This document shows positions 1 to 64,000 of a DNA stretch of 64,000 nt, piece after piece. The notes under the pieces were generated by a model. It did not search any database. It was not told the origin of the DNA and saw nothing but the letters and a program-made list of their open reading frames with translations. Position numbers and translations under genes: made by a program. Location of the stretch: positions 186,001 through 250,000 of the forward strand of contig NZ_JAQZSM010000005.1 in NCBI RefSeq assembly GCF_028745735.1, written 5' to 3'. The stretch is from Roseinatronobacter alkalisoli. GTDB taxonomy: Bacteria; Pseudomonadota; Alphaproteobacteria; Rhodobacterales; Rhodobacteraceae. Positions within the stretch are counted from its first letter, which is position 1. Every line of letters starts with the position of its first letter.

Positions 1-1378
1 GCGCGGTTTCTGACGCCTGGCTCATCAGCAATGCATGCAAGGGCCGGATCAGCCCCATATCGATTGGTTCGCCAAAGCCGTGGCATTGCGCGTGGTGATC
101 CCAGACCTCGAATTCATTATTGTCATTCCATGTGCTGTCGAGGCCCTGATCCAGCAGCGCAGTTGTGACATTGCCCTGCCACCAGTCCAGCGTGTCAGGG
201 TTGGTGAAATCCAGATGCGACCCTTTCGCATCCCAGAACATTGACAATTCGGGCGCGCCCGTGTCGCTGTCGCGGATGAACAGCCCCTGCCCTGCCACGT
301 CGTCATAACGGGGATGGTCCTGCAACAGGCAGGGTTTGATATTGGCGATAATATGAATGCCCGCATCGGCATAGGCGCGCGTAAAACCCGCGATGTCGGG
401 GAATTTGTCCGTGTTCCAGTTGAACACATAGCGCTTGCCATCAATCGAGGTATAGCCCGATGACAGGTGAAAACTGTCGCAGGGGATGTCATGCGTGTGC
501 AGCGCGTCAAGAAAGCCCAGCATCTGCACCTGCGCATCCGGCGCGTCGGTATAGGCCATGGTAGACCCCGAATAGCCTAGCGACCAGCGCGGCGGAAAGG
601 CCATCCCGCCGGTCAGCTGTTGCTGCGCCTTGACCAGCGCCAGCATGTCGGGCGCCCAGGTGAAGTAATAGTCCAGATCGCCATCTTCTGCCCTGAAACT
701 GCGATAGGGGGCGTGGTAATTGTCCAGTTCATTGCCAAGGTCGAACCAGCACCCTGCCAGCGTGTCATAAAACAGGCTGAAACTGCCCGCATCCGGCGTG
801 CGCGTCAGGGTGAAGGGGATATGTTTGTAAAGCGGGTCGGTCGTTTGCGCATCATACCCCATCGCATCAAGGTTGCGCATCTCATACCGGCGTCCGCTGC
901 GTTCCAGCAGGCCCGCCTTTTCGCCCAGCCCGAACACGCATTCATTGCGGTGCCGGTTCAGGAAATGCGCGTTACGGTGGTCGCGCCGCCCCAGCATATA
1001 AGCCCCTGTCGGGCGGTCCTGCGCGACATCGCGCCATTGCCCGTCCATCATGGCTTGCCAGCAGATCTGCAAGGGCGTGCGGATGATGGCGCGCAACCTG
1101 TCGGTGGCAATGGTAATCCTGTCGTCTGCCTGCGTTACGTCCGCGGCCGGACAGGTAAAACCGTCGCGCGCATCGCGCGCCCGCCCTTCGCGTGGCAGCG
1201 GTCCTTCGGGGGCAACGGTCCAGCTGCGCCCCAGACGCCACTGCCCGTCCTTGCGCAGGCGGACACGAAACCGCGCGCTGTCCAGCGCCTCAATGCTCAG
1301 GGTGTGCCTGCTTTCGACCAGCAATGTCACTGAACATTCGTCACACGACAGCAGGCACCAGTTTTCCAGTGTTTTCAT
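1..1378 (-). CDS. GH31 family alpha-glycosidase (alpha-glucosidase/alpha-xylosidase type), 3' end outside window
   Basis: Open reading frame on the minus strand from ATG at 1378, running off the left edge (459 codons visible). I translated it by hand. The N-terminal beta-sandwich region ends in FGLGEKAG near residue 150, and the catalytic barrel carries STWNDNNEFE with the expected GH31 nucleophile Asp at about 419. There is no signal peptide, so it should be cytoplasmic. It starts 2 bp after the dctM stop and so belongs to the dctQ-dctM operon. GH31 enzymes release alpha-linked glucose or xylose. Next to a beta-glucuronidase and mannonate dehydratase it may trim a glycosylated uronide, but substrate specificity is inference. 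The C-terminal part cannot be seen. Confidence 0.88.
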   Translation of the reverse strand, partial: MKTLENWCLLSCDECSVTLLVESRHTLSIEALDSARFRVRLRKDGQWRLGRSWTVAPEGPLPREGRARDARDGFTCPAADVTQADDRITIATDRLRAIIRTPLQICWQAMMDGQWRDVAQDRPTGAYMLGRRDHRNAHFLNRHRNECVFGLGEKAGLLERSGRRYEMRNLDAMGYDAQTTDPLYKHIPFTLTRTPDAGSFSLFYDTLAGCWFDLGNELDNYHAPYRSFRAEDGDLDYYFTWAPDMLALVKAQQQLTGGMAFPPRWSLGYSGSTMAYTDAPDAQVQMLGFLDALHTHDIPCDSFHLSSGYTSIDGKRYVFNWNTDKFPDIAGFTRAYADAGIHIIANIKPCLLQDHPRYDDVAGQGLFIRDSDTGAPELSMFWDAKGSHLDFTNPDTLDWWQGNVTTALLDQGLDSTWNDNNEFEVWDHHAQCHGFGEPIDMGLIRPLHALLMSQASETA

Positions 1379-1380
1379 TC

Positions 1381-2679
1381 TTAGTATCCCAGAAGAAGGC
1401 GCGGCAGAAACAGGCTGATTTCCGGCACGAATGTCACCAGCAGCACAATCGCGATCAGTACCGCATAGAAGGGCATCATCGGGCGCAGCACCTTGGCGAT
1501 TGACACACCGCTGATGGAACAACCCACAAACAATGCCGACCCGACAGGCGGTGTGCAGATACCGACGCACAGGTTGATTGTCATGATGATGCCGAAATGC
1601 ACCGGATCAATTCCCAGATCATTCATGATCGGCATGAAGATGGGCGTGAAAATCAGCAGTGCCGGCGTCATGTCCATGAATGTGCCGATCACCAGCAGGA
1701 TAAATACCACCACCAGCAGAATCATGTATGGATTGTCGGTCAGCCCCAGCATGAAACCGGAAATTGCGCCGGGAATGCCACCAAAGGCCATGACCCGTGA
1801 CATGGCAATCGAACAGCCGATCATCAGTAGTACAATTGACGTCGTGACCGCAGAATCGATCAGGATTCGTGGCAGATCGCGCAGGCGGATCTCGCGATAC
1901 CACACCAGCGCCAGTACCAGTGCATAGACCACGGCAATCGCCGATGCCTCTGTCGCGGTGAAAACACCGCCGACAATCCCGCCCATGATGATGACAATCA
2001 GCCCCAGCGGCAGAATCGCATCGCGCGCGGCCACCAGCGCTTCGGTCAGGCTGGGGCGCGGCACCACCGGATAGCCGCGCTTCTTGGAAATGATGCCGGC
2101 AACCACCATCAGTGACAGCCCCATCAGAATACCGGGCAGGTAGCCCGCAAGAAACAGCGCCGCAATCGATGTGCCGCCGGTAATCAGCGAATAGACAATC
2201 AGTGTGGTGCTGGGCGGAATCAGCAGTCCCGTGGGGCAGGATGCGACATTGGCCGCAGTGGTAAAGGCCGGGTCATACCCTTCGCGCTTTTGTACCGGGG
2301 CCATGACACCCCCCACAGCCGCAGCAGATGCCACTGCCGAACCGGAAATGGACCCGAACAGCATGTTTGCAATGATATTCACATGCACCAGCGCGCCGGG
2401 CAGCCGCCCGCCCAGCACCTTGGCCAGTTCAATCAGTCGGCGCGCTATACCGCCACGGTTCATAATATTGCCAGCAAGAATGAACATCGGAATTGCCAGC
2501 AGCGTGAAACTGTCCAGCCCCGACGCCATTTGCTGCGCGACGATGAACATGGACTGGTCGAAACCCATGAACAGCAAAAATGTCAGCGTGGCCGCAATGC
2601 CGATGGCAAAGGCAATCGGCACGCCGATCAGCATCATCAGCCCGAAAGAGCCGAACAGGACGAAAATGGCGGTTGTCAT
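1381..2679 (-). CDS. dctM: TRAP transporter large permease, DctM family
   Basis: 432 residues, the usual size for the 12-helix DctM subunit. Glycine- and proline-rich hydrophobic helices cover the whole length, with the family-typical segments GLLIPPST near residue 150 and TPPVGSALFVG near 375. It forms the sodium- or proton-coupled transport channel in the inner membrane and works with DctQ and a periplasmic DctP. The start overlaps the dctQ stop by 4 bp, showing translational coupling. Its DctP partner is not in this operon but in the divergent one beginning at 3418. The context of beta-glucuronidase and UxuA points to a uronate or uronide as substrate; this is inference. Confidence 0.93.
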   Translation of the reverse strand: MTTAIFVLFGSFGLMMLIGVPIAFAIGIAATLTFLLFMGFDQSMFIVAQQMASGLDSFTLLAIPMFILAGNIMNRGGIARRLIELAKVLGGRLPGALVHVNIIANMLFGSISGSAVASAAAVGGVMAPVQKREGYDPAFTTAANVASCPTGLLIPPSTTLIVYSLITGGTSIAALFLAGYLPGILMGLSLMVVAGIISKKRGYPVVPRPSLTEALVAARDAILPLGLIVIIMGGIVGGVFTATEASAIAVVYALVLALVWYREIRLRDLPRILIDSAVTTSIVLLMIGCSIAMSRVMAFGGIPGAISGFMLGLTDNPYMILLVVVFILLVIGTFMDMTPALLIFTPIFMPIMNDLGIDPVHFGIIMTINLCVGICTPPVGSALFVGCSISGVSIAKVLRPMMPFYAVLIAIVLLVTFVPEISLFLPRLLLGY

Positions 2680-3188
2680 GGCTGCACCTCGGTCTGGGGT
2701 TCGGTCCGGCCGACCAGTACATCATCAGGATCGCGCCACAGACGCAGCAGAAAATGCCAGCAGTAATAGACAATCATCAGCCCGGAAAACGGAATGGCAC
2801 CATAGACATAGCCCATAGGCAGCCGCAGCGTGGGCGTAATCTGGCCGGATTTCAGTGTGCGGCTGGTCAGTTCCCAGCCGCCTTTGATCATGACCAGAAT
2901 TGCAAATCCCGCGACAAGGGCCAGAATCACCACATTCATCACCTGTCGCGCCCGGCTTGGCAACAGCATGGGTACGATATCGATGGCCAGATGCTTGGCA
3001 CGGCCAAACGTATATGCTCCGCCGATCAGCGCAAGCCACATGAACAGAAGGCGTGCAAATTCACCCGTAACGGTGCTGGGGGCCTGCAATACATAGCGGG
3101 AAAAAACCTGCCAGACGATGCTGGCGACAATAATCGCAAAGATCACCACGATGATGATTTCCAGAAATCTGTCGATATGGCGTTTCAT
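2676..3188 (-). CDS. dctQ: TRAP transporter small permease, DctQ family
   Basis: 170 residues with four hydrophobic stretches and the DctQ-typical FMWLALIGGAYTFGRAKHL segment around residues 50-68. It is the small membrane subunit that pairs with DctM in TRAP (tripartite ATP-independent periplasmic) transporters. A strong GGAGGG Shine-Dalgarno lies just before the ATG at 3188. It is the first gene of the leftward operon dctQ-dctM-GH31, divergent from dctP, and shares the intergenic region that holds the two putative UxuR-type operators. Confidence 0.92.
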   Translation of the reverse strand: MKRHIDRFLEIIIVVIFAIIVASIVWQVFSRYVLQAPSTVTGEFARLLFMWLALIGGAYTFGRAKHLAIDIVPMLLPSRARQVMNVVILALVAGFAILVMIKGGWELTSRTLKSGQITPTLRLPMGYVYGAIPFSGLMIVYYCWHFLLRLWRDPDDVLVGRTEPQTEVQP

Positions 3189-3283
3189 TTCCGTCCCTCC
3201 CTGTGGCGAAACTTACGCGACATGGCATGCGCGCTGCTTGCCCAGCCATACCACCGATCCCGGACCTTGTGACAAGATCCTGC

Positions 3284-3322
3284 AAATTGGTCAACCAATT
3301 TATGAAATGGGTTGACTAATGT
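3284..3322. promoter_or_regulatory. Tandem UxuR/ExuR-like operators between the divergent TRAP units
   Basis: Site 1 (3284-3301) is a perfect inverted repeat, AAATTGGT-CA-ACCAATTT. Site 2 (3305-3322) is a degenerate copy, AAATGGGT-TG-ACTAATGT. Their centres are 21 bp apart, two helical turns. The half-sites match the ATTGGT/ACCAAT pattern known for the hexuronate repressors UxuR and ExuR of the FadR-type GntR family. A GntR gene of that type lies in the same locus at 6226, so autogenous control of both divergent transcripts is the likely function. Confidence 0.75.
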
Positions 3323-3417
3323 GGGTTTTGGTCGTCATCTTGGGCACCGGAAGGCGGATGCGACGATACGCGCCCTTGTCTACCACCACGACATCAACCC
3401 ATCGGGAGGAATATATC

Positions 3418-4401
3418 ATGGCCCATCTGACACGCACCATTGCGCTTGCCACGACGGCAAGTCTGGCACTTGGCGCAGCCGCACAAGCGCAAACGCTGCT
3501 GCGGCTGAACCACAACAACCCCGCGGACCACCCCACGCATATCAGCATGGAATTCATGGGCGAGCGTTTTGCCGAACTGACCGACAATGCCTATCGCATT
3601 CAGGTTTTCCCCAATGCCCAGCTTGGCACGCAGCGCGAATCAATGGAACTGGTGCAGAACTGCGCGCTGGAAATGGCACGTTCAAACGCTGCCGAACTGG
3701 AAGCGTTTGAACCGCTTTACAGCGCCATCAACCTGCCTTTCATCTTTGCCAGCGAAGATCACTTCTTCGACGTGATCGACGGCGAAGTGGGCCAGACCAT
3801 TCTGAACGCCTCTGCCGACAAGGGGTTTCTGGGGGTTTCCTTCCTGACCGAAGGGGCGCGCTCCTTCTATGGTGATCGTCCTGTCAACAGCCCTGCCGAC
3901 CTGGCTGGCGTGAATATCCGCGTGCAACCCAGCCCGTCTGCCATTCGGATGGTGGAACTTCTGGGCGGTAACCCCACGCCCATCGACTGGGGCGAGCTTT
4001 ACAGCGCGCTGCAACAGGGCGTTGTGAACATGGCAGAAAACAACCCCACGGCCCTGACCAGTGCGCGGCATGGTGAAGTTGTGGATTACTTTTCACTGAA
4101 CGAGCACACGATCATCCCGTCGGTGGTGGTAATTTCAAGCTGCGCATGGGACGCCATGTCCGAAGAGCATCAGCAGGCGCTACGTGCTGCGGCACTGGAA
4201 TCGCAGGCCTTCCACCGCGAAAGCTGGGATGCGATTGCGCAAGCATCGCTTGACACCGCGCAAGCTGAAATGGGTGTGGAGATCAACACAGTAGAAAAAG
4301 GCCCCTTCATTGAAGCCGTGCTGCCAATGCACGAAGAAGTGGCCGCACAATCGCCCGCACTGGCAGAGTTGATCGACAGCATCAAGGCACTGGCCAACTA
4401 A
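3418..4401 (+). CDS. dctP: TRAP transporter periplasmic substrate-binding protein, DctP family
   Basis: 327 residues from ATG 3418, preceded by GGGAGGA at a proper distance. A longer frame opens at 3319 but would put non-secretory sequence ahead of a clean signal peptide (MAHLTRTIALATTASLALG, predicted cleavage after AAAQA). The mature part has the DctP pattern, including an Arg-rich strand VNIRVQPSP near residue 170; the conserved Arg here normally contacts the ligand carboxylate. This fits a uronic-acid-containing ligand. It is the first gene of the rightward operon with the GH2 enzyme, GntR and uxuA, and must work with DctQM encoded on the other side of the shared promoter region. Confidence 0.93.
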   Translation: MAHLTRTIALATTASLALGAAAQAQTLLRLNHNNPADHPTHISMEFMGERFAELTDNAYRIQVFPNAQLGTQRESMELVQNCALEMARSNAAELEAFEPLYSAINLPFIFASEDHFFDVIDGEVGQTILNASADKGFLGVSFLTEGARSFYGDRPVNSPADLAGVNIRVQPSPSAIRMVELLGGNPTPIDWGELYSALQQGVVNMAENNPTALTSARHGEVVDYFSLNEHTIIPSVVVISSCAWDAMSEEHQQALRAAALESQAFHRESWDAIAQASLDTAQAEMGVEINTVEKGPFIEAVLPMHEEVAAQSPALAELIDSIKALAN

Positions 4402-4435
4402 GGCGGAAAAAACCGGAATTCGGGGGATTAACGGC

Positions 4436-6226
4436 ATGCTGGAACGTTCAACCATCGGAGAGAACGCGCTTCAAGCCCTGCATGATGAAGATTATGCGCG
4501 GCCCTATGACACGCGCAACCTGACCCATAAGGGGCTTCTTTTCACAGGCGGACGTGACGCGCAATCTCTTGATGGCGCATGGAATTTCTGCGTGGACCTG
4601 CTGGATACAGGTCTGCGCCAGAAATGGTTCTCCATGCTTCCCGCCGCCCCCGAAACCCGCACGGAACCGTGGGACTATGACCCCTATATGGGCGAAACGG
4701 TTCCTGTGCCTTCCAACTGGCAGATGCTGAAAGAGAAATGGTATTTCTATGAAGGCAGCGCCTGGTATACCCGTCCGCTGGACCACACCCCCCGCGATGG
4801 GCGAAGGCAGATTCTGCGCATCGGTGCGGCGCAGTATGACTGCAAGGTCTTTCTGAATGGCAGGTTTCTGGGCAACCATCTGGGCGGGTCCACCCCGTTT
4901 TGTGTGGAACTGACCAATGACCTGCGGGATGGGCGCAACTGGCTGATGCTGTGTGTCAACAACACCCGGACATTGGACCGCGTGCCCATGCGCAACACTG
5001 ACTGGTTCAACTATGGCGGTATTTACCGCGAAACGCAGCTTTTTGATCTGCCCGCAGCCTTCATCAGTGACATGGGGCTGCGCCTTGGCAGTGACGGTGA
5101 CTCAATTGTGGTTGATCTTACGATTGACGGAGCACAACGCGGCGATGTGCAACTGTCGATCCCCGAACTGGGGCTGGAGCAGACAATTCCCGTCACTGGC
5201 GGCCACGCACGCGCAACCATTCCTGCGCGGCCCGAATTATGGTCGCCCGACACCCCGAAACTCTATGATGTCCGGGCACGCTTTGGCGATGATACCGTGT
5301 CCGACCGCGTCGGGTTCCGCACCATCGCGCGGCAGGGCACGGAAATTCTGCTGAACGGCACACCCGTCTGGTTGCGTGGTATTTCGGTGCATGAAGATGA
5401 CCTGTTCCTGGGCAAGGTCACGACTGAGGATGACCTGCGCGCGCGGTTTCAGCACGCGAAGGAACTGGGCTGCAATTTCCTGCGGTTGGCGCATTACCCC
5501 CACCACGAACGCGCCGCGCAACTGGCGGATGAGATGGGTTTTCTACTGTGGCAGGAAATCCCGGTCTACTGGGCCATCGCGTTCGACAACCCTGCAACCT
5601 ATGCTGATGCCGAAAACCAGTTGCTGGAACTGATCCGGCGTGACAGAAACCGCGCTAGTGTCATCATCTGGTCCATCGGCAATGAAAACCCCGACACGGA
5701 TGCGCGTCTGTCCTTCATGCGCGCGCTGGCCGATGCCGCGCGCCGCGCTGATGACACCCGCCTTATTGCCGCGGCCTGTCTGATAAACCACACCCGCAAC
5801 CGCATAGAGGACCGTCTGGCGGAATATCTGGACGTGATCGGTATCAATGAATATTACGGTTGGTATGACGAAAATATCGCAGACCTGATCGAAATCGGTC
5901 GCAATTCGGCCCCGGACCGGCCCGTGCTTATCTCGGAAACAGGGGCGGATGGCGCAATCGGCAAAGGGGCACCGGAAACGGGACTGTTCAGCGAAGCCTA
6001 TATGACGCAGGTGTACCGCCAGCAGATCGAAATTTTGCAGGGCCTTGATTATGTCAAGGGCATGTCGCCATGGATTCTGTATGATTTCCGTGTCGAACGC
6101 CGCCAGAATATTTTCCAGAACGGGTTCAACAAGAAGGGCCTGATCGCCGCCGATAAACAGACAAAGAAATCTGCCTTCGCGGTTCTGGCGGAATTCTATC
6201 ATGCCCGCGCCAGGGGGACGATCTGA
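4436..6226 (+). CDS. uidA: GH2 beta-glucuronidase
   Basis: 596 residues, nearly the length of E. coli UidA (603). Order: sugar-binding jelly roll (about 20-200), immunoglobulin-like domain (205-300), TIM barrel (305-590). The acid/base Glu is at about 417 in SIGNENP and the nucleophile Glu at about 501 in ISETG. Asn565-Lys566-Lys567 is the N-x-K element that in beta-glucuronidases reads the carboxylate of the uronic acid, which separates it from beta-galactosidase relatives. No signal peptide is present, so hydrolysis is cytoplasmic and intact glucuronides must be imported. The RBS is GGGGGA before ATG 4436. Its last base overlaps the first base of the GntR gene. Confidence 0.88.
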   Translation: MLERSTIGENALQALHDEDYARPYDTRNLTHKGLLFTGGRDAQSLDGAWNFCVDLLDTGLRQKWFSMLPAAPETRTEPWDYDPYMGETVPVPSNWQMLKEKWYFYEGSAWYTRPLDHTPRDGRRQILRIGAAQYDCKVFLNGRFLGNHLGGSTPFCVELTNDLRDGRNWLMLCVNNTRTLDRVPMRNTDWFNYGGIYRETQLFDLPAAFISDMGLRLGSDGDSIVVDLTIDGAQRGDVQLSIPELGLEQTIPVTGGHARATIPARPELWSPDTPKLYDVRARFGDDTVSDRVGFRTIARQGTEILLNGTPVWLRGISVHEDDLFLGKVTTEDDLRARFQHAKELGCNFLRLAHYPHHERAAQLADEMGFLLWQEIPVYWAIAFDNPATYADAENQLLELIRRDRNRASVIIWSIGNENPDTDARLSFMRALADAARRADDTRLIAAACLINHTRNRIEDRLAEYLDVIGINEYYGWYDENIADLIEIGRNSAPDRPVLISETGADGAIGKGAPETGLFSEAYMTQVYRQQIEILQGLDYVKGMSPWILYDFRVERRQNIFQNGFNKKGLIAADKQTKKSAFAVLAEFYHARARGTI

Positions 6227-6969
6227 TGGCGCGCGCGACAAGACGCTATCAGGAAGTGGCCGAAGGGTTGCGCGCGCTGATTGAACAGGGCGGCTATGCG
6301 CCCGGTGACCGCATCCTGACCGAACGCCAGATTGCCGAAAACCTTCAGGTCGGGCGTTCCGCCGCGCGCGAAGCCATTCTGTTGATGGAAATCGAAGGAA
6401 TGCTTGAAGTGCGCAAGGGGTCCGGAATTTACCTGAAAGCCATGGAAACATCCGCCCCGAAGGGCGATGCCAATGACATCGGCCCGTTTGAGTTGATTCA
6501 GGCCCGCCAGTTGCTGGAAAGCGCAGTGGCCGGGCTTGCGGCCTCTACCGTGACAAAGGCCGATATCATACGCATGCGCGACGCGCTGGAACTGGAACGC
6601 AACAGCATTGCGACTGGCGCACAGGATTATTCGGGGGATGAACTGTTTCACCGCCTTATCGCCGAAGCGACACAGAACAATGTGCTGGTCGATACGGTCA
6701 ATGAACTGTGGAAAAAGCGCGAAGCAAGCCGGATGTGGGCACGCCTGCATGACCGCATATTCGTGACCGATTACAGATTGCGCTGGCTGGATGATCATAG
6801 CGCGATTCTGGCCGCCCTGCAACGCCGCGACCCGGAAGCCGCCCGCAGTGCCATGTGGCAGCATCTGGAAAATGTGCGCGTGACATTGCTGGAACTGTCA
6901 GATGACGAAGACCCCGGTTTTGACGGCTATCTGTTCGATTCACGCGAAGTTTCGAAAGTGTTTCGCTGA
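6226..6969 (+). CDS. GntR-family transcriptional regulator, FadR subfamily (UxuR/ExuR-like)
   Basis: 247 residues. A winged helix covers residues 5-72, with the recognition helix in QVGRSAAREAILLMEIEGML. An all-helical FCD effector domain (about 85-235) follows, with His/Asp positions that bind metal and ligand in this subfamily. It starts in a TGATG overlap with the GH2 gene, so it is co-translated with the enzymes it probably controls. The UxuR-like operators at 3284-3322 and the uxuA gene just downstream make a repressor released by a uronate intermediate the best guess. Exact effector unknown. Confidence 0.85.
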   Translation: MARATRRYQEVAEGLRALIEQGGYAPGDRILTERQIAENLQVGRSAAREAILLMEIEGMLEVRKGSGIYLKAMETSAPKGDANDIGPFELIQARQLLESAVAGLAASTVTKADIIRMRDALELERNSIATGAQDYSGDELFHRLIAEATQNNVLVDTVNELWKKREASRMWARLHDRIFVTDYRLRWLDDHSAILAALQRRDPEAARSAMWQHLENVRVTLLELSDDEDPGFDGYLFDSREVSKVFR

Positions 6970-6991
6970 CCGGGTTTGACCCAAAGGATAC

Positions 6992-8188
6992 ATGAATATG
7001 GACTATACTTGGCGCTGGTTTGGCCCGGATGACCCTGTTTCGCTTGCCGATGTGCGGCAGGCGGGCGCAACCGGCATTGTAACCGCTCTTCATCAGATAC
7101 CCAATGGCGCCCTGTGGCCGGTTGATGCCATCAGGGAACGCCAATCCATGATTGCGGCCGCCGGTCTGCGCTGGCAGGTGGTCGAAAGCATCCCGGTGCC
7201 CGAAGCCATCAAGCTGGGTACCAGCGGCTGGCAGGAACTGGCCGATATATGGGCTGCATCCGCGCTGAATCTGGCAAAATGCGGTATCATGACAATCTGC
7301 TACAATTTCATGCCGGTGCTGGACTGGACCCGCACGCGCCTGCGCCATGTCATGGATGACGGGGCCGAATGCCTGCGCTTTGACCGCGTCGATCTTGCGC
7401 TGTTTGATTTGTTCATTCTGAAACGGGCCGGGGCAGCCGCGGATTATAACACTGAAACCCATGCCGAAGCCGAACGCCGCTTCGCCACGATGGATGCTGA
7501 CGCCCGGACCAGCCTGACGGATACAATCCTTGCCGGCTTGCCCGGATCAGAGGAAAGCTACACCCTGGACGGGTTCCGCGCCCAGATCGGCCAGTACCGG
7601 GACATTAACGCCGAACAGTTGCGCCTGAATCTGCGGCAATTCCTGCAACATGTCGTCCCACAACTGGCCCCTGCCGGGGTCCGGCTGGCCATTCATCCCG
7701 ACGATCCGCCACGCGCGCTGTTCGGGTTGCCGCGTGTCGTGTCCACAGCTGACGATCTGGACGCCATCGTGCAGATGCATCCTGATCCCGCCAACGGGTT
7801 TACATTTTGCGCAGGTTCGCTTGGTGTCCGGGCGGATAACGACCTTCCTGCGATTTTGCGCAAACATGCCGCGCGGATATATTTCCTGCATCTGCGCAAT
7901 ACATTACGCGATCCCGTTTCTGCATTAAGTGACGGTGTTGCGGGTGAAAGTTTTCAGGAAGCGGCCCATCTGGACGGCAATGCAAATATGGCCGCGCTGG
8001 TGGCAGAAATCCTGCGCATCGAGGCCGCGCGCGGGCATCCCCTGCCCTTTCGTCCGGACCATGGCCATGCCTTGCAAAGCGATCTGCGCGGCCCCTACCG
8101 GCCGGGTTATTCCGCTGTGGGGCGTTTGCGCGGGATGGCTGAAATCCGCGGCATAGAGCATGCGCTGAAACACCTGAAAACGACCTGA
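6992..8188 (+). CDS. uxuA: D-mannonate dehydratase
   Basis: 398 residues; E. coli UxuA has 394 and reads almost in register. Shared segments include TWRWFGPDDPVSLADVRQAG at the N-terminus, CYNFMPVLDWTRT near 105, the metal-binding stretch IHPDDPPR near 235, NGFTFCAGSLGVRADNDL near 265 and FRPDHGH near 350. It converts D-mannonate to 2-keto-3-deoxy-D-gluconate in hexuronate catabolism. The partner enzymes UxaC, UxuB, KdgK and Eda are not in the window. An in-frame ATG at 6998 is an alternative start. It is the last gene of the dctP operon and is followed by a hairpin at 8218. Confidence 0.95.
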   Translation: MNMDYTWRWFGPDDPVSLADVRQAGATGIVTALHQIPNGALWPVDAIRERQSMIAAAGLRWQVVESIPVPEAIKLGTSGWQELADIWAASALNLAKCGIMTICYNFMPVLDWTRTRLRHVMDDGAECLRFDRVDLALFDLFILKRAGAAADYNTETHAEAERRFATMDADARTSLTDTILAGLPGSEESYTLDGFRAQIGQYRDINAEQLRLNLRQFLQHVVPQLAPAGVRLAIHPDDPPRALFGLPRVVSTADDLDAIVQMHPDPANGFTFCAGSLGVRADNDLPAILRKHAARIYFLHLRNTLRDPVSALSDGVAGESFQEAAHLDGNANMAALVAEILRIEAARGHPLPFRPDHGHALQSDLRGPYRPGYSAVGRLRGMAEIRGIEHALKHLKTT

Positions 8189-8217
8189 CACCTGGCTTTG
8201 TGCATCCGGCTTGCGGT

Positions 8218-8258
8218 TGCCCCCCGTAAGGCACTGTCCTTCCGGGGGGCAGTTATTT
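8218..8258 (+). terminator. Rho-independent-like terminator after uxuA
   Basis: A 9-bp GC stem (TGCCCCCCG/CGGGGGGCA) is extended by an inner AAGG/CCTT stem, with a short loop, then GTTATTTGT. It lies 30 bp after the uxuA stop and closes the uronide operon. Confidence 0.65.
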
Positions 8259-8372
8259 GTGCGCATATCCCGCCTGCCCGGCGACGGAATACCAAGCCTT
8301 GATTGCGTCGATGATGTTTTGTTGCGCAGTCCGGCGATCCGCGCGCTGAAAATTTCAGCACAGATCGAAAAT

Positions 8373-8388
8373 TTTACCAATTGATAAA
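8373..8388. promoter_or_regulatory. Putative RutR operator upstream of preT
   Basis: TTTACCAATTGATAAA, an imperfect palindrome matching the RutR consensus TTGACCA-NN-TGGTCAA at 11 of 14 defined positions. It is 67 bp before the preT start in an AT-rich promoter-like stretch. A rutR homologue lies 3 kb away, with a second, better site in front of it. Confidence 0.6.
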
Positions 8389-8455
8389 TTTTTAAACCCG
8401 TGCTTTCCTGTCATGGCATCCGACAGTCACTCTGCCAGCCATAAGGGGCCAGCCA

Positions 8456-9799
8456 ATGACACAAAGCATCACAACCCCCGGTATCATTGCCGGGCGCCTG
8501 CATGCCGACGATTACGCGCGCCATTTTGACGATCTTTACCCCGCATATGACGCGCATGAAGCCATGGTTGCCGCCGACAGGTGTTATTTCTGCCATGATG
8601 CGCCCTGCATTACGGCCTGCCCCACGGAAATTGATATTCCGCTGTTCATTCGCCAGATTCAGGCAGGACAGCCCGAAGCGGCGGCGCGCACCATCTTTGA
8701 CCAGAATATCCTTGGTGGCATGTGCGCGCGCGTCTGCCCTACGGAAACGCTGTGCGAAGGCTCTTGTGTGCGCGAGGCTGCCGAAGGCAAACCTGTCGAA
8801 ATCGGGCGGTTGCAACGGTATGCGACAGAAACACTGATCGCCAGGAATTCGCACCCGTATACGCGCGCTGTCCCTACCGGCAAACATGTTGCGGTGGTGG
8901 GCGCGGGTCCGGCGGGGTTGGCCTGCGCACACAGACTGGCGATGTACGGCCATGATGTCACTGTCTTTGACCGGCGCGAAAAACCGGGCGGGCTGAACGA
9001 ATACGGCATTGCGGCCTATAAGGCGGCGCATGGGTTCGCGCAGTCCGAAGTGGACTGGCTGATGCAGATCGGCGGGATAACCCTGCGGCAGGGCTGGACA
9101 CTGGGCGAAGACGGCACCTTACAAGACCTGCAAGGCAGTTTTGACGCGGTGTTTCTGGGGATCGGGCTGGCAGGTGTGAATGCGCTGGGTCTGGAAGGCG
9201 AGGATATACCGACAGCGCGCGACGCAGTCGATTTCATTGCCGAACTGCGCCAGACCGCTGATCTGTCCACATTGCCCATAGGGCGGCATGTCGTGGTGAT
9301 CGGGGGCGGTATGACCGCAGTGGATGCCGCCGTGCAGTCACGCCTGCTGGGGGCCGAACATGTGACCATGGTGTACCGGCGCGGGCGCGATGCCATGGGC
9401 GCATCGGACTATGAGCTGAACCACGCCGCGAATGAAGGCGTGAAGATCATCACCAACGCCATGCCGATTGCAATCCATGCCAACGGTGCCCTGCGAGAGG
9501 TGGAATTCGCCTATACACATGCCGGGGAAACCGGGCTGGAACCGACTGGCGAGACATTTCGCCTGAAGGCGGACCAACTGTTCAAGGCCATCGGGCAGAC
9601 ATTGGCTAACACGCCCGACGCGCTGGAGATTGACCAGCGCAAGATCGGCACTGATGGCAGCGGGCGTGCTACTCTCGCACGGGTATGGGCGGGCGGTGAC
9701 TGTACCGGCGGCGGCGAGGATCTGACCGTGACCGCTGTGGCACAAGGACGCGACGCCGCAGAAGACATCCATGCAACATTGATGGGGAATGGTGCGTGA
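8456..9799 (+). CDS. preT: NAD-dependent dihydropyrimidine dehydrogenase, PreT subunit
   Basis: 447 residues. Two N-terminal [4Fe-4S] clusters are visible: Cys 43, 46, 51 and 55, and Cys 90, 94, 100 and 104. The FAD-binding GAGPAG lies near 149-154 and the NAD(P)-binding GGGMTA near 285. This is the flavin/iron-sulphur subunit that passes electrons between NADH and PreA, reducing uracil and thymine to the 5,6-dihydro forms. The RBS is AAGGGG before ATG 8456. It is 26 bp upstream of preA, forming a two-gene unit under the RutR-like site at 8373. Confidence 0.95.
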   Translation: MTQSITTPGIIAGRLHADDYARHFDDLYPAYDAHEAMVAADRCYFCHDAPCITACPTEIDIPLFIRQIQAGQPEAAARTIFDQNILGGMCARVCPTETLCEGSCVREAAEGKPVEIGRLQRYATETLIARNSHPYTRAVPTGKHVAVVGAGPAGLACAHRLAMYGHDVTVFDRREKPGGLNEYGIAAYKAAHGFAQSEVDWLMQIGGITLRQGWTLGEDGTLQDLQGSFDAVFLGIGLAGVNALGLEGEDIPTARDAVDFIAELRQTADLSTLPIGRHVVVIGGGMTAVDAAVQSRLLGAEHVTMVYRRGRDAMGASDYELNHAANEGVKIITNAMPIAIHANGALREVEFAYTHAGETGLEPTGETFRLKADQLFKAIGQTLANTPDALEIDQRKIGTDGSGRATLARVWAGGDCTGGGEDLTVTAVAQGRDAAEDIHATLMGNGA

Positions 9800-9824
9800 A
9801 CGCGCATCCTACGGAGTGAGCACA

Positions 9825-11126
9825 ATGGCAAATCTGACCACGAATTTCATCGGCATCAAATCCCCGAACCCCTACTGGCTGGCCTCGGCCCCGCCGACCG
9901 ACAAGGCGTATAATGTCGAGCGTGCCTTCAAGGCGGGCTGGGGCGGGGTGGTGTGGAAAACGCTGGGCTCTGAGGGGCCACCCGTCGTCAACGTGAACGG
10001 CCCGCGCTACGGCGCCATATGGGGCGCGGACCGCCGGCTTCTGGGGCTGAACAATATCGAGCTGATCACCGACCGCCCGCTTGACGTGAACCTGCGCGAA
10101 ATCAAACAGGTGAAACGCAACTGGCCGGACCGCGCGCTTGTCGTGTCGCTGATGGTGCCCTGCGACGAGGAATCGTGGAAAGCCATCCTGAAACATGTCG
10201 AAGATACAGAAGCTGACGGGGTGGAACTGAATTTCGGCTGTCCTCATGGCATGAGCGAGCGGGGCATGGGCGCGGCTGTGGGCCAGGTGCCCGAATATAT
10301 CGAAATGGTCACCCGCTGGGTGAAGCAGCATTCACGCATGCCCTGCATTGTCAAACTGACACCCAATATTGCCGATATCCGCAAGCCGGCAGAGGCCGCG
10401 AAGCGCGGCGGGGCGGATGCAGTGTCGCTGATCAACACCATCAATTCCATTACGTCGGTCAATCTGGACACATTCAGCCCCGAACCGATGATTGACGGCA
10501 AGGGCGCGCATGGGGGCTATTGCGGGCCAGCGGTCAAACCTATTGCGCTGAACATGGTCGCTGAAATCGCGCGGGATGCACAAACGCGCGGCCTGCCCAT
10601 TTCCGGCATTGGCGGTGTAACCACTTGGCGCGATGCGGCGGAATTCCTGACCCTTGGCGCGGGCAATGTGCAGGTCTGCACGGCCGCCATGACCTATGGG
10701 TTCGGGATCGTCAGGGAACTGACAGCGGGCCTGTCGCATTACATGGACCAGAAAGGATTCACATCGGTTGACCAGCTTGTGGGACGCGCAGTGCCGAATG
10801 TGACCGACTGGCAATATCTGAACCTGAACTATGTGACCAAGGCGAAAATCAATCAGGATCTGTGCATATCCTGCGGGCGCTGTTTCGCCGCCTGCGAAGA
10901 CACGTCGCATCAGGCGATTTCCATGTCGGCTGACCGCAGATTCGAAGTGATCGATGATGAATGCGTGGCCTGCAACCTGTGTATCAATGTCTGTCCGGTT
11001 GCTGATTGCATTACCATGGAAGAACTGCCCATAGGCAGCACCGATCCGCGCACGGGCGAGAAGGTGGGCGATTACGCCAACTGGACAACCCACCCGAATA
11101 ACCCGATGGCAAAAGCCGCCGAATAA
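9825..11126 (+). CDS. preA: NAD-dependent dihydropyrimidine dehydrogenase, PreA subunit
   Basis: 433 residues from ATG 9825 (GGAG upstream). The in-frame ATG at 9789 would overlap preT and lacks an RBS. Residues 1-310 form the dihydroorotate-dehydrogenase-like FMN barrel, with NFGCPHGMSERGMG near 135. The C-terminus carries two ferredoxin-type clusters (CISCGRCFAAC and CVACNLCINVC). It binds and reduces the pyrimidine ring. The stop codon touches the stop of the convergent rutR gene with no intergenic base. Confidence 0.95.
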   Translation: MANLTTNFIGIKSPNPYWLASAPPTDKAYNVERAFKAGWGGVVWKTLGSEGPPVVNVNGPRYGAIWGADRRLLGLNNIELITDRPLDVNLREIKQVKRNWPDRALVVSLMVPCDEESWKAILKHVEDTEADGVELNFGCPHGMSERGMGAAVGQVPEYIEMVTRWVKQHSRMPCIVKLTPNIADIRKPAEAAKRGGADAVSLINTINSITSVNLDTFSPEPMIDGKGAHGGYCGPAVKPIALNMVAEIARDAQTRGLPISGIGGVTTWRDAAEFLTLGAGNVQVCTAAMTYGFGIVRELTAGLSHYMDQKGFTSVDQLVGRAVPNVTDWQYLNLNYVTKAKINQDLCISCGRCFAACEDTSHQAISMSADRRFEVIDDECVACNLCINVCPVADCITMEELPIGSTDPRTGEKVGDYANWTTHPNNPMAKAAE

Positions 11127-11777
11127 TCAGGGCGCAAGAAGGCGGGTATAAAGATGCTCCAGAAACGCCTCGGCGCCGTCCAGCGGGTCATGCCCGTCCC
11201 CGCGGATCATACCTATCTGGGCCGCGAAATCAGCGTAATGCTGCGTCAGCGCCCAGATCGAGAAGATCAGATGGTAGGGGTCGGTCTGCGCAATCCGTCC
11301 CGCATCCGCCCATGCCCGCAACACCCGCGCCTTGTCATCGACAAGGACACGCAGATCATTGCGGATGAATTGCTCAACACGCGGGGCACCTTGCAGAATT
11401 TCATTGGCAAACAGGCGGCTTTCGCGCGGAAAATCCCGCGACATCTGCAGTTTGCGGCGCATATAGGCCATGATTTCCGCCTGCGGGGTGCCACCCGCGT
11501 CCAGCATCCGCAGCGGGTCCAGCCATGTATCCAGCAGCCGCGTCAGCAATTCGCGGTGAATGGCATCCTTGCTGTCGAAGTAATACAACAGATTGGGCTT
11601 GGACAGCCCCGCCTGTGCGGCGATCTGGTCAAGGGTCGCGCCTCGGAACCCATGGGTGGAAAACACCTCCAGCGCGGCATCCAGAATGATCTGCCTGTTG
11701 CGCCGCTGAATACGCGAACGCGGCGGCGTTTTCGCGCTGCCGGATTTTTCAGCGGGTATCGGGTCGGGCGCGGACAT
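11127..11777 (-). CDS. rutR: TetR-family pyrimidine regulator RutR
   Basis: 216 residues. An N-terminal TetR helix-turn-helix (about 25-75: LDQIAAQAGLSKPNLLYYFDSK) is followed by the RutR-type ligand domain with LDTWLDPL, FANEILQGAP and HLIFSIWALTQHYADF, which align with E. coli RutR almost throughout. RutR senses uracil or thymine and blocks transcription in their absence. It is divergent from hyuC, with a near-consensus site at 11793-11808 between them, so autoregulation is likely, and it is convergent with preA. The N-terminal 20 residues are low-complexity and could be shorter. Confidence 0.92.
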   Translation of the reverse strand: MSAPDPIPAEKSGSAKTPPRSRIQRRNRQIILDAALEVFSTHGFRGATLDQIAAQAGLSKPNLLYYFDSKDAIHRELLTRLLDTWLDPLRMLDAGGTPQAEIMAYMRRKLQMSRDFPRESRLFANEILQGAPRVEQFIRNDLRVLVDDKARVLRAWADAGRIAQTDPYHLIFSIWALTQHYADFAAQIGMIRGDGHDPLDGAEAFLEHLYTRLLAP

Positions 11778-11792
11778 GGGCGGACAAGCTTC

Positions 11793-11808
11793 TTGACTGG
11801 ATGGTCAA
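11793..11808. promoter_or_regulatory. Putative RutR operator in the rutR-hyuC divergent region
   Basis: TTGACTGGATGGTCAA matches the RutR consensus TTGACCA-NN-TGGTCAA at 12 of 14 positions, with perfect TTGAC/GTCAA arms. It is 16 bp from the rutR start codon and 128 bp from the hyuC start, placed to control both directions. Confidence 0.75.
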
Positions 11809-11935
11809 ACTTGATAGCGTCCGATTGGCCGATGTGCAAGCGTCGCCCCCGCGCGACAGGTGCAGGCAGCTTGCAGCCAGAACTGCAGGAAACACAACAA
11901 GCGGTCACAAAGCCCGCGAAAACAGGGAGTCGCAC

Positions 11936-13186
11936 ATGACCGCACCAGCCGCAAATATGAAAATCAATGGTGAACGGCTGTGGGACAGTCTGATGGAAAT
12001 GGCGCAGATCGGTCCGGGAATCGCCGGGGGTAACAACCGCCAGACCGTTACAGATGAAGATGGCGAAGCGCGCCATCTGTTCCAGCGCTGGTGCCAGGAT
12101 GCAGGCGGCACCATGGGTGTCGATGACATGGGCACCATGTTCGCGCGGTTTGAAGGGACCGATCCCGACGCCCTGCCCGTTTATGTCGGCAGTCATCTGG
12201 ACACCCAGCCTACAGGTGGCAAATATGACGGCGTTCTGGGCGTGCTAGCAGGGCTGGAAATCATCCGCACCATGCGCGATCTGGGTATCAAAACCCGCCG
12301 CCCCGTCGTGGTGACCAACTGGACCAATGAAGAAGGCACCCGTTTTGCGCCCGCCATGCTGGCCTCTGGCGTATTTGCCGGTGTGCTGGACCGCGACTGG
12401 GCCTATGCCCGGACCGACGCGCAGGGCAAGCGCTTCGGGGATGAGTTGGAACGCATCGGTTGGAAAGGTGATGAGCCGGTGGGCACGCGCAAGATGCACA
12501 GCTTTTTTGAACTGCATATCGAACAGGGGCCAATTCTGGAAGCTGAAGGCAAACAGGTCGGCGTGGTCACCCACGGGCAAGGGCTGCGCTGGATCGAATG
12601 CACCGTGACCGGCAAGGGCCAGCACACCGGTTCAACCCCCATGTATATGCGCCGCAATGCCGGGCGCGGGCTGGCGCGGGTGACCGAACTTGTCCATGAA
12701 ATCGCGCTGAAACACCAACCCAACGCCGTGGGCGCCATCGGGCAGATCGATGTCTACCCCAATTCGCGCAACATCATCCCTGAAAAGGTGGTTTTCACCA
12801 TCGATTTCCGCAGCCATGTGCTGGACACACTGGAAGCGATGGTCGCGGAACTCAACGCCCGCGCGCCGGGTCTTTGCGCCGATATCGGGGTAAAATTTTC
12901 GTCTGAACTGGTGGGATTCTTTGATCCGCCCGCCTTTGATGAAACCCTTGTGGGCCGCGTGCGCGATGCAGCCGAACGGCTGGGCTACAGCCATATGGAC
13001 ATCATCTCCGGTGCAGGGCATGACGCCTGCTGGATTAACCGCTTATACCCCACCACCATGGTGATGTGCCCCTGCGTGGATGGCCTGTCGCATAACGAGG
13101 CAGAGGAGATTTTTCCCGAATGGGCAGAAGCGGGCGCAAATGTGCTGATGCATGCGGTTCTGGAAACCGCGGAGGTTGTGGGGTGA
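11936..13186 (+). CDS. hyuC: N-carbamoyl-beta-alanine amidohydrolase (beta-ureidopropionase), M20/HyuC family
   Basis: 416 residues from ATG 11936 (CAGGGAGT upstream); a longer frame opens at 11801 without support. Zn-binding motifs of the M20 amidase family are seen: GSHLDTQPTGGKYDGVLG near 86-103, NEEGTRF near 127 and ELHIEQGP near 190. The C-terminal AGHDA lies near 360. It hydrolyses N-carbamoyl-beta-alanine to beta-alanine, CO2 and ammonia, the last step of reductive pyrimidine degradation. It is the first gene of a long rightward operon under the RutR-type site. Allantoate or N-carbamoyl-amino-acid amidohydrolases are relatives; the context decides. Confidence 0.9.
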   Translation: MTAPAANMKINGERLWDSLMEMAQIGPGIAGGNNRQTVTDEDGEARHLFQRWCQDAGGTMGVDDMGTMFARFEGTDPDALPVYVGSHLDTQPTGGKYDGVLGVLAGLEIIRTMRDLGIKTRRPVVVTNWTNEEGTRFAPAMLASGVFAGVLDRDWAYARTDAQGKRFGDELERIGWKGDEPVGTRKMHSFFELHIEQGPILEAEGKQVGVVTHGQGLRWIECTVTGKGQHTGSTPMYMRRNAGRGLARVTELVHEIALKHQPNAVGAIGQIDVYPNSRNIIPEKVVFTIDFRSHVLDTLEAMVAELNARAPGLCADIGVKFSSELVGFFDPPAFDETLVGRVRDAAERLGYSHMDIISGAGHDACWINRLYPTTMVMCPCVDGLSHNEAEEIFPEWAEAGANVLMHAVLETAEVVG

Positions 13187-13226
13187 TCCCTGCAACATGC
13201 CTGAAGATGAAACAGGGAGAAATCAT

Positions 13227-14678
13227 ATGACCACCGTCATCAAGAACGGCACCATCGTCACCCATGACCTGACCTATAAAGCCGATATCCGCATTGAGGG
13301 TGGCAAGATCACTGAGATCGGCCCGGACCTGTCCGGCGACACGGAACTTGACGCCACCGGCGCCTATGTCATGCCCGGCGGCATTGACCCCCATACCCAT
13401 CTGGAAATGCCCTTCATGGGCACTTATTCCAGCGATGATTTCGAATCCGGCACCCGTGCGGCGCTGTGTGGCGGGACCACCATGATCATCGATTTCGCGT
13501 TGCCCTCGCCCGGTCAGGGGCTTCTGGACGCGCTGAAGATGTGGGACAACAAATCCGGCCGCGCGCATTGCGACTACTCCTATCACATGGCGGTCACCTG
13601 GTGGTCGCAACAGGTGTTCGATGAAATGCCAGAAGTGGTCGCGCGCGGCATCATCAGCTTCAAGCATTTTCTGGCCTATAAAGGCGCGTTAATGGTCAAT
13701 GATGACGAGCTGTTCTCCAGCTTCAAACGTCTGCGCGAACTGGGCGCGATTGCCATGGTCCATGCCGAGAATGGTGATGTGGTGGCCGAACTCTCCGCCC
13801 GCCTTCTGGCGGAAGGCAATACCGGCCCCGAAGCGCATGCCTATTCCCGCCCCACACAGGTAGAGGGCGAAGCCACGAACCGCGCCATCATGATTGCCGA
13901 CATGGCGGGCGTGCCGCTGTATGTTGTGCATACGTCATGCGAGGAAGCGCATGAAGCCATCCGCCGCGCCCGTCAGGCCGGCAAGCGCGTCTGGGGGGAA
14001 CCGCTGATCCAGCACCTTACACTGGACGAATCCGAGTATTTCCACCCGGATTGGGACCATGCCGCGCGCCGCGTCATGTCGCCGCCATTCCGCAACAAAA
14101 TGCATCAGGACAGCCTGTGGAACGGTCTGGCCAGCGGCAGCCTGTCCGTCGTGGCAACCGACCATTGCGCGTTCAGCACTGATCAGAAACGCTATGGCGT
14201 GGGCGATTTCACCAAAATCCCCAATGGCACCGGCGGGCTGGAAGACCGTATGCCCATGCTCTGGACCTATGGCGTGCGCACAGGGCGTCTGACGATGAAT
14301 GAATTCGTCGCCGTGACATCGACCAATGTTGCCAAGATCTTCGGGATGTATCCGCGCAAGGGGGCTGTGGCTGTAGGGGCCGATGCCGATCTGGTGGTCT
14401 GGGATCCGGAACGCTCTAAAACCATCACGGCCCGGACCCAACAATCGGCCATCGATTACAATGTGTTCGAAGGGCATGAAGTCACTGGCCTGCCGCGCTA
14501 TGTGCTGTCGCGCGGGCGTGTCATGGTTAAAGATGGTGCCTTTGACGGGCAGGAAGGGCATGGGCAATTCATTGAGCGCTGCCCCAATGGGCCGGTCAAT
14601 CAGGCCCTGTCAGCATGGAAAGACCTGACCGCCCCGCGCCCTGTGCAGCGGTCCGGCATTCCGGCAACGGGGGTGTGA
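13227..14678 (+). CDS. hydA: Dihydropyrimidinase (D-hydantoinase)
   Basis: 483 residues from ATG 13227 (CAGGGAGA upstream). The binuclear-metal amidohydrolase pattern is complete: His56 and His58 in DPHTH, a carboxylatable Lys152 in FLAYKGAL, the VHAENGD histidine near 180, VVHTSCEEA near 235 and ATDHCAF near 312. It opens the dihydrouracil or dihydrothymine ring to N-carbamoyl-beta-amino acids, the substrate of HyuC upstream. The stop codon overlaps the start of the following ABC ATPase gene, so transport and catabolism are co-translated. Confidence 0.95.
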   Translation: MTTVIKNGTIVTHDLTYKADIRIEGGKITEIGPDLSGDTELDATGAYVMPGGIDPHTHLEMPFMGTYSSDDFESGTRAALCGGTTMIIDFALPSPGQGLLDALKMWDNKSGRAHCDYSYHMAVTWWSQQVFDEMPEVVARGIISFKHFLAYKGALMVNDDELFSSFKRLRELGAIAMVHAENGDVVAELSARLLAEGNTGPEAHAYSRPTQVEGEATNRAIMIADMAGVPLYVVHTSCEEAHEAIRRARQAGKRVWGEPLIQHLTLDESEYFHPDWDHAARRVMSPPFRNKMHQDSLWNGLASGSLSVVATDHCAFSTDQKRYGVGDFTKIPNGTGGLEDRMPMLWTYGVRTGRLTMNEFVAVTSTNVAKIFGMYPRKGAVAVGADADLVVWDPERSKTITARTQQSAIDYNVFEGHEVTGLPRYVLSRGRVMVKDGAFDGQEGHGQFIERCPNGPVNQALSAWKDLTAPRPVQRSGIPATGV

Positions 14679-15469
14679 TGACAGACACATCCACTGCGCC
14701 AGTTATTTCCGCACGCGACCTCAGCCTGACATTCCAGACGAATGACGGCCCGGTCCACGCCCTCAAAGATGTCTCGCTCGACATCTCCAGGGGCGAATTC
14801 GTCAGCTTCATCGGCCCCTCGGGCTGCGGCAAGACAACCTTCCTGCGCGTCATCGCAGATCTTGAACAGCCGACATCAGGCACGATTACCGTGAACGGCA
14901 TGTCGCCCGAAGCTGCCCGCCGCGCCCGCGCCTATGGCTATGTGTTTCAGGCCGCAGGGCTTTATCCCTGGCGCACGATCGCAGGAAACATCAAACTACC
15001 CCTTGAAATCATGGGATATTCCTCGACAGAACAACAATCGCGCGTCGAAAAGGCGCTGGAACTGGTGGAACTTTCGGGCTTTGCACGCAAATTCCCCTGG
15101 CAGTTGTCGGGCGGCATGCAGCAACGCGCCTCCATCGCGCGCGCGCTGGCCTTTGACGCCGATATCCTGTTGATGGATGAACCGTTCGGCGCGCTGGACG
15201 AAATCGTGCGCGACCGCCTGAATGAACAGCTTCTTGAACTTTGGGCGCGCACTGAAAAAACCATCGGCTTTGTCACCCATTCCATCCCCGAAGCTGTCTA
15301 TCTGTCGACGAAAATCGTCGTCATGTCCCCCCGCCCCGGTCGGATCACCGACATTATCGACAGCCCGCTGCCGCGCATCCGCCCGCTGGATATCCGCGAC
15401 AGCCCGGAATTCATTGAAATCGCGCAGCGGGTGCGCGAAGGACTGCGCGCGGGGCATCTGGATGACTGA
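14678..15469 (+). CDS. ABC transporter ATP-binding protein (NitT/TauT/ThiZ type)
   Basis: 263 residues from ATG 14678, overlapping the hydA stop by 1 bp. Walker A GPSGCGKTT is near residue 49, the Q-loop YVFQAAGLYPWR near 95, the signature LSGGMQQR near 147, Walker B ILLMDEPFGALDE near 167, and the switch His in FVTHSIPEA near 204. The YPW after the Q-loop is typical of the nitrate/sulfonate/pyrimidine ABC group. It energises the two permeases downstream. Its position in the RutR-controlled operon suggests uptake of pyrimidines or related compounds; substrate is inference. Confidence 0.9.
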   Translation: MTDTSTAPVISARDLSLTFQTNDGPVHALKDVSLDISRGEFVSFIGPSGCGKTTFLRVIADLEQPTSGTITVNGMSPEAARRARAYGYVFQAAGLYPWRTIAGNIKLPLEIMGYSSTEQQSRVEKALELVELSGFARKFPWQLSGGMQQRASIARALAFDADILLMDEPFGALDEIVRDRLNEQLLELWARTEKTIGFVTHSIPEAVYLSTKIVVMSPRPGRITDIIDSPLPRIRPLDIRDSPEFIEIAQRVREGLRAGHLDD

Positions 15470-15503
15470 ACCCTTTTCATTCTGGCAAAAATATCCCGGG
15501 GGA

Positions 15504-15536
15504 GTCGCGCGCCAGCGCGACGGGGGCAGCGCCCCC
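15504..15536. repeat. Two adjacent perfect hairpins inside the ABC operon (REP-like intergenic element)
   Basis: GTCGCGC-GCCA-GCGCGAC (15504-15521) is followed at once by GGGGGC-AGC-GCCCCC (15522-15536). They lie in the only sizeable gap (83 bp) of an otherwise overlapping operon, just before the first permease gene. The pattern of an A-rich lead-in followed by paired GC hairpins resembles repeated intergenic elements I recall from Rhodobacterales genomes. It might act as a processing, attenuation or mRNA-stabilising site. Only this copy is seen here. Confidence 0.55.
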
Positions 15537-15552
15537 TGCAACAGGGGCGACC

Positions 15553-16449
15553 ATGCGTAACCTGATCCCTGTTCTTTCCGTCGCCGCACTGCTTATTGCG
15601 ATCTGGTATGCCGCCGTCGTGCCGATGAATGCCCAGTGGGCGCAGGATCAGGCACGCCGCGCGGGGGCGGAACTTACCTTCATCACCCTTGTCGCTGATA
15701 CCATGTCACAACAACGCCCCCGCCTGCCCGCGCCGCATCAGGTGACAACGGAGCTCTGGAATTCCACTGTGGTCGAGGAACTGACCGGGCGGCGCGGGAT
15801 TGTGAACACTGGCAGCCTGTCCAACCGCAGCCTGATCTATCATGGCTGGGTCACGCTCTCGGCCACGCTCCTGGGGTTTGCCATCGGGTCGGTGCTGGGC
15901 ATATCGCTGGCCATTGGCATCGTGCATAACCGCGCGATGGATGCCAGCATCATGCCTTGGGCCATTGCCAGCCAGACCATTCCCATCCTTGCCATCGCGC
16001 CGATGATCATCGTGGTACTGAACGCAGTGGGTATTACCGGCCTGATCCCGAAGGCCATCATCTCGACCTATCTGTCGTTCTTTCCGGTGGTTGTCGGCAT
16101 GGTCAAGGGGCTGCGCGCCCCTGATCACATGCAGCTTGACCTGATGAAAACCTATTACGCCAGCGGGTCACAAGTGCTTGTAAAACTGCGCCTTCCATCC
16201 TCTATGCCTTATCTGTTTGCCTCGCTCAAGGTTGCGATTGCAGCCGCCCTTGTCGGCGCGATTGTGGCCGAACTGCCCACCGGCGCGGTTGCAGGGCTTG
16301 GCGCGCGACTGCTATCGGGCAGCTATTACGGCCAGACTGTGCAGATCTGGTCCGCACTTTTTGCCGCCGCCATCCTTGCGGCCGGCATGGTCGCGCTGAT
16401 CGGGGTGGTTCAGCGCGCAACACTGAAACGCATGGGGATGGCCGCATGA
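15553..16449 (+). CDS. ABC transporter permease (NitT/TauT type), first of two
   Basis: 298 residues. An N-terminal membrane segment (1-22) is followed by a long periplasmic stretch of about 75 residues. Five to six further helices follow, with the EAA-like loop around LMKTYYASGSQVLVKLRLPSSMP (about 195-217), the site that docks the ATPase. The RBS AGGGG lies just beyond the hairpin pair at 15504. It is heterodimeric with the next gene, which overlaps it by 4 bp. It belongs to the pyrimidine-locus transporter. Confidence 0.9.
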   Translation: MRNLIPVLSVAALLIAIWYAAVVPMNAQWAQDQARRAGAELTFITLVADTMSQQRPRLPAPHQVTTELWNSTVVEELTGRRGIVNTGSLSNRSLIYHGWVTLSATLLGFAIGSVLGISLAIGIVHNRAMDASIMPWAIASQTIPILAIAPMIIVVLNAVGITGLIPKAIISTYLSFFPVVVGMVKGLRAPDHMQLDLMKTYYASGSQVLVKLRLPSSMPYLFASLKVAIAAALVGAIVAELPTGAVAGLGARLLSGSYYGQTVQIWSALFAAAILAAGMVALIGVVQRATLKRMGMAA

Positions 16450-17543
16450 AGGTGTTGCAGCAAACCGGCGGGGTTCAATGGGCGGGCATGGTGCTGGCCT
16501 TGCTTGCGGCTGTCGGGTTTGGCGGAACGGGCGATCTGCCCTTAGCGGCGATGATTGCGGTCCTTGCCATTTGCCTGTTTTTTCCGGCGCTACGGGGGCG
16601 GCAGCGCGACTGGCTTTTGATAGGTCTTATCATGATCAATCTATGGGCGGCCGCCTGGATCATGTTGCCTTTTGCGACATCCTCGGGACCGTTCTGGGCA
16701 ATGATACTGGCCCTGTGGCTTGGGGCGTGGCTTCTGGTGGCGCTGTTGGCTGAAAGTCCGCGCCTGACGGGTATTGCCGGGCGCGCGCAATCGCTGCTTG
16801 CGCCGATTGCCTTCGGGGCCACGCTTCTGTGGTTGTGGGAAGTGGTGGTGCGCGCACTGGACGTGCCGCGTGTGATCCTGCCCGCGCCAAGCCTGATCTG
16901 GGACCGGTTGATCCGCTCCACTGATGTGCTTTGGGTGGATTTCGTGCAGACCTTCATCAAGGGCGCGTTGTCGGGCTATGCCATCGGCGTGGGGGCGGCG
17001 CTGGTCTTCGCATTGCTGGTGGACCGGTCCGATTTCCTGCGCCGGGGTCTGCTGCCTGTGGGCAACTTTCTGGCCGCCCTTCCCATCATCGGCACCGCCC
17101 CGATCATGGTCATGTGGTTTGGGTTCGACTGGCCGTCCAAGGCCGCTGTGGTCGTGGCGATGGTGTTTTTTCCCATGCTGGTCAACACTGTGCAGGGGCT
17201 GGCCGCAACCGATGCCATGCAGCGCGACCTGATGCGCACCTATAATGCAAGCTGGGCACAGGCGCTGTTGAAACTGCGCCTGCCTGCGGCGATGCCTTTC
17301 ATTTTCAACGGGCTTAAAATTGCATCAACCCTCGCGCTGATCGGGGCGATTGTTGCTGAATTTTTCGGCTCTCCCACGCGGGGGATGGGCTTTCGCATCT
17401 CGACCGAGGTGGGGCGGTTGCAACTGGACATGGTCTGGGCAGAAATTGCCGTAGCAGCCCTCGCGGGGTCGCTGTTCTACGGTATTCTTGCGCTTGCAGA
17501 ACGCGGGGTCACTTTCTGGCACCCGTCACAACGCAGGCGTTAA
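16446..17543 (+). CDS. ABC transporter permease (NitT/TauT type), second of two
   Basis: 365 residues. Four extra hydrophobic helices occupy about residues 1-110, ahead of the usual six-helix permease core. The EAA-like loop is around LMRTYNASWAQALLKLRLPAAMP (about 259-281). The start overlaps the preceding permease stop by 4 bp (ATGA). The extended N-terminal membrane part makes it longer than the common 250-280 residues. It partners the 15553 permease and the ATPase at 14678. Confidence 0.9.
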   Translation: MKVLQQTGGVQWAGMVLALLAAVGFGGTGDLPLAAMIAVLAICLFFPALRGRQRDWLLIGLIMINLWAAAWIMLPFATSSGPFWAMILALWLGAWLLVALLAESPRLTGIAGRAQSLLAPIAFGATLLWLWEVVVRALDVPRVILPAPSLIWDRLIRSTDVLWVDFVQTFIKGALSGYAIGVGAALVFALLVDRSDFLRRGLLPVGNFLAALPIIGTAPIMVMWFGFDWPSKAAVVVAMVFFPMLVNTVQGLAATDAMQRDLMRTYNASWAQALLKLRLPAAMPFIFNGLKIASTLALIGAIVAEFFGSPTRGMGFRISTEVGRLQLDMVWAEIAVAALAGSLFYGILALAERGVTFWHPSQRRR

Positions 17544-17589
17544 TCCCTGTGCCCCAGCCAAGGGCCAGGCAACACGGAGGTGGATAAAA

Positions 17590-18579
17590 ATGAAAAAGGC
17601 AATCTATGGGTCGGTCGCGGCCTTTGGTCTGGGGCTGGCGCCTGCGGCATGGGCGCTGGATGATGTGACCCTTCAGTTGAAATGGGTCACGCAGGCGCAG
17701 TTCGGTGGCTATTATGTGGCGCTGGAAAACGGCTTTTATGAAGAAGAAGGGCTGAATGTCACCATCCGAGCAGGCGGGCCGGATATTGCGCCGCCGCAGG
17801 TTATTGCGGGCGGTGGCGCGGATGTCATTGTTGAATGGATGCCTGCGGCACTCGCCGCGCGCGAAAACGGCCTGCCGCTGGTCAATATCGCGCAGCCCTT
17901 CAAATCATCCGGCATGATGCTGACCTGTCTGGCTGAAACCGGCGTGACCGGACCAGAGGATTTTCCCGGCCGTACATTGGGCGTGTGGTTCTTCGGCAAT
18001 GAATACCCGTTCCTGAGCTGGATGAGCACCCTTGGCATTCCAACCGATGGCGGCGATGAAGGCGTCGAAGTGCTGCGCCAGGGCTTCAACGTGGACCCGT
18101 TGCTGCAACGTCAGGCCGATTGCATCAGCACCATGACCTATAACGAATACTGGCAGGTCATTGACGCGGGTATCGGCGAAGATGAACTCGTGACCTTCAA
18201 ATACGAAGATCAGGGTGTGGCCACGCTGGAAGACGGGCTGTATGTGCTGGAAAGCAATCTGGAAGACCCGGAATTCGTGGACAAGATGGCGCGTTTCGTG
18301 CGGGCCTCGATGCGTGGCTGGGAATGGGCCGCCGAGAATGTCGAAGAAGCTGCGATGATTGTGCTGGAATATGATGACACCGGCGCGCAGACCGAGGAAC
18401 ACCAGATCCGCATGATGGGCGAAGTCGCCAAACTGATTGAAGGGTCTGACGGCGCGCTGGACATGGATGATTACGCCCGCACCGTCGCAACCCTGCTGGG
18501 TGGCGGGTCAGATCCTGTCATCACATCCGAACCGGTGGGCGCAACCACCGCGGCGGTCACGGACGCGGCGTTCAACTGA
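17590..18579 (+). CDS. ABC transporter substrate-binding protein, NMT1/THI5-like (ThiY-type)
   Basis: 329 residues from ATG 17590, with GGAGG upstream (a frame opening at 17488 overlaps the permease and lacks an RBS). Signal peptide MKKAIYGSVAAFGLGLAPAAWA. The mature protein begins with LQLKWVTQAQFGGYYVALE, the hallmark of the NMT1/THI5-like family whose bacterial members bind thiamine pyrimidine precursors (ThiY). As the last gene of the RutR-controlled hyuC-hydA operon it probably delivers a pyrimidine, dihydropyrimidine or hydroxymethylpyrimidine-like compound to the two permeases. The precise ligand is unknown. Confidence 0.88.
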   Translation: MKKAIYGSVAAFGLGLAPAAWALDDVTLQLKWVTQAQFGGYYVALENGFYEEEGLNVTIRAGGPDIAPPQVIAGGGADVIVEWMPAALAARENGLPLVNIAQPFKSSGMMLTCLAETGVTGPEDFPGRTLGVWFFGNEYPFLSWMSTLGIPTDGGDEGVEVLRQGFNVDPLLQRQADCISTMTYNEYWQVIDAGIGEDELVTFKYEDQGVATLEDGLYVLESNLEDPEFVDKMARFVRASMRGWEWAAENVEEAAMIVLEYDDTGAQTEEHQIRMMGEVAKLIEGSDGALDMDDYARTVATLLGGGSDPVITSEPVGATTAAVTDAAFN

Positions 18580-19030
18580 CGCCATCGCCTGCGCAAACAT
18601 ATCATGGGCGCATCGTTTCGCATGCGCCCATGCATAATGTCCGCGCCACCGGTGGGTCAGGGTCTGCCGGTCCGGCGTCGGAGGAGTTCGCTTTATGCAG
18701 GTTCCACAAGCCTGACATCCAAGACTTAATTGACACCAGCCAAACCGGCAGGCCGCGGGACGGCCCATCGGTGGCGCGGCGGCCTGCGGCCTTTGCTCCG
18801 CGCCATTGGAGCAGGGTAATTTTTCTGCCGTTTCACCCGGATCCCGCGCAACACAGCGCTGCGCGCACAGGCTGCCATACTGCGCCACTTCCCTCGGCAA
18901 ATATTGAATTGCATCCTTGCGGGATAAATGGAATGGATAGGGCATTCCCACGGCTACCAGTCAGATATGGCGCGGCTTTCAGCAGATGCGCTGCAAGAAA
19001 CTTGCAGCGTCCACCCCATGAAGAAGACCC
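18580..19030. other. 451-bp intergenic region with inverted repeats, no convincing gene
   Basis: It separates the pyrimidine transporter operon from the MFS gene. It contains a 10-bp-stem hairpin (18604-18631, listed separately). A second inverted repeat, GCAGGCCGC/GCGGCCTGC, lies at 18748-18756 and 18779-18787 with a 22-nt spacer. The frame open at 18630-19133 has no RBS, no recognisable protein features and a biased composition, so I do not call it. Confidence 0.5.
18604..18631 (+). terminator. Hairpin after the pyrimidine ABC operon
   Basis: Perfect 10-bp stem ATGGGCGCAT/ATGCGCCCAT with an 8-nt loop, 25 bp after the stop of the substrate-binding protein gene. There is no T-run after it, so termination would be weak or Rho-assisted. 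Confidence 0.5.
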
Positions 19031-20236
19031 ATGTTCCTTAGACAAAACCTGCGCTGGCTGTCGGCCGGTTTCGTGCTTACCTTTGTGTCAGCCTTCGGGC
19101 AGACATGGTTCATCTCGTTGTTCGCCGGGGTGATCAAGGCGGAACACGCACTGACGGACGGAAGCTGGGGAAGCCTGTATACTCTGGCCACCCTTGGTGC
19201 GGCTGCGCTGATGTTCTGGCGCGGGTCATTGGCGGACACTGTTGCGCTGTCGCGGCTGGCCCCGGTGATCGCACTGATCTTTGCGCTGGCGGCGCTGGCG
19301 ATGGCGCTGGCCAACACGGTCTGGGTGCTGGCGGCGGCGCTGTTCTTGCTGCGGTTCTGTGGTCAGGGTATGTTCAGCCATATGGCAATGACCGCCATGG
19401 GGCGCTGGTTTGAGGCGAATCGCGGCAAGGCCGTGTCCATTGCCAATCTGGGCCATTCCGCAGGCGAGGTGGTGGTGCCATTGGTAACAGTGCTGGCCAT
19501 CGGGGCCATTGGCTGGCGGTTGTCGTGGATCGGCGTTGCTTTGCTGATCAGTCTTGGCATCGCGCCTTTGCTATGGGTTCTTCTGCGAAACGACCGGTCC
19601 CCGCGGGGACAGCGGCAGGGAACAATGCTTGCTGGCCTTCACGGGCGGCAATGGACCAGACAAGAGGCCGCGCGCCACTGGTTGCTTCCTGCATTGCTGC
19701 CGGTTCTGTTGACGCCGGGGTTCATAGGTACAGTGGTGTTCTTTCATCAGGTCCACATCGCAGAAGTCAAAGGCTGGTCCCTTGTTTCCATGGCACCGGG
19801 CTATTCCGCATTCGCGGCGACCACTGTGATCGCGGCACTTGTTGCAGGCTGGGCGGCAGACCGTTTCGGGGCGCAGCGTTTGCTACCTGTGCTGTTGTTA
19901 CCCACGGGGTTTGGCATTTTCGTGATCGGACCGGCAGAACAGGTTGTCGCATGGTATGTGGCGCTTGGCCTGATCGGCATGACGCAAGGGATCGCCAGCG
20001 CGCTGTGGGGGACTTTGCTGCCTGCGGTGTACGGCACAAGGAATCTGGGGGCGATCCGGTCGCTTGCAACAACGATCATGGTAGTTTCAACCGCCATCGG
20101 GCCGGGGATTACCGGTATCCTGATTGATCAGGGCATGAATTTCCCTGCGCAAAGCCTGATGATGGGCGCATGGTGCATGGGGCTGGCGGGTGCATGTTTC
20201 CTGATCGATCGCCGTCTGACGCGGGAATTGTCCTGA
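19031..20236 (+). CDS. Major facilitator superfamily transporter
   Basis: 401 residues with about twelve hydrophobic helices. The loop between helices 2 and 3 carries RGSLADTVALSRLAP, and an MGRWFEANRGKAVSIANLG segment near residue 120 is the kind seen in MFS members related to nitrate/oxalate/monocarboxylate carriers. It is the inner-membrane secondary transporter of an unknown solute. The gene stands alone: 451 bp from the pyrimidine operon and convergent with xoxF. The RBS is weak (GAAGAAG). Confidence 0.82.
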   Translation: MFLRQNLRWLSAGFVLTFVSAFGQTWFISLFAGVIKAEHALTDGSWGSLYTLATLGAAALMFWRGSLADTVALSRLAPVIALIFALAALAMALANTVWVLAAALFLLRFCGQGMFSHMAMTAMGRWFEANRGKAVSIANLGHSAGEVVVPLVTVLAIGAIGWRLSWIGVALLISLGIAPLLWVLLRNDRSPRGQRQGTMLAGLHGRQWTRQEAARHWLLPALLPVLLTPGFIGTVVFFHQVHIAEVKGWSLVSMAPGYSAFAATTVIAALVAGWAADRFGAQRLLPVLLLPTGFGIFVIGPAEQVVAWYVALGLIGMTQGIASALWGTLLPAVYGTRNLGAIRSLATTIMVVSTAIGPGITGILIDQGMNFPAQSLMMGAWCMGLAGACFLIDRRLTRELS

Positions 20237-20386
20237 GCATTTCCCGTCAGGGGGACTCGCTGGATTGATGAAACCGGCCCGCCGATGGCCCGGTGCAATT
20301 GCGGACCGTGCGTGACACCCTAGGATGCAGGAATATCCGTTTCCGGCATATCTTATCATCCGTTACGGGATGGGGCCGTATATGAA

Positions 20387-20412
20387 TGAACCCGGCACAA
20401 AGGCCGGGTTCA
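20387..20412 (-). terminator. Hairpin downstream of xoxF
   Basis: Nine-base-pair stem TGAACCCGG/CCGGGTTCA with a short loop, starting 27 bp after the xoxF stop on the minus strand. It is placed to end the xoxF transcript and possibly the convergent MFS transcript. No strong T-run. Confidence 0.55.
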
Positions 20413-20439
20413 TCACGTTTCACTTGTTTTCGCGCAGGT

Positions 20440-22185
20440 TCATTCAGCCGAGGCCAGCAGCGCATCCGGGATTCGGAAGGTCACGACAGATCCACCCTGA
20501 TTCAGATAGGCGACCTGCTGCGCGACCTCGCCCCCCCAGAGCGGAACTGCCCCGCCCCAGCCGGACACGACCGACAGCCATTGCACACCATCTTCATCTT
20601 CCCAGGTTATAGGCTGACCAACCACACCGGAACCGGTCTGGAATTGCCACAGAATTTCACCCGTTTCATCGTCGATGGCGTTGATATAGCCTTCGGGTGT
20701 TCCGTAGAAGACCAGCCCGCCCGCTGTCGCCATGGCAGACCCCCAGAGCGGTGCTGCATTATTGACCTGAAACTTGATTTCCATCGTGTTCGGGTCAATT
20801 GCCTTCAGCGCGCCGATATGATCCTCAAACAGCGGCTTGATGGTGAAGCCCGCGCCCAGATACGCGGCGCCCTGACGATAGGTGATAGGTTCGTTCCAGA
20901 TATCCATACCCCATTCGTTGGCGGGCACATAGAAATAGCCGGTGCGATTTGAATAGGCCATGTGTTGCCAGTTCTTGCCGCCAAGGAATCCGGGCACTGC
21001 CCAAACCACTTCACCACGGTCCCCATCGGCAGAGGCGGCGGGATTTCCCGGGCGGTTGTCCGGGTTGAAGATCGGGCGGCCATCTTCGCCGATGCCGCTG
21101 GCCCAACTGATTTCCTCGACGAATGGCATCGCATCCACGAAAGCGCCATCCTCGCGGTTCAGCAAATAGAAGAACCCGTTGCGGTCTGCCGTGGCCAGAC
21201 GCCCGTTGCCTGCGGCGTCGGTGAAGGGGATCACTTCGTTCACGCCGTCAAAATCCCAGCCTTCCCATGGGGTTGTTTGGAAATGCCACTTGATTTCACC
21301 TGTGGCAGGGTCAATTCCCAGACGCGACGCCGCATAAAGGTTGTCACCTTCGCGCAGGTGGCTGTTCCACGGTGCGGGGTTGCCGGTGCCGAAGATCAGC
21401 GTATTGGTGTCTGCGTCATAGGTGCCGCCCAGCCAGGGTGCCCCGCCCCCCGTTTTCCACAGATCGCCGGGCCAGGTCGCGTTCAGTTCACCCGTCATGG
21501 TGCTTTCTTCGCCGTTCAGTTCGCCCATATGCCCTTCGATAACCGGACGACGCCAGACCAGTTCGCCGTTTTCCGCATCGCGGGCTTCAACCGCACCGAC
21601 GATGCCGAATTCACCGCCCGAATTTCCTGTGATCACCAGCCCGTTTACGATCAGCGGCGCAGCTGTGTAGCTGTAACCCTCGCGGTAATCGGCAATGCGC
21701 TTGTTCCAGACAACTGCGCCGGTATGGCGGTTCAGCGCCACGATACGTGCGTCCAGCGTGCCGAAATAGATATTGTCACCGTATATCGCCGCGCCACGGT
21801 TGATCACATCGCAGCAAGGCAGGATGCCTTCGGGCAGTCGCGCATCGTATTGCCACAACTTGCTGCCAGTCTTCACATCCAGGGCAAACACGCGGCTGTA
21901 AGACCCGGTGACATACATCACGCCGTCATAGACCAGCGGCTGACTTTCCTGCCCGCGCTGGCGTTCACCGCCGAAGCTGAAGCTCCAGGCCGGGAACAGG
22001 TTTTGCACTGTGTCCCTGTTGATCTGGTCCAGCGGACTGTAGCGCTGCATGTGGCGGCCCATGCCGTTGGTCAGAACGCTGGTTGTGACCACGTCATCTT
22101 GCGCAAGATCGGCATCAGTGACCTGTGCCACTGCCATTGGTGCCGCCATGATACCGGCGCAAACGGCCAGCAGAAATCTGTTCAT
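20440..22185 (-). CDS. xoxF: Lanthanide-type PQQ-dependent methanol/alcohol dehydrogenase, XoxF-like
   Basis: 581 residues from ATG 22185 (GGGAGGAAG upstream; an in-frame start at 22200 would overlap the RBS). Signal peptide [20 protein letters not shown]. An eight-bladed quinoprotein propeller follows. Cys124-Cys125 is the vicinal disulfide next to PQQ. Glu192 and Asn269 are the metal ligands, Asp311 the catalytic base, and Asp313 completes the D-x-D element that marks lanthanide-using XoxF/PedH/ExaF enzymes; calcium MxaF enzymes have Ala there. It oxidises methanol or another small alcohol in the periplasm and passes electrons to cytochrome c. Companion genes at 24782-26931 and 22401-31304 support this. 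Confidence 0.9.
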
Positions 22186-22334
22186 CCTTCTTCCTCCCAA
22201 GGCGCCGGGCTTGGCCGGACATCGGCAAGGCGCGGCAAGATTAAGTGGATGAGAGTATTGCGAAACCGTGATGGCCGCGAAATTGGCTATTGGTCTTACG
22301 ACTTTTGGCCCGGGGGAATCGCGGGAACTTGGCC

Positions 22335-22347
22335 TTTGGTCGAATAG
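22335..22347 (+). promoter_or_regulatory. xox-locus promoter motif TGGTCGAATAG, copy 1
   Basis: TTTGGTCGAATAG lies 53 bp before the ATG of the ABC binding-protein gene at 22401. The same 11-mer (plus strand TGGTCGAATAG) recurs at a similar distance before two other transcription units of the locus. Nineteen bases after it comes CTAGTCT, a possible -10. See also 26480 and 26989. Confidence 0.5.
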
Positions 22348-22400
22348 GCTGCGCGCACATCGCCGCCTAGTCTGGCCGCAGCAATCCGGGAGGACAGATC

Positions 22401-23372
22401 ATGACGATTCTTGCAATCTTGAAACGCGGTGCCTGCGCACTGACACTGGCAGCCACCCCTGCGCTGGCGGAACTGCCCGTCCTGACAATCGCAAGCCAGG
22501 CCGGGGGTACTGTCGCATGGGAACTGGACACTATCCGCCATCATGGTTTTGATCAGGCCCATGGATTCAGGCTTGAAATTCAGGATGTTGCGGGTAAGGC
22601 CGCAGGCCAGATCGCCTTTCAGGGTGGCGAGGTGGATGTGATCGTTGATGACTGGATCTGGGTTGCGCGGCAGCGTGCCGCCGGGCAGGATATCGCCTTC
22701 ATCCCCTATAGCCGTGCCGTGGGCGGCGTGATGGTGTCCGAAAACAGTACCGCCCGGGGATTGCAGGATCTGGCGGGTGAAAAGATCGGTATCGCCGGTG
22801 GCCCGAATGACAAAAGCTGGATCATCCTGCGCGCCTATGCGGCGCAGCAAGGGTTCGACCTGATGGCTGAAACTGAACAGGTCTATGGCGCACCGCCGCT
22901 GATCTTTCAGACCGCGCGTTCCGGCGAATTGGGCGGCGCGATCAACTTCTGGCATTTCATGGCCAAGCAGGAAGCCGCGGGCATGCGCCACCTGATTTCC
23001 GTGGCCGATGCCGCCGATGCGTTGGGAATGGACCCGGCGATGCCGCTTCTGGGCTATGTGGTGCAGGCCGCGCTGGTATCTGCGCAGCCCGGTCTTGTCG
23101 CGGCCTTTGCCGCGGCATCGCGCGACGCCAAGACGCATCTTGGCGGGGCAACTGCCGACTGGGACAGGCTGCGCCCGATGATGAACGCAGCCGATGATGC
23201 CGAATTTGGAACACTTGTGGCGGGTTGGCGCGCAGGCATTCCCGTCGCTGGCCCGGTCGATGAAGAATCTGCCCGCGCAATGTTCCGCCTGATGGTGGAA
23301 CTTGGCGGCGAAGAACTGGTCGGCACGGCCACTGACCTGCCTGAAGGCGTATTCGTGCCGCTGGGGTCATGA
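22401..23372 (+). CDS. ABC transporter substrate-binding protein (NitT/TauT-like) of the xox locus
   Basis: 323 residues, RBS GGGAGGA. Signal peptide MTILAILKRGACALTLAATPALA. It is a type-II periplasmic binding fold distantly similar to SsuA/TauA, with GGEVDVIVDDWIWVARQRAAG near residue 75. It overlaps the permease gene by 4 bp and is divergent from xoxF. Genes like this are found beside xoxF in Rhodobacterales, but their ligand is not known to me. Candidates are an alcohol-derived metabolite, PQQ or a metal chelate. Function beyond ABC import is inference. Confidence 0.82.
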   Translation: MTILAILKRGACALTLAATPALAELPVLTIASQAGGTVAWELDTIRHHGFDQAHGFRLEIQDVAGKAAGQIAFQGGEVDVIVDDWIWVARQRAAGQDIAFIPYSRAVGGVMVSENSTARGLQDLAGEKIGIAGGPNDKSWIILRAYAAQQGFDLMAETEQVYGAPPLIFQTARSGELGGAINFWHFMAKQEAAGMRHLISVADAADALGMDPAMPLLGYVVQAALVSAQPGLVAAFAAASRDAKTHLGGATADWDRLRPMMNAADDAEFGTLVAGWRAGIPVAGPVDEESARAMFRLMVELGGEELVGTATDLPEGVFVPLGS

Positions 23373-24187
23373 CGCGCCTGGCCCTGAGCGGTAAATCCCG
23401 CATGGTGGCCCGGCGGGGCACCCCGATGGCACCGCGCACGCTGCCGGACTTGATGGTGCGCGGTTTGTCACTCTCGGGGCTGCTGGTCTTCTGGTGGGCG
23501 CTGGCATGGCTCAAGGCCGATCCGATGGTGCTACCGGGGCCGTGGACCGTGCTGCCGCGTCTGGGGGCCGAGGCTGTGTCAGGCGCTCTCTGGCATCATC
23601 TGGGCGCGACTTTGTGGCGCGTGGCGCAGGCCTTTGTTGCTGCCATGTCGCTGGGGCTTGTGCTTGGGGTGCTGATGGGGCTGTTGCCGAAACTCAACCG
23701 CTGGCTGGACCCGTGGCTGGTGTTTTTCCTGAACCTGCCCGCGCTGGTGGTAATCGTTCTGTGCTTCCTGTGGATCGGGTTGAATGAAACCGCCGCGATT
23801 GTGGCGGTGGCTATAAACAAGATCCCGCTGGTCACGGCCATGATGCGTGAAGGGGCGCGCGCGCTGAACGGACAGCTTGCGGATATGGCGCAGGTATTCG
23901 ACATGTCGCGCATGGGCCGCCTGCGCCACATCCTGTTGCCGCAGCTTGCGCCGCATCTGGCCGCAACGGCGCGTTCGGGCCTTAGCCTGATCTGGAAGAT
24001 CGTGCTGGTGGTAGAGTTTCTGGGGCGCGGACAGGGCGTCGGCTTCAAGATACACCTGCATTTCCAGATGTTCGATGTGACCATGGTGATGGTCTATGCA
24101 TTAAGCTTCATTGTTGTCATGCTGGCGATCGAGGCCCTGATCCTGCAACCGCTGGAAGCCCGCGCCCGGCACTGGAGGGGGGCATGA
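23369..24187 (+). CDS. ABC transporter permease (NitT/TauT-like) of the xox locus
   Basis: 272 residues, six hydrophobic segments, with the cytoplasmic ATPase-docking loop near residue 165-190 (MAQVFDMSRMGRLRHILLPQ). ATGA overlaps couple it to the binding-protein gene before and the ATPase gene after. The first 30 residues are Arg-rich and may contain a later true start, but none has a better RBS. Confidence 0.88.
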   Translation: MTRLALSGKSRMVARRGTPMAPRTLPDLMVRGLSLSGLLVFWWALAWLKADPMVLPGPWTVLPRLGAEAVSGALWHHLGATLWRVAQAFVAAMSLGLVLGVLMGLLPKLNRWLDPWLVFFLNLPALVVIVLCFLWIGLNETAAIVAVAINKIPLVTAMMREGARALNGQLADMAQVFDMSRMGRLRHILLPQLAPHLAATARSGLSLIWKIVLVVEFLGRGQGVGFKIHLHFQMFDVTMVMVYALSFIVVMLAIEALILQPLEARARHWRGA

Positions 24188-24768
24188 ACCTGCAGGTTGC
24201 CATCCGCGAGAAACGCTTCGGCGCGGTCCCCGTGCTGCGCGATCTGGTCTTTCAGGTGGCGCATGGCGAGGTGCTGGCGGTGCTTGGCCCATCCGGTGTA
24301 GGCAAATCCACACTTTTGCGCATCGTCGCCGGGCTTGATACGGGCTTTGACGGTCAGATCCGGCGGGCGGGGCGGCTGGCGATGGTGTTTCAGGAACCGA
24401 CGTTGATGCCCTGGCGCAATGCGCTGGACAATCTGCGGCTGACGACCGGGGTTGATGCATGCGAAGGGGAAGCTGCGCTGGCGCGTGTCGGCCTTGCGGG
24501 CAAGGGCGCGCTTTATCCAGGGCAGTTGTCCCTTGGGCAGCAGCGCCGCCTGTCCCTGGCGCGGGCCTATGCCGCAAAGCCCGACATCCTGCTGCTGGAT
24601 GAACCTTTCGTGTCGCTTGATGCGGCGCTGGTCGATGACATGCTGGCACTGACCGAAAGCGTGATCACCGAGCAGCGGCCCGCAACGGTGTTTGTCACCC
24701 ATGCGCAGGCCGAAGCGGACCGGCTTGCCACCCGGCAGCTGGTGCTTGGGTCCGTAGCCGCGGCGTGA
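24184..24768 (+). CDS. ABC transporter ATP-binding protein of the xox locus
   Basis: 194 residues, short for the family (usually 220-260) but complete in motifs. Walker A is GPSGVGKST near 37, the Q-loop MVFQEPTLMPWRN near 70, the signature LSLGQQRR near 117, Walker B ILLLDEPFVSLD near 137, and the His-loop VFVTHAQAEAD near 169. The C-terminal extension of larger homologues is missing. The start overlaps the permease stop by 4 bp. It is convergent with the xoxJ-like gene, 13 bp away. Confidence 0.88.
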   Translation: MNLQVAIREKRFGAVPVLRDLVFQVAHGEVLAVLGPSGVGKSTLLRIVAGLDTGFDGQIRRAGRLAMVFQEPTLMPWRNALDNLRLTTGVDACEGEAALARVGLAGKGALYPGQLSLGQQRRLSLARAYAAKPDILLLDEPFVSLDAALVDDMLALTESVITEQRPATVFVTHAQAEADRLATRQLVLGSVAAA

Positions 24769-24781
24769 AGCACGCGGCCTT

Positions 24782-25690
24782 TCAGCGTCCGGGTTCGTCC
24801 CAACTCAGACCATGGGCGCGATAGATCGCAGCGACCCGGCCATCGCGAACCGCTGCGGTCAGGATATCATCAACCTCATAACTCAGCATCCGCGCGGTGT
24901 AGAAGGCCGTGGCGATACCCACAGGCCAGCTTCCGATGGCAAGCCCTGGCAATGGCCCGCTTTCCACGGCAAATTCCGGATCATCCTTCAGGTGGTGTTC
25001 CAGTTGCGCACGAATGCCCATAACAGCGGTTACGTCCCCGGCGCGAAGCAGGTCTATCGCCTCTGTCAATGTGCGGCGGCGGGTCATGTTGGGGATAAGT
25101 GTGCCCTGTTGTAGCCCCGTCAGGTAAAAATCAGGCAGGCTGTGGTTCTCCACCGCCACGGTTTTCGACGTGAAACTGCCCGGCCATGGCGGCTCGTCAG
25201 GATAGTCCGAGATGCGATAGCCAATGGCAATGCGTTCCTGTGCGTAGCGCCCGGTCAGTGCGGCCAGTTCGTTGCGGTAATCCAGTTCACGGTTATAGGG
25301 CACGCGCATCAGCACATTGACGACGCGCCGCCCCATGTAATGCCCGCGCCAGATATAATTGCGCAGATCGGTATCGACATCTTCGTCGGCGGGCAGGTCG
25401 ATCACACGCAGTTCAACCCCCAGCCCGTCGGCGATCAGCCGCGCCAGATCCACATCGACGCCGACGAGCTGTCCCGACCTGTTGCGCCACGAATAGGGCG
25501 CGAAATCCTGATAAACCCCGATTTCGATATAGCCGCGTTCCATGATCGCGTCATAGTCAATGCCGACTCGGTCGCGGCCGCTGTCATCTGACGGGTATTC
25601 ACGCGCAAAAAGTCCTGACCCGGCAAGGGTCAGGACAGTCATCAGCACCAGTGTCAGTGCCGGTGCCGACAGGGAGGTTCCTCTTCTCAT
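24782..25690 (-). CDS. xoxJ: XoxJ/MxaJ-like periplasmic protein of the methanol dehydrogenase system
   Basis: 302 residues, GGAG before ATG 25690, hydrophobic signal sequence (about 1-30). The rest is an SBP_bac_3-like fold: IEIGVYQDFAPYSWRN near 55 and VGVDVDLARLIADGLGVELR near 75. MxaJ/XoxJ proteins accompany methanol dehydrogenases and are thought to help activate or assemble the enzyme rather than import a solute. It is 23 bp after the cytochrome gene and forms the operon cupredoxin-like/cytochrome c/XoxJ, the usual xoxG-xoxJ order. Confidence 0.82.
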   Translation of the reverse strand: MRRGTSLSAPALTLVLMTVLTLAGSGLFAREYPSDDSGRDRVGIDYDAIMERGYIEIGVYQDFAPYSWRNRSGQLVGVDVDLARLIADGLGVELRVIDLPADEDVDTDLRNYIWRGHYMGRRVVNVLMRVPYNRELDYRNELAALTGRYAQERIAIGYRISDYPDEPPWPGSFTSKTVAVENHSLPDFYLTGLQQGTLIPNMTRRRTLTEAIDLLRAGDVTAVMGIRAQLEHHLKDDPEFAVESGPLPGLAIGSWPVGIATAFYTARMLSYEVDDILTAAVRDGRVAAIYRAHGLSWDEPGR

Positions 25691-25713
25691 TCACATCTCC
25701 GAATGGTTCCGGT

Positions 25714-26424
25714 TCAGCGCGCCACCGACAGCCCGATGGTCAGGGTTTCATCCGCGTCACGCAGGAACCGTTCGCCGCCGCGTTCCAGAATTACCGCAGC
25801 GCGCCGGGCAATGCTGTCGGCCTTGGGCGCCCCCGACATGGTTGGCACGGCCACGGCGATGTCCATCAACTCGACATGCAGCGCCGCGATTTCATCTGCG
25901 AAGTCAGCTTCCGTGGCGGTACCTGCGGCGATCGCTTCCTGCTTGTCGCGCAACCCGTCGCGGATGTCGCGCAGGCGGGGCATGAATTCGGCAATGCCAT
26001 CAGGGTCGGGCCGGGTTTCGATATAGGTGCGGATCGCCCACATGGCCTGCTGGTTCATCACCTCCTCAAACCCCGGCATCCGGTCACCGGAGCCGCGACG
26101 CAGCCGTTCCATATACCATTCGTCGTCCATTTCCTCGGCCATCAGGAAACGCAGATCGGGTGCCAGCCCGCCCGAGACAACTTCAAGCCCGTGGCAGCGT
26201 GCGCAGTTCTGGTTATAGGCGCTGTCGCCAATGCGTAATGCGCGTTCCCAATATTGACCATCGGGGTCGCGGAACGGGTTTTCAAGTTCCCACCCACCGG
26301 TCAGTTCCGGCAAGCCTTCGGTGTTCACAGGCTGCGGTGCAACATCACCATGGGCCAGCACCAGCGATGTGGACAGGGCAAGTGCCAGGGCAGCCGGGGG
26401 CAGGATGTGCAGGCGATAGGGCAT
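25714..26424 (-). CDS. Periplasmic c-type cytochrome, XoxG/PedF-like electron acceptor
   Basis: 236 residues from ATG 26424 (GGAGGAA upstream; the longer frame from 26469 begins inside the promoter region). Signal peptide residues 1-25. One haem site: Cys74, Cys77 and His78, with Met116 in DRMPGF as the likely sixth ligand. The C-terminal 90 residues are helical with no second haem. It should take electrons from the PQQ enzyme encoded at 20440 and pass them to the terminal oxidase chain. XoxG itself or a PedF-type relative; the two cannot be told apart from sequence alone. Confidence 0.83.
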   Translation of the reverse strand: MPYRLHILPPAALALALSTSLVLAHGDVAPQPVNTEGLPELTGGWELENPFRDPDGQYWERALRIGDSAYNQNCARCHGLEVVSGGLAPDLRFLMAEEMDDEWYMERLRRGSGDRMPGFEEVMNQQAMWAIRTYIETRPDPDGIAEFMPRLRDIRDGLRDKQEAIAAGTATEADFADEIAALHVELMDIAVAVPTMSGAPKADSIARRAAVILERGGERFLRDADETLTIGLSVAR

Positions 26425-26479
26425 TGTTTCCTCCAGAATGTATCTTCGCGGCGACCCTAGCGAAGCCATCCTGCCCGCG

Positions 26480-26505
26480 CTATTCGACCATGGGCTATGC
26501 GACTA
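26480..26505 (-). promoter_or_regulatory. xox-locus promoter motif, copy 2 (tandem)
   Basis: Two direct copies, CTATTCGACCA (26480-26490) and CTATGCGACTA (26495-26505), start 15 bp apart on the plus strand. Read on the minus strand, the downstream copy is TGGTCGAATAG, 55 bp before the cytochrome gene ATG at 26424. Nineteen bases on comes CTAGGGT, a possible -10, the same spacing as copy 1. The distal copy overlaps the end of the cupredoxin-like gene. Confidence 0.5.
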
Positions 26506-26931
26506 TTGGACAACAAATGTCCCACGTAGCCCGCGTTCTTCAAGGTCACGGCAGCCCCAGTCATAGGTTCCCGGACGGACCGGAACAAAGAACAGTTCAA
26601 CCTCTCCATCCGCATCCATTTCCAGCTCATTCAGCTGCGCAACCTTGATTTCCATGTTTCCCGCCTCGATCTTGCGCAGCCATGTATTTCGGAAAAAGGA
26701 TGGTGCTTCCCAGTTGCATTCATGCCAGCCCACTGCCCTGACGATCAGACGATACGACTGGCCCGTCTGCATCTGGTATTCGTTGACGCTGACGCCGAAG
26801 CCATTGTCGCCCTGCCCTATTTCCAGCGCTTCCAGTTCAACCGGCAGGGATGCCAGATCGCCCCCAATAGCATGGGCAGCCCCGCTCAGGGCCAGCAAGG
26901 TTCCGGCGGCCAGTGTTGTGATGCGTTTCAT
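26503..26931 (-). CDS. Exported cupredoxin-like protein of the xox locus
   Basis: 142 residues from ATG 26931 (GGAGGAG upstream; the frame upstream to 27000 runs through the promoter motif). Signal peptide MKRITTLAAGTLLALSGAAHA. The C-terminus PGTYDWGCRDLEERGLRGTF follows the cupredoxin copper loop, in which a Cys, a His and a Met normally bind copper. Here the Cys is kept but the His and Met positions appear to be replaced. The first-ligand region reads GWHECNWEAPSFF. So it has a blue-copper fold with an altered or lost type-1 site. Role in the XoxF system unknown: metal delivery, electron transfer or lanthanide binding are all open. Confidence 0.7.
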   Translation of the reverse strand: MKRITTLAAGTLLALSGAAHAIGGDLASLPVELEALEIGQGDNGFGVSVNEYQMQTGQSYRLIVRAVGWHECNWEAPSFFRNTWLRKIEAGNMEIKVAQLNELEMDADGEVELFFVPVRPGTYDWGCRDLEERGLRGTFVVQ

Positions 26932-26988
26932 GTCTGTCTCCTCCATATGCATGATCGCAGCAGCGTAATCAGGGTCGTGCGGATTGGC

Positions 26989-27016
26989 GAATACGACCAT
27001 CGTCTATCGAACCAAA
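26989..27016. promoter_or_regulatory. xox-locus promoter motif, copy 3 (tandem, divergent region)
   Basis: GAATACGACCA (26989-26999) and CTATCGAACCA (27004-27014) again start 15 bp apart, each matching CTATTCGACCA at 8 of 11 positions. The proximal copy is 57 bp before the cupredoxin-like gene start at 26931. On the other side the distal copy is 64 bp from the ABC binding-protein gene at 27079, so both units could be controlled. Confidence 0.45.
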
Positions 27017-27078
27017 GTCCAACTTCGCGTGCCCGATCCCATGGATTAGCGTTGATCCAGCCTTTGGGAGGAGGCCAT

Positions 27079-28248
27079 ATGACACATACCCTGCCTATCA
27101 TCCCGGCCCTTGTGGCCAACTTTGCCGCGAGTACGGCACTGGCCAGTATCGATGTGCCGATCGCCTATCTGGAAATGGAAATCGCACGCCCGCCGGTGCT
27201 GAGCAATCTTGACCCTATCCCCGATGATCTGGGCCGCATGGGGGCCGCGCTGGGGCTGGCCGACAATACCACAACCGGCGGGTTCATGGGGCATAACTAC
27301 GTGCTGACAGACATGGTCGTGCCCTTGGGTGATGATTGGCTGGAGGCCGCGCGCGATGTGCTGGCCGGGCACCGGATTGTTGTCGTGAACGCGCCCGCTG
27401 ACGCACTTCTGGCGCTGGCCGATCTGCCAGAGGCCGCAGGCGCACTGATCTTCAATGCCAGCGCTGAATCGGACACCTTGCGCGAAGGTGACTGCCGCGC
27501 AAATATGCTGCACACGATGCCCGGCTACGCCATGCGTGCTGATGCGCTGATGCAATTCCTTGTTTCGAAACGCTGGACCGATCTGGTCATGATCACCGGC
27601 CAGCACCCGGCGGATATGGAATTTGCGGATGCGCTGCGCGAGTCCGCCACCAAATTCGGCGCGCGGATCAGGGCAGAGCGGGAATGGGACATGTCATCGG
27701 ACATGCGGCGCAATATCGGGCAGGAATTCCCTGTCTTCACTCAGGATTTTCCCAGCCATCATGTGATGCTCGTGGCCGATGAAGCGGGCGATTTCGGCCC
27801 CTTTCTTGAATTCAACGCATGGGAGCCGCGTCCCGTGGCGGGGTCTGCCGGTGCGCGCCCCGATGCATGGTCCGACCGCGTGGAAGCCTATGGCGCGGCG
27901 CAACTGCAACTGCGTTTCAAGCGGCTGGCGGACCGGCCCATGGGGGTTGTGGATTATGCCGCATGGGCGGCTGTGCGCTCCGTAGGCGAGGCGGTGACAC
28001 GCCTGAACACCAATGATGCGACCGCAATCCGCGACTACATTCTGGGTGATGCATTCGAACTGGCCGCCTTCAAGGGTGCGGCCATCACCTATCGCGACTG
28101 GAACGGCCAGATGCGCCAACCGATACCTGTTGCCACCAGAACTGCCCTTGTCGCCATGCCCCCTTTGCCAGGCTTCCTGCATCAGGTCAGCACACTTGAC
28201 ACGCTGGGGCGCGACCGCGCCGAAACGGCCTGCAACGCCTTTAACTGA
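27079..28248 (+). CDS. ABC transporter substrate-binding protein, PQQ-dependent alcohol dehydrogenase system (PedB-like)
   Basis: 389 residues from ATG 27079 (GGGAGGAGG upstream); the track frame opening at 26722 is antisense to the neighbour. Signal peptide MTHTLPIIPALVANFAASTALA. It belongs to the type-I (Leu/Ile/Val-like) binding fold found only beside PQQ alcohol dehydrogenases, with the NASAESDTLREGDCR and LMQFLVSKRW segments in the middle. In Pseudomonas the related PedA1A2BC transporter is reported to support lanthanide-dependent growth. A lanthanide- or quinoprotein-linked import role is inferred here. Confidence 0.83.
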   Translation: MTHTLPIIPALVANFAASTALASIDVPIAYLEMEIARPPVLSNLDPIPDDLGRMGAALGLADNTTTGGFMGHNYVLTDMVVPLGDDWLEAARDVLAGHRIVVVNAPADALLALADLPEAAGALIFNASAESDTLREGDCRANMLHTMPGYAMRADALMQFLVSKRWTDLVMITGQHPADMEFADALRESATKFGARIRAEREWDMSSDMRRNIGQEFPVFTQDFPSHHVMLVADEAGDFGPFLEFNAWEPRPVAGSAGARPDAWSDRVEAYGAAQLQLRFKRLADRPMGVVDYAAWAAVRSVGEAVTRLNTNDATAIRDYILGDAFELAAFKGAAITYRDWNGQMRQPIPVATRTALVAMPPLPGFLHQVSTLDTLGRDRAETACNAFN

Positions 28249-28261
28249 AAGGACTATTCCA

Positions 28262-29236
28262 ATGATCCGCAGCACTGTTTCCACCCTCGCCATGACGGCC
28301 CTGCTGGCCATGCCCGCACTGGCGCAGGAGGTCTGGGTTTCAAACGAACGCGACAACACGATCAGCATCATCGACGTGCCAAGCATGGAAGTGGTCGATA
28401 CGATCAAGGTCGGTGCCCGCCCGCGTGGCATCATGTTCAGCCATGATCACAAGGTCGCGTATCTTTGTGCATCCGATGACAGCACCATTCAGGTGATCGA
28501 TGTGACGACGCGGGAAATCCTGCACAACCTGCCCTCTGGCGAGAACCCCGAAACCTTCGCACTGCACCCGGATAACCGTCATATCTACATCTCTAACGAA
28601 GATGACAACATCACGTCGGTTCTGGATGTGGTGGACCGCCGGATTGTCGCGCAGATCCCTGTAGGGGTGGAGCCGGAAGGCAAGGCGATCAACCGCGCTG
28701 GCACCATTGCCATCACGACATCTGAAACCACCAATATGGCGCATTGGATCGACACTGAAACATTCGAGATTTTTCAGAACTCGCTGGTTGGCTCCCGCCC
28801 GCGCCATGCTGAATTCACCAGCGATGACAAGCGCTTGTTCGTCAGTGCGGAAATCGGCGGCGGCCTGCATGTGTTCGACACAGAAACTTATCAGGAGCTT
28901 GCTGAAATCCGGTTTGAAATCCCGGATGTGCATCCACATGATGTGCAACCTGTGGGTTTCAAGCTGACCGAGGATATGAGCCGCGTCTATGTTGCCCTTG
29001 GCCCGGCAAACCGGATCGCCGTGGTTGACGCGGAAACCTATGAGGTACTGGGATATCATCTGGTTGGTCGCCGCGTCTGGCATATGGCGATGTCGGATGA
29101 CGAAACGAAACTGTTTACAACCAACGGTGTCTCCGGCGATGTGACAATCATTGATCTGGAACGCCAAGAGCCGGTCAAGACGGTCAAGGTGGGCCGTTTC
29201 CCGTGGGGGGCTGCCTACCGGCCTGCGGACAGCTGA
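28262..29236 (+). CDS. Periplasmic YVTN-type beta-propeller protein of the PQQ alcohol dehydrogenase system
   Basis: 324 residues from ATG 28262. Signal peptide MIRSTVSTLAMTALLAMPALAQ. About seven repeats of the YVTN type follow (VWVSNERDNTISIIDVPSMEV, then VAYLCASDDSTIQVIDVTTRE and so on), each ending in a V-x-D-x-x-T/S-x-E strand. Such propellers are a constant member of PQQ-linked ABC loci. Whether it binds PQQ, metal or the dehydrogenase is unknown. The stop overlaps the next ATG (TGATG). Confidence 0.88.
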   Translation: MIRSTVSTLAMTALLAMPALAQEVWVSNERDNTISIIDVPSMEVVDTIKVGARPRGIMFSHDHKVAYLCASDDSTIQVIDVTTREILHNLPSGENPETFALHPDNRHIYISNEDDNITSVLDVVDRRIVAQIPVGVEPEGKAINRAGTIAITTSETTNMAHWIDTETFEIFQNSLVGSRPRHAEFTSDDKRLFVSAEIGGGLHVFDTETYQELAEIRFEIPDVHPHDVQPVGFKLTEDMSRVYVALGPANRIAVVDAETYEVLGYHLVGRRVWHMAMSDDETKLFTTNGVSGDVTIIDLERQEPVKTVKVGRFPWGAAYRPADS

Positions 29237-29958
29237 TGAACGCACTGGACGTCACCGGACTAAGCTTTCACTACGGCAGGAAAGAGGCGCTTCAAAGCGT
29301 CTCTTTCAGCGTTATGCCGGGCGAATTCTGCGCGCTGCTTGGCCCCAATGGCGCGGGAAAATCGACGCTGTTCGCGCTGCTGACGCGGCTGTTTGTTTCC
29401 CGTCAGGGGCGCATTGCGGTGATGGGGCAGGATTTGCAGACTTCCCCACGCGCCGCCCTTGCGTGCATGGGGGTGGTGTTTCAGCAGATGACGCTGGATC
29501 TGGACCTGAGCGTGGCGCGCAATCTGGCCTATTTTGGTGCGCTGCACGGGTTGTCGCGGCGTGAATCAGTCTTGCGGGCGGCAGAAGTACTGGAGCGGCT
29601 GGACATGGCAGAGCGCGCGGGCGAGAAGACCCGCGCGCTGAATGGCGGGCACCGGCGGCGACTGGAAATTGCCCGCGCGCTGATGCACCGCCCGCGGCTG
29701 TTGTTGCTGGATGAACCGACCGTGGGGCTGGACGCGCGCGCGCGCGCCGCGATTACGGCGCATGTGCACGCCCTGGCGCGCGATGACGGGATTGCCGTCT
29801 TATGGGCCACGCATCTGGTCGATGAGGTCGCGCCCGATGATACTGTCCTGATCTTGCATAAAGGCCACATCCTGCAACATGGCCGCGCCGCAGATATCGC
29901 GCCGCAAAACCGGCTTCCCGCGCATTTCATGGCCCTGACCGAGGACACCGCCGCATGA
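29236..29958 (+). CDS. ABC transporter ATP-binding protein, PQQ-dependent alcohol dehydrogenase system
   Basis: 240 residues from ATG 29236, overlapping the propeller gene stop by 1 bp. Walker A GPNGAGKST is near 38, the Q-loop VVFQQMTLDLDLS near 85, a degenerate signature LNGGHRRRL near 136, Walker B LLLLDEPTVGLD near 156, and WATHLVDEV near 192. The signature has NGGHRR in place of SGGQ-R, which is usual in this PQQ-associated group. It pairs with the permease that follows with a 4-bp overlap. Confidence 0.9.
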   Translation: MNALDVTGLSFHYGRKEALQSVSFSVMPGEFCALLGPNGAGKSTLFALLTRLFVSRQGRIAVMGQDLQTSPRAALACMGVVFQQMTLDLDLSVARNLAYFGALHGLSRRESVLRAAEVLERLDMAERAGEKTRALNGGHRRRLEIARALMHRPRLLLLDEPTVGLDARARAAITAHVHALARDDGIAVLWATHLVDEVAPDDTVLILHKGHILQHGRAADIAPQNRLPAHFMALTEDTAA

Positions 29959-30752
29959 GCCCCTATCTGCGCGCCCTCTCGGCCATCCTGCTGCGCGAGG
30001 CGTTGCGTTTTGTCACCCAGCGCGAACGATTTCTGGCCGCCCTTGTGCGCCCACTGGTCTGGCTGATCGTCTTTGCCGCAGGTTTTCGCGCTGCACTTGG
30101 CCTGTCGATAACGCCACCTTATCAGACCTATATCACCTATGAGGTTTATATCGTGCCGGGCCTGTGCGCGATGATCCAGCTGTTCAACGCCATGCAATCA
30201 GCGCTGAGCCTTGTCTATGACCGCGAGATGGGGTCGATGCGCCTTTTGCTGACAGCCCCCCTGCCCCGCTGGTGGTTGCTCTTTTGCAAGCTGCTGGCGG
30301 GGGTGCTGGTGTCGATCCTGCAAGTCTATGCGTTCCTTGGCATTGCCTATCTCTATGGTATCAGGCTGCCGCTCATGGGCTATGTCTGGGTGCTGCCTGC
30401 GCTGTTGGCCTCGGGGCTGATGCTGGGGGCAGTGGGGTTGTTTCTGGCCTCCACCATCCGGCAGCTGGAGAATTTCGCAGGTGTGATGAACTTCGTCATC
30501 TTTCCCGTGTTCTTTCTGTCCACAGCGCTTTACCCGCTGTGGCGCATGGCCGAATCCTCGCGTCTGTTGCGCGATATCTGCGCGTTCAACCCGTTCAGCC
30601 ATGCGGTGGAACTGATTCGCTTTGCGCTTTATGCCCGGCTGAACCCGGACGCACTGGTCTGGGTCGCGCTGACCTTCGCGATCTTTCTTGCGCTGGCGCT
30701 TTGGGGCTTTGACCCCGCGCGTGGCATCATGACCCGCAAAGCCCGCCCCTGA
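29955..30752 (+). CDS. ABC-2 type permease, PQQ-dependent alcohol dehydrogenase system (PedC-like)
   Basis: 265 residues, six hydrophobic helices, of the ABC-2 exporter type (NodJ/DrrB fold) with YEVYIVPGLCAMIQLFNAMQ near residue 55 and FNPFSHAVELIRFALY near 215. ABC-2 permeases normally export, yet the operon also encodes a periplasmic binding protein. This odd pairing is shared with ped loci. Its start overlaps the ATPase stop by 4 bp. Confidence 0.88.
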   Translation: MSPYLRALSAILLREALRFVTQRERFLAALVRPLVWLIVFAAGFRAALGLSITPPYQTYITYEVYIVPGLCAMIQLFNAMQSALSLVYDREMGSMRLLLTAPLPRWWLLFCKLLAGVLVSILQVYAFLGIAYLYGIRLPLMGYVWVLPALLASGLMLGAVGLFLASTIRQLENFAGVMNFVIFPVFFLSTALYPLWRMAESSRLLRDICAFNPFSHAVELIRFALYARLNPDALVWVALTFAIFLALALWGFDPARGIMTRKARP

Positions 30753-30764
30753 GGAGAAACCGAC

Positions 30765-31304
30765 ATGCGCGCACTCGCCCCCTTGCTGCTGCTGGCTCTG
30801 CCCGCCATGGCTGGGGAAGAAGATTTCTCGCAATATGGCACGACCAATCCAGAGGAAATGACCCTCGAACGGCTGGTGGAACGGGCTGAACGCGGGGATG
30901 TGGACATGATGGTCTGCGCAAATGGCTATCTGGCCACCAAGGCAGGCCGCCATGCACAGGCACGCATCATTTTTGAAGCCTGCGCGAATGCTGGCTGGAC
31001 TCAGGCGATGAACTGGATGAGCCAGCTTGACCACAACGGGCTTGGCGCCGACGAAGACCCAGACCGCGCCACGGAATGGAGTCGCCGCGCGGGCGAACTG
31101 GGTGACGCGGTGGGCACCTATAATCACGGTATCGACATGATCCGCGGGCGTGGTGTGACACAGGATATGGAAGGCGGGCGTGCCCTTGTCGACCGCGCCG
31201 CCGCCGAAGGTCTGGGTATAGCACGCCGATTGCAGGCCGCCGGGTATGATCTGGATGAGGTGACGCCCGACGCAGACGCCTGGAAATACGCGCCCACCTC
31301 ATAG
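30765..31304 (+). CDS. Exported Sel1-repeat-like protein at the end of the PQQ-ABC operon
   Basis: 179 residues, GAGGAGA before ATG 30765. Signal peptide MRALAPLLLLALPAMAG. The body is made of short helical pairs spaced about 36 residues apart (GDVDMMVCANGYLATKAGRH, AGWTQAMNWMSQLDHNGLG, GDAVGTYNHGIDMIRGRGV), the Sel1-like pattern used for protein contacts. It follows the permease gene by 12 bp, so it is probably co-transcribed. Likely a periplasmic scaffold or adaptor; no enzyme motif. Confidence 0.75.
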   Translation: MRALAPLLLLALPAMAGEEDFSQYGTTNPEEMTLERLVERAERGDVDMMVCANGYLATKAGRHAQARIIFEACANAGWTQAMNWMSQLDHNGLGADEDPDRATEWSRRAGELGDAVGTYNHGIDMIRGRGVTQDMEGGRALVDRAAAEGLGIARRLQAAGYDLDEVTPDADAWKYAPTS

Positions 31305-31396
31305 CGGTAACGCACGTTTGCAATTTGATATAGGCCACCACAATTACACATGCCGGGCGCATCATGGCTTGCGCAGACCGGCGGTTACCTCAAGGC

Positions 31397-31450
31397 TTGA
31401 CTATATATCAGCGATTGCCTATATGTATATTATATAAGCAATCGCTGATA
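31397..31450 (+). promoter_or_regulatory. Sigma-70 promoter with long palindromic operator for the ArsR gene
   Basis: TTGACT (31397-31402) and TATATG (31420-31425) are spaced 17 bp, a good housekeeping promoter. A perfect 13-bp inverted repeat, TATCAGCGATTGC (31406-31418) and GCAATCGCTGATA (31438-31450), with a 19-bp AT-only spacer, brackets the -10. This is the arrangement expected for autorepression by the ArsR-type protein starting at 31459. Confidence 0.75.
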
Positions 31451-31458
31451 GGAACATT

Positions 31459-31785
31459 ATGGGCCGTATCGCCGCCTCTCAGGATCCATTTCGCGCCGTC
31501 GCCGATCCGGGTCGTCGCAAGATGCTGGATGCCATGCTGACGGAGGAATGCTCTGTCGGCACGCTTACGCAGATGCTGGGGATCAGCCAGCCGGCGGTAT
31601 CGCAGCATCTGCAAGTGCTGAAACAGGCCGGGCTGGTCACTGAGCGCAAGGCGGGCCGAAACCGCTACTATCAGGTCAACGCCCCGGAGCTTCAGGTCAT
31701 CGCCGACTGGCTCGCCAAATATGAGATGTTCTGGACCGACAAGCTTGACGCGCTGAATGCGCATCTTGCCAGACGCAAGAACTAG
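31459..31785 (+). CDS. ArsR-family transcriptional regulator
   Basis: 108 residues. Winged helix with LTQMLGISQPAVSQHLQVLKQAGL (about 35-58) as helix-turn-helix and RKAGRNRYYQVN as the wing. No Cys-x-Cys metal site is present, so it is of the non-metal class that is typically paired with SRPBCC/AHSA1 proteins. It is 9 bp from the following SRPBCC gene and has its own palindromic operator just upstream. Confidence 0.92.
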   Translation: MGRIAASQDPFRAVADPGRRKMLDAMLTEECSVGTLTQMLGISQPAVSQHLQVLKQAGLVTERKAGRNRYYQVNAPELQVIADWLAKYEMFWTDKLDALNAHLARRKN

Positions 31786-31794
31786 GAGGATTTC

Positions 31795-32229
31795 ATGCGT
31801 GACATTATCATCGAACAGACGCTGCCATTCCCGCGTGACATGGTCTGGGACGCGCTGACCGATTCAGACCAGTTGGCCGCGTGGCTGATGCCGAATGATT
31901 TCCGCCCCGAAGTGGGGCATTCATTTACCTTCCGGACGAAACCTGCGCCGGGGTTTGACGGTATTGTACAGAGCACTGTGAAAGTTCTTGAAGCGCCAGC
32001 GCGGCTGGTGCTGACATGGGAGGGCGGCGGTATCGACACCATAGTGAGCTTTGAACTGGAAGATGCGGGCCACGCGACACGCCTGCGCCTTACGCATTCC
32101 GGCTTCAAAGGGCTTTCGGCCATCATGCCACGCCTTGTTCTTGGCAGTGGCTGGAAATCCCTTGTCCGCAAGAAACTTCCCACCTTGCTGGCCGACCTTG
32201 GGAAACACCCACAGCCAGCAGGCCGGTAA
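31795..32229 (+). CDS. SRPBCC/AHSA1-domain protein
   Basis: 144 residues, AGGAGG before ATG 31795. It begins with IIIEQTLPFPRDMVWDALTDSDQLAAW, the start of the START-like ligand-binding fold of the Aha1-C-terminal family. LVLTWEGGGIDTIVSFELED follows near 70. It is the second gene of a two-gene ArsR/AHSA1 unit, an arrangement common in proteobacteria with unknown ligands. No catalytic motif is visible. Confidence 0.9.
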   Translation: MRDIIIEQTLPFPRDMVWDALTDSDQLAAWLMPNDFRPEVGHSFTFRTKPAPGFDGIVQSTVKVLEAPARLVLTWEGGGIDTIVSFELEDAGHATRLRLTHSGFKGLSAIMPRLVLGSGWKSLVRKKLPTLLADLGKHPQPAGR

Positions 32230-32351
32230 GGCACTACAGGCTATGCAAAGCCGCGATCCGTGATTTTCGCATGTGGGGGACGCGCAAACCGGTTCCCGGT
32301 CTGACAAATATTGCGTTACCTTCCGCCTGATCGTCCCGTCCTGACGCTGCA

Positions 32352-32380
32352 TTGACATTAACAATACTTGCCCACACAAT
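32352..32380 (+). promoter_or_regulatory. Predicted promoter for the thiC leader
   Basis: TTGACA (32352-32357), 17-bp spacer, CACAAT (32375-32380). It sits directly before the TPP riboswitch, so the transcript would begin at about 32387. Confidence 0.6.
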
Positions 32381-32388
32381 GGCATTTC

Positions 32389-32492
32389 CACCAGGGGGGT
32401 TCCGTCAAGGAGCTGAGATACTGCTGGGCCGCAAGGCAGCGCAGAGACCCTATGAACCTGATCCAGTTCATACTGGCGTAGGGACGGTGCGG
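32389..32492 (+). promoter_or_regulatory. TPP riboswitch (THI element) in the thiC leader
   Basis: The conserved core is present in order: GGGGGGT near 32394, CTGAGA (32413-32418), ACCC (32447-32450), TGAACCTGATC (32453-32463), then ACTGGCGTAGGGA (32472-32484). The variable helix between CTGAGA and ACCC is a clear stem-loop. Binding of thiamine pyrophosphate represses thiC, probably by hiding the RBS 90 bp further on. Confidence 0.95.
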
Positions 32493-32501
32493 ATGCTCTG
32501 A

Positions 32502-34397
<1,896 letters not shown>

Positions 34398-34441
34398 TGC
34401 GCAACGCGGCCGGTTTTGCGTCGCGCCGGTCGGGGTGATCA

Positions 34442-34493
34442 GTGGGCACATATTGCTGTGGCAGCATTTCTTGCCACAACAGTAAGTGCCCAC
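34442..34493. repeat. Long imperfect inverted repeat after thiC
   Basis: Arms of 22 nt (34442-34463 and 34472-34493) pair at 19 of 22 positions around an 8-nt loop, far longer than a normal terminator stem and without a T-run. The 9-mer TTTGCGTCG occurs on both sides (34415-34423 and 34497-34505). It could be the thiC terminator, a palindromic repeat unit or a relic of a small non-autonomous element. Confidence 0.6.
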
Positions 34494-34666
34494 AGCTTTG
34501 CGTCGTGACTTCGGGCAACTGTCTGGCACGCCCGTCATGCGCGTGCGCCGCGCATAAACCTGCTCCCTGTTCTTTGCTATGTCCCAGAACCCTACCTTTT
34601 TCCCTTAGCCTGATGGCGGTCAAATTGGTATGATAAGACGTTGGCGGCTGAAATGGGGGCGGGCAT

Positions 34667-35293
34667 ATGCGGCAGTTTGGAAGGATGGTGCGCAACATCG
34701 GGATGATCTTGCCGATGGCGTTTGCGACAGCCGCGGATGAGATGGACCTGTCCGACATATCGACACCCGGATGCGCAGTATCTGGGCTTGCTGTGTCACC
34801 GCCTGCACCGTGGCTGAACGCTCAGATCTCGGGTCTGCCTGAACAGATGTCCGGGTGCCAGATGATGCGCACTGATGACGACGAACACCTTGTTGGCATT
34901 ATCCGCATCCTGTCTGTTCAAACCGGGCCGGGCATGTCCGCCGACGAAGCCCGCGAGCGTGTGATTGCCTTCGAAAGCCTGATCTGGCGCGACATCGGAT
35001 TTGAAGTTACCGACCGCCTGTGGCTGCGCGAGGATGTACCAGTTCACGACCGCCATGACGAAGGCTTTTCAAGCGGCAGTGCTGTCGGACTTGCCGCTGT
35101 GATTCAGGGCACGCAGTTGCCGCAGGAAATACATGTTCTGTTCTTCAGCCGGTTGCCGGACAATACGCATTACGTCATATCTTTGCTGACACCATCCGGC
35201 CCGGACGCCACGGAAATTTACGCGCACAATCTGGAGGACTACAGCCGGATCCTCAATTCCCTTACGCTGACCAGTGACGGATCGGGGGAGTGA
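34667..35293 (+). CDS. Hypothetical exported protein
   Basis: 208 residues, GGGGGCGGG before ATG 34667, with a probable signal peptide (residues 1-22, IGMILPMAFATA). Three cysteines lie in the first 65 residues. There is then a mixed alpha/beta region with ISLLTPSGPDATEIYAHNLEDYSRILNSL at the end, a pattern seen in secreted proteins that fold like stress-inducible lipid-binding domains. I do not recognise the family. It stands between thiC and an AraC gene and is probably monocistronic. Confidence 0.7.
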   Translation: MRQFGRMVRNIGMILPMAFATAADEMDLSDISTPGCAVSGLAVSPPAPWLNAQISGLPEQMSGCQMMRTDDDEHLVGIIRILSVQTGPGMSADEARERVIAFESLIWRDIGFEVTDRLWLREDVPVHDRHDEGFSSGSAVGLAAVIQGTQLPQEIHVLFFSRLPDNTHYVISLLTPSGPDATEIYAHNLEDYSRILNSLTLTSDGSGE

Positions 35294-35356
35294 GGCTCCT
35301 GTCTGCCCGACGCGGTTGTCAGCGCATCGCTTGCGTGACAAACGAAAGGGCGCGTG

Positions 35357-36316
35357 ATGGAATGGTTTGAGTTTTCTTCTGGAAACCTGCCTCATGCAGA
35401 ATCCATTGATGCGACGCGCGATGTCTATCGGCAACTTGCGCAGATTGAGTTGGAACCGGTTGGCGGCACATTCTTCTCTGATTTGTCTGTGCGCGTGCTG
35501 CCCGGTCTGGCCATTGCGCGCATCGATACGTCAGCCTGCATCGCGCGGCGCGCATCCCATAACGTGGCGGACGGAAATGACGACCTGATTGTACAGATAC
35601 TGACCAATGGACGTTCCATTACCAGCAAGACAGATTCCGACGTGATGTGTCTGACCGCAGGCGAGGCGTATCTGGCGCCCAATGAATGCACCGGACAATC
35701 CATCTATGATATGGGCGCTCAGGGGCTGAGTATTGCCATCCCCCGTGCGGTTCTTGCGCCGCGCCTTGCTGACAGGCATTTGGGGCAAATTGCAAAACTG
35801 GCACCTTCCCCTGAACTTCGCCTGTTGGCACGTTATGCGTCTGCGATCATGGATGAAGCTGACGCGCTTCCGTTGAACGCGGGACGCATCGTGGCGACCC
35901 ATCTGCATGATCTGGCCGCGCTGGCGTTGGGGGCCACACGCGACGCCGCAAGACATGCCAAAGACAAGGGTGTCCGCGCCGCGCGATTGCAAGCAATAAC
36001 CATCGATATAGAGGCCAATCTCAGCAACCCTTCCCTGTCGCTCGATTGGCTGGCCCTGCGCCACGGAATATCCCCGCGCTACCTGCGCGCGCTGTTTTAT
36101 GGCGCGCGGACAAGCTTCTCGGATTTTGTCCGCAATGCCCGCCTTGAGCGGGCGAAGCGCCTTCTGTCCGATCCGCGTTTTTCGCACCTGACGATCAGCG
36201 CCATCGCCTTCGAGGTGGGCTTTGGTGACCTGTCATGGTTCAATCAGGTCTTCCGGCGGCGCTTCGGGGCAACACCTTCTGATGTGCGGGCAACGGCGGC
36301 AGGTAGGGACCGGTAG
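35357..36316 (+). CDS. AraC-family transcriptional regulator
   Basis: 319 residues from ATG 35357; a GTG three bases earlier is equally possible (AAAGGG upstream). The N-terminal half (about 20-190) resembles the AraC-binding-like domain that follows cupin-type sensing regulators, and the C-terminal double helix-turn-helix (about 215-315) has LSLDWLALRHGISPRYLRALF and ISAIAFEVGFGDLSWFNQVFRRRFG. It precedes the autotransporter gene in the same direction by 158 bp and might regulate it; the target is not known. Confidence 0.88.
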   Translation: MEWFEFSSGNLPHAESIDATRDVYRQLAQIELEPVGGTFFSDLSVRVLPGLAIARIDTSACIARRASHNVADGNDDLIVQILTNGRSITSKTDSDVMCLTAGEAYLAPNECTGQSIYDMGAQGLSIAIPRAVLAPRLADRHLGQIAKLAPSPELRLLARYASAIMDEADALPLNAGRIVATHLHDLAALALGATRDAARHAKDKGVRAARLQAITIDIEANLSNPSLSLDWLALRHGISPRYLRALFYGARTSFSDFVRNARLERAKRLLSDPRFSHLTISAIAFEVGFGDLSWFNQVFRRRFGATPSDVRATAAGRDR

Positions 36317-36474
36317 TCCCGACCGCTGGGATACCGTGTCTTATTCCCCGTCCTCTCTCCCCAAGCCGGGCGACCCTTTGAATGCTATCTGAACGTACAA
36401 CGAGTGGTTGCACGATTTCCATCGCGTTGAATCGGATAGGTGCGCTGCGGTTTTACGTTTGAAGGATGGCCCGC

Positions 36475-39400
36475 ATGACGATGATTTCATCTGCCCTTTC
36501 CGGAAAAAGCGGGTCTTTCGGACTTGCCTGCACGCTACTGGTCACCACCGCCCTTGCCGCGCAACCGGTGCGGGCGCAGGTCGAATGGGAAGGCACCGTG
36601 AACAATGACTGGTTCGATCCCGGCAACTGGGGCGGCAGCGCCGTGCCGGGCGCTGGTGATACGGTCGCTATCAATATTCCACCACCGCAAGCACCGGTCA
36701 TTGCCGTTCCCGGCGCACAAAGCGGTGCAATTGCCATAGGCAGTACAGGCGGTGGCGGCCTGTTGATCGAAGCGGGTGGTGCGCTGCAAACCCTTGGTGC
36801 CAGCGCCCATATAGGCCAGTTGTCCGGTGCGGTCGGCACGGCCACCATCGCCGGAGAATGGGATATCGACGGGGTCCTGTTTGTTGGCAGCGAAGGCACG
36901 GGCGAAGCATCCATCACTGGTGGCGGTGTAGTGACAAGCGCTGCGGGCGCCATTGGCGGCAGTGGTATAATCGGCGGGGCAAACGGCACAGGCCAGGTTT
37001 TTGTGGCGGGCGCAGGCGCGCAATTGCTGCTGACCAGTCCATCAGCACAGTTGACTGTCGGCAATCTTGGTACTGGCCAACTGACCGTTCTGAATGACGC
37101 CGAAGTACTGGCTTCGGGTTCGGTGCATGTGGGTATCGGGGCGACAGGCTCGGGCAGTATAAGCCTTGGCGATGCCGAATTGCAGGTGTCCGATACCTTG
37201 ATCATCGGCCTGAATGGCGGCTCCGGCGACATTTCCGCATCTGGTGCAAGCACAGTAAGCGCGCATGCGATGATTATCGGCGGGGGCGAAGGCAGCAGCG
37301 GCAGCGCAACTGTGTCCGGTGGCACTTCCTTAAATACCACAGCGACGCTTCTTGTCGGTTCCCACGGGGGAACCGGTAGTCTGACGGTAGGTCCGGGTGG
37401 CGAGGTGAATGCCGCGGGACTGGGCGCTGCGCTCGGCTGGCAGGCAGGCAGCGTGGGGGCCGCCTCTTTCTTTGATGGCGGACAAATGAATGTTGGTGGT
37501 GATTTCATCATTGGACTTGAGGGGATCGGAAATCTGAGTGTTACCGAAGGTGGCGTCGTCCGCACCAGCGATACCACTGTCCTTGGCCTTGCAGGGGATG
37601 GTCTGGGCATCGTGGCGATCCGTGACGCGGGTTCAGCAATGATTGCTTCGGGAACATCCTATATTGGCCAACTGGGCCAAGGCGACATCATGATTGGTGA
37701 CGGTGGCGCTTTGGTTACCGCAGGCGAAACATTCCTGGGCGAATTCGCCGGTGGTCTGGGTATCATGACGGTCGATGGCGCTGCATCCAGATGGTTCGCG
37801 GATGGGGGCGTCACCCTTGGGTTTGAGGGAACAGGCATATTGAACATCCAGAACGGCGGGGTCGTAACAGGGTCTGCCGGACACGCGAATTTTTATCTTG
37901 GAGAGGAAGTTGGCGGCGAGGGCCATGTACTTGTCGGAAACGGAGTTCTGGATGCAACGGACATTGAAATCGGCCATTCAGGATTTGGTTCAGTCACCCT
38001 TGGTGCGGGGGCAAATGCAAATTCGACCGGGGTAGTCATCGGTGCTGCCACTGGGGGTGAAGGAGTTGTCGCCCTGGGGGATGGCAGCCGCTGGGAGAAT
38101 AACGGCGATTTCGCTGTCGGAGGATCGGGGCACGGCACATTGATCATTGATGAGGGCGGCATGCTGATAAACGGCATCTTTCTGCCCGGCGATGTCACGG
38201 TCGCAGCGGGGGCCGGATCATCCGGCACAGTTATCGTCAATGGCCTGCTGGACGCGGGGGTTAATGACATCATGGTCAATGCGGGGGGCCTGCTGGGCGG
38301 TAGTGGCAACCTGATCGGCAACACTTTCATCGCCGGCGGCACCGTCGCGCCGGGCAATTCGATCGGCACCCTGAACATCGCGGGCGACATCACCTTCGGC
38401 CCCGGCACGGTCTATGAGGTGGAGGTGAATGCGGCAGGCGACAGCGATCTCATTCACGCTACCGGCACAGCCACACCTGATGGCGGGACAGTCCTGGTGC
38501 TGCCCTATCCCGATTTCATACTGGAAACGCCATACACGATCATTACCGCCGATGGTGGTATTGCAGGTGCCGGTTTCGACGAAGCCATTTTCGCGGCCGA
38601 TTCCCTTTTCATCACGCCGCTGTTGTCCGATGATGCCAACAATATCTATCTGATGCTGTCCCAAACGGTTGATTTCGCCGATGTTGCCCTGACACGCAAT
38701 CAAAGCGCGGCCGCAAGCGGGATTCAGTCAGTCGGTTCGGGCGCAATGTTCAACGCTGTTGCCGCACTTGGCGATGCCGATGAAGCGCGCGCGGCTTTCG
38801 ATGCGGGTTCAGGCGAAATCCATGTATCGGCGAAATCGGCGCTGATCGGGGACAGCCGCTTCATCCGCTACGCTGCCAATGACCGTCTTCGCGGGGCTTT
38901 CGCAACGGTGGGCGCGTCCCGTGCGCCCGGTCTGGCCTATGGGACGGGCAATACCCCGGGACTTGCCGCACACGGTCACGGGCGCGCGGTATTCTGGGGC
39001 CATGGCTTTGGCGCGCGCGGGTCGATCAGCAGTGAGGGCAATGCCGCGCGTCTGACCCGGTCCACGGGCGGGGTACTGATCGGCGCGGATATTCCTGTCG
39101 GTGACTGGCGTGTTGGTATCCTGGGCGGTTACAGTCGATCAAAATTCGAGATACGCGACCGGGTATCGTCGGGAACCAGCAGCAATTACCACCTTGGCGT
39201 ATATGGTGGCACCGAATGGGGCAATCTCGCGTTCCGTGCGGGTGTTGCCTATACTTGGCATAATCTGGAGTTTGATCGCGCCGTTGCCTTTACCGGTTTC
39301 GCTGATCGTCTTTCCGCCAGCTACAGTGCGCGCATGGTTCAGGGATTTGGAGAACTGGGCTATGGAATCGACATTGGCACCGACACCTGGCTGGAGCCTT

Positions 39401-39804
39401 TCGCCAACCTTGCGCATGTGCATCTTAGAACGAAGGGCTTTGCCGAACAGGGTGGCGCAGCGGCCTTGTCCGGGGCCGGTGGCGGGACCGGCGTCACCTT
39501 TACCACATTGGGCGTGCGCGGTGAGCATAATGTCGGGTTCGGCAACCGCAGCGCGACCCTGCGCGGCATGATCGGCTGGCAACATGCTTTTGGCGACATA
39601 ACACCGCTTGGCACCCACGCGCTTGCGGGTGGAAACGCCTTCTCCATTGCCGGGGTTCCGATTGCGCGCAACAGTGGCATTGTTGAAGCAGGCGTCGACG
39701 TTAACCTGGGCCGCAACGCCACTTTCGGCTTTTCCTATCATGGCCGGATCGCAGGCGGGACCCGCGATCATGGCTTCAGGGCGGACCTGTCGATGCGCTT
39801 CTGA
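36475..39804 (+). CDS. Autotransporter (type Va secretion) adhesin-like protein
   Basis: 1109 residues from ATG 36475 (GAAGG at good distance; ATG 36466 overlaps the RBS). Signal peptide ends at AQPVRAQ. A passenger domain of about 700 residues is made of Gly/Ala/Thr/Val-rich beta-helix repeats: many units of about 20-50 residues with GxGxLxVxxGGxV, plus a PATR-like GNLIGNTFIAGGTVAPGNSIGTLNIAG hinge near 620. The C-terminal 260 residues form the 12-strand outer-membrane barrel ending in the canonical aromatic residue (SMRF). A surface protein, possibly for attachment; no protease triad seen. Confidence 0.93.
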   Translation: MTMISSALSGKSGSFGLACTLLVTTALAAQPVRAQVEWEGTVNNDWFDPGNWGGSAVPGAGDTVAINIPPPQAPVIAVPGAQSGAIAIGSTGGGGLLIEAGGALQTLGASAHIGQLSGAVGTATIAGEWDIDGVLFVGSEGTGEASITGGGVVTSAAGAIGGSGIIGGANGTGQVFVAGAGAQLLLTSPSAQLTVGNLGTGQLTVLNDAEVLASGSVHVGIGATGSGSISLGDAELQVSDTLIIGLNGGSGDISASGASTVSAHAMIIGGGEGSSGSATVSGGTSLNTTATLLVGSHGGTGSLTVGPGGEVNAAGLGAALGWQAGSVGAASFFDGGQMNVGGDFIIGLEGIGNLSVTEGGVVRTSDTTVLGLAGDGLGIVAIRDAGSAMIASGTSYIGQLGQGDIMIGDGGALVTAGETFLGEFAGGLGIMTVDGAASRWFADGGVTLGFEGTGILNIQNGGVVTGSAGHANFYLGEEVGGEGHVLVGNGVLDATDIEIGHSGFGSVTLGAGANANSTGVVIGAATGGEGVVALGDGSRWENNGDFAVGGSGHGTLIIDEGGMLINGIFLPGDVTVAAGAGSSGTVIVNGLLDAGVNDIMVNAGGLLGGSGNLIGNTFIAGGTVAPGNSIGTLNIAGDITFGPGTVYEVEVNAAGDSDLIHATGTATPDGGTVLVLPYPDFILETPYTIITADGGIAGAGFDEAIFAADSLFITPLLSDDANNIYLMLSQTVDFADVALTRNQSAAASGIQSVGSGAMFNAVAALGDADEARAAFDAGSGEIHVSAKSALIGDSRFIRYAANDRLRGAFATVGASRAPGLAYGTGNTPGLAAHGHGRAVFWGHGFGARGSISSEGNAARLTRSTGGVLIGADIPVGDWRVGILGGYSRSKFEIRDRVSSGTSSNYHLGVYGGTEWGNLAFRAGVAYTWHNLEFDRAVAFTGFADRLSASYSARMVQGFGELGYGIDIGTDTWLEPFANLAHVHLRTKGFAEQGGAAALSGAGGGTGVTFTTLGVRGEHNVGFGNRSATLRGMIGWQHAFGDITPLGTHALAGGNAFSIAGVPIARNSGIVEAGVDVNLGRNATFGFSYHGRIAGGTRDHGFRADLSMRF

Positions 39805-39861
39805 CCCCGGTCTGCCCCCGCCGGGAAAGGGGTTTGGCAGCATCGCATGCCTATGGTCGCG

Positions 39862-40758
39862 TCAGAACCTGCGCGCGGTCTTTCTGTAGTCAGAGGGGCG
39901 CAATCCGGTGGTTTTCAGGAAGATCCGGTTGAAGTTTGAAATATTGCTGAACCCGGCTTCGAAACAGATTTCCGTGATGGGGTGGTCCGTTTCCTTCAGC
40001 AGGCGCTTGGCCATCCAGAGCCGGAGCGAGGAAATATGCTGGGTGAAGGTGTTTCCGGTCTGCGCCTTGAAAAACCGCGAAAAGGCGCTTTCCGACATGC
40101 CAACCGCATCGGCGGCGTCCGAAAGCTTTATGTCCTGCAAAAAATTCTGCCGCAAGTAGTTCAACGCAGTTTCCAGCCGCTTCAGTTCCAGCGAACTGCC
40201 CGGCCGGAAATCGGTAAGATAGTGTGATGTGGCCAGTGTTTTTGCAGATGTATCCTTGATGAGGATCGAAAACACGGAAAGCAGGGCAACCAACTGATCC
40301 AGTCCCGAAAGGTTGCCCATCCCTTCCAGAATCTCGCTGGCATCTTTGGCCGCGCCGGGGCTGAATTCCAGCCCGAACTGTGCCTTGTCAAACAAGAGAT
40401 CCAGTTCTTCCAGTTCGATCAGGAATTGCGATGGTCCGGCGAAGGTTTCAGGATTGAACTGAACAACGATATCGCGTTCCGGGATATGCTTGCCATCTGA
40501 AGGCAGGGTAATCCAGTCATGTGGCAACCCGCTGCCGACAAGGGTTAACTGGCCGGGATCAAACTGGCCGATATGATCGCCAATATAACACAACCCGGAT
40601 GATTTCCGGATCAGATGTAATTCGAATTCCGGATGGAAGTTCCAGACATTACGCGCCCATGGATAGTTGTCCTTGCGCCACAGGAAGCACTGGTTTTCCG
40701 GCATCTCGATATGTTCAAAAGTCGCACTTCCGGCCCAAATATGTTGGTCTTGCTTCAT
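39862..40758 (-). CDS. AraC-family transcriptional regulator of the polyol/sugar ABC locus
   Basis: 298 residues from ATG 40758. GTG 40776 is an alternative; neither has an ideal RBS. An N-terminal cupin sensor (about 15-110, WNFHPEFELHLIRKSSGLCYIGDHIG) and a C-terminal AraC helix-turn-helix pair (195-298, IKLSDAADAVGMSESAFSRFFKA and ITEICFEAGFSNISNFNRIF) are clear. It is divergent from the ABC operon at 40910, which it most probably activates in response to its sugar or polyol. Confidence 0.9.
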   Translation of the reverse strand: MKQDQHIWAGSATFEHIEMPENQCFLWRKDNYPWARNVWNFHPEFELHLIRKSSGLCYIGDHIGQFDPGQLTLVGSGLPHDWITLPSDGKHIPERDIVVQFNPETFAGPSQFLIELEELDLLFDKAQFGLEFSPGAAKDASEILEGMGNLSGLDQLVALLSVFSILIKDTSAKTLATSHYLTDFRPGSSLELKRLETALNYLRQNFLQDIKLSDAADAVGMSESAFSRFFKAQTGNTFTQHISSLRLWMAKRLLKETDHPITEICFEAGFSNISNFNRIFLKTTGLRPSDYRKTARRF

Positions 40759-40909
40759 CCTTCTGCCCCCTGTCACTCCTCACGCGATGGCGCAAGAAAG
40801 TATAGAATCCTGGCAAGATACTGGCTACTCGAAGAAGCAGCCGTTTACTAGCATCTTTTCACTATCCGACGCGAGGGTATCGCGTAGTCTGGCTTTGTGG
40901 GAGGAGCTG

Positions 40910-42211
40910 ATGAATAATATTATCAATAGGTTGGCGGGAAGTGTTTCCAGCGTGGCCATCGCTACCAGCATGGTCGGCGCAACAGGTCTGATGCTGGCAC
41001 CGGGCAGCGCACTGGCGCAAGACGGACCGGTCTGTACCAGCCCTGTCCGTATTTTGGCGCAACCGCGCGATGGCCTGACACTACTGGAAGAATATGCCGC
41101 CGAATTCGAGGAGCTTTCGGGCGCATTATTCCAAATTGACTATATGAATGAAGGGGACCGGCGCGTCAGAAGTCAGGCAGATGCATCTCTGATCGGGCGG
41201 TATAACATATACTATGTTGACGAGGCCAATCTTGCACAATTCGCATCGTCAAACTGGATTGTTCCGCTGATGCCGCATTATCCTGCCGAGTATGATTTTG
41301 ATGATTTTGACCCGGGCCGCGTTGCGACAGCGACCTATGACGATACAGTCTGGTTCGCGCCTATCATGGGCGGTGGCGATCTGCTGGTCTATCGCACAGA
41401 TCTGATGGAAGCTGCGGGGCTGGAACCGCCGGAAACACTGGATGAACTGTTTGAGGTGGTCGCCGCATTGCATGACCCCGCAAATGGCATTTACGGGATC
41501 GGGTTGCGTGGTCAGCGTGGGTCGGGCGCCAATGTCTGGCGCTGGATGCCCTATTTCAAGGGAATGGGCGGCGAATGGTTCGTGGATGGCGAACCCGCGA
41601 TGAATTCCGACGCGGGGGTGCAGGCCACAAAGACCTATCTGGACCTGTTCGAATATTCCGCGCCGGGCACGCGCACCGGCAGTTGGGATGAGTCGACCGG
41701 TGCCTTCAGGGCGGGGCAGATTGCGCTGATCATTGAATCAGCCCCGTTGGCCGGAATCACACTGGACAGCACGCAAAGCCAGGTTGCGGACCGGGTGGGT
41801 TTTGCCAAGCCGCCCGCGCCATTGACAGGGGGCGGTTTTGCGCATGGCTTCGCCATCGGGGAACGCGCCAACCAAAGTGACGCCGAGAGAGACTGCGCAG
41901 GTCTGTGGATTGCATGGGCCACGTCGCGGGAACAGGAGCTTCGGCGCCTTGAAATCGGCCAGGCCGGTGAACTGAACCGCCAGAGTATTTTTGCAAGTGA
42001 TCTTTTTGCGGAAACATTTGGCGAGGGGCTGCCTGCCGCGCTGACCGAAACCGCAGAAGTGACGCAGGTAAATTTCTGGCAACATGCAAACTGGCCGGAA
42101 CTGGGCAACCACTGGGGCATTATCCTGGAGGAGCTGATTACCGGCACGCGTGACGACATTCCCGCCGCGCTGGCGGAACTGGAAGCATTTGCAGCAAATC
42201 TTTCAGACTAA
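40910..42211 (+). CDS. ABC sugar/polyol transporter substrate-binding protein
   Basis: 433 residues from ATG 40910 (GGGAGGAG upstream; the frame from 40667 is antisense to the AraC gene). Signal peptide ends at GSALAQ. Family-1 extracellular binding fold: LTLLEEYAAEFEELSG near 50, MGGGDLLVYRTDLMEAAGLEPPETLDEL near 155 and FRAGQIALIIESAP near 265. It feeds the two permeases that follow, with the MalK/UgpC-type ATPase. The dehydrogenase in the operon suggests a polyol (xylitol or sorbitol type), by inference. Confidence 0.92.
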   Translation: MNNIINRLAGSVSSVAIATSMVGATGLMLAPGSALAQDGPVCTSPVRILAQPRDGLTLLEEYAAEFEELSGALFQIDYMNEGDRRVRSQADASLIGRYNIYYVDEANLAQFASSNWIVPLMPHYPAEYDFDDFDPGRVATATYDDTVWFAPIMGGGDLLVYRTDLMEAAGLEPPETLDELFEVVAALHDPANGIYGIGLRGQRGSGANVWRWMPYFKGMGGEWFVDGEPAMNSDAGVQATKTYLDLFEYSAPGTRTGSWDESTGAFRAGQIALIIESAPLAGITLDSTQSQVADRVGFAKPPAPLTGGGFAHGFAIGERANQSDAERDCAGLWIAWATSREQELRRLEIGQAGELNRQSIFASDLFAETFGEGLPAALTETAEVTQVNFWQHANWPELGNHWGIILEELITGTRDDIPAALAELEAFAANLSD

Positions 42212-42336
42212 GCGTCATTTTTGCAAATCAGGGGGTGGTGCCGCCAGACACCGGCGGCACCATACCTTTGATGCCCTTGCGCCCCCACGTCAATCACCGC
42301 CACAGGTTTGCGCCGCTTCCAGTCAGGAGCCTTGCG

Positions 42337-43200
42337 ATGTTTCGTCAGAAATCGCTGCCATATGTTTTTCTTGTTCCGACAATCCTGATCCTGATGATCC
42401 TGGCATTTGTTCCGCTGGGGTATGCAATCAATCTGTCGTTCAGGAACATGACCCTTTTTCGCCCTGATTCCAGTTATGTGGGCTTTGAGAACTTCGTGAA
42501 TCTCTGGTCGGACCGGCGCTTTCTGAATGCTTTGTGGGTGTCGGCCAAATGGCAGGTCATCACTGTGACGGCGACCATGCTTGCAGCTGTTTTTCTGGGT
42601 GTGCTGATGTTCGAGACACTCTCACCGCGGCAGCGCAACATTATGTGCCTGATCTTCCTTGTCCCTGTCTTGTTGCCGCGTGTCTGCGCCGCTTTTGTCT
42701 GGCGCTTCGCCTTTCATCCGCTTTACGGGATATTCACCTATCCTTACCGCGCCATCACCGGTGAACCACTGGAAATCCTGTCAAATCCGAATCTTGCACT
42801 TTGGGCCGTTGCATATGTGGATCTATGGCAATGGGGTTTTTTCTTCGCAGTCATCATCGTCAAGCTGCTGGAGGCATTGCCGCATCAACCCATAGAAGCC
42901 GCGCGCCTTGATCACGCCAGAACGTGGGAGATTCACGCCTATATCACGCTGCCCATGCTGCGCGCGCAGCTTGTGGCGCTGACCCTGATCAAGGCAATCG
43001 AGTCGCTGCGATCCTTCGATCTGATCTATGTGATGACGCGCGGTGGCCCTGGCATCAGCACTGAAACACTGGACATGTACGCCTTCAGTCAGGGTTTCAT
43101 CGAAGCGGGCCGAATTTCTTATGCCTCGTCTATGGCGGTGATCATGCTGTTGCTGACCATCATCATCTTCACGATTATCTGGAAGCGGGTGCGCGCATGA
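42337..43200 (+). CDS. ABC sugar/polyol transporter permease (MalF/UgpA type)
   Basis: 287 residues from ATG 42337 (CAGGAG upstream). Six helices; the EAA loop is near residues 185-205 (EAARLDHARTWEIHAYITLPML), which docks the ATPase. It is 125 bp after the binding-protein gene and overlaps the next permease gene by 4 bp. Confidence 0.92.
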   Translation: MFRQKSLPYVFLVPTILILMILAFVPLGYAINLSFRNMTLFRPDSSYVGFENFVNLWSDRRFLNALWVSAKWQVITVTATMLAAVFLGVLMFETLSPRQRNIMCLIFLVPVLLPRVCAAFVWRFAFHPLYGIFTYPYRAITGEPLEILSNPNLALWAVAYVDLWQWGFFFAVIIVKLLEALPHQPIEAARLDHARTWEIHAYITLPMLRAQLVALTLIKAIESLRSFDLIYVMTRGGPGISTETLDMYAFSQGFIEAGRISYASSMAVIMLLLTIIIFTIIWKRVRA

Positions 43201-44009
43201 ATATGTCACGTCGTTTTGGTCAGGCATTCCTGTTGCTGATGGTCTTCATGGTCCTGTTTCCGCTGTTGTGGACATTGCTGAACGCGTTCAAGCAGAATGT
43301 TGACATTCTGACGCGGGCCCCAAAGTTCATTTTTACCCCTGTGCTGGATAACATGATCTTTGTTCTAAGCCGCCAGTCGGTTCTTCAGGCGCTGGTGAAT
43401 TCGCTGATTATCTGTCTGGTATCGGTTGTGGTCGGCGTTGTTCTGGGGCTGCCCGCAGCCTATGCGATTGCGCGCTATCCCAACCGCATTACAGACGAAT
43501 TGCAGTTTTTCGTTCTGTCCCTGCGGTTCCTGCCCCCTGTGGCCGTGGCAATTCCACTGATGGTGATCTGGCTTAATCTTGGGCTGTATGACACGCGCCT
43601 TGCCATGATCGTAACCTATTCGCTGCTGACAATCTCGATCACGATCTGGCTGTCGGTTCCGGGCTTTCAGCAGGTGCCCAAGGAAATCGAAGAAGCTGCG
43701 CGGGTGGATGGTTGCGGGGTCTATGCCGTGTTCTTCCGTATCGCACTGCCGGTCGCGGCGCGCACATTGTTGGGGGCTGTCGCCTTCAGTTTCGTGCTGA
43801 TCTGGAACGAGTTCCTGATCGCACTGATGCTGACGACAAGTGATGCAAGAACCCTGCCCATCGTCGCATCAGAAATGTCGCAACTTGGCATGGATGTGCC
43901 CTGGGGCATTCTGAACGCGGCAGTCATCCTGCTGTCCATCCCGCCGCTTCTGCTGCTGGGGCTTCTGAGCAGTTTCATGAATTCGGTCTTTTCCAGAAAA
44001 AAGAAGTGA
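43197..44009 (+). CDS. ABC sugar/polyol transporter permease (MalG/UgpE type)
   Basis: 270 residues, six helices, EAA loop [23 protein letters not shown] near 165-187. ATGA overlap with the partner permease. Ends 11 bp before the dehydrogenase gene, whose RBS lies at the junction. Confidence 0.92.
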
Positions 44010-44020
44010 GAGAGGTTTCT

Positions 44021-45067
44021 ATGCGTGCGCTTGTACTGGAGCGGAAAGGCGAGTTGCGCCTGCGGGATATCGATCTGCCGCACGAACCCGGCCCCGATGC
44101 TGTGCGGATCAAGGTCCATACTGTGGGCGTTTGCGGCAGCGACGTGCACTACTACACGCATGGAGGGATCGGCGAATACATTGTCCGCGCGCCCATGGTC
44201 TTGGGGCATGAAGGGTCCGGCGTCATCGAGGCCGTGGGGCACAATGTGCGGGGCCTGAAGATCGGTGATCGTGTCTGCATGGAACCGGGTGTGCCTGACA
44301 TGTCATCGCGCGCGACAAAGATGGGCATCTACAATGTGGACCCGGGCGTGACATTCTGGGCGACACCGCCTGTGCATGGCATTCTGACCAGCAGTGTGGT
44401 GCACCCGGCGGCATTTACGTATCAATTGCCTGATGCGGTCAGTTTTGCCGAAGGGGCAATGGTCGAACCCTTCGCTGTCGGCATGCATGCGGCGGCGCGC
44501 GCGAAGATTGTGCCCGGTGATGTTGCCGTTGTTACCGGTGCCGGGACAATCGGTATCATGGTGGCGCTGGCCGCTTTGGCCGGGGGGTGCAGCCGTGTGA
44601 TCATTTCCGATATCAGCACGGAAAAACTGAATATCGCCGCGCAATATGACGGCATCATTCCGGTCAATATCCGTGAACAGGAACTGGCGCAAGTTGTTGC
44701 ATCTGAAACGGATGGCTGGGGCGCGGATGTCGTGTTCGAAGCCAGCGGTGCGCCGCAGGTGTTTGAAACAATCTTCAGGTCCGTGCGCCCGGGTGGCGCA
44801 GTGGTTCTGGTGGGCCTGCCGCCGGGAAAAGTAAGTCTGGATGTGAATGCGGCGATTGCCCGCGAAGTGCGTATTGAGACTGTGTTCCGCTACGCCAATG
44901 TTTTTGATCGTGCATTGGCATTGATCGCGTCAGGCAAGGTCAATCTCAAACCGCTGATTTCGCACAGCTACAGCTTCGAGCATGCCATCAAGGCCTTTGA
45001 ACGCGCGGCCGAAGGGCGGCCCGCAGATATCAAACTTCAGATCATCATGAATCCGGAAGGAGCCTGA
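44021..45067 (+). CDS. Zinc-dependent medium-chain alcohol dehydrogenase, xylitol/sorbitol dehydrogenase type
   Basis: 348 residues from ATG 44021 (GAGAGAGG upstream). The catalytic zinc site is [13 protein letters not shown] (Cys near 38) with GHEGSG (His/Glu near 64). The Rossmann motif GAGTIGIM near 173 is followed by an acidic residue (SDIS), which predicts NAD. The four-Cys structural zinc loop of classical alcohol dehydrogenases is replaced by [14 protein letters not shown], as in sorbitol and xylitol dehydrogenases. It probably oxidises the polyol imported by the surrounding ABC system. Confidence 0.9.
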
Positions 45068-45070
45068 GCT

Positions 45071-46156
45071 ATGGCCGGGATAATTTGCAAACATATCAAC
45101 AAGAAATATGGTGAACTGGAAGTTGTTGAGGATTTCAGCCTTGAAGTGGCCGATCAGGAATTCATCGTGTTCCTTGGCCCGTCCGGTTGCGGGAAATCCA
45201 CGATCCTTCGCATGTTGGCCGGATTGGAAGACATAACTGGCGGCGACCTGCTGATAGGTGGCCAGCGCATGAATGATGCCGAGCCGGGCGATCGTGGTAT
45301 TGCCATGGTGTTTCAGAACTATGCGCTTTATCCCCATATGACGATCAGGGAGAATATCGCTTTCGGGTTGCGACGTCAGAAAACGCCTGAATCCGAAATC
45401 GACCAACGGGTTGGCGCTGTCACCAAAACCCTGGGCCTGAAACCCTATCTGGGCCGGAAGCCAACGGCGCTGTCGGGCGGGCAACAGCAGCGTGTTGCCA
45501 TCGCCCGTGCCATGATCAAGACACCCGATGTGTTCCTGTTCGATGAACCGCTTTCGAATCTGGATGCGAAGCTGCGCGCGCATATGCGGGTTGAAATTGC
45601 ACGCCTGCATAAGGAGCTACGCACCACTTCGGTCTATGTAACCCATGACCAGATGGAGGCCATGACCCTTGCTGACCGTATCGTATTGCTTAATGCAGGC
45701 AGGATCGAACAGATTGGCACCCCGGAAGAGATTTATTCGGCCCCGAGAACATTGTTCGTCGCGGGATTTATCGGTACACCGGCGATGAATTTCCTTACTC
45801 TGCGGCCACGGCGGACGGAAACCGGCTGGCAGCTTTGTGGCGACAGTTTTCAGCTGGCGATATCTGGAAGCGCCTTCGATCTGCATGAAGGACAGCAGGT
45901 CATCATGGGGCTGCGCCCATCGCGCCTGCGTCCGGTCGATGCAGGATTTTCCGGCCCCAGCGTGCAGGGTGAAGTTTCGCTGACCGAATTTCACGGCGAC
46001 TCGGTTCTGGCCAGCTTTTCACTTGATGGAGTCGATCTTGGGTCATTGATGCCAGCGGAAGAACGCCCGCGTGAGGGCGCAAACCTGACATTCGGATTTG
46101 CAGAGGAAGATATCCACCTGTTTGATGCAGGTAGCGGCATCAGCCTGCGATGCTGA
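45071..46156 (+). CDS. ABC sugar/polyol transporter ATP-binding protein (UgpC/MalK type)
   Basis: 361 residues, 3 bp after the dehydrogenase stop. Walker A GPSGCGKST is near 37, the Q-loop MVFQNYALYPHM near 80, LSGGQQQR near 134, Walker B VFLFDEPLSNLDAKLR near 154, and VTHDQMEAM near 190. A C-terminal TOBE-like beta domain (about 235-361) is typical of the CUT1 group. It closes the operon; a small hairpin follows at 46162. Confidence 0.94.
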   Translation: MAGIICKHINKKYGELEVVEDFSLEVADQEFIVFLGPSGCGKSTILRMLAGLEDITGGDLLIGGQRMNDAEPGDRGIAMVFQNYALYPHMTIRENIAFGLRRQKTPESEIDQRVGAVTKTLGLKPYLGRKPTALSGGQQQRVAIARAMIKTPDVFLFDEPLSNLDAKLRAHMRVEIARLHKELRTTSVYVTHDQMEAMTLADRIVLLNAGRIEQIGTPEEIYSAPRTLFVAGFIGTPAMNFLTLRPRRTETGWQLCGDSFQLAISGSAFDLHEGQQVIMGLRPSRLRPVDAGFSGPSVQGEVSLTEFHGDSVLASFSLDGVDLGSLMPAEERPREGANLTFGFAEEDIHLFDAGSGISLRC

Positions 46157-46161
46157 GCTAT

Positions 46162-46181
46162 AGGGAAAGTACAGTTTCCCT
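46162..46181 (+). terminator. Small hairpin after the polyol ABC operon
   Basis: AGGGAAA-GTACAG-TTTCCCT, a perfect 7-bp stem 5 bp after the stop. No T-run; weak terminator at best. The 116 bp to the next gene hold nothing else I recognise. Confidence 0.45.
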
Positions 46182-46297
46182 GACGCCGCATACCTGACGC
46201 ATAGGGGACAGAGCACCGCATGCGCGTATCCGCAGCCACACCGGCAAACGCGGTCGAGGACAACCTGCGCGGAGGCTGCAGGATATGAATTGCTTGG

Positions 46298-47494
46298 TCA
46301 CACGGGATACCGGTAGGATGCTGCCATAAGCTTCCCCTCGCCGTTGCGATCTTCCATCGGGAAAATGTCGCCGCCGTTTCGAAGCGTCTCTATGATGGCG
46401 CGGTCGATCAGATCGTCGGCCCCCCCGGCGTTGGCTTCTGCGGTCAGGTTACCGGCGTCAAACCGTCCCGGAAGTGACGCGCCGCTTTGCACGAAAAGAT
46501 GTGCAACGCGGCCTGCCGCCGCCGCAACTACGATATCGGCAGGGTTGTCGCTGGCTTCACTGTCACCGCGGCCCATTGACATCGCCACCTTATCCCAGGC
46601 ATCCGCACGGCGCTTGCTGATTTCCCGGTGAAGGCATTTTGCGGCCGCATGGCGCAGCTCTTCCTGATCAAGGCTGACCGGATGCCGGGTAATCCCTTCC
46701 TCCACAAGGAAGGGATATTCGCAGCTTGAATGAATCATCCCATACAGACGTTCATCGGCAGCAATGACCAGTGGCGTGCTGGTGCCGCTCAGATGGCGCT
46801 GCGCGGCGTTGATGACAAGATTGGCATAGACGCGCAATTCCTGTTCATGGTCTTCACGCCAGTCATGTCCGCCCATGCTGTGATGCGGCACGCCCGTTGG
46901 CCCTGCAGGCCCGGACGGACCGACCAATCCGCCCCTGTATGATGCCGGAATGCCCGAATCCTCGCGCCCGTGGATATTTCCCTTCTCCTGCTGATCTGTA
47001 AACTGACTGATCTCCGTCAGCGAACCGGGCATATCCGCCACCTTCTGCAGGTTAAGCACACCGCCAGTAACACGATACAGGCAAGCCCGGTCGCTGCTGG
47101 CGACAAGCACTGCGTGATCGGGTGTCTGCTCCAACGCGGCCAGCAGCGGCGCCAGTCGGAACCGCGTGCCGACATGGACGCTGGTTTCCGTGAAACTGGC
47201 GTCGACAACCTGCGTCCGGTCCGGTGCGATGAAGGCTGCTACGCGCCGGTCCCGACCGCCGACAACATCGTCATAGCTAAGATCTGCCAGCCGCTGCTGT
47301 ACAGCGTAAACCGCTGCGGCATCAGCACCCGCATCAGCAATAGCGGCCTTTGCATCGGCTTTTGCATTCTTCAGGGCAATGCGAATGTGATCATGCTCGC
47401 CACCGCCAGCCGACATTTCCATATAAAGGCTGACACAAAGCGGACCTTCGCACAGCGCCAGATCACGAAGCAGGGTTGGATTGAGCGTTTGCAT
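46298..47494 (-). CDS. Bacterial archaeo-eukaryotic release-factor-like protein (baeRF/eRF1 family)
   Basis: 398 residues from ATG 47494 (AGAGGTG upstream; a frame to 47794 runs through the promoters). N-terminal LCEGPLCVSLYMEM with a helical middle, then AAFIAPDRTQVVDA and VLVASSDRACLYRV near 120-160. The C-terminal HLFVQSGASLPGRF and TLRNGGDIFPM resemble the eRF1 domain-3 fold. A Gly/Pro-rich loop (near 205-225) takes the GGQ-loop position but has no GGQ. Proteins of this family are thought to act on stalled ribosomes or have RNase/hydrolase roles. An EcfG-type promoter lies 30 bp upstream, so it is a general-stress gene. Confidence 0.78.
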   Translation of the reverse strand: MQTLNPTLLRDLALCEGPLCVSLYMEMSAGGGEHDHIRIALKNAKADAKAAIADAGADAAAVYAVQQRLADLSYDDVVGGRDRRVAAFIAPDRTQVVDASFTETSVHVGTRFRLAPLLAALEQTPDHAVLVASSDRACLYRVTGGVLNLQKVADMPGSLTEISQFTDQQEKGNIHGREDSGIPASYRGGLVGPSGPAGPTGVPHHSMGGHDWREDHEQELRVYANLVINAAQRHLSGTSTPLVIAADERLYGMIHSSCEYPFLVEEGITRHPVSLDQEELRHAAAKCLHREISKRRADAWDKVAMSMGRGDSEASDNPADIVVAAAAGRVAHLFVQSGASLPGRFDAGNLTAEANAGGADDLIDRAIIETLRNGGDIFPMEDRNGEGKLMAASYRYPV

Positions 47495-47524
47495 GCGGCA
47501 CCTCTTGTTTTGTGTTGCAGATGA

Positions 47525-47549
47525 AACCCGCGCCGACCGGAACAGTTCC
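47525..47549 (-). promoter_or_regulatory. EcfG-type promoter for the eRF1-like gene
   Basis: On the minus strand GGAAC (47549-47545), 17 bp, GTT (47527-47525), continuing as GTTTC. Thirty bases before the ATG at 47494. Confidence 0.72.
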
Positions 47550-47744
47550 GTGCAGAAAGCGCCGCAAGCGTATATCGGGCTTATGTTTTGCGGGATAGGG
47601 CGGGAACCGGCTGTCTGCTTCCGAAACAGGTTATAGTGTGCGGTAACGTACTGAATTTTGCCTTTTTTGTGCTGCGTCACCTCAGCTATAAATTCAACCC
47701 AAAGCTGTATTCTGCGTCGGAAGGCGATGGGGCAACTTCCGGTC

Positions 47745-47769
47745 GGAAGTATCCCTGATGCCGACCGTT
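47745..47769 (+). promoter_or_regulatory. Degenerate EcfG-type promoter for the HWE kinase gene
   Basis: GGAAG, 17 bp, GTT (47745-47769), one mismatch in the -35 (G for C), 26 bp before ATG 47796. Spacing is identical to the seven perfect sites of the region. Confidence 0.45.
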
Positions 47770-47795
47770 GTTGAGCCGTGAACAGGGAGTTCAAA

Positions 47796-48449
47796 ATGGA
47801 TGAACGCAGGGAATTTCAAACTGATACCAATAAGGCGGACATCCCGGAACATATGGAAATCAGTGTCGCCGAAAGCGATCACAGGATTGCCAACAGTCTT
47901 AGTCTTACGGCGGCCCTACTGCGGATGCAGCGCCAGAAATCTGCCGACGCTATCCTGAAAAACGCTCTGCTAAGTGCGGAAGCGCGCATTATGAGCATCG
48001 CAAAGTTTCATGCCTACCTTCACACCCGCAGCACAATCGGGCGCGTTAATCTGGCGGATGCCTGCATCGAGATCCTGCCGGATCTAAGCAAAAGTGTTGG
48101 TGTCCGATGCTTGCTAGAAATTGAAGATGCCAAAAAAGTCGATGTTTCCAGACGTCTTGCACAGAAACTGATGGTCATCATCAACGAACTTGCCCTGAAT
48201 GCACGCAAACACGCCTATGAAGGTCAGGAAGGGGGCTCCATCTCGGTTGAACTGAGACCGGATGCCGGACACCGCGTTAATCTCTGTGTGCAGGACAGCG
48301 GGCCAGGACTTCCCGAAAACTTTGACCCGGCAAAAAGCACAGGGCTTGGCCTCAGAATCGTGTCATCGCTTGTCGCGGATCTTGATGGCACGCTGCACTG
48401 GCAGACGAATGGTGGGGCGCAGTTCACGATTTCCATTCCCTTGGACTGA
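47796..48449 (+). CDS. HWE/HisKA_2-type sensor histidine kinase (soluble, no sensor domain)
   Basis: 217 residues from ATG 47796 (CAGGGAG upstream; GTG 47778 is less likely). H-box ESDHRIANSLSLTAALLRMQ with phospho-acceptor His29, then dimerisation helices and an ATPase domain (about 105-215) with INELALNARKHAYEG (N-box), DSGPGLPE (G1) and GLGLRIV (G2). There is no sensory or membrane segment. Kinases of this family phosphorylate PhyR, the anti-anti-sigma factor that frees EcfG. The adjacent stress genes fit that role. The 3' end overlaps the convergent Crp gene by 26 bp. Confidence 0.88.
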   Translation: MDERREFQTDTNKADIPEHMEISVAESDHRIANSLSLTAALLRMQRQKSADAILKNALLSAEARIMSIAKFHAYLHTRSTIGRVNLADACIEILPDLSKSVGVRCLLEIEDAKKVDVSRRLAQKLMVIINELALNARKHAYEGQEGGSISVELRPDAGHRVNLCVQDSGPGLPENFDPAKSTGLGLRIVSSLVADLDGTLHWQTNGGAQFTISIPLD

Positions 48450-49146
48450 TCCCGATAAGACGCTCATATTCGCTTTCCGGAAGTCCGTAGATGCCATTGG
48501 CGCTGACCTCCATCCCCTCGCGGTCGATGATTTCGATACACCCACGGCGGGCCCGGATCAACGCCCGCCCTTCCAGAAGATGTATTGCCAGCGTGACGCC
48601 AGCGCGCCGGACCCCAAGCATTGTGGCAAGAAAATCATGTGTAAGGTTCAGCGTGTCACCATCGGTCCGGTCATGGCACATCAGCAGCCACCGGCAGAGC
48701 CGGTCTTCAAGATTTGCCCGCGCATTCGATGCGGCAGTCTGTGCTGTCTGGATTGCCAGCGCCTGTGTATATCTTAAAAATACGTTCTGCAGGGTCGGGC
48801 TTTCACGCATGGCTTCGCGCAGCGCGTCGCTTGTAATGCGCAACCCGTCGCCTTGCATCTGCATGAAGCATTCATAGGGCGAACGCCCGTTTCCCAACGA
48901 GACTGCACTGCCGGTCATGCCCTCCCGTCCGACTATGCCAACCTCGACACGCTGGTCGCGGCCGACGGGCGCAACAATTGACGCAACGCCGGAAGTCGGG
49001 AAATAAATATGTTCGATGGGGATCTTCGGGCGTTCCAATGCAAAACGCCGGTCAAGCACGATTGGCTCCAGATGCGGTTCAATCAGTCCGACATCTTCGG
49101 CAGAAAGTGTACGAAGCAGAATATTCATATACGAAGAATGGGCCAC
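48424..49146 (-). CDS. Crp/Fnr-family transcriptional regulator
   Basis: 240 residues from GTG 49146, which has GAGG at the right distance; ATG 49128 is possible. A cyclic-nucleotide-binding-like jelly roll (10-140) is followed by a C-terminal winged helix (150-220) with LTHDFLATMLGVRRAGVTLAIHLLE. No N-terminal Cys set, so not an iron-sulphur Fnr. Members of this group often accompany HWE kinases in alphaproteobacteria. It is convergent with the kinase gene and overlaps it. No clear EcfG-type site precedes it. The 26-codon ORF upstream may share its transcript. Confidence 0.88.
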   Translation of the reverse strand: MAHSSYMNILLRTLSAEDVGLIEPHLEPIVLDRRFALERPKIPIEHIYFPTSGVASIVAPVGRDQRVEVGIVGREGMTGSAVSLGNGRSPYECFMQMQGDGLRITSDALREAMRESPTLQNVFLRYTQALAIQTAQTAASNARANLEDRLCRWLLMCHDRTDGDTLNLTHDFLATMLGVRRAGVTLAIHLLEGRALIRARRGCIEIIDREGMEVSANGIYGLPESEYERLIGISPREWKS

Positions 49147-49284
49147 ATGGCACCTCGCTTATCCGGGGATGGCACGTCAGCGCGTATCGCGTATCATTCA
49201 TATGCACGCGCCGCACTCTGATCTGATGATTTCGCTTACCTGAGTCAGCAGAAAACCGGTTCCTGCTTAGTCTTGCAACATACG

Positions 49285-49365
49285 CTAATGCAATTTCGCT
49301 GCCACGGATGCGGGCAGTGCCCGCGACTGCACATCGAGCAGGGTGGGGTTTTCCGGTAGGGTCAT
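49285..49365 (-). CDS. 26-residue small ORF behind an EcfG-type promoter
   Basis: ATG 49365 is preceded by AAGGAGC at ideal spacing. It encodes MTLPENPTLLDVQSRALPAS then VAAKLH and stops at 49285. A perfect GGAAC-N17-GTT promoter lies 35 bp upstream (49400-49424), so the transcript would have a short leader. The peptide is not membrane-like and has no recognisable family. It may be a regulatory peptide, or a leader for the Crp gene 138 bp downstream. Confidence 0.45.
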   Translation of the reverse strand: MTLPENPTLLDVQSRALPASVAAKLH

Positions 49366-49399
49366 TTCGTAAGCTCCTTTTTACAACTGCTGCCCCCCA

Positions 49400-49424
49400 A
49401 ACATGTGGGTGGCCCAATTGTTCC
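49400..49424 (-). promoter_or_regulatory. EcfG-type promoter upstream of the 26-residue ORF
   Basis: On the minus strand GGAAC (49424-49420), 17 bp, GTT (49402-49400), reading on as GTTTGG. The nearest coding sequence downstream is the small ORF at 49365, then the Crp gene. Confidence 0.7.
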
Positions 49425-49528
49425 GCAGGCAAGGCCTTCCCGCCCGCATTCCGCCGGGGCGGTATTCGCGGATGTTGCGCAAAAGCAGGAACCGGGTTTC
49501 TGCTTCCCGGACATGCGTTGTCAACCGG

Positions 49529-49783
49529 TCAGGCCGTGTCGCGGATCGCCTTCGCGCGTTCAAGCAATATCTGCATTTCGCGCGCGGCGGCACCCTCGAT
49601 GGCGAATGCGCTGTCCGCCAGCACGCCAGGGTCTTCCTGATGGTCCTGCACGCCCTGTTCTGCGTCCAGTGCATCCGGAAAATCACTGCCCGGCTGGCGC
49701 ATGGCCCAGGCCAGAAGCGCCGCCAGGACTTCGCGTTGGGCATTCAGCCGCCCTTCAAGTTGCTGGGGGGATTGTTCTGTCAT
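49529..49783 (-). CDS. Small hypothetical protein (84 residues)
   Basis: From ATG 49783, with GGAGG 11 bases upstream. Acidic, Gln/Ala-rich and probably helical throughout (NAQREVLAALLAWAMRQ near 15-30, REMQILLERAKAIRDTA at the end). No known domain. It follows the ExoD-like gene by 65 bp in the same direction and probably shares its EcfG-controlled transcript. Confidence 0.6.
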   Translation of the reverse strand: MTEQSPQQLEGRLNAQREVLAALLAWAMRQPGSDFPDALDAEQGVQDHQEDPGVLADSAFAIEGAAAREMQILLERAKAIRDTA

Positions 49784-49848
49784 TATGTACGATTCCTCCA
49801 TTCTGTTCAGGTGCAGTAAAAACTGTGCGGCCAGCCCCTGCACTTCCG

Positions 49849-50475
49849 TCAGCCGAAAACCCCCGCGATCATGTGGCCAGCCAGTTGAATAAACGCGGCG
49901 GCCCCCGCCACGGCGACGGCGACCCCCGCAAGCGCAAGCAATCCGTCATCGGCTATGAATGCCACCGCCACCAGACAGACAGCAATCGCCGCAATAGAAG
50001 AGGTCAGCGGCACCCATTCCATGAAGGGCATTGCCAGACCGCAGAACACGCATACCAGTTGCAGCGGCAGCACCATCGGCCAGCGCAGTAGCCAGGTCAT
50101 TCGCGGTCGCGACAGATAGTCAATCCAGCCGACAGGCCGCTGGAGGAAGTCAAGCGCGCGCTCAAACCTGTCGCCGTCGATCCGGCGTTCCATTACCCAG
50201 TCGGGCAACCAGATGTGATCGCGCCCTGTCAACATCTGGATGGCAATCAGCGCAATGATCAGCCCACAAACCGTGGGCAGGCCCGGAATGCCACTTGCCG
50301 GGGTGGCGATGATCATCGCTGGCACCAGCAGCAACGCCCCGAACGAGGCTTGCCCCAAACGTTTGATGATATCGCGCACGCTTGGCGAATGCCCTTCGCC
50401 CGCATCGTGCAGGGTTGATACGATCTCGCCAATCTCTTCTGTGGATTTCTGGCTGGCGTCATCCGGCACGGTCAT
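49849..50475 (-). CDS. exoD: ExoD-family membrane protein
   Basis: 208 residues from ATG 50475. SVRDIIKRLGQASFGALLLVPAMI near 27-50 opens the ExoD domain, followed by hydrophobic helices (GLIIALIAIQMLTGRDHIWLPDW, WPMVLPLQLVCVFCGLAMP). In rhizobia ExoD affects exopolysaccharide production and alkaline tolerance; biochemical role unknown. The ATG overlaps the stop of a 47-residue ORF upstream (CCATGA). An EcfG-type promoter at 50624-50648 drives the unit. Confidence 0.82.
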   Translation of the reverse strand: MTVPDDASQKSTEEIGEIVSTLHDAGEGHSPSVRDIIKRLGQASFGALLLVPAMIIATPASGIPGLPTVCGLIIALIAIQMLTGRDHIWLPDWVMERRIDGDRFERALDFLQRPVGWIDYLSRPRMTWLLRWPMVLPLQLVCVFCGLAMPFMEWVPLTSSIAAIAVCLVAVAFIADDGLLALAGVAVAVAGAAAFIQLAGHMIAGVFG

Positions 50476-50615
50476 GGCGCATAATTCCGCCAAGGGGCGG
50501 CAGGGGTCGGCAGGCCGCGCCGCGCCGTGATATCAGGCGGAGCGAACGGTCGTGTGCCGACGCGACTGTTTCGTTCAGGACACAGCATTCGCGACTCCGC
50601 AATATTTCTGTTCAT
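50472..50615 (-). CDS. Possible 47-residue ORF translationally linked to exoD
   Basis: ATG 50615 lies at or within a few bases of the expected start of the EcfG-type transcript (GTT at 50624-50626). It runs in frame to a TGA overlapping the exoD ATG. The product is Arg/Pro-rich without a domain. It may be a leaderless coupling ORF or merely chance. Confidence 0.3.
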   Translation of the reverse strand: MNRNIAESRMLCPERNSRVGTRPFAPPDITARRGLPTPAAPWRNYAP

Positions 50616-50623
50616 AGAGAATG

Positions 50624-50648
50624 AACATCCGACGCCCTGGAAAGTTCC
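50624..50648 (-). promoter_or_regulatory. EcfG-type promoter for the exoD unit
   Basis: On the minus strand GGAAC (50648-50644), 17 bp, GTT (50626-50624). It lies 148 bp from the exoD ATG and 8 bp from the ATG of the 47-residue ORF. Confidence 0.65.
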
Positions 50649-51146
50649 CTTTGGACAAGGTTGTTCACGGCTGGACACGCGTGCCCGCGCGAACTGGCCA
50701 CTGTTGCATGAGGCTGAATGAAGGGGGACGGAATGCCAACGATATCAGTTAATATGCTGTTTGCGGGTTTGCGCGCCGATCTGCGCACAGAAAGGATGCC
50801 GGGCAACCTCGGCTTTCTGATTGGCGAAATCGTGCCGGGCCCGGCCCCGGCTGCGCTGACATTTTCGCTGTTGCGGCTTCAGGCTGCATTGCAGGACCAA
50901 TTCGTTGCGCAGTGGCGGCCGGAGTCTGGACCCGCCACCCGTCGGGCATCGCAGCACGCAGGTCGGCCAGGTCGGCGACGCTGATTTCCGGCATATTATT
51001 GCCCCAGTTGTTGCTGCATGATACAGCCCGTGACCGCATCTTTCTGTCATCATCAAGCAGCGATGGGGCGGGTTTGTTCCCTCCGGCGCACAAACGACCT
51101 GACCCCCGATGAAAGGGGCCAGCGCATAATACGCGCGCTTCCGGGG
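50649..51146. other. 498-bp stretch with only doubtful ORFs
   Basis: Frames open on both strands (for example plus 50734-50984 from an ATG with GGGGGACGGA before it, and minus frames 50745-51093), but none has a recognisable domain, and their compositions look like shadows of one another. It could be a decayed gene. No repeat, RNA or mobile-element signature was found. Confidence 0.4.
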
Positions 51147-51317
51147 CTATTCGTGGGGATCTGATGACTCGCGGTGGCGTCGAAGGGCGGCCTGCAATTC
51201 TTCGGCCAATGTCCGCAATTCGTTTGGGACAGGCTCTTGCGCGATCCGGCTGATCAGGTTCTTCATCTGCTGTTCAAGAGAAGCCTTGTCCGCGTGATCA
51301 TTGTCCTGCCCGCCCAT
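51147..51317 (-). CDS. Small acidic protein, weakly NepR-like
   Basis: 56 residues from ATG 51317 (AAAGGA upstream). It reads LEQQMKNLISRIAQEPVPN then ELRTLAEELQAALRR, resembling the anti-sigma factor NepR with its EPVP turn followed by a Leu-rich helix. However, the first helix is about five residues shorter than in known NepR proteins. The location in a stress island with an EcfG-like sigma factor makes a NepR-type role attractive but unproven. It is divergent from sodC. No EcfG-type promoter lies before it. Confidence 0.5.
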   Translation of the reverse strand: MGGQDNDHADKASLEQQMKNLISRIAQEPVPNELRTLAEELQAALRRHRESSDPHE

Positions 51318-51507
51318 ATCGTGAATCCTTTCAGCATCTCGCTCAGTGTATTTCATCCTTGGGAATACGTCCAAGTCAATCGGGCGGATTACAACACAGC
51401 CTGCCTCCCCCTTGCAAAATAGCCTGCATCAGGCCCTGCCCCTGTGCCAGCCCGCCCCCCCCGCGTACCAACGATGGACATGGCCGGAAACTTCCTCCTG
51501 CATTTGC

Positions 51508-51532
51508 GGAACATCCTGCGCTTGCCGCCGTT
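51508..51532 (+). promoter_or_regulatory. EcfG-type promoter for sodC-katE
   Basis: GGAAC (51508-51512), 17 bp, GTT (51530-51532), preceded by C. Thirty-five bases before the sodC ATG. Confidence 0.75.
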
Positions 51533-51567
51533 GGGATAAGTCACACCCAGACAAGAAGGAGTCGAAA

Positions 51568-52077
51568 ATGATACCTTTGCGCGCATTCGCCATTGCATCT
51601 GTCATTCTGGCAGCGCCAGCCGCTGCCCAGACCGGCGAAACCGCCACTGCTTCGTTCATTGATCAGGACGGTCAGGAGACCGGCAACGCCACCCTTACCC
51701 AGACGAATGCAGGCGTGCTGATTGAGCTGGAGGTCGCGGATCTGCCGCCCGAAAGCTGGATCGCCTTCCACATCCACGAGGAGGGCGTTTGCGATGCCGA
51801 TCATGATCATGAAGGCGCTGGCGGGCATTTCTCGCCCTCGGAGTCCGGGCATGGTTTCCTGTCCGGGGATGGACCCCATGAAGGCGACATGCCCAACCAG
51901 TATGTTCCCGCAGATGGCGTGTTGCGGGCACAGGTGCTGAACGCGATGGTTGCGCTTGATGGTGGCGAAACGGACCTTCGGGGCGGGTCCCTGATGCTGC
52001 ATGCGGAACCCGATGATTACGTAAGCCAGCCATCCGGGGACGCGGGCGCGCGGATTGCCTGCGCTGTAATCGAATAG
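51568..52077 (+). CDS. sodC: Copper/zinc superoxide dismutase family protein
   Basis: 169 residues from ATG 51568 (AAGGAG upstream; the longer frame from 51346 passes through the promoter). Signal peptide [20 protein letters not shown]. Copper-site histidines in FHIHEEG, the bridging His in [12 protein letters not shown], zinc-site His/Asp in GPHEGDMPN, the last copper His in [19 protein letters not shown], and a disulfide pair (Cys in GVCD and IACAVIE). It removes superoxide in the periplasm. It is in an operon with the catalase gene 37 bp downstream under an EcfG-type promoter. Confidence 0.9.
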
Positions 52078-52114
52078 ACACATGTGCCCTATCCCCAGAG
52101 AAACGGAGAAACCG

Positions 52115-54247
52115 ATGCCTGATGATACCCCCGTATTCCGCCCCACCGCCGACACCCAGTCCGGTCGTGATACCATCACCCGCAAGGCGCGGCAGGGTGC
52201 GGGTGGCGAAATCCACCAATCGCCCGCAAGCGACCAGTATCTGACCACTGCGCAAGGTGCGCCTGTCAGCGACAACCAGAATACCCTGCGCGCGGGTCCG
52301 CGCGGCCCGGCACTGATGGAAGATTTTGCCATGCGCGAGAAGATCTTCCATTTTGACCATGAACGCATCCCCGAAAGGGTCGTCCATGCCCGTGGCTACG
52401 GGGCGCATGGATATTTCGAAGTTACCGATACCTTGTCCGACGTGACATCAGCGCATCTGTTCCAGAAGGCCGGACGCCGGGTTCCGGCCTTTGTCCGTTT
52501 CTCCACGGTGGCGGGCAACAAGGGTTCGATGGATCTGGCGCGTGATGTACGCGGCTTCGCTGTCAAGCTTTATACCGAAGAAGGCAACTGGGACATCGTC
52601 GGCAATAACATCCCGGTCTTCTTCATTCAGGATCCGATCAAGTTTCCCGACCTTGTTCATTCGGTCAAGGAAGAACCTGACCGCGGCTTCCCGCAGGCAC
52701 AGTCCGCGCATGACAATTTCTGGGATTTCATCTCGTTGATGCCGGAATCGCTGCACATGATCATGTGGACAATGTCTGACCGCGCAATCCCGCGGTCGTT
52801 CCGTTTCATGGAAGGGTTCGGGGTGCACAGTTTCCGGCTGGTCGATGCCGGGGGCCGCAGCACCTATGTCAAGTTCCACTGGAAGCCGCGTCAGGGGCTG
52901 CAGTCGGTGCTATGGGACGAAGCAGTGAAGATCAACGGCGCCGACCCGGATTTTCACCGCCGCGACCTCTGGTCCGCGATTGAGTCCGGCGATTTCCCCG
53001 AATGGGATCTTGCGGTGCAGCTTTTCGATGATGACTTCGCCGACAGGTTCGATTTCGACATTCTTGATCCCACCAAAATCATTCCCGAAGAAGATGTGCC
53101 CTTGCGTGTTGTCGGCAAGCTGGTGCTGAACCGGAATGTCGATAATTTCTTTGCCGAAACGGAGCAGGTCGCCTTCTGCACCCAGAATATTGTACCGGGG
53201 GTGGATTTCACCAATGATCCGCTTTTGCAGGGGCGCAACTTCTCATATCTTGACACGCAGCTCAAACGGCTTGGCGGCCCCAATTTCACGCAGATCCCGG
53301 TCAATGCCCCGCGCTGCCCGATGCATCATTTCCATCAGGACGGGCATATGCAGACACGCGGTCCCAGCGGGCGTGCGAATTACGAGCCGAACAGCTGGGC
53401 CAAAGGGGGCCCGCGCGCAGACCATAACCGGGGCCACCGCGCATTCCCCGAACCGGTTGAAGGCCCCAAGCGCAAGCTGCGTGCCGATAGCTTCGCCGAC
53501 CACTACAGCCAGGCGCGGCAGTTCTATATCAGCCAGACCACGATAGAGCAGGACCATATCGTTGATGCACTGGTTTTTGAATTATCGAAAGTTGAAACCC
53601 TTGCTATCCGCGAAAGGGTTGTCGCGCATCTGCCCAATATTGACGAAGCGCTGGCGCAGAAGGTTGCAACGGGGCTGGGACTGAAAGATATGCCTGCGCC
53701 GCACAAGCCTGCCGTCGCACCGAAAACCGATTTGCCGCCATCTGCTGCACTGTCGATCATCAGGAACGGGCCGGACAGTTTTCGTGGGCGCACGCTGGGA
53801 ATCGTGATGACGGACGGGGTCGGGGACGACCTGCTTGACGCACTCATTTCCGCAACCGGGGATGCGGGCGGCACGGTGGTGCTGATCGCGCCAGCAGTCG
53901 GGGGTGTCACCACAACCGGGGGCAAGCATGTCGCTGCCAATCAGAAGATCGATGGCGCGCCCTCGGTGCTGTTCGACGCGGTCGCAGTGCTGGCTGATGA
54001 CAAGGGGGCAGCCCTGCTTGCGGGAATGCACTCTGCGCGGTGTTTTGCCGCTGATGCGCTGGCGCATGGAAAGTTCATCGCCCTCTCTGCTGAGGCAGCG
54101 ACGCTGTTCAACGCCGGGGTCAATGCGGACGGCACTGATGAAGCGGGGCAGAACGCGGGCATCCATATCCTGTCAGAACCGCAGGACGCGCAGGTCTTTC
54201 TTCAGGATTGTGGCGCATTGCGCTGCTGGGAACGCATAGGCGGCTGA
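52115..54247 (+). CDS. katE: Large-subunit monofunctional haem catalase (KatE/HPII type)
   Basis: 710 residues from ATG 52115 (ACGGAGA upstream; ATG 52082 lacks an RBS). Distal haem His in [11 protein letters not shown] near 90, Asn in [11 protein letters not shown] near 163, and proximal Tyr in [13 protein letters not shown] near 377. The C-terminal 150 residues form the DJ-1/flavodoxin-like domain ([21 protein letters not shown]), which marks the large-subunit clade. It decomposes hydrogen peroxide. Second gene of the sodC operon; followed by a strong hairpin. Confidence 0.97.
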
Positions 54248-54249
54248 TC

Positions 54250-54280
54250 GCAGGGGGCGGGTTCCGGCCCCCTGCCCTTT
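54250..54280 (+). terminator. Terminator after katE
   Basis: GCAGGGGGC/GCCCCCTGC stem of 9 bp with an 8-nt loop, tail CCTTT, 3 bp after the katE stop. Confidence 0.75.
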
Positions 54281-54289
54281 ATGCATACC

Positions 54290-54337
54290 CTTGCAAATGG
54301 CCGTGGCGGGGGTTCGGGCCACCGCCACGGCTGCAAG
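54290..54337. terminator. Long stem between katE and the PRC-barrel gene
   Basis: Outer stem CTTGCA/TGCAAG and inner stem GCCGTGGCGG/CCGCCACGGC form a large hairpin just downstream of the stop of the minus-strand PRC gene. Likely bidirectional. Confidence 0.65.
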
Positions 54338-54339
54338 GG

Positions 54340-54729
54340 TTAAACGCCCAATGGCAGCCCGTAATGGCCGTGAACCCGGCGGTCGTATTCAGGGTCGACC
54401 CAGGGGTCTTCGTCACGCGCGAAACTCGGGCCGCCTTCAAGCTGTTCACGCGGGATATTGACGACATATCCGCCAAGAGCGGTATCGTAATCCAGCGTAT
54501 CCCATGGCAGCGGGTGGTAGCGTTCCCCGATGCCCAGGAACCCGCCAAAGGACATCACGGCATAGGACACGCGGCCCGAATATTTATCCACCATGAAGCT
54601 GTCGACACTGCCGACATGTTCGCCCTCAAGGTTATAGACATTGGTACCCTCCACCTTGCGCGACGAAATCAGGCGCTGTGTCTCAGTGGTGGTTTCATGC
54701 CCGGCGGCGCCGGTCTGACTATGGATCAT
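54340..54729 (-). CDS. PRC-barrel domain protein, stress-type
   Basis: 129 residues from ATG 54729 (GGGAG upstream; an earlier in-frame ATG at 54786 lies upstream of the predicted promoter and would not be transcribed). PRC barrel at about 20-100: LISSRKVEGTNVYNLEGEHVGSVDSFMVD and VMSFGGFLGIGERYHPLPW. Proteins of this kind are abundant EcfG-dependent stress proteins in alphaproteobacteria; molecular role unknown. Promoter GGAAC-N17-GTT at 54760-54784. Confidence 0.88.
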   Translation of the reverse strand: MIHSQTGAAGHETTTETQRLISSRKVEGTNVYNLEGEHVGSVDSFMVDKYSGRVSYAVMSFGGFLGIGERYHPLPWDTLDYDTALGGYVVNIPREQLEGGPSFARDEDPWVDPEYDRRVHGHYGLPLGV

Positions 54730-54759
54730 GGCTTTTCTCCCTTGGTTTGTGTCGTGCCT

Positions 54760-54784
54760 AACCATCGGGATGAACGGGTGTTCC
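54760..54784 (-). promoter_or_regulatory. EcfG-type promoter for the PRC-barrel gene
   Basis: On the minus strand GGAAC (54784-54780), 17 bp, GTT (54762-54760), 30 bp before the ATG at 54729. Confidence 0.75.
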
Positions 54785-54824
54785 ACACAGATTTGCGGGC
54801 GCGCGGGCTACCACCGGACACGGA

Positions 54825-56318
54825 CTACCACAATCCGATCAGCGGCAGAATCACGAACCACGCAACATGCGTCAGCGCTACGCCAAGCAACAGATCAATG
54901 CGCCCTTCGGGGGCACCTGCGCGCAGATAGCGCCGCAGCATCCAGACCTGAAACACCGCGTAGGGCACGACGATCAGCGGCAGCAGCACACTGACCGGCG
55001 CGACCAGTAATGCCAGCAGCACTGCCGCCAACGCCGAAGCCACGGTCAGTCCCAGTGCCAGCCGCGCGGCGCGCGCCGGACCAAGCCGCACCGGCAGGGT
55101 AATTTTTCCTGCTGCGGCATCAGCGGCCCGGTCGGGGATGCCGGCAAGTATGATCGCGGGCAGCACCGACAACCCGATCGCCAGCCCGGTTGCCCAGACA
55201 TCTGCGGTGAAAGGGTCGCCACCCTGGGCGACATACCCCAGCAAAAGTACCCCCGGTCCGTGAGTCAGCGCCACATCCATCTCGCCCAGACCCCGATGCG
55301 ACAGTTTCAGCGGCGGCAATGTGTATCCCAGCGCCAGCACCGCCAGCACCCCCAGTACCAGCGCCGTCGCGCCGGGCGCGGGCACCACCAGCAGCAATAG
55401 CAGCGACGCAACTGCACAGATCGTCAGCGCCACATAGACCCCGCGCCACAGATCCCCCAGCGAAAGCACCCCTTCATGCAGGCTGCGTCCGCCGCCGTTG
55501 AACGGTCCCCAATGCCGGTTCACCGCGTCGCTGTCACGGTCGAAAATATCATTGGATAGCACTGTCGCGACCTTGAGCGCCATCATCGCCACCAGCCCTG
55601 CGCCAAAGGCCAGCGCATCCAGCGGCTGCAGCAGCAAAAGCGCACCCAGCGTATAGGCAAGCACACTCATCGGGAAGAATTGCGGCCGCACTGCCAGCAG
55701 CCATTGCCCCAGCAAATGCAGGTGACGGCGCACGGGGCCACGCGGGCCATTGGCCAGCCGTTCACCCAATACACGCGCCTGCGTTATCCAGCGTGCGCGG
55801 GTCGGCGCATCAGAATGGCTGGGCGGGGAGAAGTGATGCACCCTGACTGTCTTGATTCCGCAAAGCCCCAATGTCGCGCGCGTCATCGCATGCTCGCCCG
55901 GCGCACCCTGCACCCAGCGATAGACCGGCGGCGGCACATCCATGGTGATCAGCAATTCAGCCGTGCGCGGCGCAAGCAGTCCATAATGGTGCCCCGCTTC
56001 CTCGCGGAAGGCGAAACCCGGATAAAGCACACGGTCCAGAAACCCCTTCAGCCGCGCGGGCATCATGCCCCACCAGTTGGGAAAGACGAATACCAGATGC
56101 TCCGCCCAGTCGATCAGATCGCGCGCGTGCGCAAGATCGGGTTCCAGTGCCTGATCCGCAGGCGACGGCATTTCCACATCAGAATTGAAGTTCATTTCGC
56201 CAAGCGAAAGTGTCTTCACAGTGCAACCCGCGCTTTCCGCCCCGGCGGCATAGGCCCCCGCCAATGCACCACACAGGCTTTCAGTCCGCGGGTGTCCAAG
56301 AATGACAAGGAGATTCAT
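54825..56318 (-). CDS. Fusion of an NAD(P)H:quinone-reductase-like flavodoxin domain with a UbiA/MenA-type prenyltransferase
   Basis: 497 residues from ATG 56318 (GGAG upstream). Residues 1-190 match the MdaB/YwrO/NQO family: LVILGHPRTES (flavin-phosphate loop) and FVFPNWWGMMPARLKGFLDRVLYPGFAF. From 200 to 497 there are eight or so membrane helices with the UbiA motifs N256-D257-x-x-D260-x-x-x-D264, YTLPPLKLSHRGLGE near 332-346, and Asp396/Asp400 with GKITLPV. The two domains are joined in one frame without a stop. It is downstream of the ECF sigma gene by 58 bp, on the same strand. It should attach an isoprenoid to an aromatic acceptor that the N-terminal domain reduces or protects; substrate unknown. 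I have not seen this fusion described. Confidence 0.8.
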   Translation of the reverse strand: MNLLVILGHPRTESLCGALAGAYAAGAESAGCTVKTLSLGEMNFNSDVEMPSPADQALEPDLAHARDLIDWAEHLVFVFPNWWGMMPARLKGFLDRVLYPGFAFREEAGHHYGLLAPRTAELLITMDVPPPVYRWVQGAPGEHAMTRATLGLCGIKTVRVHHFSPPSHSDAPTRARWITQARVLGERLANGPRGPVRRHLHLLGQWLLAVRPQFFPMSVLAYTLGALLLLQPLDALAFGAGLVAMMALKVATVLSNDIFDRDSDAVNRHWGPFNGGGRSLHEGVLSLGDLWRGVYVALTICAVASLLLLLVVPAPGATALVLGVLAVLALGYTLPPLKLSHRGLGEMDVALTHGPGVLLLGYVAQGGDPFTADVWATGLAIGLSVLPAIILAGIPDRAADAAAGKITLPVRLGPARAARLALGLTVASALAAVLLALLVAPVSVLLPLIVVPYAVFQVWMLRRYLRAGAPEGRIDLLLGVALTHVAWFVILPLIGLW

Positions 56319-56376
56319 CAAGCCCTCACTCCGGTAGGGAATCGAACATGGGATTTTCGGGCACGCGCCACACCCG

Positions 56377-56943
56377 TCACACCAGCGGAATTTCGGCGGG
56401 GACAGGTGCCGTAACGTCACAAGTGCTGCCGCCGGCGCATTTTTCGCCCAGATCTTTAAGCAGTTGCAGCCGCGCACGGTTCAGGCGGCTTTTCACCGTA
56501 CCTATTTCGCAGGCGCACACATCGGCTGTTTCCTTATAGCTCATGCCCAGCACACCTATCAGCACAATCACCTCGCGCTGCGCGCGTGGCAGCCGATGGA
56601 TCGCCTCGCAAAGTTCGCGCTTGCGTATCGACCATTCCTGCCCCGGCGGGCTGCCGACCTGACTGGCCACGCAATCCAGTTTTCCCGGCGGTTCCCGCGT
56701 GGCGATCTTGAATCGGGTGCAATAGGTGTTGCGCATAATGGTGAACAGCCAGGATTTCAGCTTGGTTCCCGGCTTGAACTGGTGGATCTTGCCCAAAGCC
56801 TTGGTCAGGGTTTCCTGAACAAGATCGTCAGCATCGTTTGTATTCGCATAGAATGACCGGGCGAATGCGCGCAGCGCCGGAATAAGGGACACAATCTCTT
56901 CTTCGGTGTTCGGGACGGGTAAGTCGGGCCGTTCATATGGCAT
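56377..56943 (-). CDS. EcfG-like ECF sigma factor (general stress response)
   Basis: 188 residues. Region 2 is at about 20-90 (LRAFARSFYANTNDADDLVQETLTKALGKI, then LKSWLFTIMRNTYCTRFK) and region 4 at about 115-170 (LPRAQREVIVLIGVLGMSYKETADVCACEIGTVKSRLNRAR). These segments follow the ECF15/EcfG pattern of Rhodobacterales. No membrane anti-sigma gene is adjacent. The gene has its own GGAAC-N17-GTT site at 56994-57018, consistent with autoregulation. It likely directs the stress promoters found across 47.5-57.2 kb. Confidence 0.88.
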   Translation of the reverse strand: MPYERPDLPVPNTEEEIVSLIPALRAFARSFYANTNDADDLVQETLTKALGKIHQFKPGTKLKSWLFTIMRNTYCTRFKIATREPPGKLDCVASQVGSPPGQEWSIRKRELCEAIHRLPRAQREVIVLIGVLGMSYKETADVCACEIGTVKSRLNRARLQLLKDLGEKCAGGSTCDVTAPVPAEIPLV

Positions 56944-56993
56944 AGCGCGCGCTCTTTCGGTTTCAGAAAACGTTGTCCTTTTCAGTCCGAGTC

Positions 56994-57018
56994 AACCATA
57001 CCCGCGCCATCCGGTTCC
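56994..57018 (-). promoter_or_regulatory. EcfG-type promoter for the sigma factor gene
   Basis: On the minus strand GGAAC (57018-57014), 17 bp, GTT (56996-56994), 50 bp before the sigma ATG at 56943. Fits positive autoregulation. Confidence 0.75.
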
Positions 57019-57144
57019 CTGTTCGGGATTTCCGGACACACAACCTAAGCGAGAATTCGCCGAAATATCTGTCTGCAACATGCGTCTGTGCATTCACCCC
57101 GAAAATCGGTTTCCCGCCAATGCACGGGCCGTGCGCACATGCAG

Positions 57145-57169
57145 GGAACATCTGCCGCGATGGGGTGTT
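57145..57169 (+). promoter_or_regulatory. Orphan EcfG-type promoter pointing right
   Basis: GGAAC (57145-57149), 17 bp, GTT (57167-57169). It is back to back with the sigma gene promoter. No convincing protein gene follows before the convergent rpsD terminator. Confidence 0.65.
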
Positions 57170-57573
57170 AGGGGCAGTGGCAAGCGCCCCTGCGGACAAC
57201 GCCGTCTGCCCCTTCATGCGGGCCGCACAATCCAGAGGTAAAAAACTGACAGCGGCCTTCGTTCCGCGTGGTTTGTACGCAATTCCCGTTTCAACCAGCC
57301 TCGCGGTTCCGGCTGATATGACCGCGCCCTGTTTCAGGCGGTGAACGGCGGCGCATGGACGGGACAAAGGTTGGTGCCACTCCATGGCCAGGCGGGAAAC
57401 CGGAAAAACCAGTCCTGTGCCTTTTACCGCCGCGTCCGGTTGACACATGCGCCGCAGTTCTGCCCCCTAAACCCGTTGCGGCAAAGAATGTTCCCCGCCG
57501 GGATGTATCGGGCACCGCATGCCCCCCGGTGCAACACGCAGGCATTCACGCAACAATTCAATACTGGCAACAA
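57170..57573 (+). other. Non-coding stretch, possible small RNA
   Basis: A transcript from the orphan promoter at 57145 would start near 57176. It would immediately form GC-rich stem-loops: GGGGC...GCGCCCC around 57171-57190, and a longer GGGGCAG/CTGCCCC pairing ending near 57213. Open frames here (plus 57217 ATG, 42 codons; plus 57355) lack ribosome-binding sites or protein character. The bidirectional terminator at 57574 would end any longer transcript. Confidence 0.4.
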
Positions 57574-57601
57574 AAAACCCCGCCACAATGGGCGGGGTTT
57601 T
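57574..57601. terminator. Bidirectional terminator between rpsD and the stress island
   Basis: AAAACCCCGCC/GGCGGGGTTTT stem with a 6-nt loop; T-runs on both strands. It ends the rpsD transcript (minus) and could end rightward transcripts as well. Confidence 0.88.
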
Positions 57602-57623
57602 CTGAATAGGATCGGCGAAGAAA

Positions 57624-58244
57624 TCAGTTCTTCGCGTAAAATTCGACCACAAGATTCGGTTCCATCTGAACCGGATACGGCACATCCCCCAGCGCAGGCG
57701 TGCGCACGAAGGTTGCGGTCATCTTGGAATGGTCAACTTCCAGATAGTCGGGCACATCGCGTTCTGCCAGCGCGACGGCTTCCAGTACGATAGCCAGTTG
57801 CTTGGACTTGTCGCGGATGGCGATCACATCGCCTTCGCGGACGCGGTAGCTGGGCACGTTTACACGCTGGCCATTCACGGTGATATGGCCATGGTTAACG
57901 AACTGGCGTGCGGCAAACACGGTCGGCACAAATTTTGCGCGGTAGATCACGGCGTCCAGACGGCGTTCCAGCAGGCCGATCAGGTTTTCACCTGTGTCAC
58001 CCTTGATGCGTTCAGCTTCGGCATAGATGCGGCGGAACTGCTTTTCGGTCAGGTCGCCATAATAACCCTTGAGTTTTTGCTTGGCGCGCAGCTGGGTGCC
58101 GAAATCGGACAGTTTCTGCTTGCGGCGCTGGCCGTGCTGGCCGGGGCCATAGTCGCGGCGGTTTACGGGGCTTTTCGGACGGCCCCAGATGTTTTCGCCC
58201 ATGCGGCGGTCAATTTTATACTTGGCAGACGTGCGTTTGGTCAC
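57624..58244 (-). CDS. rpsD: 30S ribosomal protein S4
   Basis: 206 residues from GTG 58244 (GGAAGGAG upstream). Typical S4: [34 protein letters not shown] at the N-terminus, an S4 RNA-binding domain at about 95-160 ([25 protein letters not shown]), and the C-terminal end [12 protein letters not shown]. It nucleates assembly of the small ribosomal subunit. The N-terminal zinc-type Cys set of some S4 proteins is absent. Confidence 0.98.
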
Positions 58245-58433
58245 GGCTGATCTCCTTCCGGATGCGGCCCTGAACGGGCCTGTGAAGGGCGTTGTCCTTT
58301 CCCTGTGCGGGGAGACAGGCTTTCCCTTGCGGGGGCCACCAACACCAATGAATACCCCGAAAGCCGTAGCTTCGGGATGCGCGCTTATACAGCCCTGCGG
58401 GGCGGTGTCAACTGCCGTTTCCCAGCACAGACG

Positions 58434-59483
58434 CTATGCTGCCAGAAGTGCGGTTTCCGCTACACCAAGGCAGCGGCGCGCAGTGTCGCCATAACTTGCA
58501 GGCCCTTGTTCCAGTTCCGGGAGTACCGCCCGAAGACTGGCGCGGTGGCTGCGCAACAGCTCCGGCGCGGCGAAGCCCGGATGGAAGCTTTCGGTCGGCA
58601 CATTATTGGCGAAAATGATCTGATGGCGTTCCAGCAGCACATGCATATAGGTGATACCATGCAAGGCCGCATCCTGCGTGACACCGCCATGGTCCAGCAA
58701 ATCGCACGCACGCACCAGCACTTCATCGATATTGAACAATGCACGCGCACGGGCGCCGCGCATCAACAGGCGATGCCCTGGCGAGACGCGCAGATCATCA
58801 TCAGGCTGCCCGGTTCCCAGCACATCACGGCGCAGCCGGACGGGCCGCAGATGCGGGTAGCGCCGCAAGGCCATGCCCGACAGGCGGCTGGTGCCGGTCC
58901 AGACCACCGGCTGGGGGCCGTCATCCTGAGTCAGGACCAGATCCCCGGCACATAGCTGATGGACGGGGCGCGGCCCTGTCGGAGTGGAAATCAATGTGTC
59001 ATCGGCAAAGCAGACAACGCCCTGCTGTAGGGGCGCGGCAGCTGCATCCGTTTCGCAGCGCCCCGTATCGATCGCGCTTTCGACGACATAAAGCGGTTGC
59101 GCCTGTGGCGGCATGCCATCCTCAAAAACCGCAACCCAATGGCCCGCAGCATGTACCAGTCGTGCCGTATAGACCGCATGGCCATCGGTCAGCACAAACC
59201 CCATGACCGGGGCCGCGGGCTGCAGCGGCATGTCTTCCGGCGGCAGTTCATGCCCGCCAAGACGCGCCGCGACCTGACGCGCACGTTGCCGGATGTCGCG
59301 ATATCCGTTAGCCCTGCCAAGGCGCAGCACATCTGTGCGCGCATCAAGGCATTGCACATCGCCGGTCCAGCACCAGCGTGCACCTGCGCGCAGCCAGCGC
59401 GGGTCAAGGCCGGAAACGCCATCGGTTTCGGTTGAATTCCAGTCCAGCGCGAATACGCCGGTCAAGGGTGCTGCGCGTGTCAT
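58434..59483 (-). CDS. Hint-domain (Hedgehog/intein-type) protein
   Basis: 349 residues. The Hint module begins near 155 with VVCFADDTLISTPTGPRPVHQL, where the Cys is the potential self-splicing nucleophile. DLVLTQDDGPQPVVWTGT and RVSPGHRLLMRGARARALF follow, with the conserved block-B-like His. The first 150 residues are unlike known domains. Rhodobacterales carry many such proteins, often secreted by type I systems, with unclear cleavage function. No signal peptide or RTX repeat is seen. 114 bp upstream lies the response regulator unit on the same strand. Confidence 0.8.
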   Translation of the reverse strand: MTRAAPLTGVFALDWNSTETDGVSGLDPRWLRAGARWCWTGDVQCLDARTDVLRLGRANGYRDIRQRARQVAARLGGHELPPEDMPLQPAAPVMGFVLTDGHAVYTARLVHAAGHWVAVFEDGMPPQAQPLYVVESAIDTGRCETDAAAAPLQQGVVCFADDTLISTPTGPRPVHQLCAGDLVLTQDDGPQPVVWTGTSRLSGMALRRYPHLRPVRLRRDVLGTGQPDDDLRVSPGHRLLMRGARARALFNIDEVLVRACDLLDHGGVTQDAALHGITYMHVLLERHQIIFANNVPTESFHPGFAAPELLRSHRASLRAVLPELEQGPASYGDTARRCLGVAETALLAA

Positions 59484-59597
59484 GTCTGCCTCTGTCCTGC
59501 TGTTTTTGATACAGCTTATGTGCAGAATCTAACAGGGAATCGCATTCAAAACCAGTAGGATAATCCAGTCAGCGGCAGTTTCGCGCAGAACGCGCAT

Positions 59598-60236
59598 TCA
59601 GCACACACCCCATGATCTGGCGATCATGGCCGCCTGAGTACGATTGCTGGCCCCCAAACGGCGATACAGGGTTTTGACATGCAGCTTGATGGTCGGTTCG
59701 CGCAACCCCAGATCGCGGGCAATTTCCTTGTTGGTCTTGCCGTCGCAAAGCGCCTTCAGCACTTCCAGTTCGCGCGCTGTCAACGATGCGGCAGAAGCGC
59801 CTTCGCCCGTGCCGACGGGTGGGGCGGTTTCAGACCCGGTCGGGGAAAACAGGAAATCCACCGGCACATATCGTTCCCCGAGCACCATGAAGCGGATAGC
59901 ATTCAACAGCGACTTCGCCGACATGGATTTAGGCAGGAAGCCACGTGCGCCCATTCTTATTGCGCGCGCGGCCACGTCGCGGGCGGCATTGCCCGAAATA
60001 AGCGCCACAGGCGGCGCGGCATCAATTTCCATGAAACGGCGCAACCCGTCCAGCCCGTCCATTCCGGGCATTCCATAGTCAAGCAGCGCGAAATCGAAAT
60101 GCGGCTGCGTGGATACCACTGAAATCGCATCGCGCATGTCAGTGACAGCAACAATCTCAATATCCGGTTCCTGCTGCAGAAAATTCTCCAGCATATCCAG
60201 AATCAGTTCATGGTCATCGGCAATCAGTAGTCGCAT
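59598..60236 (-). CDS. LuxR/NarL-type response regulator
   Basis: 212 residues from ATG 60236. Receiver domain 1-120 with ADDHE (acidic pocket), phospho-acceptor Asp in ALLDYGMPGMDG near 54, Ser in LISGN near 81 and Lys in LPKSMS near 103. The C-terminal LuxR helix-turn-helix is at about 145-205 (LTARELEVLKALCDGKTNKEIARDLGLREPTIKLHVKTLYRRLG). It lies 31 bp after the hybrid kinase gene on the same strand and is its probable partner. Confidence 0.92.
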   Translation of the reverse strand: MRLLIADDHELILDMLENFLQQEPDIEIVAVTDMRDAISVVSTQPHFDFALLDYGMPGMDGLDGLRRFMEIDAAPPVALISGNAARDVAARAIRMGARGFLPKSMSAKSLLNAIRFMVLGERYVPVDFLFSPTGSETAPPVGTGEGASAASLTARELEVLKALCDGKTNKEIARDLGLREPTIKLHVKTLYRRLGASNRTQAAMIARSWGVC

Positions 60237-60267
60237 GAGATGACTTTCGAGGGGTGGCCCGCACGCA

Positions 60268-63138
60268 TCAGGAAACTGGTGCGCGCGCAAGAACTGCAAT
60301 CAATTCGGCCCCGGAAAAGGGTTTCGGTAAAAACGCAGTTGCTGCTCCCATATCAAGATCGTTTGCAAAATGCAACTCTTTTGGGTCGGTAAGTAATAAA
60401 ATTTGCAATTTGCAGTTCAATTCCGCTAACTCCTGCAGAATATCCAATCCATCCACCTGTCGCCGCCCCCCATCAAGGATGACAGTGTCCCATGCCGTCG
60501 GGTCTTCGCGGACCGCATTCAGTGCGTCGCTGGGATCGGTGCTGCTGGCGACCTCTGCGGCGGCGGCCGACAGGATTTCCGCCAGCGATTGCAGAACACT
60601 GTCGTCCTCATGCACCAGCAGTACATTCCGGCCGGCAAGGCTTTGTGTGCTGACCTGTGCCGGCCCCGCCGCATCAGTTAAGACGGCTGGCGCAGGCCGT
60701 ACGGGCGCAGGCAGGTAAAGCCGCATGATGGTGCCACCGCCTGCAGCGTCCAGCACCTTCAGGCCCCAACCACGTGATGCGACAACATGCGCGACAATGG
60801 CCAGTCCAAGCCCGGTGCCTTCGCCGCGCTTCGTGGTAAAATATGGCTTGAACACCTCTGCCCTGCGGTCCGGTGATATGCCGGTCCCTGTATCGGAGAT
60901 GTCAATCACCGCATAGGGCTGTCCGGCCGATATGCTGCCGACCTCAAGATCGGACTGTGGCGCAAGATGGTCATGCGCGGTCAGACGCAGGGTAATGCAC
61001 CCCCCTGCAGACGCTTTCTGACCAATGGCGTCTGTGGCGTTCATGATCAGATTGATCAACACCTGCATCATTTCGGTGGTATCAGCCAAGGCGACACCGG
61101 CACCATTGTCGCATTCCATCGCAACCGCAATCCCATTGCCCAGGGCGGGCCGGACAAGTTCAACCGACTGGCGCAACAGTTCCTGCAGATCCACCATGCA
61201 TTCGGTTGGTTTAACCTTGCCCAGTTGCATCAGGTTCGCCACAAGGGCCTGCCCCTGCCTGCCCGCAGCACGGATGCGCGCCAGACCCGGCGCGATGTCG
61301 GCGTCCGCCCGGGGCTGCAACATATCGACAGACCCGACGATGACAGCCAGAATATTGGCGAAATCATGGGCCAACCCCCCCGCCAGTTGGGACATAAGCT
61401 GCCTGCTCTGGGCAATCTGTAATTGCGTGCGCAGCCTTTCGCGTTCGGTTTTTGCCAGCTTGCGGGCGGTAATATTGCGCATGATCAGGAATATGCTGCT
61501 GTCATCCTGAACGGACATCGACAGGTCATACCATGCGTCGCGCCCGGCAGCATCCGGCAGCATGATTTCGCCGGACCAATATCCCTGGCACGTCAGTTCA
61601 GACAGGATTGTGGTCAGTTTCGCCATATGGTCTGCGGGAATCAGTTCATGCCAATGCAGCGCTGACACATCCGCGTCCAACGGAAGGCGCAAGACCTGCC
61701 GGATAGCGTGATTCAGGTATGAAAAACGTCCGTCAGGATTCAGGATGGCAATACCTTCGTGGGTTGCCTCCATTGCATGGGCCTTGTCGCGCAGGGCGCG
61801 CGCTTCAGCCAGCTTATGCGATGTGATATCCACGCCGACCACCATATAGCCCAACACATGCCCTTCGGGGCTGCGCAGCGGCTGGACATTCAGATCCAGC
61901 CAATAGGACATGCCGCGACGGCTATGCGCCTGCAATTCGGTGTTGATACCTTGACCGTTATCCAGTGCATTGCAGATGTCACCGGCAATATCGGGGGCAC
62001 TTTCATACAGATGCAGTATGTCACTGGGACGGCGCGATAGCGCCATGCTCAGCGAATAGCCTGTTCGCGCAACGCAGGCGGGATTCATCCATGTGATCCC
62101 CCTGTTCTTGTCGGTCAGCATGATAAGGTTGGTCGACAATTCCGCAACGCGACCCAACTGCCGGATCTGTTTATCCTGCAGGTAGCTTTCGGTCACATCG
62201 CGCACAACGAACAGATAGCCATGCGGTTTACGGGGGTGGTCCCCCTGACGTTTGGTCGCGGTCAGCGTGAAGCGCTTTTCACCGTCGGGGAACGAAAGGG
62301 TGTAGGGAATGCTGCGTGACCAGCCGAAATGATCCACTTCTTTCATGGCGTTGCGGACAATCCCCGCAACTCGCGGCGGCAAGACACGTTCGGGCGGACG
62401 CCCGATCACCTCATCCGGGTTCAGCGCGAAAACTAGGGGATCACTCTGATTGAACCCGATGATGGTGCCGTCATTGTCGGTTTCAACCAGCAGTTCCGGC
62501 AGCGCGGACACCATTGCCGTCACACGCGCACGTTCAAGCTGCAATTCGGACTGCGCACGGTCATGTGCGCGGGCCTGATCCGCAAGGTTCAGGGCAAGGC
62601 CAAGCGATGCGGCGAATGCATGCATCAGACTGCCTTCCAACTCAGTAAACTGTCGGTGGGTACGCACAAAATCAAGCCCGACAAGGCCGATGATTTCCCC
62701 TTCGGACCAGAGCGATGATGCAATAAGCGACCTGATTTCCTGTTCTTCCAGCAACTGGCGGAAGGCGGTGTTGACTGGCACCGTGCGGATATCGACCTGA
62801 AACGCCTGTCCGGACCCGCGGAATGCCTGCCAGAAGGGATCGCCCGTTTCATAGGGCAAACGCTGCAATTGCGCTTTCAGTGGGGCAATGCCATCTGCGC
62901 ACCATTCATGGGTGTTATCGACGCTTACCGCGTCCCGGATGCGGAACACATAGGCGCGGTCAGCCCCCATTGCCTGCGCCAACGACTGCAGGGCCGCCAT
63001 GATGGTGCGGTCAGTATATTCCGGGCCACATCGGTGCAGCAGATTTTGTGCATCAGCGAAGGCTTTTACAAGGCCAGCTGTGTCAGCAGCACCATCCGGG
63101 CACGATCCCATATTCATGTCATCCTGGGCATCAGGCAT
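60268..63138 (-). CDS. Hybrid sensor histidine kinase (GAF, three PAS, HisKA, HATPase, receiver)
   Basis: 956 residues from ATG 63138, which has AAGGGG six bases before it; ATG 63144 and 63186 are in-frame alternatives. GAF-like domain about 15-180, PAS domains about 205-315, 325-440 and 450-560. Phospho-acceptor His591 is in AGGLAHDFANILAV, and the ATPase domain (690-805) has DTGTGISPDRR and GEGTGLGLAIV. The C-terminal receiver (830-950) has HEDDS, VILDGGRR with the phospho-Asp, and LPKPF. There is no membrane segment, so sensing is cytoplasmic. The His-Asp relay likely passes to the LuxR regulator downstream. Confidence 0.92.
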   Translation of the reverse strand: MPDAQDDMNMGSCPDGAADTAGLVKAFADAQNLLHRCGPEYTDRTIMAALQSLAQAMGADRAYVFRIRDAVSVDNTHEWCADGIAPLKAQLQRLPYETGDPFWQAFRGSGQAFQVDIRTVPVNTAFRQLLEEQEIRSLIASSLWSEGEIIGLVGLDFVRTHRQFTELEGSLMHAFAASLGLALNLADQARAHDRAQSELQLERARVTAMVSALPELLVETDNDGTIIGFNQSDPLVFALNPDEVIGRPPERVLPPRVAGIVRNAMKEVDHFGWSRSIPYTLSFPDGEKRFTLTATKRQGDHPRKPHGYLFVVRDVTESYLQDKQIRQLGRVAELSTNLIMLTDKNRGITWMNPACVARTGYSLSMALSRRPSDILHLYESAPDIAGDICNALDNGQGINTELQAHSRRGMSYWLDLNVQPLRSPEGHVLGYMVVGVDITSHKLAEARALRDKAHAMEATHEGIAILNPDGRFSYLNHAIRQVLRLPLDADVSALHWHELIPADHMAKLTTILSELTCQGYWSGEIMLPDAAGRDAWYDLSMSVQDDSSIFLIMRNITARKLAKTERERLRTQLQIAQSRQLMSQLAGGLAHDFANILAVIVGSVDMLQPRADADIAPGLARIRAAGRQGQALVANLMQLGKVKPTECMVDLQELLRQSVELVRPALGNGIAVAMECDNGAGVALADTTEMMQVLINLIMNATDAIGQKASAGGCITLRLTAHDHLAPQSDLEVGSISAGQPYAVIDISDTGTGISPDRRAEVFKPYFTTKRGEGTGLGLAIVAHVVASRGWGLKVLDAAGGGTIMRLYLPAPVRPAPAVLTDAAGPAQVSTQSLAGRNVLLVHEDDSVLQSLAEILSAAAAEVASSTDPSDALNAVREDPTAWDTVILDGGRRQVDGLDILQELAELNCKLQILLLTDPKELHFANDLDMGAATAFLPKPFSGAELIAVLARAPVS

Positions 63139-63258
63139 AGGCATCCCCTTGTCACGGGTCAGGAATCGCCCCACAGACAGCTTCATGTCGTTGCTTGATT
63201 ACCGTATTCCCGTTAGTTAGGCAAAGCTGTAACTGACATGTTCCGGACGGAGGCATTA

Positions 63259-64000
63259 TTGGACGACACTCACAATGGCCGCATGACGAAAGAAGGCATC
63301 CGCATTCATGAGCCGGCAGCTTTTGCCGGAATGCACAAGGCCGGACAACTTGCCGCCAGAATACTGGATGATATTGCCGCGCATATCTTTCCGGGGCAAA
63401 CTACCGGAAAACTGGACGCAATCATCACCGAAATGGTGAATGCAGCCGGCGCCACATCTGCGACAATCGGGTATCGGGGCTATCAGCACGCCAGTTGCAT
63501 TTCGGTGAACCATGTCGTCTGTCACGGCATTCCCGGCGCCCCCATCCCCATGAGCAAGGATGAAACAATTTCCCGTGATCCGGAGAAACGTCGCAGCGAT
63601 GATGTGCTGAAAGACGGCGATATTCTGAATATCGATGTCACGGTTATTGTCGATGGCTGGTTCGGGGACACCTCGCGTATGTATGTGGCGGGCAAATTGC
63701 CCCGTCGAGCGGAGCGGCTGATTCAGGTGACATATGACGCGCTGATGCTGGGCATAGAAGCAGTGCGGCCGGGAAATACCTTTGGTGATATCGGACATGC
63801 CATTCAATCCTATGCCGAAAGTCAACGCATGGCGGTTGTGCGCGATTTCTGCGGGCATGGGTTGGGCCGGGTATTTCATTCACCGCCCAATGTCCTTCAT
63901 TACGGGCGCGCGGGCACTGGCCCCAGACTGGAAGAAGGCATGTTCTTCACCATTGAACCGATGGTCAATCTGGGGCGCGCAGAAACGCAGGTTCTGATGG
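63259..64000 (+). CDS. map: Type I methionine aminopeptidase, 3' end outside window
   Basis: 247 codons visible from TTG 63259, which has ACGGAGG at ideal spacing; ATG 63238 in the same frame lacks an RBS. N-terminal RIHEPAAFAGMHKAGQLAARILD, then NHVVCHGIP, and the metal ligands in NIDVTVIVDGWFGDTSRM (two Asp) and CGHGLGRVFHSPPNVLHY (His). The EPM segment with the Glu ligand lies close to the right edge. It removes the initiator methionine. Divergent from the hybrid kinase gene. Confidence 0.93.
   Translation, partial: MDDTHNGRMTKEGIRIHEPAAFAGMHKAGQLAARILDDIAAHIFPGQTTGKLDAIITEMVNAAGATSATIGYRGYQHASCISVNHVVCHGIPGAPIPMSKDETISRDPEKRRSDDVLKDGDILNIDVTVIVDGWFGDTSRMYVAGKLPRRAERLIQVTYDALMLGIEAVRPGNTFGDIGHAIQSYAESQRMAVVRDFCGHGLGRVFHSPPNVLHYGRAGTGPRLEEGMFFTIEPMVNLGRAETQVLM

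Follow-up and report, generated by a model that had tools for sequence, protein, structure and literature searches.

A candidate portable general-stress island around a non-canonical EcfG-like sigma factor in Roseinatronobacter alkalisoli

According to the accessible part of a 2013 study (PMC3892343), half of the completed alphaproteobacterial genomes contained extra EcfG copies, whose occurrence was not satisfactorily explained. In the accessible parts of their reports, R. etli EcfG2 (PMC3892343) and S. meliloti RpoE5 (PMC6180224) are second ECF15 sigma factors encoded apart from phyR, like the sigma factor described here. Specifically, RpoE5 is encoded on pSymB beside an unannotated ORF similar to RsiA1/NepR and has a GGAACC promoter through which the canonical RpoE2 induces it; its overexpression yielded only one putative target (PMC6180224, accessible part). 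In Sphingopyxis granuli, two paralogues, EcfG1 and EcfG2, form a hierarchy; the promoter motif is GGAAC-N16-CGTT, and boxes that deviate from it (GCAAC, CATT) are in use too (PMC7083833, accessible part).

Here we analyse a 64,000-nucleotide stretch of the Roseinatronobacter alkalisoli genome (the window), in which an extra EcfG shares one block with its likely targets (Table 1), so that the paralogue question becomes testable in a single locus. A literature search returned no title on EcfG regulon islands among the matches listed.

Table 1. Coordinates of the features in the window
Feature	Position	Strand	Basis or remark
baeRF (archaeo-eukaryotic release-factor-like) protein	46298..47494	-	PF18845 7.8e-18; start adjusted
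Exact site, predicted promoter of release-factor-like gene	47525..47549	-	exact match
HisKA_2 histidine kinase, no recognised sensor domain	47778..48449	+	PF07568 8.5e-14; one-mismatch site 47745-47769
Duplicated fragment, SDR promoter and first codons	49327..49448	-	87% identical to contig C42
Exact site of truncated SDR copy	49400..49424	-	SDR gene intact on C42
Small conserved island protein	49529..49843	-	no Pfam match in search; island comparison
ExoD-family protein	49849..50493	-	PF06055 2.8e-46
Exact site, predicted exoD promoter	50624..50648	-	exact match; exact in S2
NepR-like small protein	51147..51374	-	profile comparison
Exact site, predicted sodC-katE promoter	51508..51532	+	exact match; exact in S2
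Cu/Zn superoxide dismutase sodC	51568..52077	+	PF00080 8.3e-33
Catalase katE	52082..54247	+	PF00199 7.8e-181
Duplicate with C42	54291..54581		291 bp shared with contig C42 at 100% identity
PRC-barrel protein	54340..54729	-	PF05239 1.7e-13; start moved to ATG ~30 nt below site
Exact site, predicted promoter of PRC-barrel gene	54760..54784	-	exact match; exact in S2
Flavodoxin-like/UbiA fusion gene, adjoins sigma	54825..56315	-	domain matches
Non-canonical EcfG-like (ECF15) sigma factor	56377..56943	-	Sigma70_r2 3.3e-14, r4_2 1.8e-14, PhyR_sigma2 8e-12
Exact site of sigma gene, GGAACCG..., canonical type	56994..57018	-	S2 and N. thiooxidans share GGAACCG
Exact site, predicted promoter of 218-aa gene	57145..57169	+	gene in S2 and N. 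thiooxidans
Small RNA, Rfam RF02496 (Atu_At1)	57352..57455	-	59.4 bits vs cut-off 60, E 5.5e-8
Exact site, predicted small RNA promoter	57470..57494	-	exact match; exact in S2

GGAAC-N17-GTT sites in the window and across the genome

An earlier note on this DNA had listed seven exact GGAAC-N17-GTT sites, and all seven (7/7) are present as described. A further exact site that it lacked, the one above the small RNA, brings the window total to eight. The excess over chance that it claimed is confirmed as well: in 100 dinucleotide-shuffled versions of the window the number of sites averages 1.22 and does not exceed 6, so that 0/100 reach eight. The one-mismatch site that it placed before an HWE kinase exists (GGAAG-N17-GTT, plus strand), but the kinase is of the HisKA_2 type, its HWE match falling below the Pfam cut-off, and no match to it was found in the corresponding stretches of Roseinatronobacter sp. 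S2 (S2) or Natronohydrobacter thiooxidans. The placement of sites before stress genes holds in position and in S2 conservation, except that two of the eight stand without their gene: 49400 precedes a truncated copy, and the 218-aa gene expected at 57145 was not found here. Furthermore, a decayed site (51056..51080, minus strand) reads GCT in place of GTT; its S2 counterpart is exact and precedes an oxidoreductase operon that was not found here. The stretch 50749-51093 was rejected as a gene, as it has no Pfam match above the cut-off and one of its ends overlaps sequence with homology to the NepR-like region of S2.

The whole genome contains 155 exact sites, compared with 612 matches at spacers 13-16 (153 per spacer) and 213 for the reversed pattern, indicating that the excess is local with none genome-wide and ruling out the whole-genome count as an excess. 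Exact sites are likewise fewer than the reversed control in five relatives. The idea that site density might be uniquely high in the window did not hold, because three further clusters exist, on contigs C42 (9 sites in 8 kb), C98 (9 in 16 kb, with phyR-nepR-ecfG) and C37 (4 in 3 kb). Together the four clusters hold 30/155 sites in <1% of the genome. In a census of all 155 sites, with cluster boundaries set post hoc and gene calls made mechanically, 28/30 clustered sites are intergenic and 21/30 promoter-like, as against 25/125 and 12/125 of the unclustered ones (p 5e-14 for the intergenic share); at clustered site 54760 and one C42 site, the called gene start extends past the site.

The stress island and its sigma factor

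The window carries part of a stress island of ~25 kb, which is colinear, insertions aside, in S2, where it is plasmid-borne, and in N. thiooxidans. In the window's genome the island is now divided between the window and contig C42, whose half encodes an SDR and an ectoine hydroxylase; the stretch identical between window and C42 is probably a footprint of this split. Read from sequence, the island comprises sodC-katE, exoD, PRC-barrel, baeRF, SDR and ectoine hydroxylase genes, most with their own GGAAC-N17-GTT. With site orthology assigned via the neighbouring gene, the window sites are exact in orthologous positions in S2 (8/8) and in N. thiooxidans (6/8). Spacers are 53% and flanks 43% identical across 15 compared site pairs, the core identity of 120/120 being so by construction because pairs were picked with both members exact. 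The linkage of sigma gene, NepR-like gene and promoters is kept in the three species, and the flavodoxin-like/UbiA gene adjoins the sigma gene also in S2, N. thiooxidans and Pararhodobacter.

The gene described earlier as EcfG-like indeed encodes ECF15 domains, and promoter sites precede it and nearby stress genes; it is, however, a non-canonical paralogue, not the phyR-linked one, as the canonical phyR, nepR and second ecfG lie on another contig, C98. The window sigma groups with rhizobial EcfG-like sigmas in a clade of 31 rows (support 100/99), which shows clade-wide substitutions in both DNA-binding regions. S. meliloti plasmids encode a homologue 54% identical to it, perhaps rpoE5 itself. 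Around the best 80 of 393 related sigma genes there are 413 sites at spacer 17 and 112 at spacer 18, compared with 23-44 at each of the control spacers 12-16 and 19-23 and with a reversed control of 37 at spacer 17 (29-87 over the spacers). No PhyR match >200 aa occurs in these best 80 of 393 loci (some short). Position, S2 conservation and the spacer-17 spike thus support the earlier proposal of a compact stress regulon with EcfG-type promoters, with the correction that the window holds one of four clusters and part of a larger island.

Island and canonical promoters differ at position 6, the former being mostly GGAACA and the latter mostly GGAACC..CGTT. GGAACC accounts for 37/46 sites of canonical clusters and 5/45 of islands; in the window's genome the shares are 8/9 and 3/17 (p 0.0008), and S2 and N. 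thiooxidans differ likewise. Among the sites of the window and of the S2 and N. thiooxidans islands, only the sigma promoter is GGAACC, while the C42 half has two GGAACC and seven GGAACA sites. This GGAACC promoter amid a GGAACA island suggests a cascade. An exact site lies close upstream of the sigma gene in only 5/80 loci (best 80 of 393; seven sites, position 6 being A in 4, C in 2 and G in 1), which leaves three close species as the source of the cascade signal. Moreover, the published promoters of the canonical S. meliloti RpoE2 include GGAACA..CGTT (PMC6180224, accessible part), so the A/C difference need not imply different recognition.

The NepR-like protein and the Atu_At1 small RNA

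The NepR-like protein is probably the dedicated anti-sigma factor of the island sigma. It has no match to Pfam NepR (PF18557), which a second small ORF in S2 matches at 5.3e-4, under the curated cut-off. An hhalign comparison with the NepR core gives a probability of 61 (E 7.8e-5) for an 8-row profile that includes two weak-hit relatives, and a PDB profile search ranks NepR chains 3, 4 and 10 of 17, weakly and not at the top (E 0.067-0.6). The family was found in only one other genome among 190 class genomes, 1.1 kb from the sigma ortholog of that genome.

In 47/48 RF02496 copies examined, the same upstream position carries a box of the EcfG type with no more than one mismatch, compared with 58/1832 and 66/1893 control windows (3-4%), from which we infer that the family belongs to the general stress regulon in Rhizobiales and Rhodobacterales. 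The N. thiooxidans copy has no recognisable promoter. The RNA is present in 28/50 sigma-clade genomes and 2/385 class genomes (both with stricter filters), and was not found in 22/50 sigma-clade genomes at the sensitivity of that search; we give this co-occurrence no weight because it is confounded by ancestry. Among the best 80 of 393 loci, the RNA lies near the sigma gene only in N. thiooxidans (L054) and in L097, and not in rhizobial loci; PhyR lies within ~1.5 kb of 0/30 Atu_At1 loci. The RF02496 model has no match in 14 control genomes; controls of this kind include a Caulobacter vibrioides genome. By eye, the Mariluticola copy has a GC-rich hairpin and T run downstream, which the terminator scan (loops <=8) does not list. 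At1 reportedly originates from a deep-sequencing study. A literature search on Atu_At1/RF02496 found no link between the family and EcfG among the matches listed, and the texts of PMC3738593 and PMC4201532 contain no occurrence of At1.

Interpretation and comparison with known systems

We favour, with good confidence, a portable general-stress island combining sigma, NepR-like protein, Atu_At1 small RNA and stress genes under a cascade from canonical to island sigma, the RNA family being a stress-response RNA. Under stress, canonical PhyR-NepR-EcfG would transcribe the island sigma gene via its GGAACC-type promoter; the NepR-like protein would retain the island sigma until stress; the released sigma would read mainly GGAACA island promoters; and the small RNA would adjust mRNAs. 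Across Rhizobiales and Rhodobacterales, the Atu_At1 family as a whole may act as a general-stress-response RNA. A stricter version, in which the block is a self-contained transferable module with a second EcfG, its own NepR-like anti-sigma factor, a GGAACA..KGTT dialect and a small RNA, is subject to canonical EcfG via one GGAACC promoter, and passes from replicon to replicon as a block, with Atu_At1 a general-stress RNA in both orders, is tentative and somewhat short of probable.

The same data could be read without a separate circuit, canonical EcfG reading all sites, the second sigma being redundant or inactive, and A or C at position 6 reflecting lineage history. This reading is a real possibility, though we would not call it the expected one: activation of the R. 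etli ReC64 promoter by both EcfG1 and EcfG2 in E. coli (PMC3892343, accessible part), GGAACA among the canonical S. meliloti promoters and the single putative RpoE5 target (both PMC6180224, accessible part) agree with it, whereas the within-genome difference at position 6, the clade-wide substitutions in both DNA-binding regions and the linkage in three species speak against it. Chance or composition, with GGAAC and GTT common and clusters expected somewhere, fits the genome-wide count at spacer 17, which equals the other-spacer mean and falls below the reversed control, but is refuted by the shuffles, the intergenic share of clustered sites, the eight exact S2 sites and the spike around the relatives' sigma genes, and is practically untenable. 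It is improbable that the RNA element is instead an untranslated leader or decayed coding sequence and no RNA gene. The window score just under the Rfam cut-off, a scan of 57000-57650 that found no terminator-like hairpin below the RNA, and three plasmids in which the element lies directly upstream of ligD, where a leader is possible, would suit such a reading; against it stand the S2 ortholog (68.7 bits, over the 60-bit cut-off), a frame-breaking one-base gap between S2 and window, the unrelated genes adjoining other copies, and the Mariluticola hairpin.

Like the canonical PhyR-NepR-EcfG (ECF15) system, the favoured island combines the sigma domains with promoters of the GGAAC-N16-CGTT type, with stress genes and with a candidate NepR-type anti-sigma factor; unlike there, the window sigma has no adjacent PhyR, its predicted targets surround its gene as one block, and most island promoters lack the C before GTT. 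Neither a compact target island nor an adjacent small RNA is described for EcfG2 or RpoE5 in the accessible parts of PMC3892343 and PMC6180224, and in Sphingopyxis granuli the two sigma genes share a locus with nepR2 and phyR2 (PMC7083833, accessible part). Caulobacter GsrN (PMC5869019) and R. etli ReC64 (PMC3892343) are likewise small RNAs with an EcfG promoter, predicted in our case. According to the accessible parts of these papers, GsrN homologues and ReC64 usually lie beside phyR-ecfG, Caulobacter crescentus excepted, whereas the window RNA lies at the non-canonical sigma and not at the phyR locus, a comparison by place only. For the Atu_At1 family, a specific and widely testable hypothesis follows, namely that the general stress sigma factor activates it. 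The Rfam cut-off is exceeded in S2, in Agrobacterium fabrum pAt and elsewhere, the window copy lying 0.6 bits under it, and a family that Rfam describes as a Rhizobiales small RNA is found here also in Rhodobacterales, with EcfG-type promoters.

Exact sites in the window and across the genome

The earlier note read seven exact GGAAC-N17-GTT sites around an EcfG-like sigma gene as a compact general stress regulon. All seven are present, and an eighth was added (table below). Shuffled versions of the window contain 1.22 exact sites on average, and none of 100 shuffles gets to eight. The genes below the sites encode a baeRF protein, ExoD, SodC-KatE, a PRC-barrel protein and the sigma factor.

The 4.84-Mb R. 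alkalisoli genome (130 contigs) holds 155 exact sites, with no genome-wide excess of spacer 17 (155 versus 612 for spacers 13-16, or 153 each), and the reversed-pattern control is commoner (213 versus 155). Site density is locally high but not unique to the window, whose cluster is one of four, ~37 kb together, namely C76 (the window's contig, at C76:186001-250000; 8 sites), C42 (9), C98 (the canonical phyR-nepR-ecfG contig, 9) and C37 (4). With the surroundings of all 125 unclustered sites taken in and gene calls made mechanically, clustered sites are intergenic in 28/30 cases versus 25/125 (p 5e-14) and promoter-like in 21/30 versus 12/125 (p 5e-11). Counting exact sites, the detectable signal lies mostly within the four islands; mismatched promoters may exist outside them, and part of the 12 promoter-like outside sites may be real. 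A new point is that exact sites of the intergenic, promoter-like kind apparently fall mostly inside islands.

Locations of features (window coordinates unless a contig or locus is named; C, contigs of R. alkalisoli except in the G021 row; L, stretches around loci in R. alkalisoli, related genomes or plasmids; G, genomes compared)
Feature	Location	Strand	Remarks
Added eighth exact site	57470-57494	minus	
Island sigma gene (EcfG-like, ECF15)	56377..56943	minus	
RF02496 Atu_At1	57352-57455	minus	Rfam 59.4 bits, cut-off 60, E 5.5e-8
Small ORF, putative NepR-like product	51147-51374		
Site with one mismatch	51056		marks second missing operon
Fragment shared with C42, 291 bp	54291-54581		100% identical; 3' end of PRC-barrel gene
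Fragment shared with C42, 122 bp	49327-49448		87%; SDR gene promoter and first codons
Hint-domain (Hint_2) protein	58434-59483		adjoins rpsD
Third EcfG-like sigma	L038:8836-9366 (C37 ~96,836-97,366)	minus	~52% identical to canonical one
Second small ORF in S2 island	S2 plasmid, L164 ~6557-6679		weak Pfam NepR match (5.3e-4)
Stretch around phyR locus, G021	C1:2715371-2751404		13 sites in 36 kb, two groups; 11/13 GGAACC
Atu_At1 RNA on plasmid	L309:5993-6100		near Ku genes as well as ligD

The island in relatives and its sigma factor

Among 35 same-genus genomes searched, close relatives of the island sigma occur in two (86% and 73% identical), Roseinatronobacter sp. S2 and Natronohydrobacter thiooxidans. 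In both, the island is contiguous, gene order is the same except for insertions, and the stretches taken hold 17 (S2) and 11 (N. thiooxidans) exact sites. The S2 island is carried on a complete plasmid of 612,909 bp and has, from annotation, a cytochrome P450, an SDR, an ectoine hydroxylase, a second PRC-barrel protein and a ferritin-like protein in addition. In R. alkalisoli, the SDR, the ectoine hydroxylase and two small genes lie with their sites on C42. The 291-bp stretch shared by the window and C42 is likely the footprint of a recent recombination and, together with the 122-bp fragment, makes a recent split of the island between the two contigs probable. The 218-aa gene whose promoter is the site at 57145 was not found in R. 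alkalisoli. Island conservation, splitting and plasmid location, as inferred from these comparisons, are new.

Orthologous sites are exact for 8/8 window sites in S2 and 6/8 in N. thiooxidans. Across 15 compared pairs, picked for having exact boxes, spacers are only 53% and flanks 43% identical, and the boxes therefore stand out. Around the closest 80 of 393 related sigma genes from other species, mostly Mesorhizobium and kin (L054-L133), spacer 17 gives 413 sites and spacers 12-16 and 19-23 give 23-44 each; the reversed control gives 37 at spacer 17 and 29-87 across all spacers. Spacer 18 is also raised, at 112 sites, and 7/47 small-RNA promoters use it, which makes it a probable functional variant in Rhizobiales. 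The finding of the earlier note is real and its reading correct in outline.

PhyR_sigma2 matches in the genome comprise PhyR and canonical EcfG (both C98), the island sigma and a third paralogue (C37), and C98 alone has a Pfam NepR match above cut-off. The island sigma is 42% identical to canonical EcfG of its own genome and, in a tree in which some other branches are long and unsure, clusters with EcfG-like sigmas of rhizobia (31 rows; 100/99 support). Nearly fixed substitutions set its clade apart in the regions that bind the -10 and -35 elements; for example, the region 4 residue after KSR is L (98%) in the clade versus mostly A (69%). A PhyR match of >200 aa is found in 6/93 loci, each an EcfG locus from within this genus; the 80 relatives of the island sigma (the best 80 of 393, some stretches being short) have none, nor do L170 and L171, EcfG-labelled loci of other families. 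The third sigma has four exact sites 6-9 kb off, near PRC-barrel-like genes; a large gene nearby resembles, by eye, a CheB/CheR-type hybrid kinase.

The small ORF is kept in S2, in N. thiooxidans and in Pararhodobacter; weaker relatives lie close to the sigma in a few other loci (E 8e-7 to >1). Of 190 alphaproteobacterial genomes, a single further one carries the ORF, at a distance of 1.1 kb from that genome's sigma-clade member. The ORF product gives no Pfam NepR match; when profiles are compared, canonical NepR is matched with probability 61 (E 7.8e-5), and a PDB profile search returned three NepR chains among 17 weak matches. The product is likely a dedicated anti-sigma. A NepR-like ORF adjoining rpoE5 is described in S. 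meliloti (PMC6180224).

A small RNA family below EcfG-type boxes

In the window, the RF02496 match begins 15 nt downstream of the eighth site's -10 box, and the S2 copy (68.7 bits) lies below the orthologous site. RF02496 occurs in 2/385 genomes of the class sample, R. alkalisoli being one, and exceeds the cut-off in 28/50 sigma-clade genomes (30 matches in total, one of them sub-cut-off). Upstream of the point where the model starts, by 30-42 nt, 30/30 matches carry GGAAC and GTT boxes at spacer 17 or 18 with no more than one mismatch (14 exact), versus 58/1832 control windows. Fifteen further copies, confirmed as RF02496 by Rfam and including that of Agrobacterium fabrum pAt, have the box in 15/15 cases (4 exact; control 66/1893); the plasmid copies are a hand-picked diverse part of BLAST matches (57, 72, 2 and 1 records), chosen before promoters were read. 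With the window and S2, this gives 47/47 boxed copies, every string different, and the 40 spacer-17 promoters are pairwise 87% identical in boxes, 35% in spacers and 27% upstream. The N. thiooxidans copy, located by alignment, gives no match to the Rfam model at cut-off, and fits our own model by construction, as a member of its alignment; it has no recognisable box, so that the overall total is 47/48 rather than 48/48.

That the stretch is a leader or decayed coding sequence instead of an RNA gene seems improbable, if slightly less so because a terminator scan found no terminator-like hairpin below the window copy. Read as an RNA gene, Atu_At1 would be a small RNA family newly assigned to the general stress response. 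On Agrobacterium/Rhizobium plasmids (L309, L312, L319), the RNA lies directly upstream of the DNA ligase D gene (ligD), where it may serve both as a free RNA and as a leader. EcfG-controlled small RNAs already described, GsrN and ReC64, are for the most part associated with the phyR locus (PMC5869019, PMC3892343), whereas PhyR is found in 0/30 Atu_At1 loci within ~1.5 kb either side.

Promoter dialects and a possible sigma cascade

Canonical clusters of six genomes have GGAACC at 37/46 sites and CGTT at 28/46, versus 5/45 each in the islands of three genomes, counts that include orthologous and hence non-independent sites. The position 6 difference is significant within each of three genomes (p 0.0008, 0.003, 0.003), the -10 base difference in two only (p 0.014, 0.003, 0.14); the G010 canonical locus lacks the position 6 preference (2 C, 2 A). 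G021 has no close match to the island sigma.

Across the islands of the window, S2 and N. thiooxidans, GGAACC is seen at one place only, the promoter of the sigma gene itself, which suggests a cascade in which canonical EcfG would drive the island sigma, a likely and new two-sigma wiring; the C42 half holds two further GGAACC sites. Parallel action of EcfG1 and EcfG2, as reported in R. etli (PMC3892343), counts against a cascade, as does GGAACA, a form that S. meliloti canonical promoters can take (PMC6180224). In the R. etli ecfG2 mutant, the EcfG1 motif is reported for only 1/19 downregulated units (PMC3892343), which fits differing promoter preference. The proposed cascade has precedents in the Sphingopyxis sigma hierarchy (PMC7083833) and in S. 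meliloti, where RpoE2 is described as switching on rpoE5 from a GGAACC promoter (PMC6180224).
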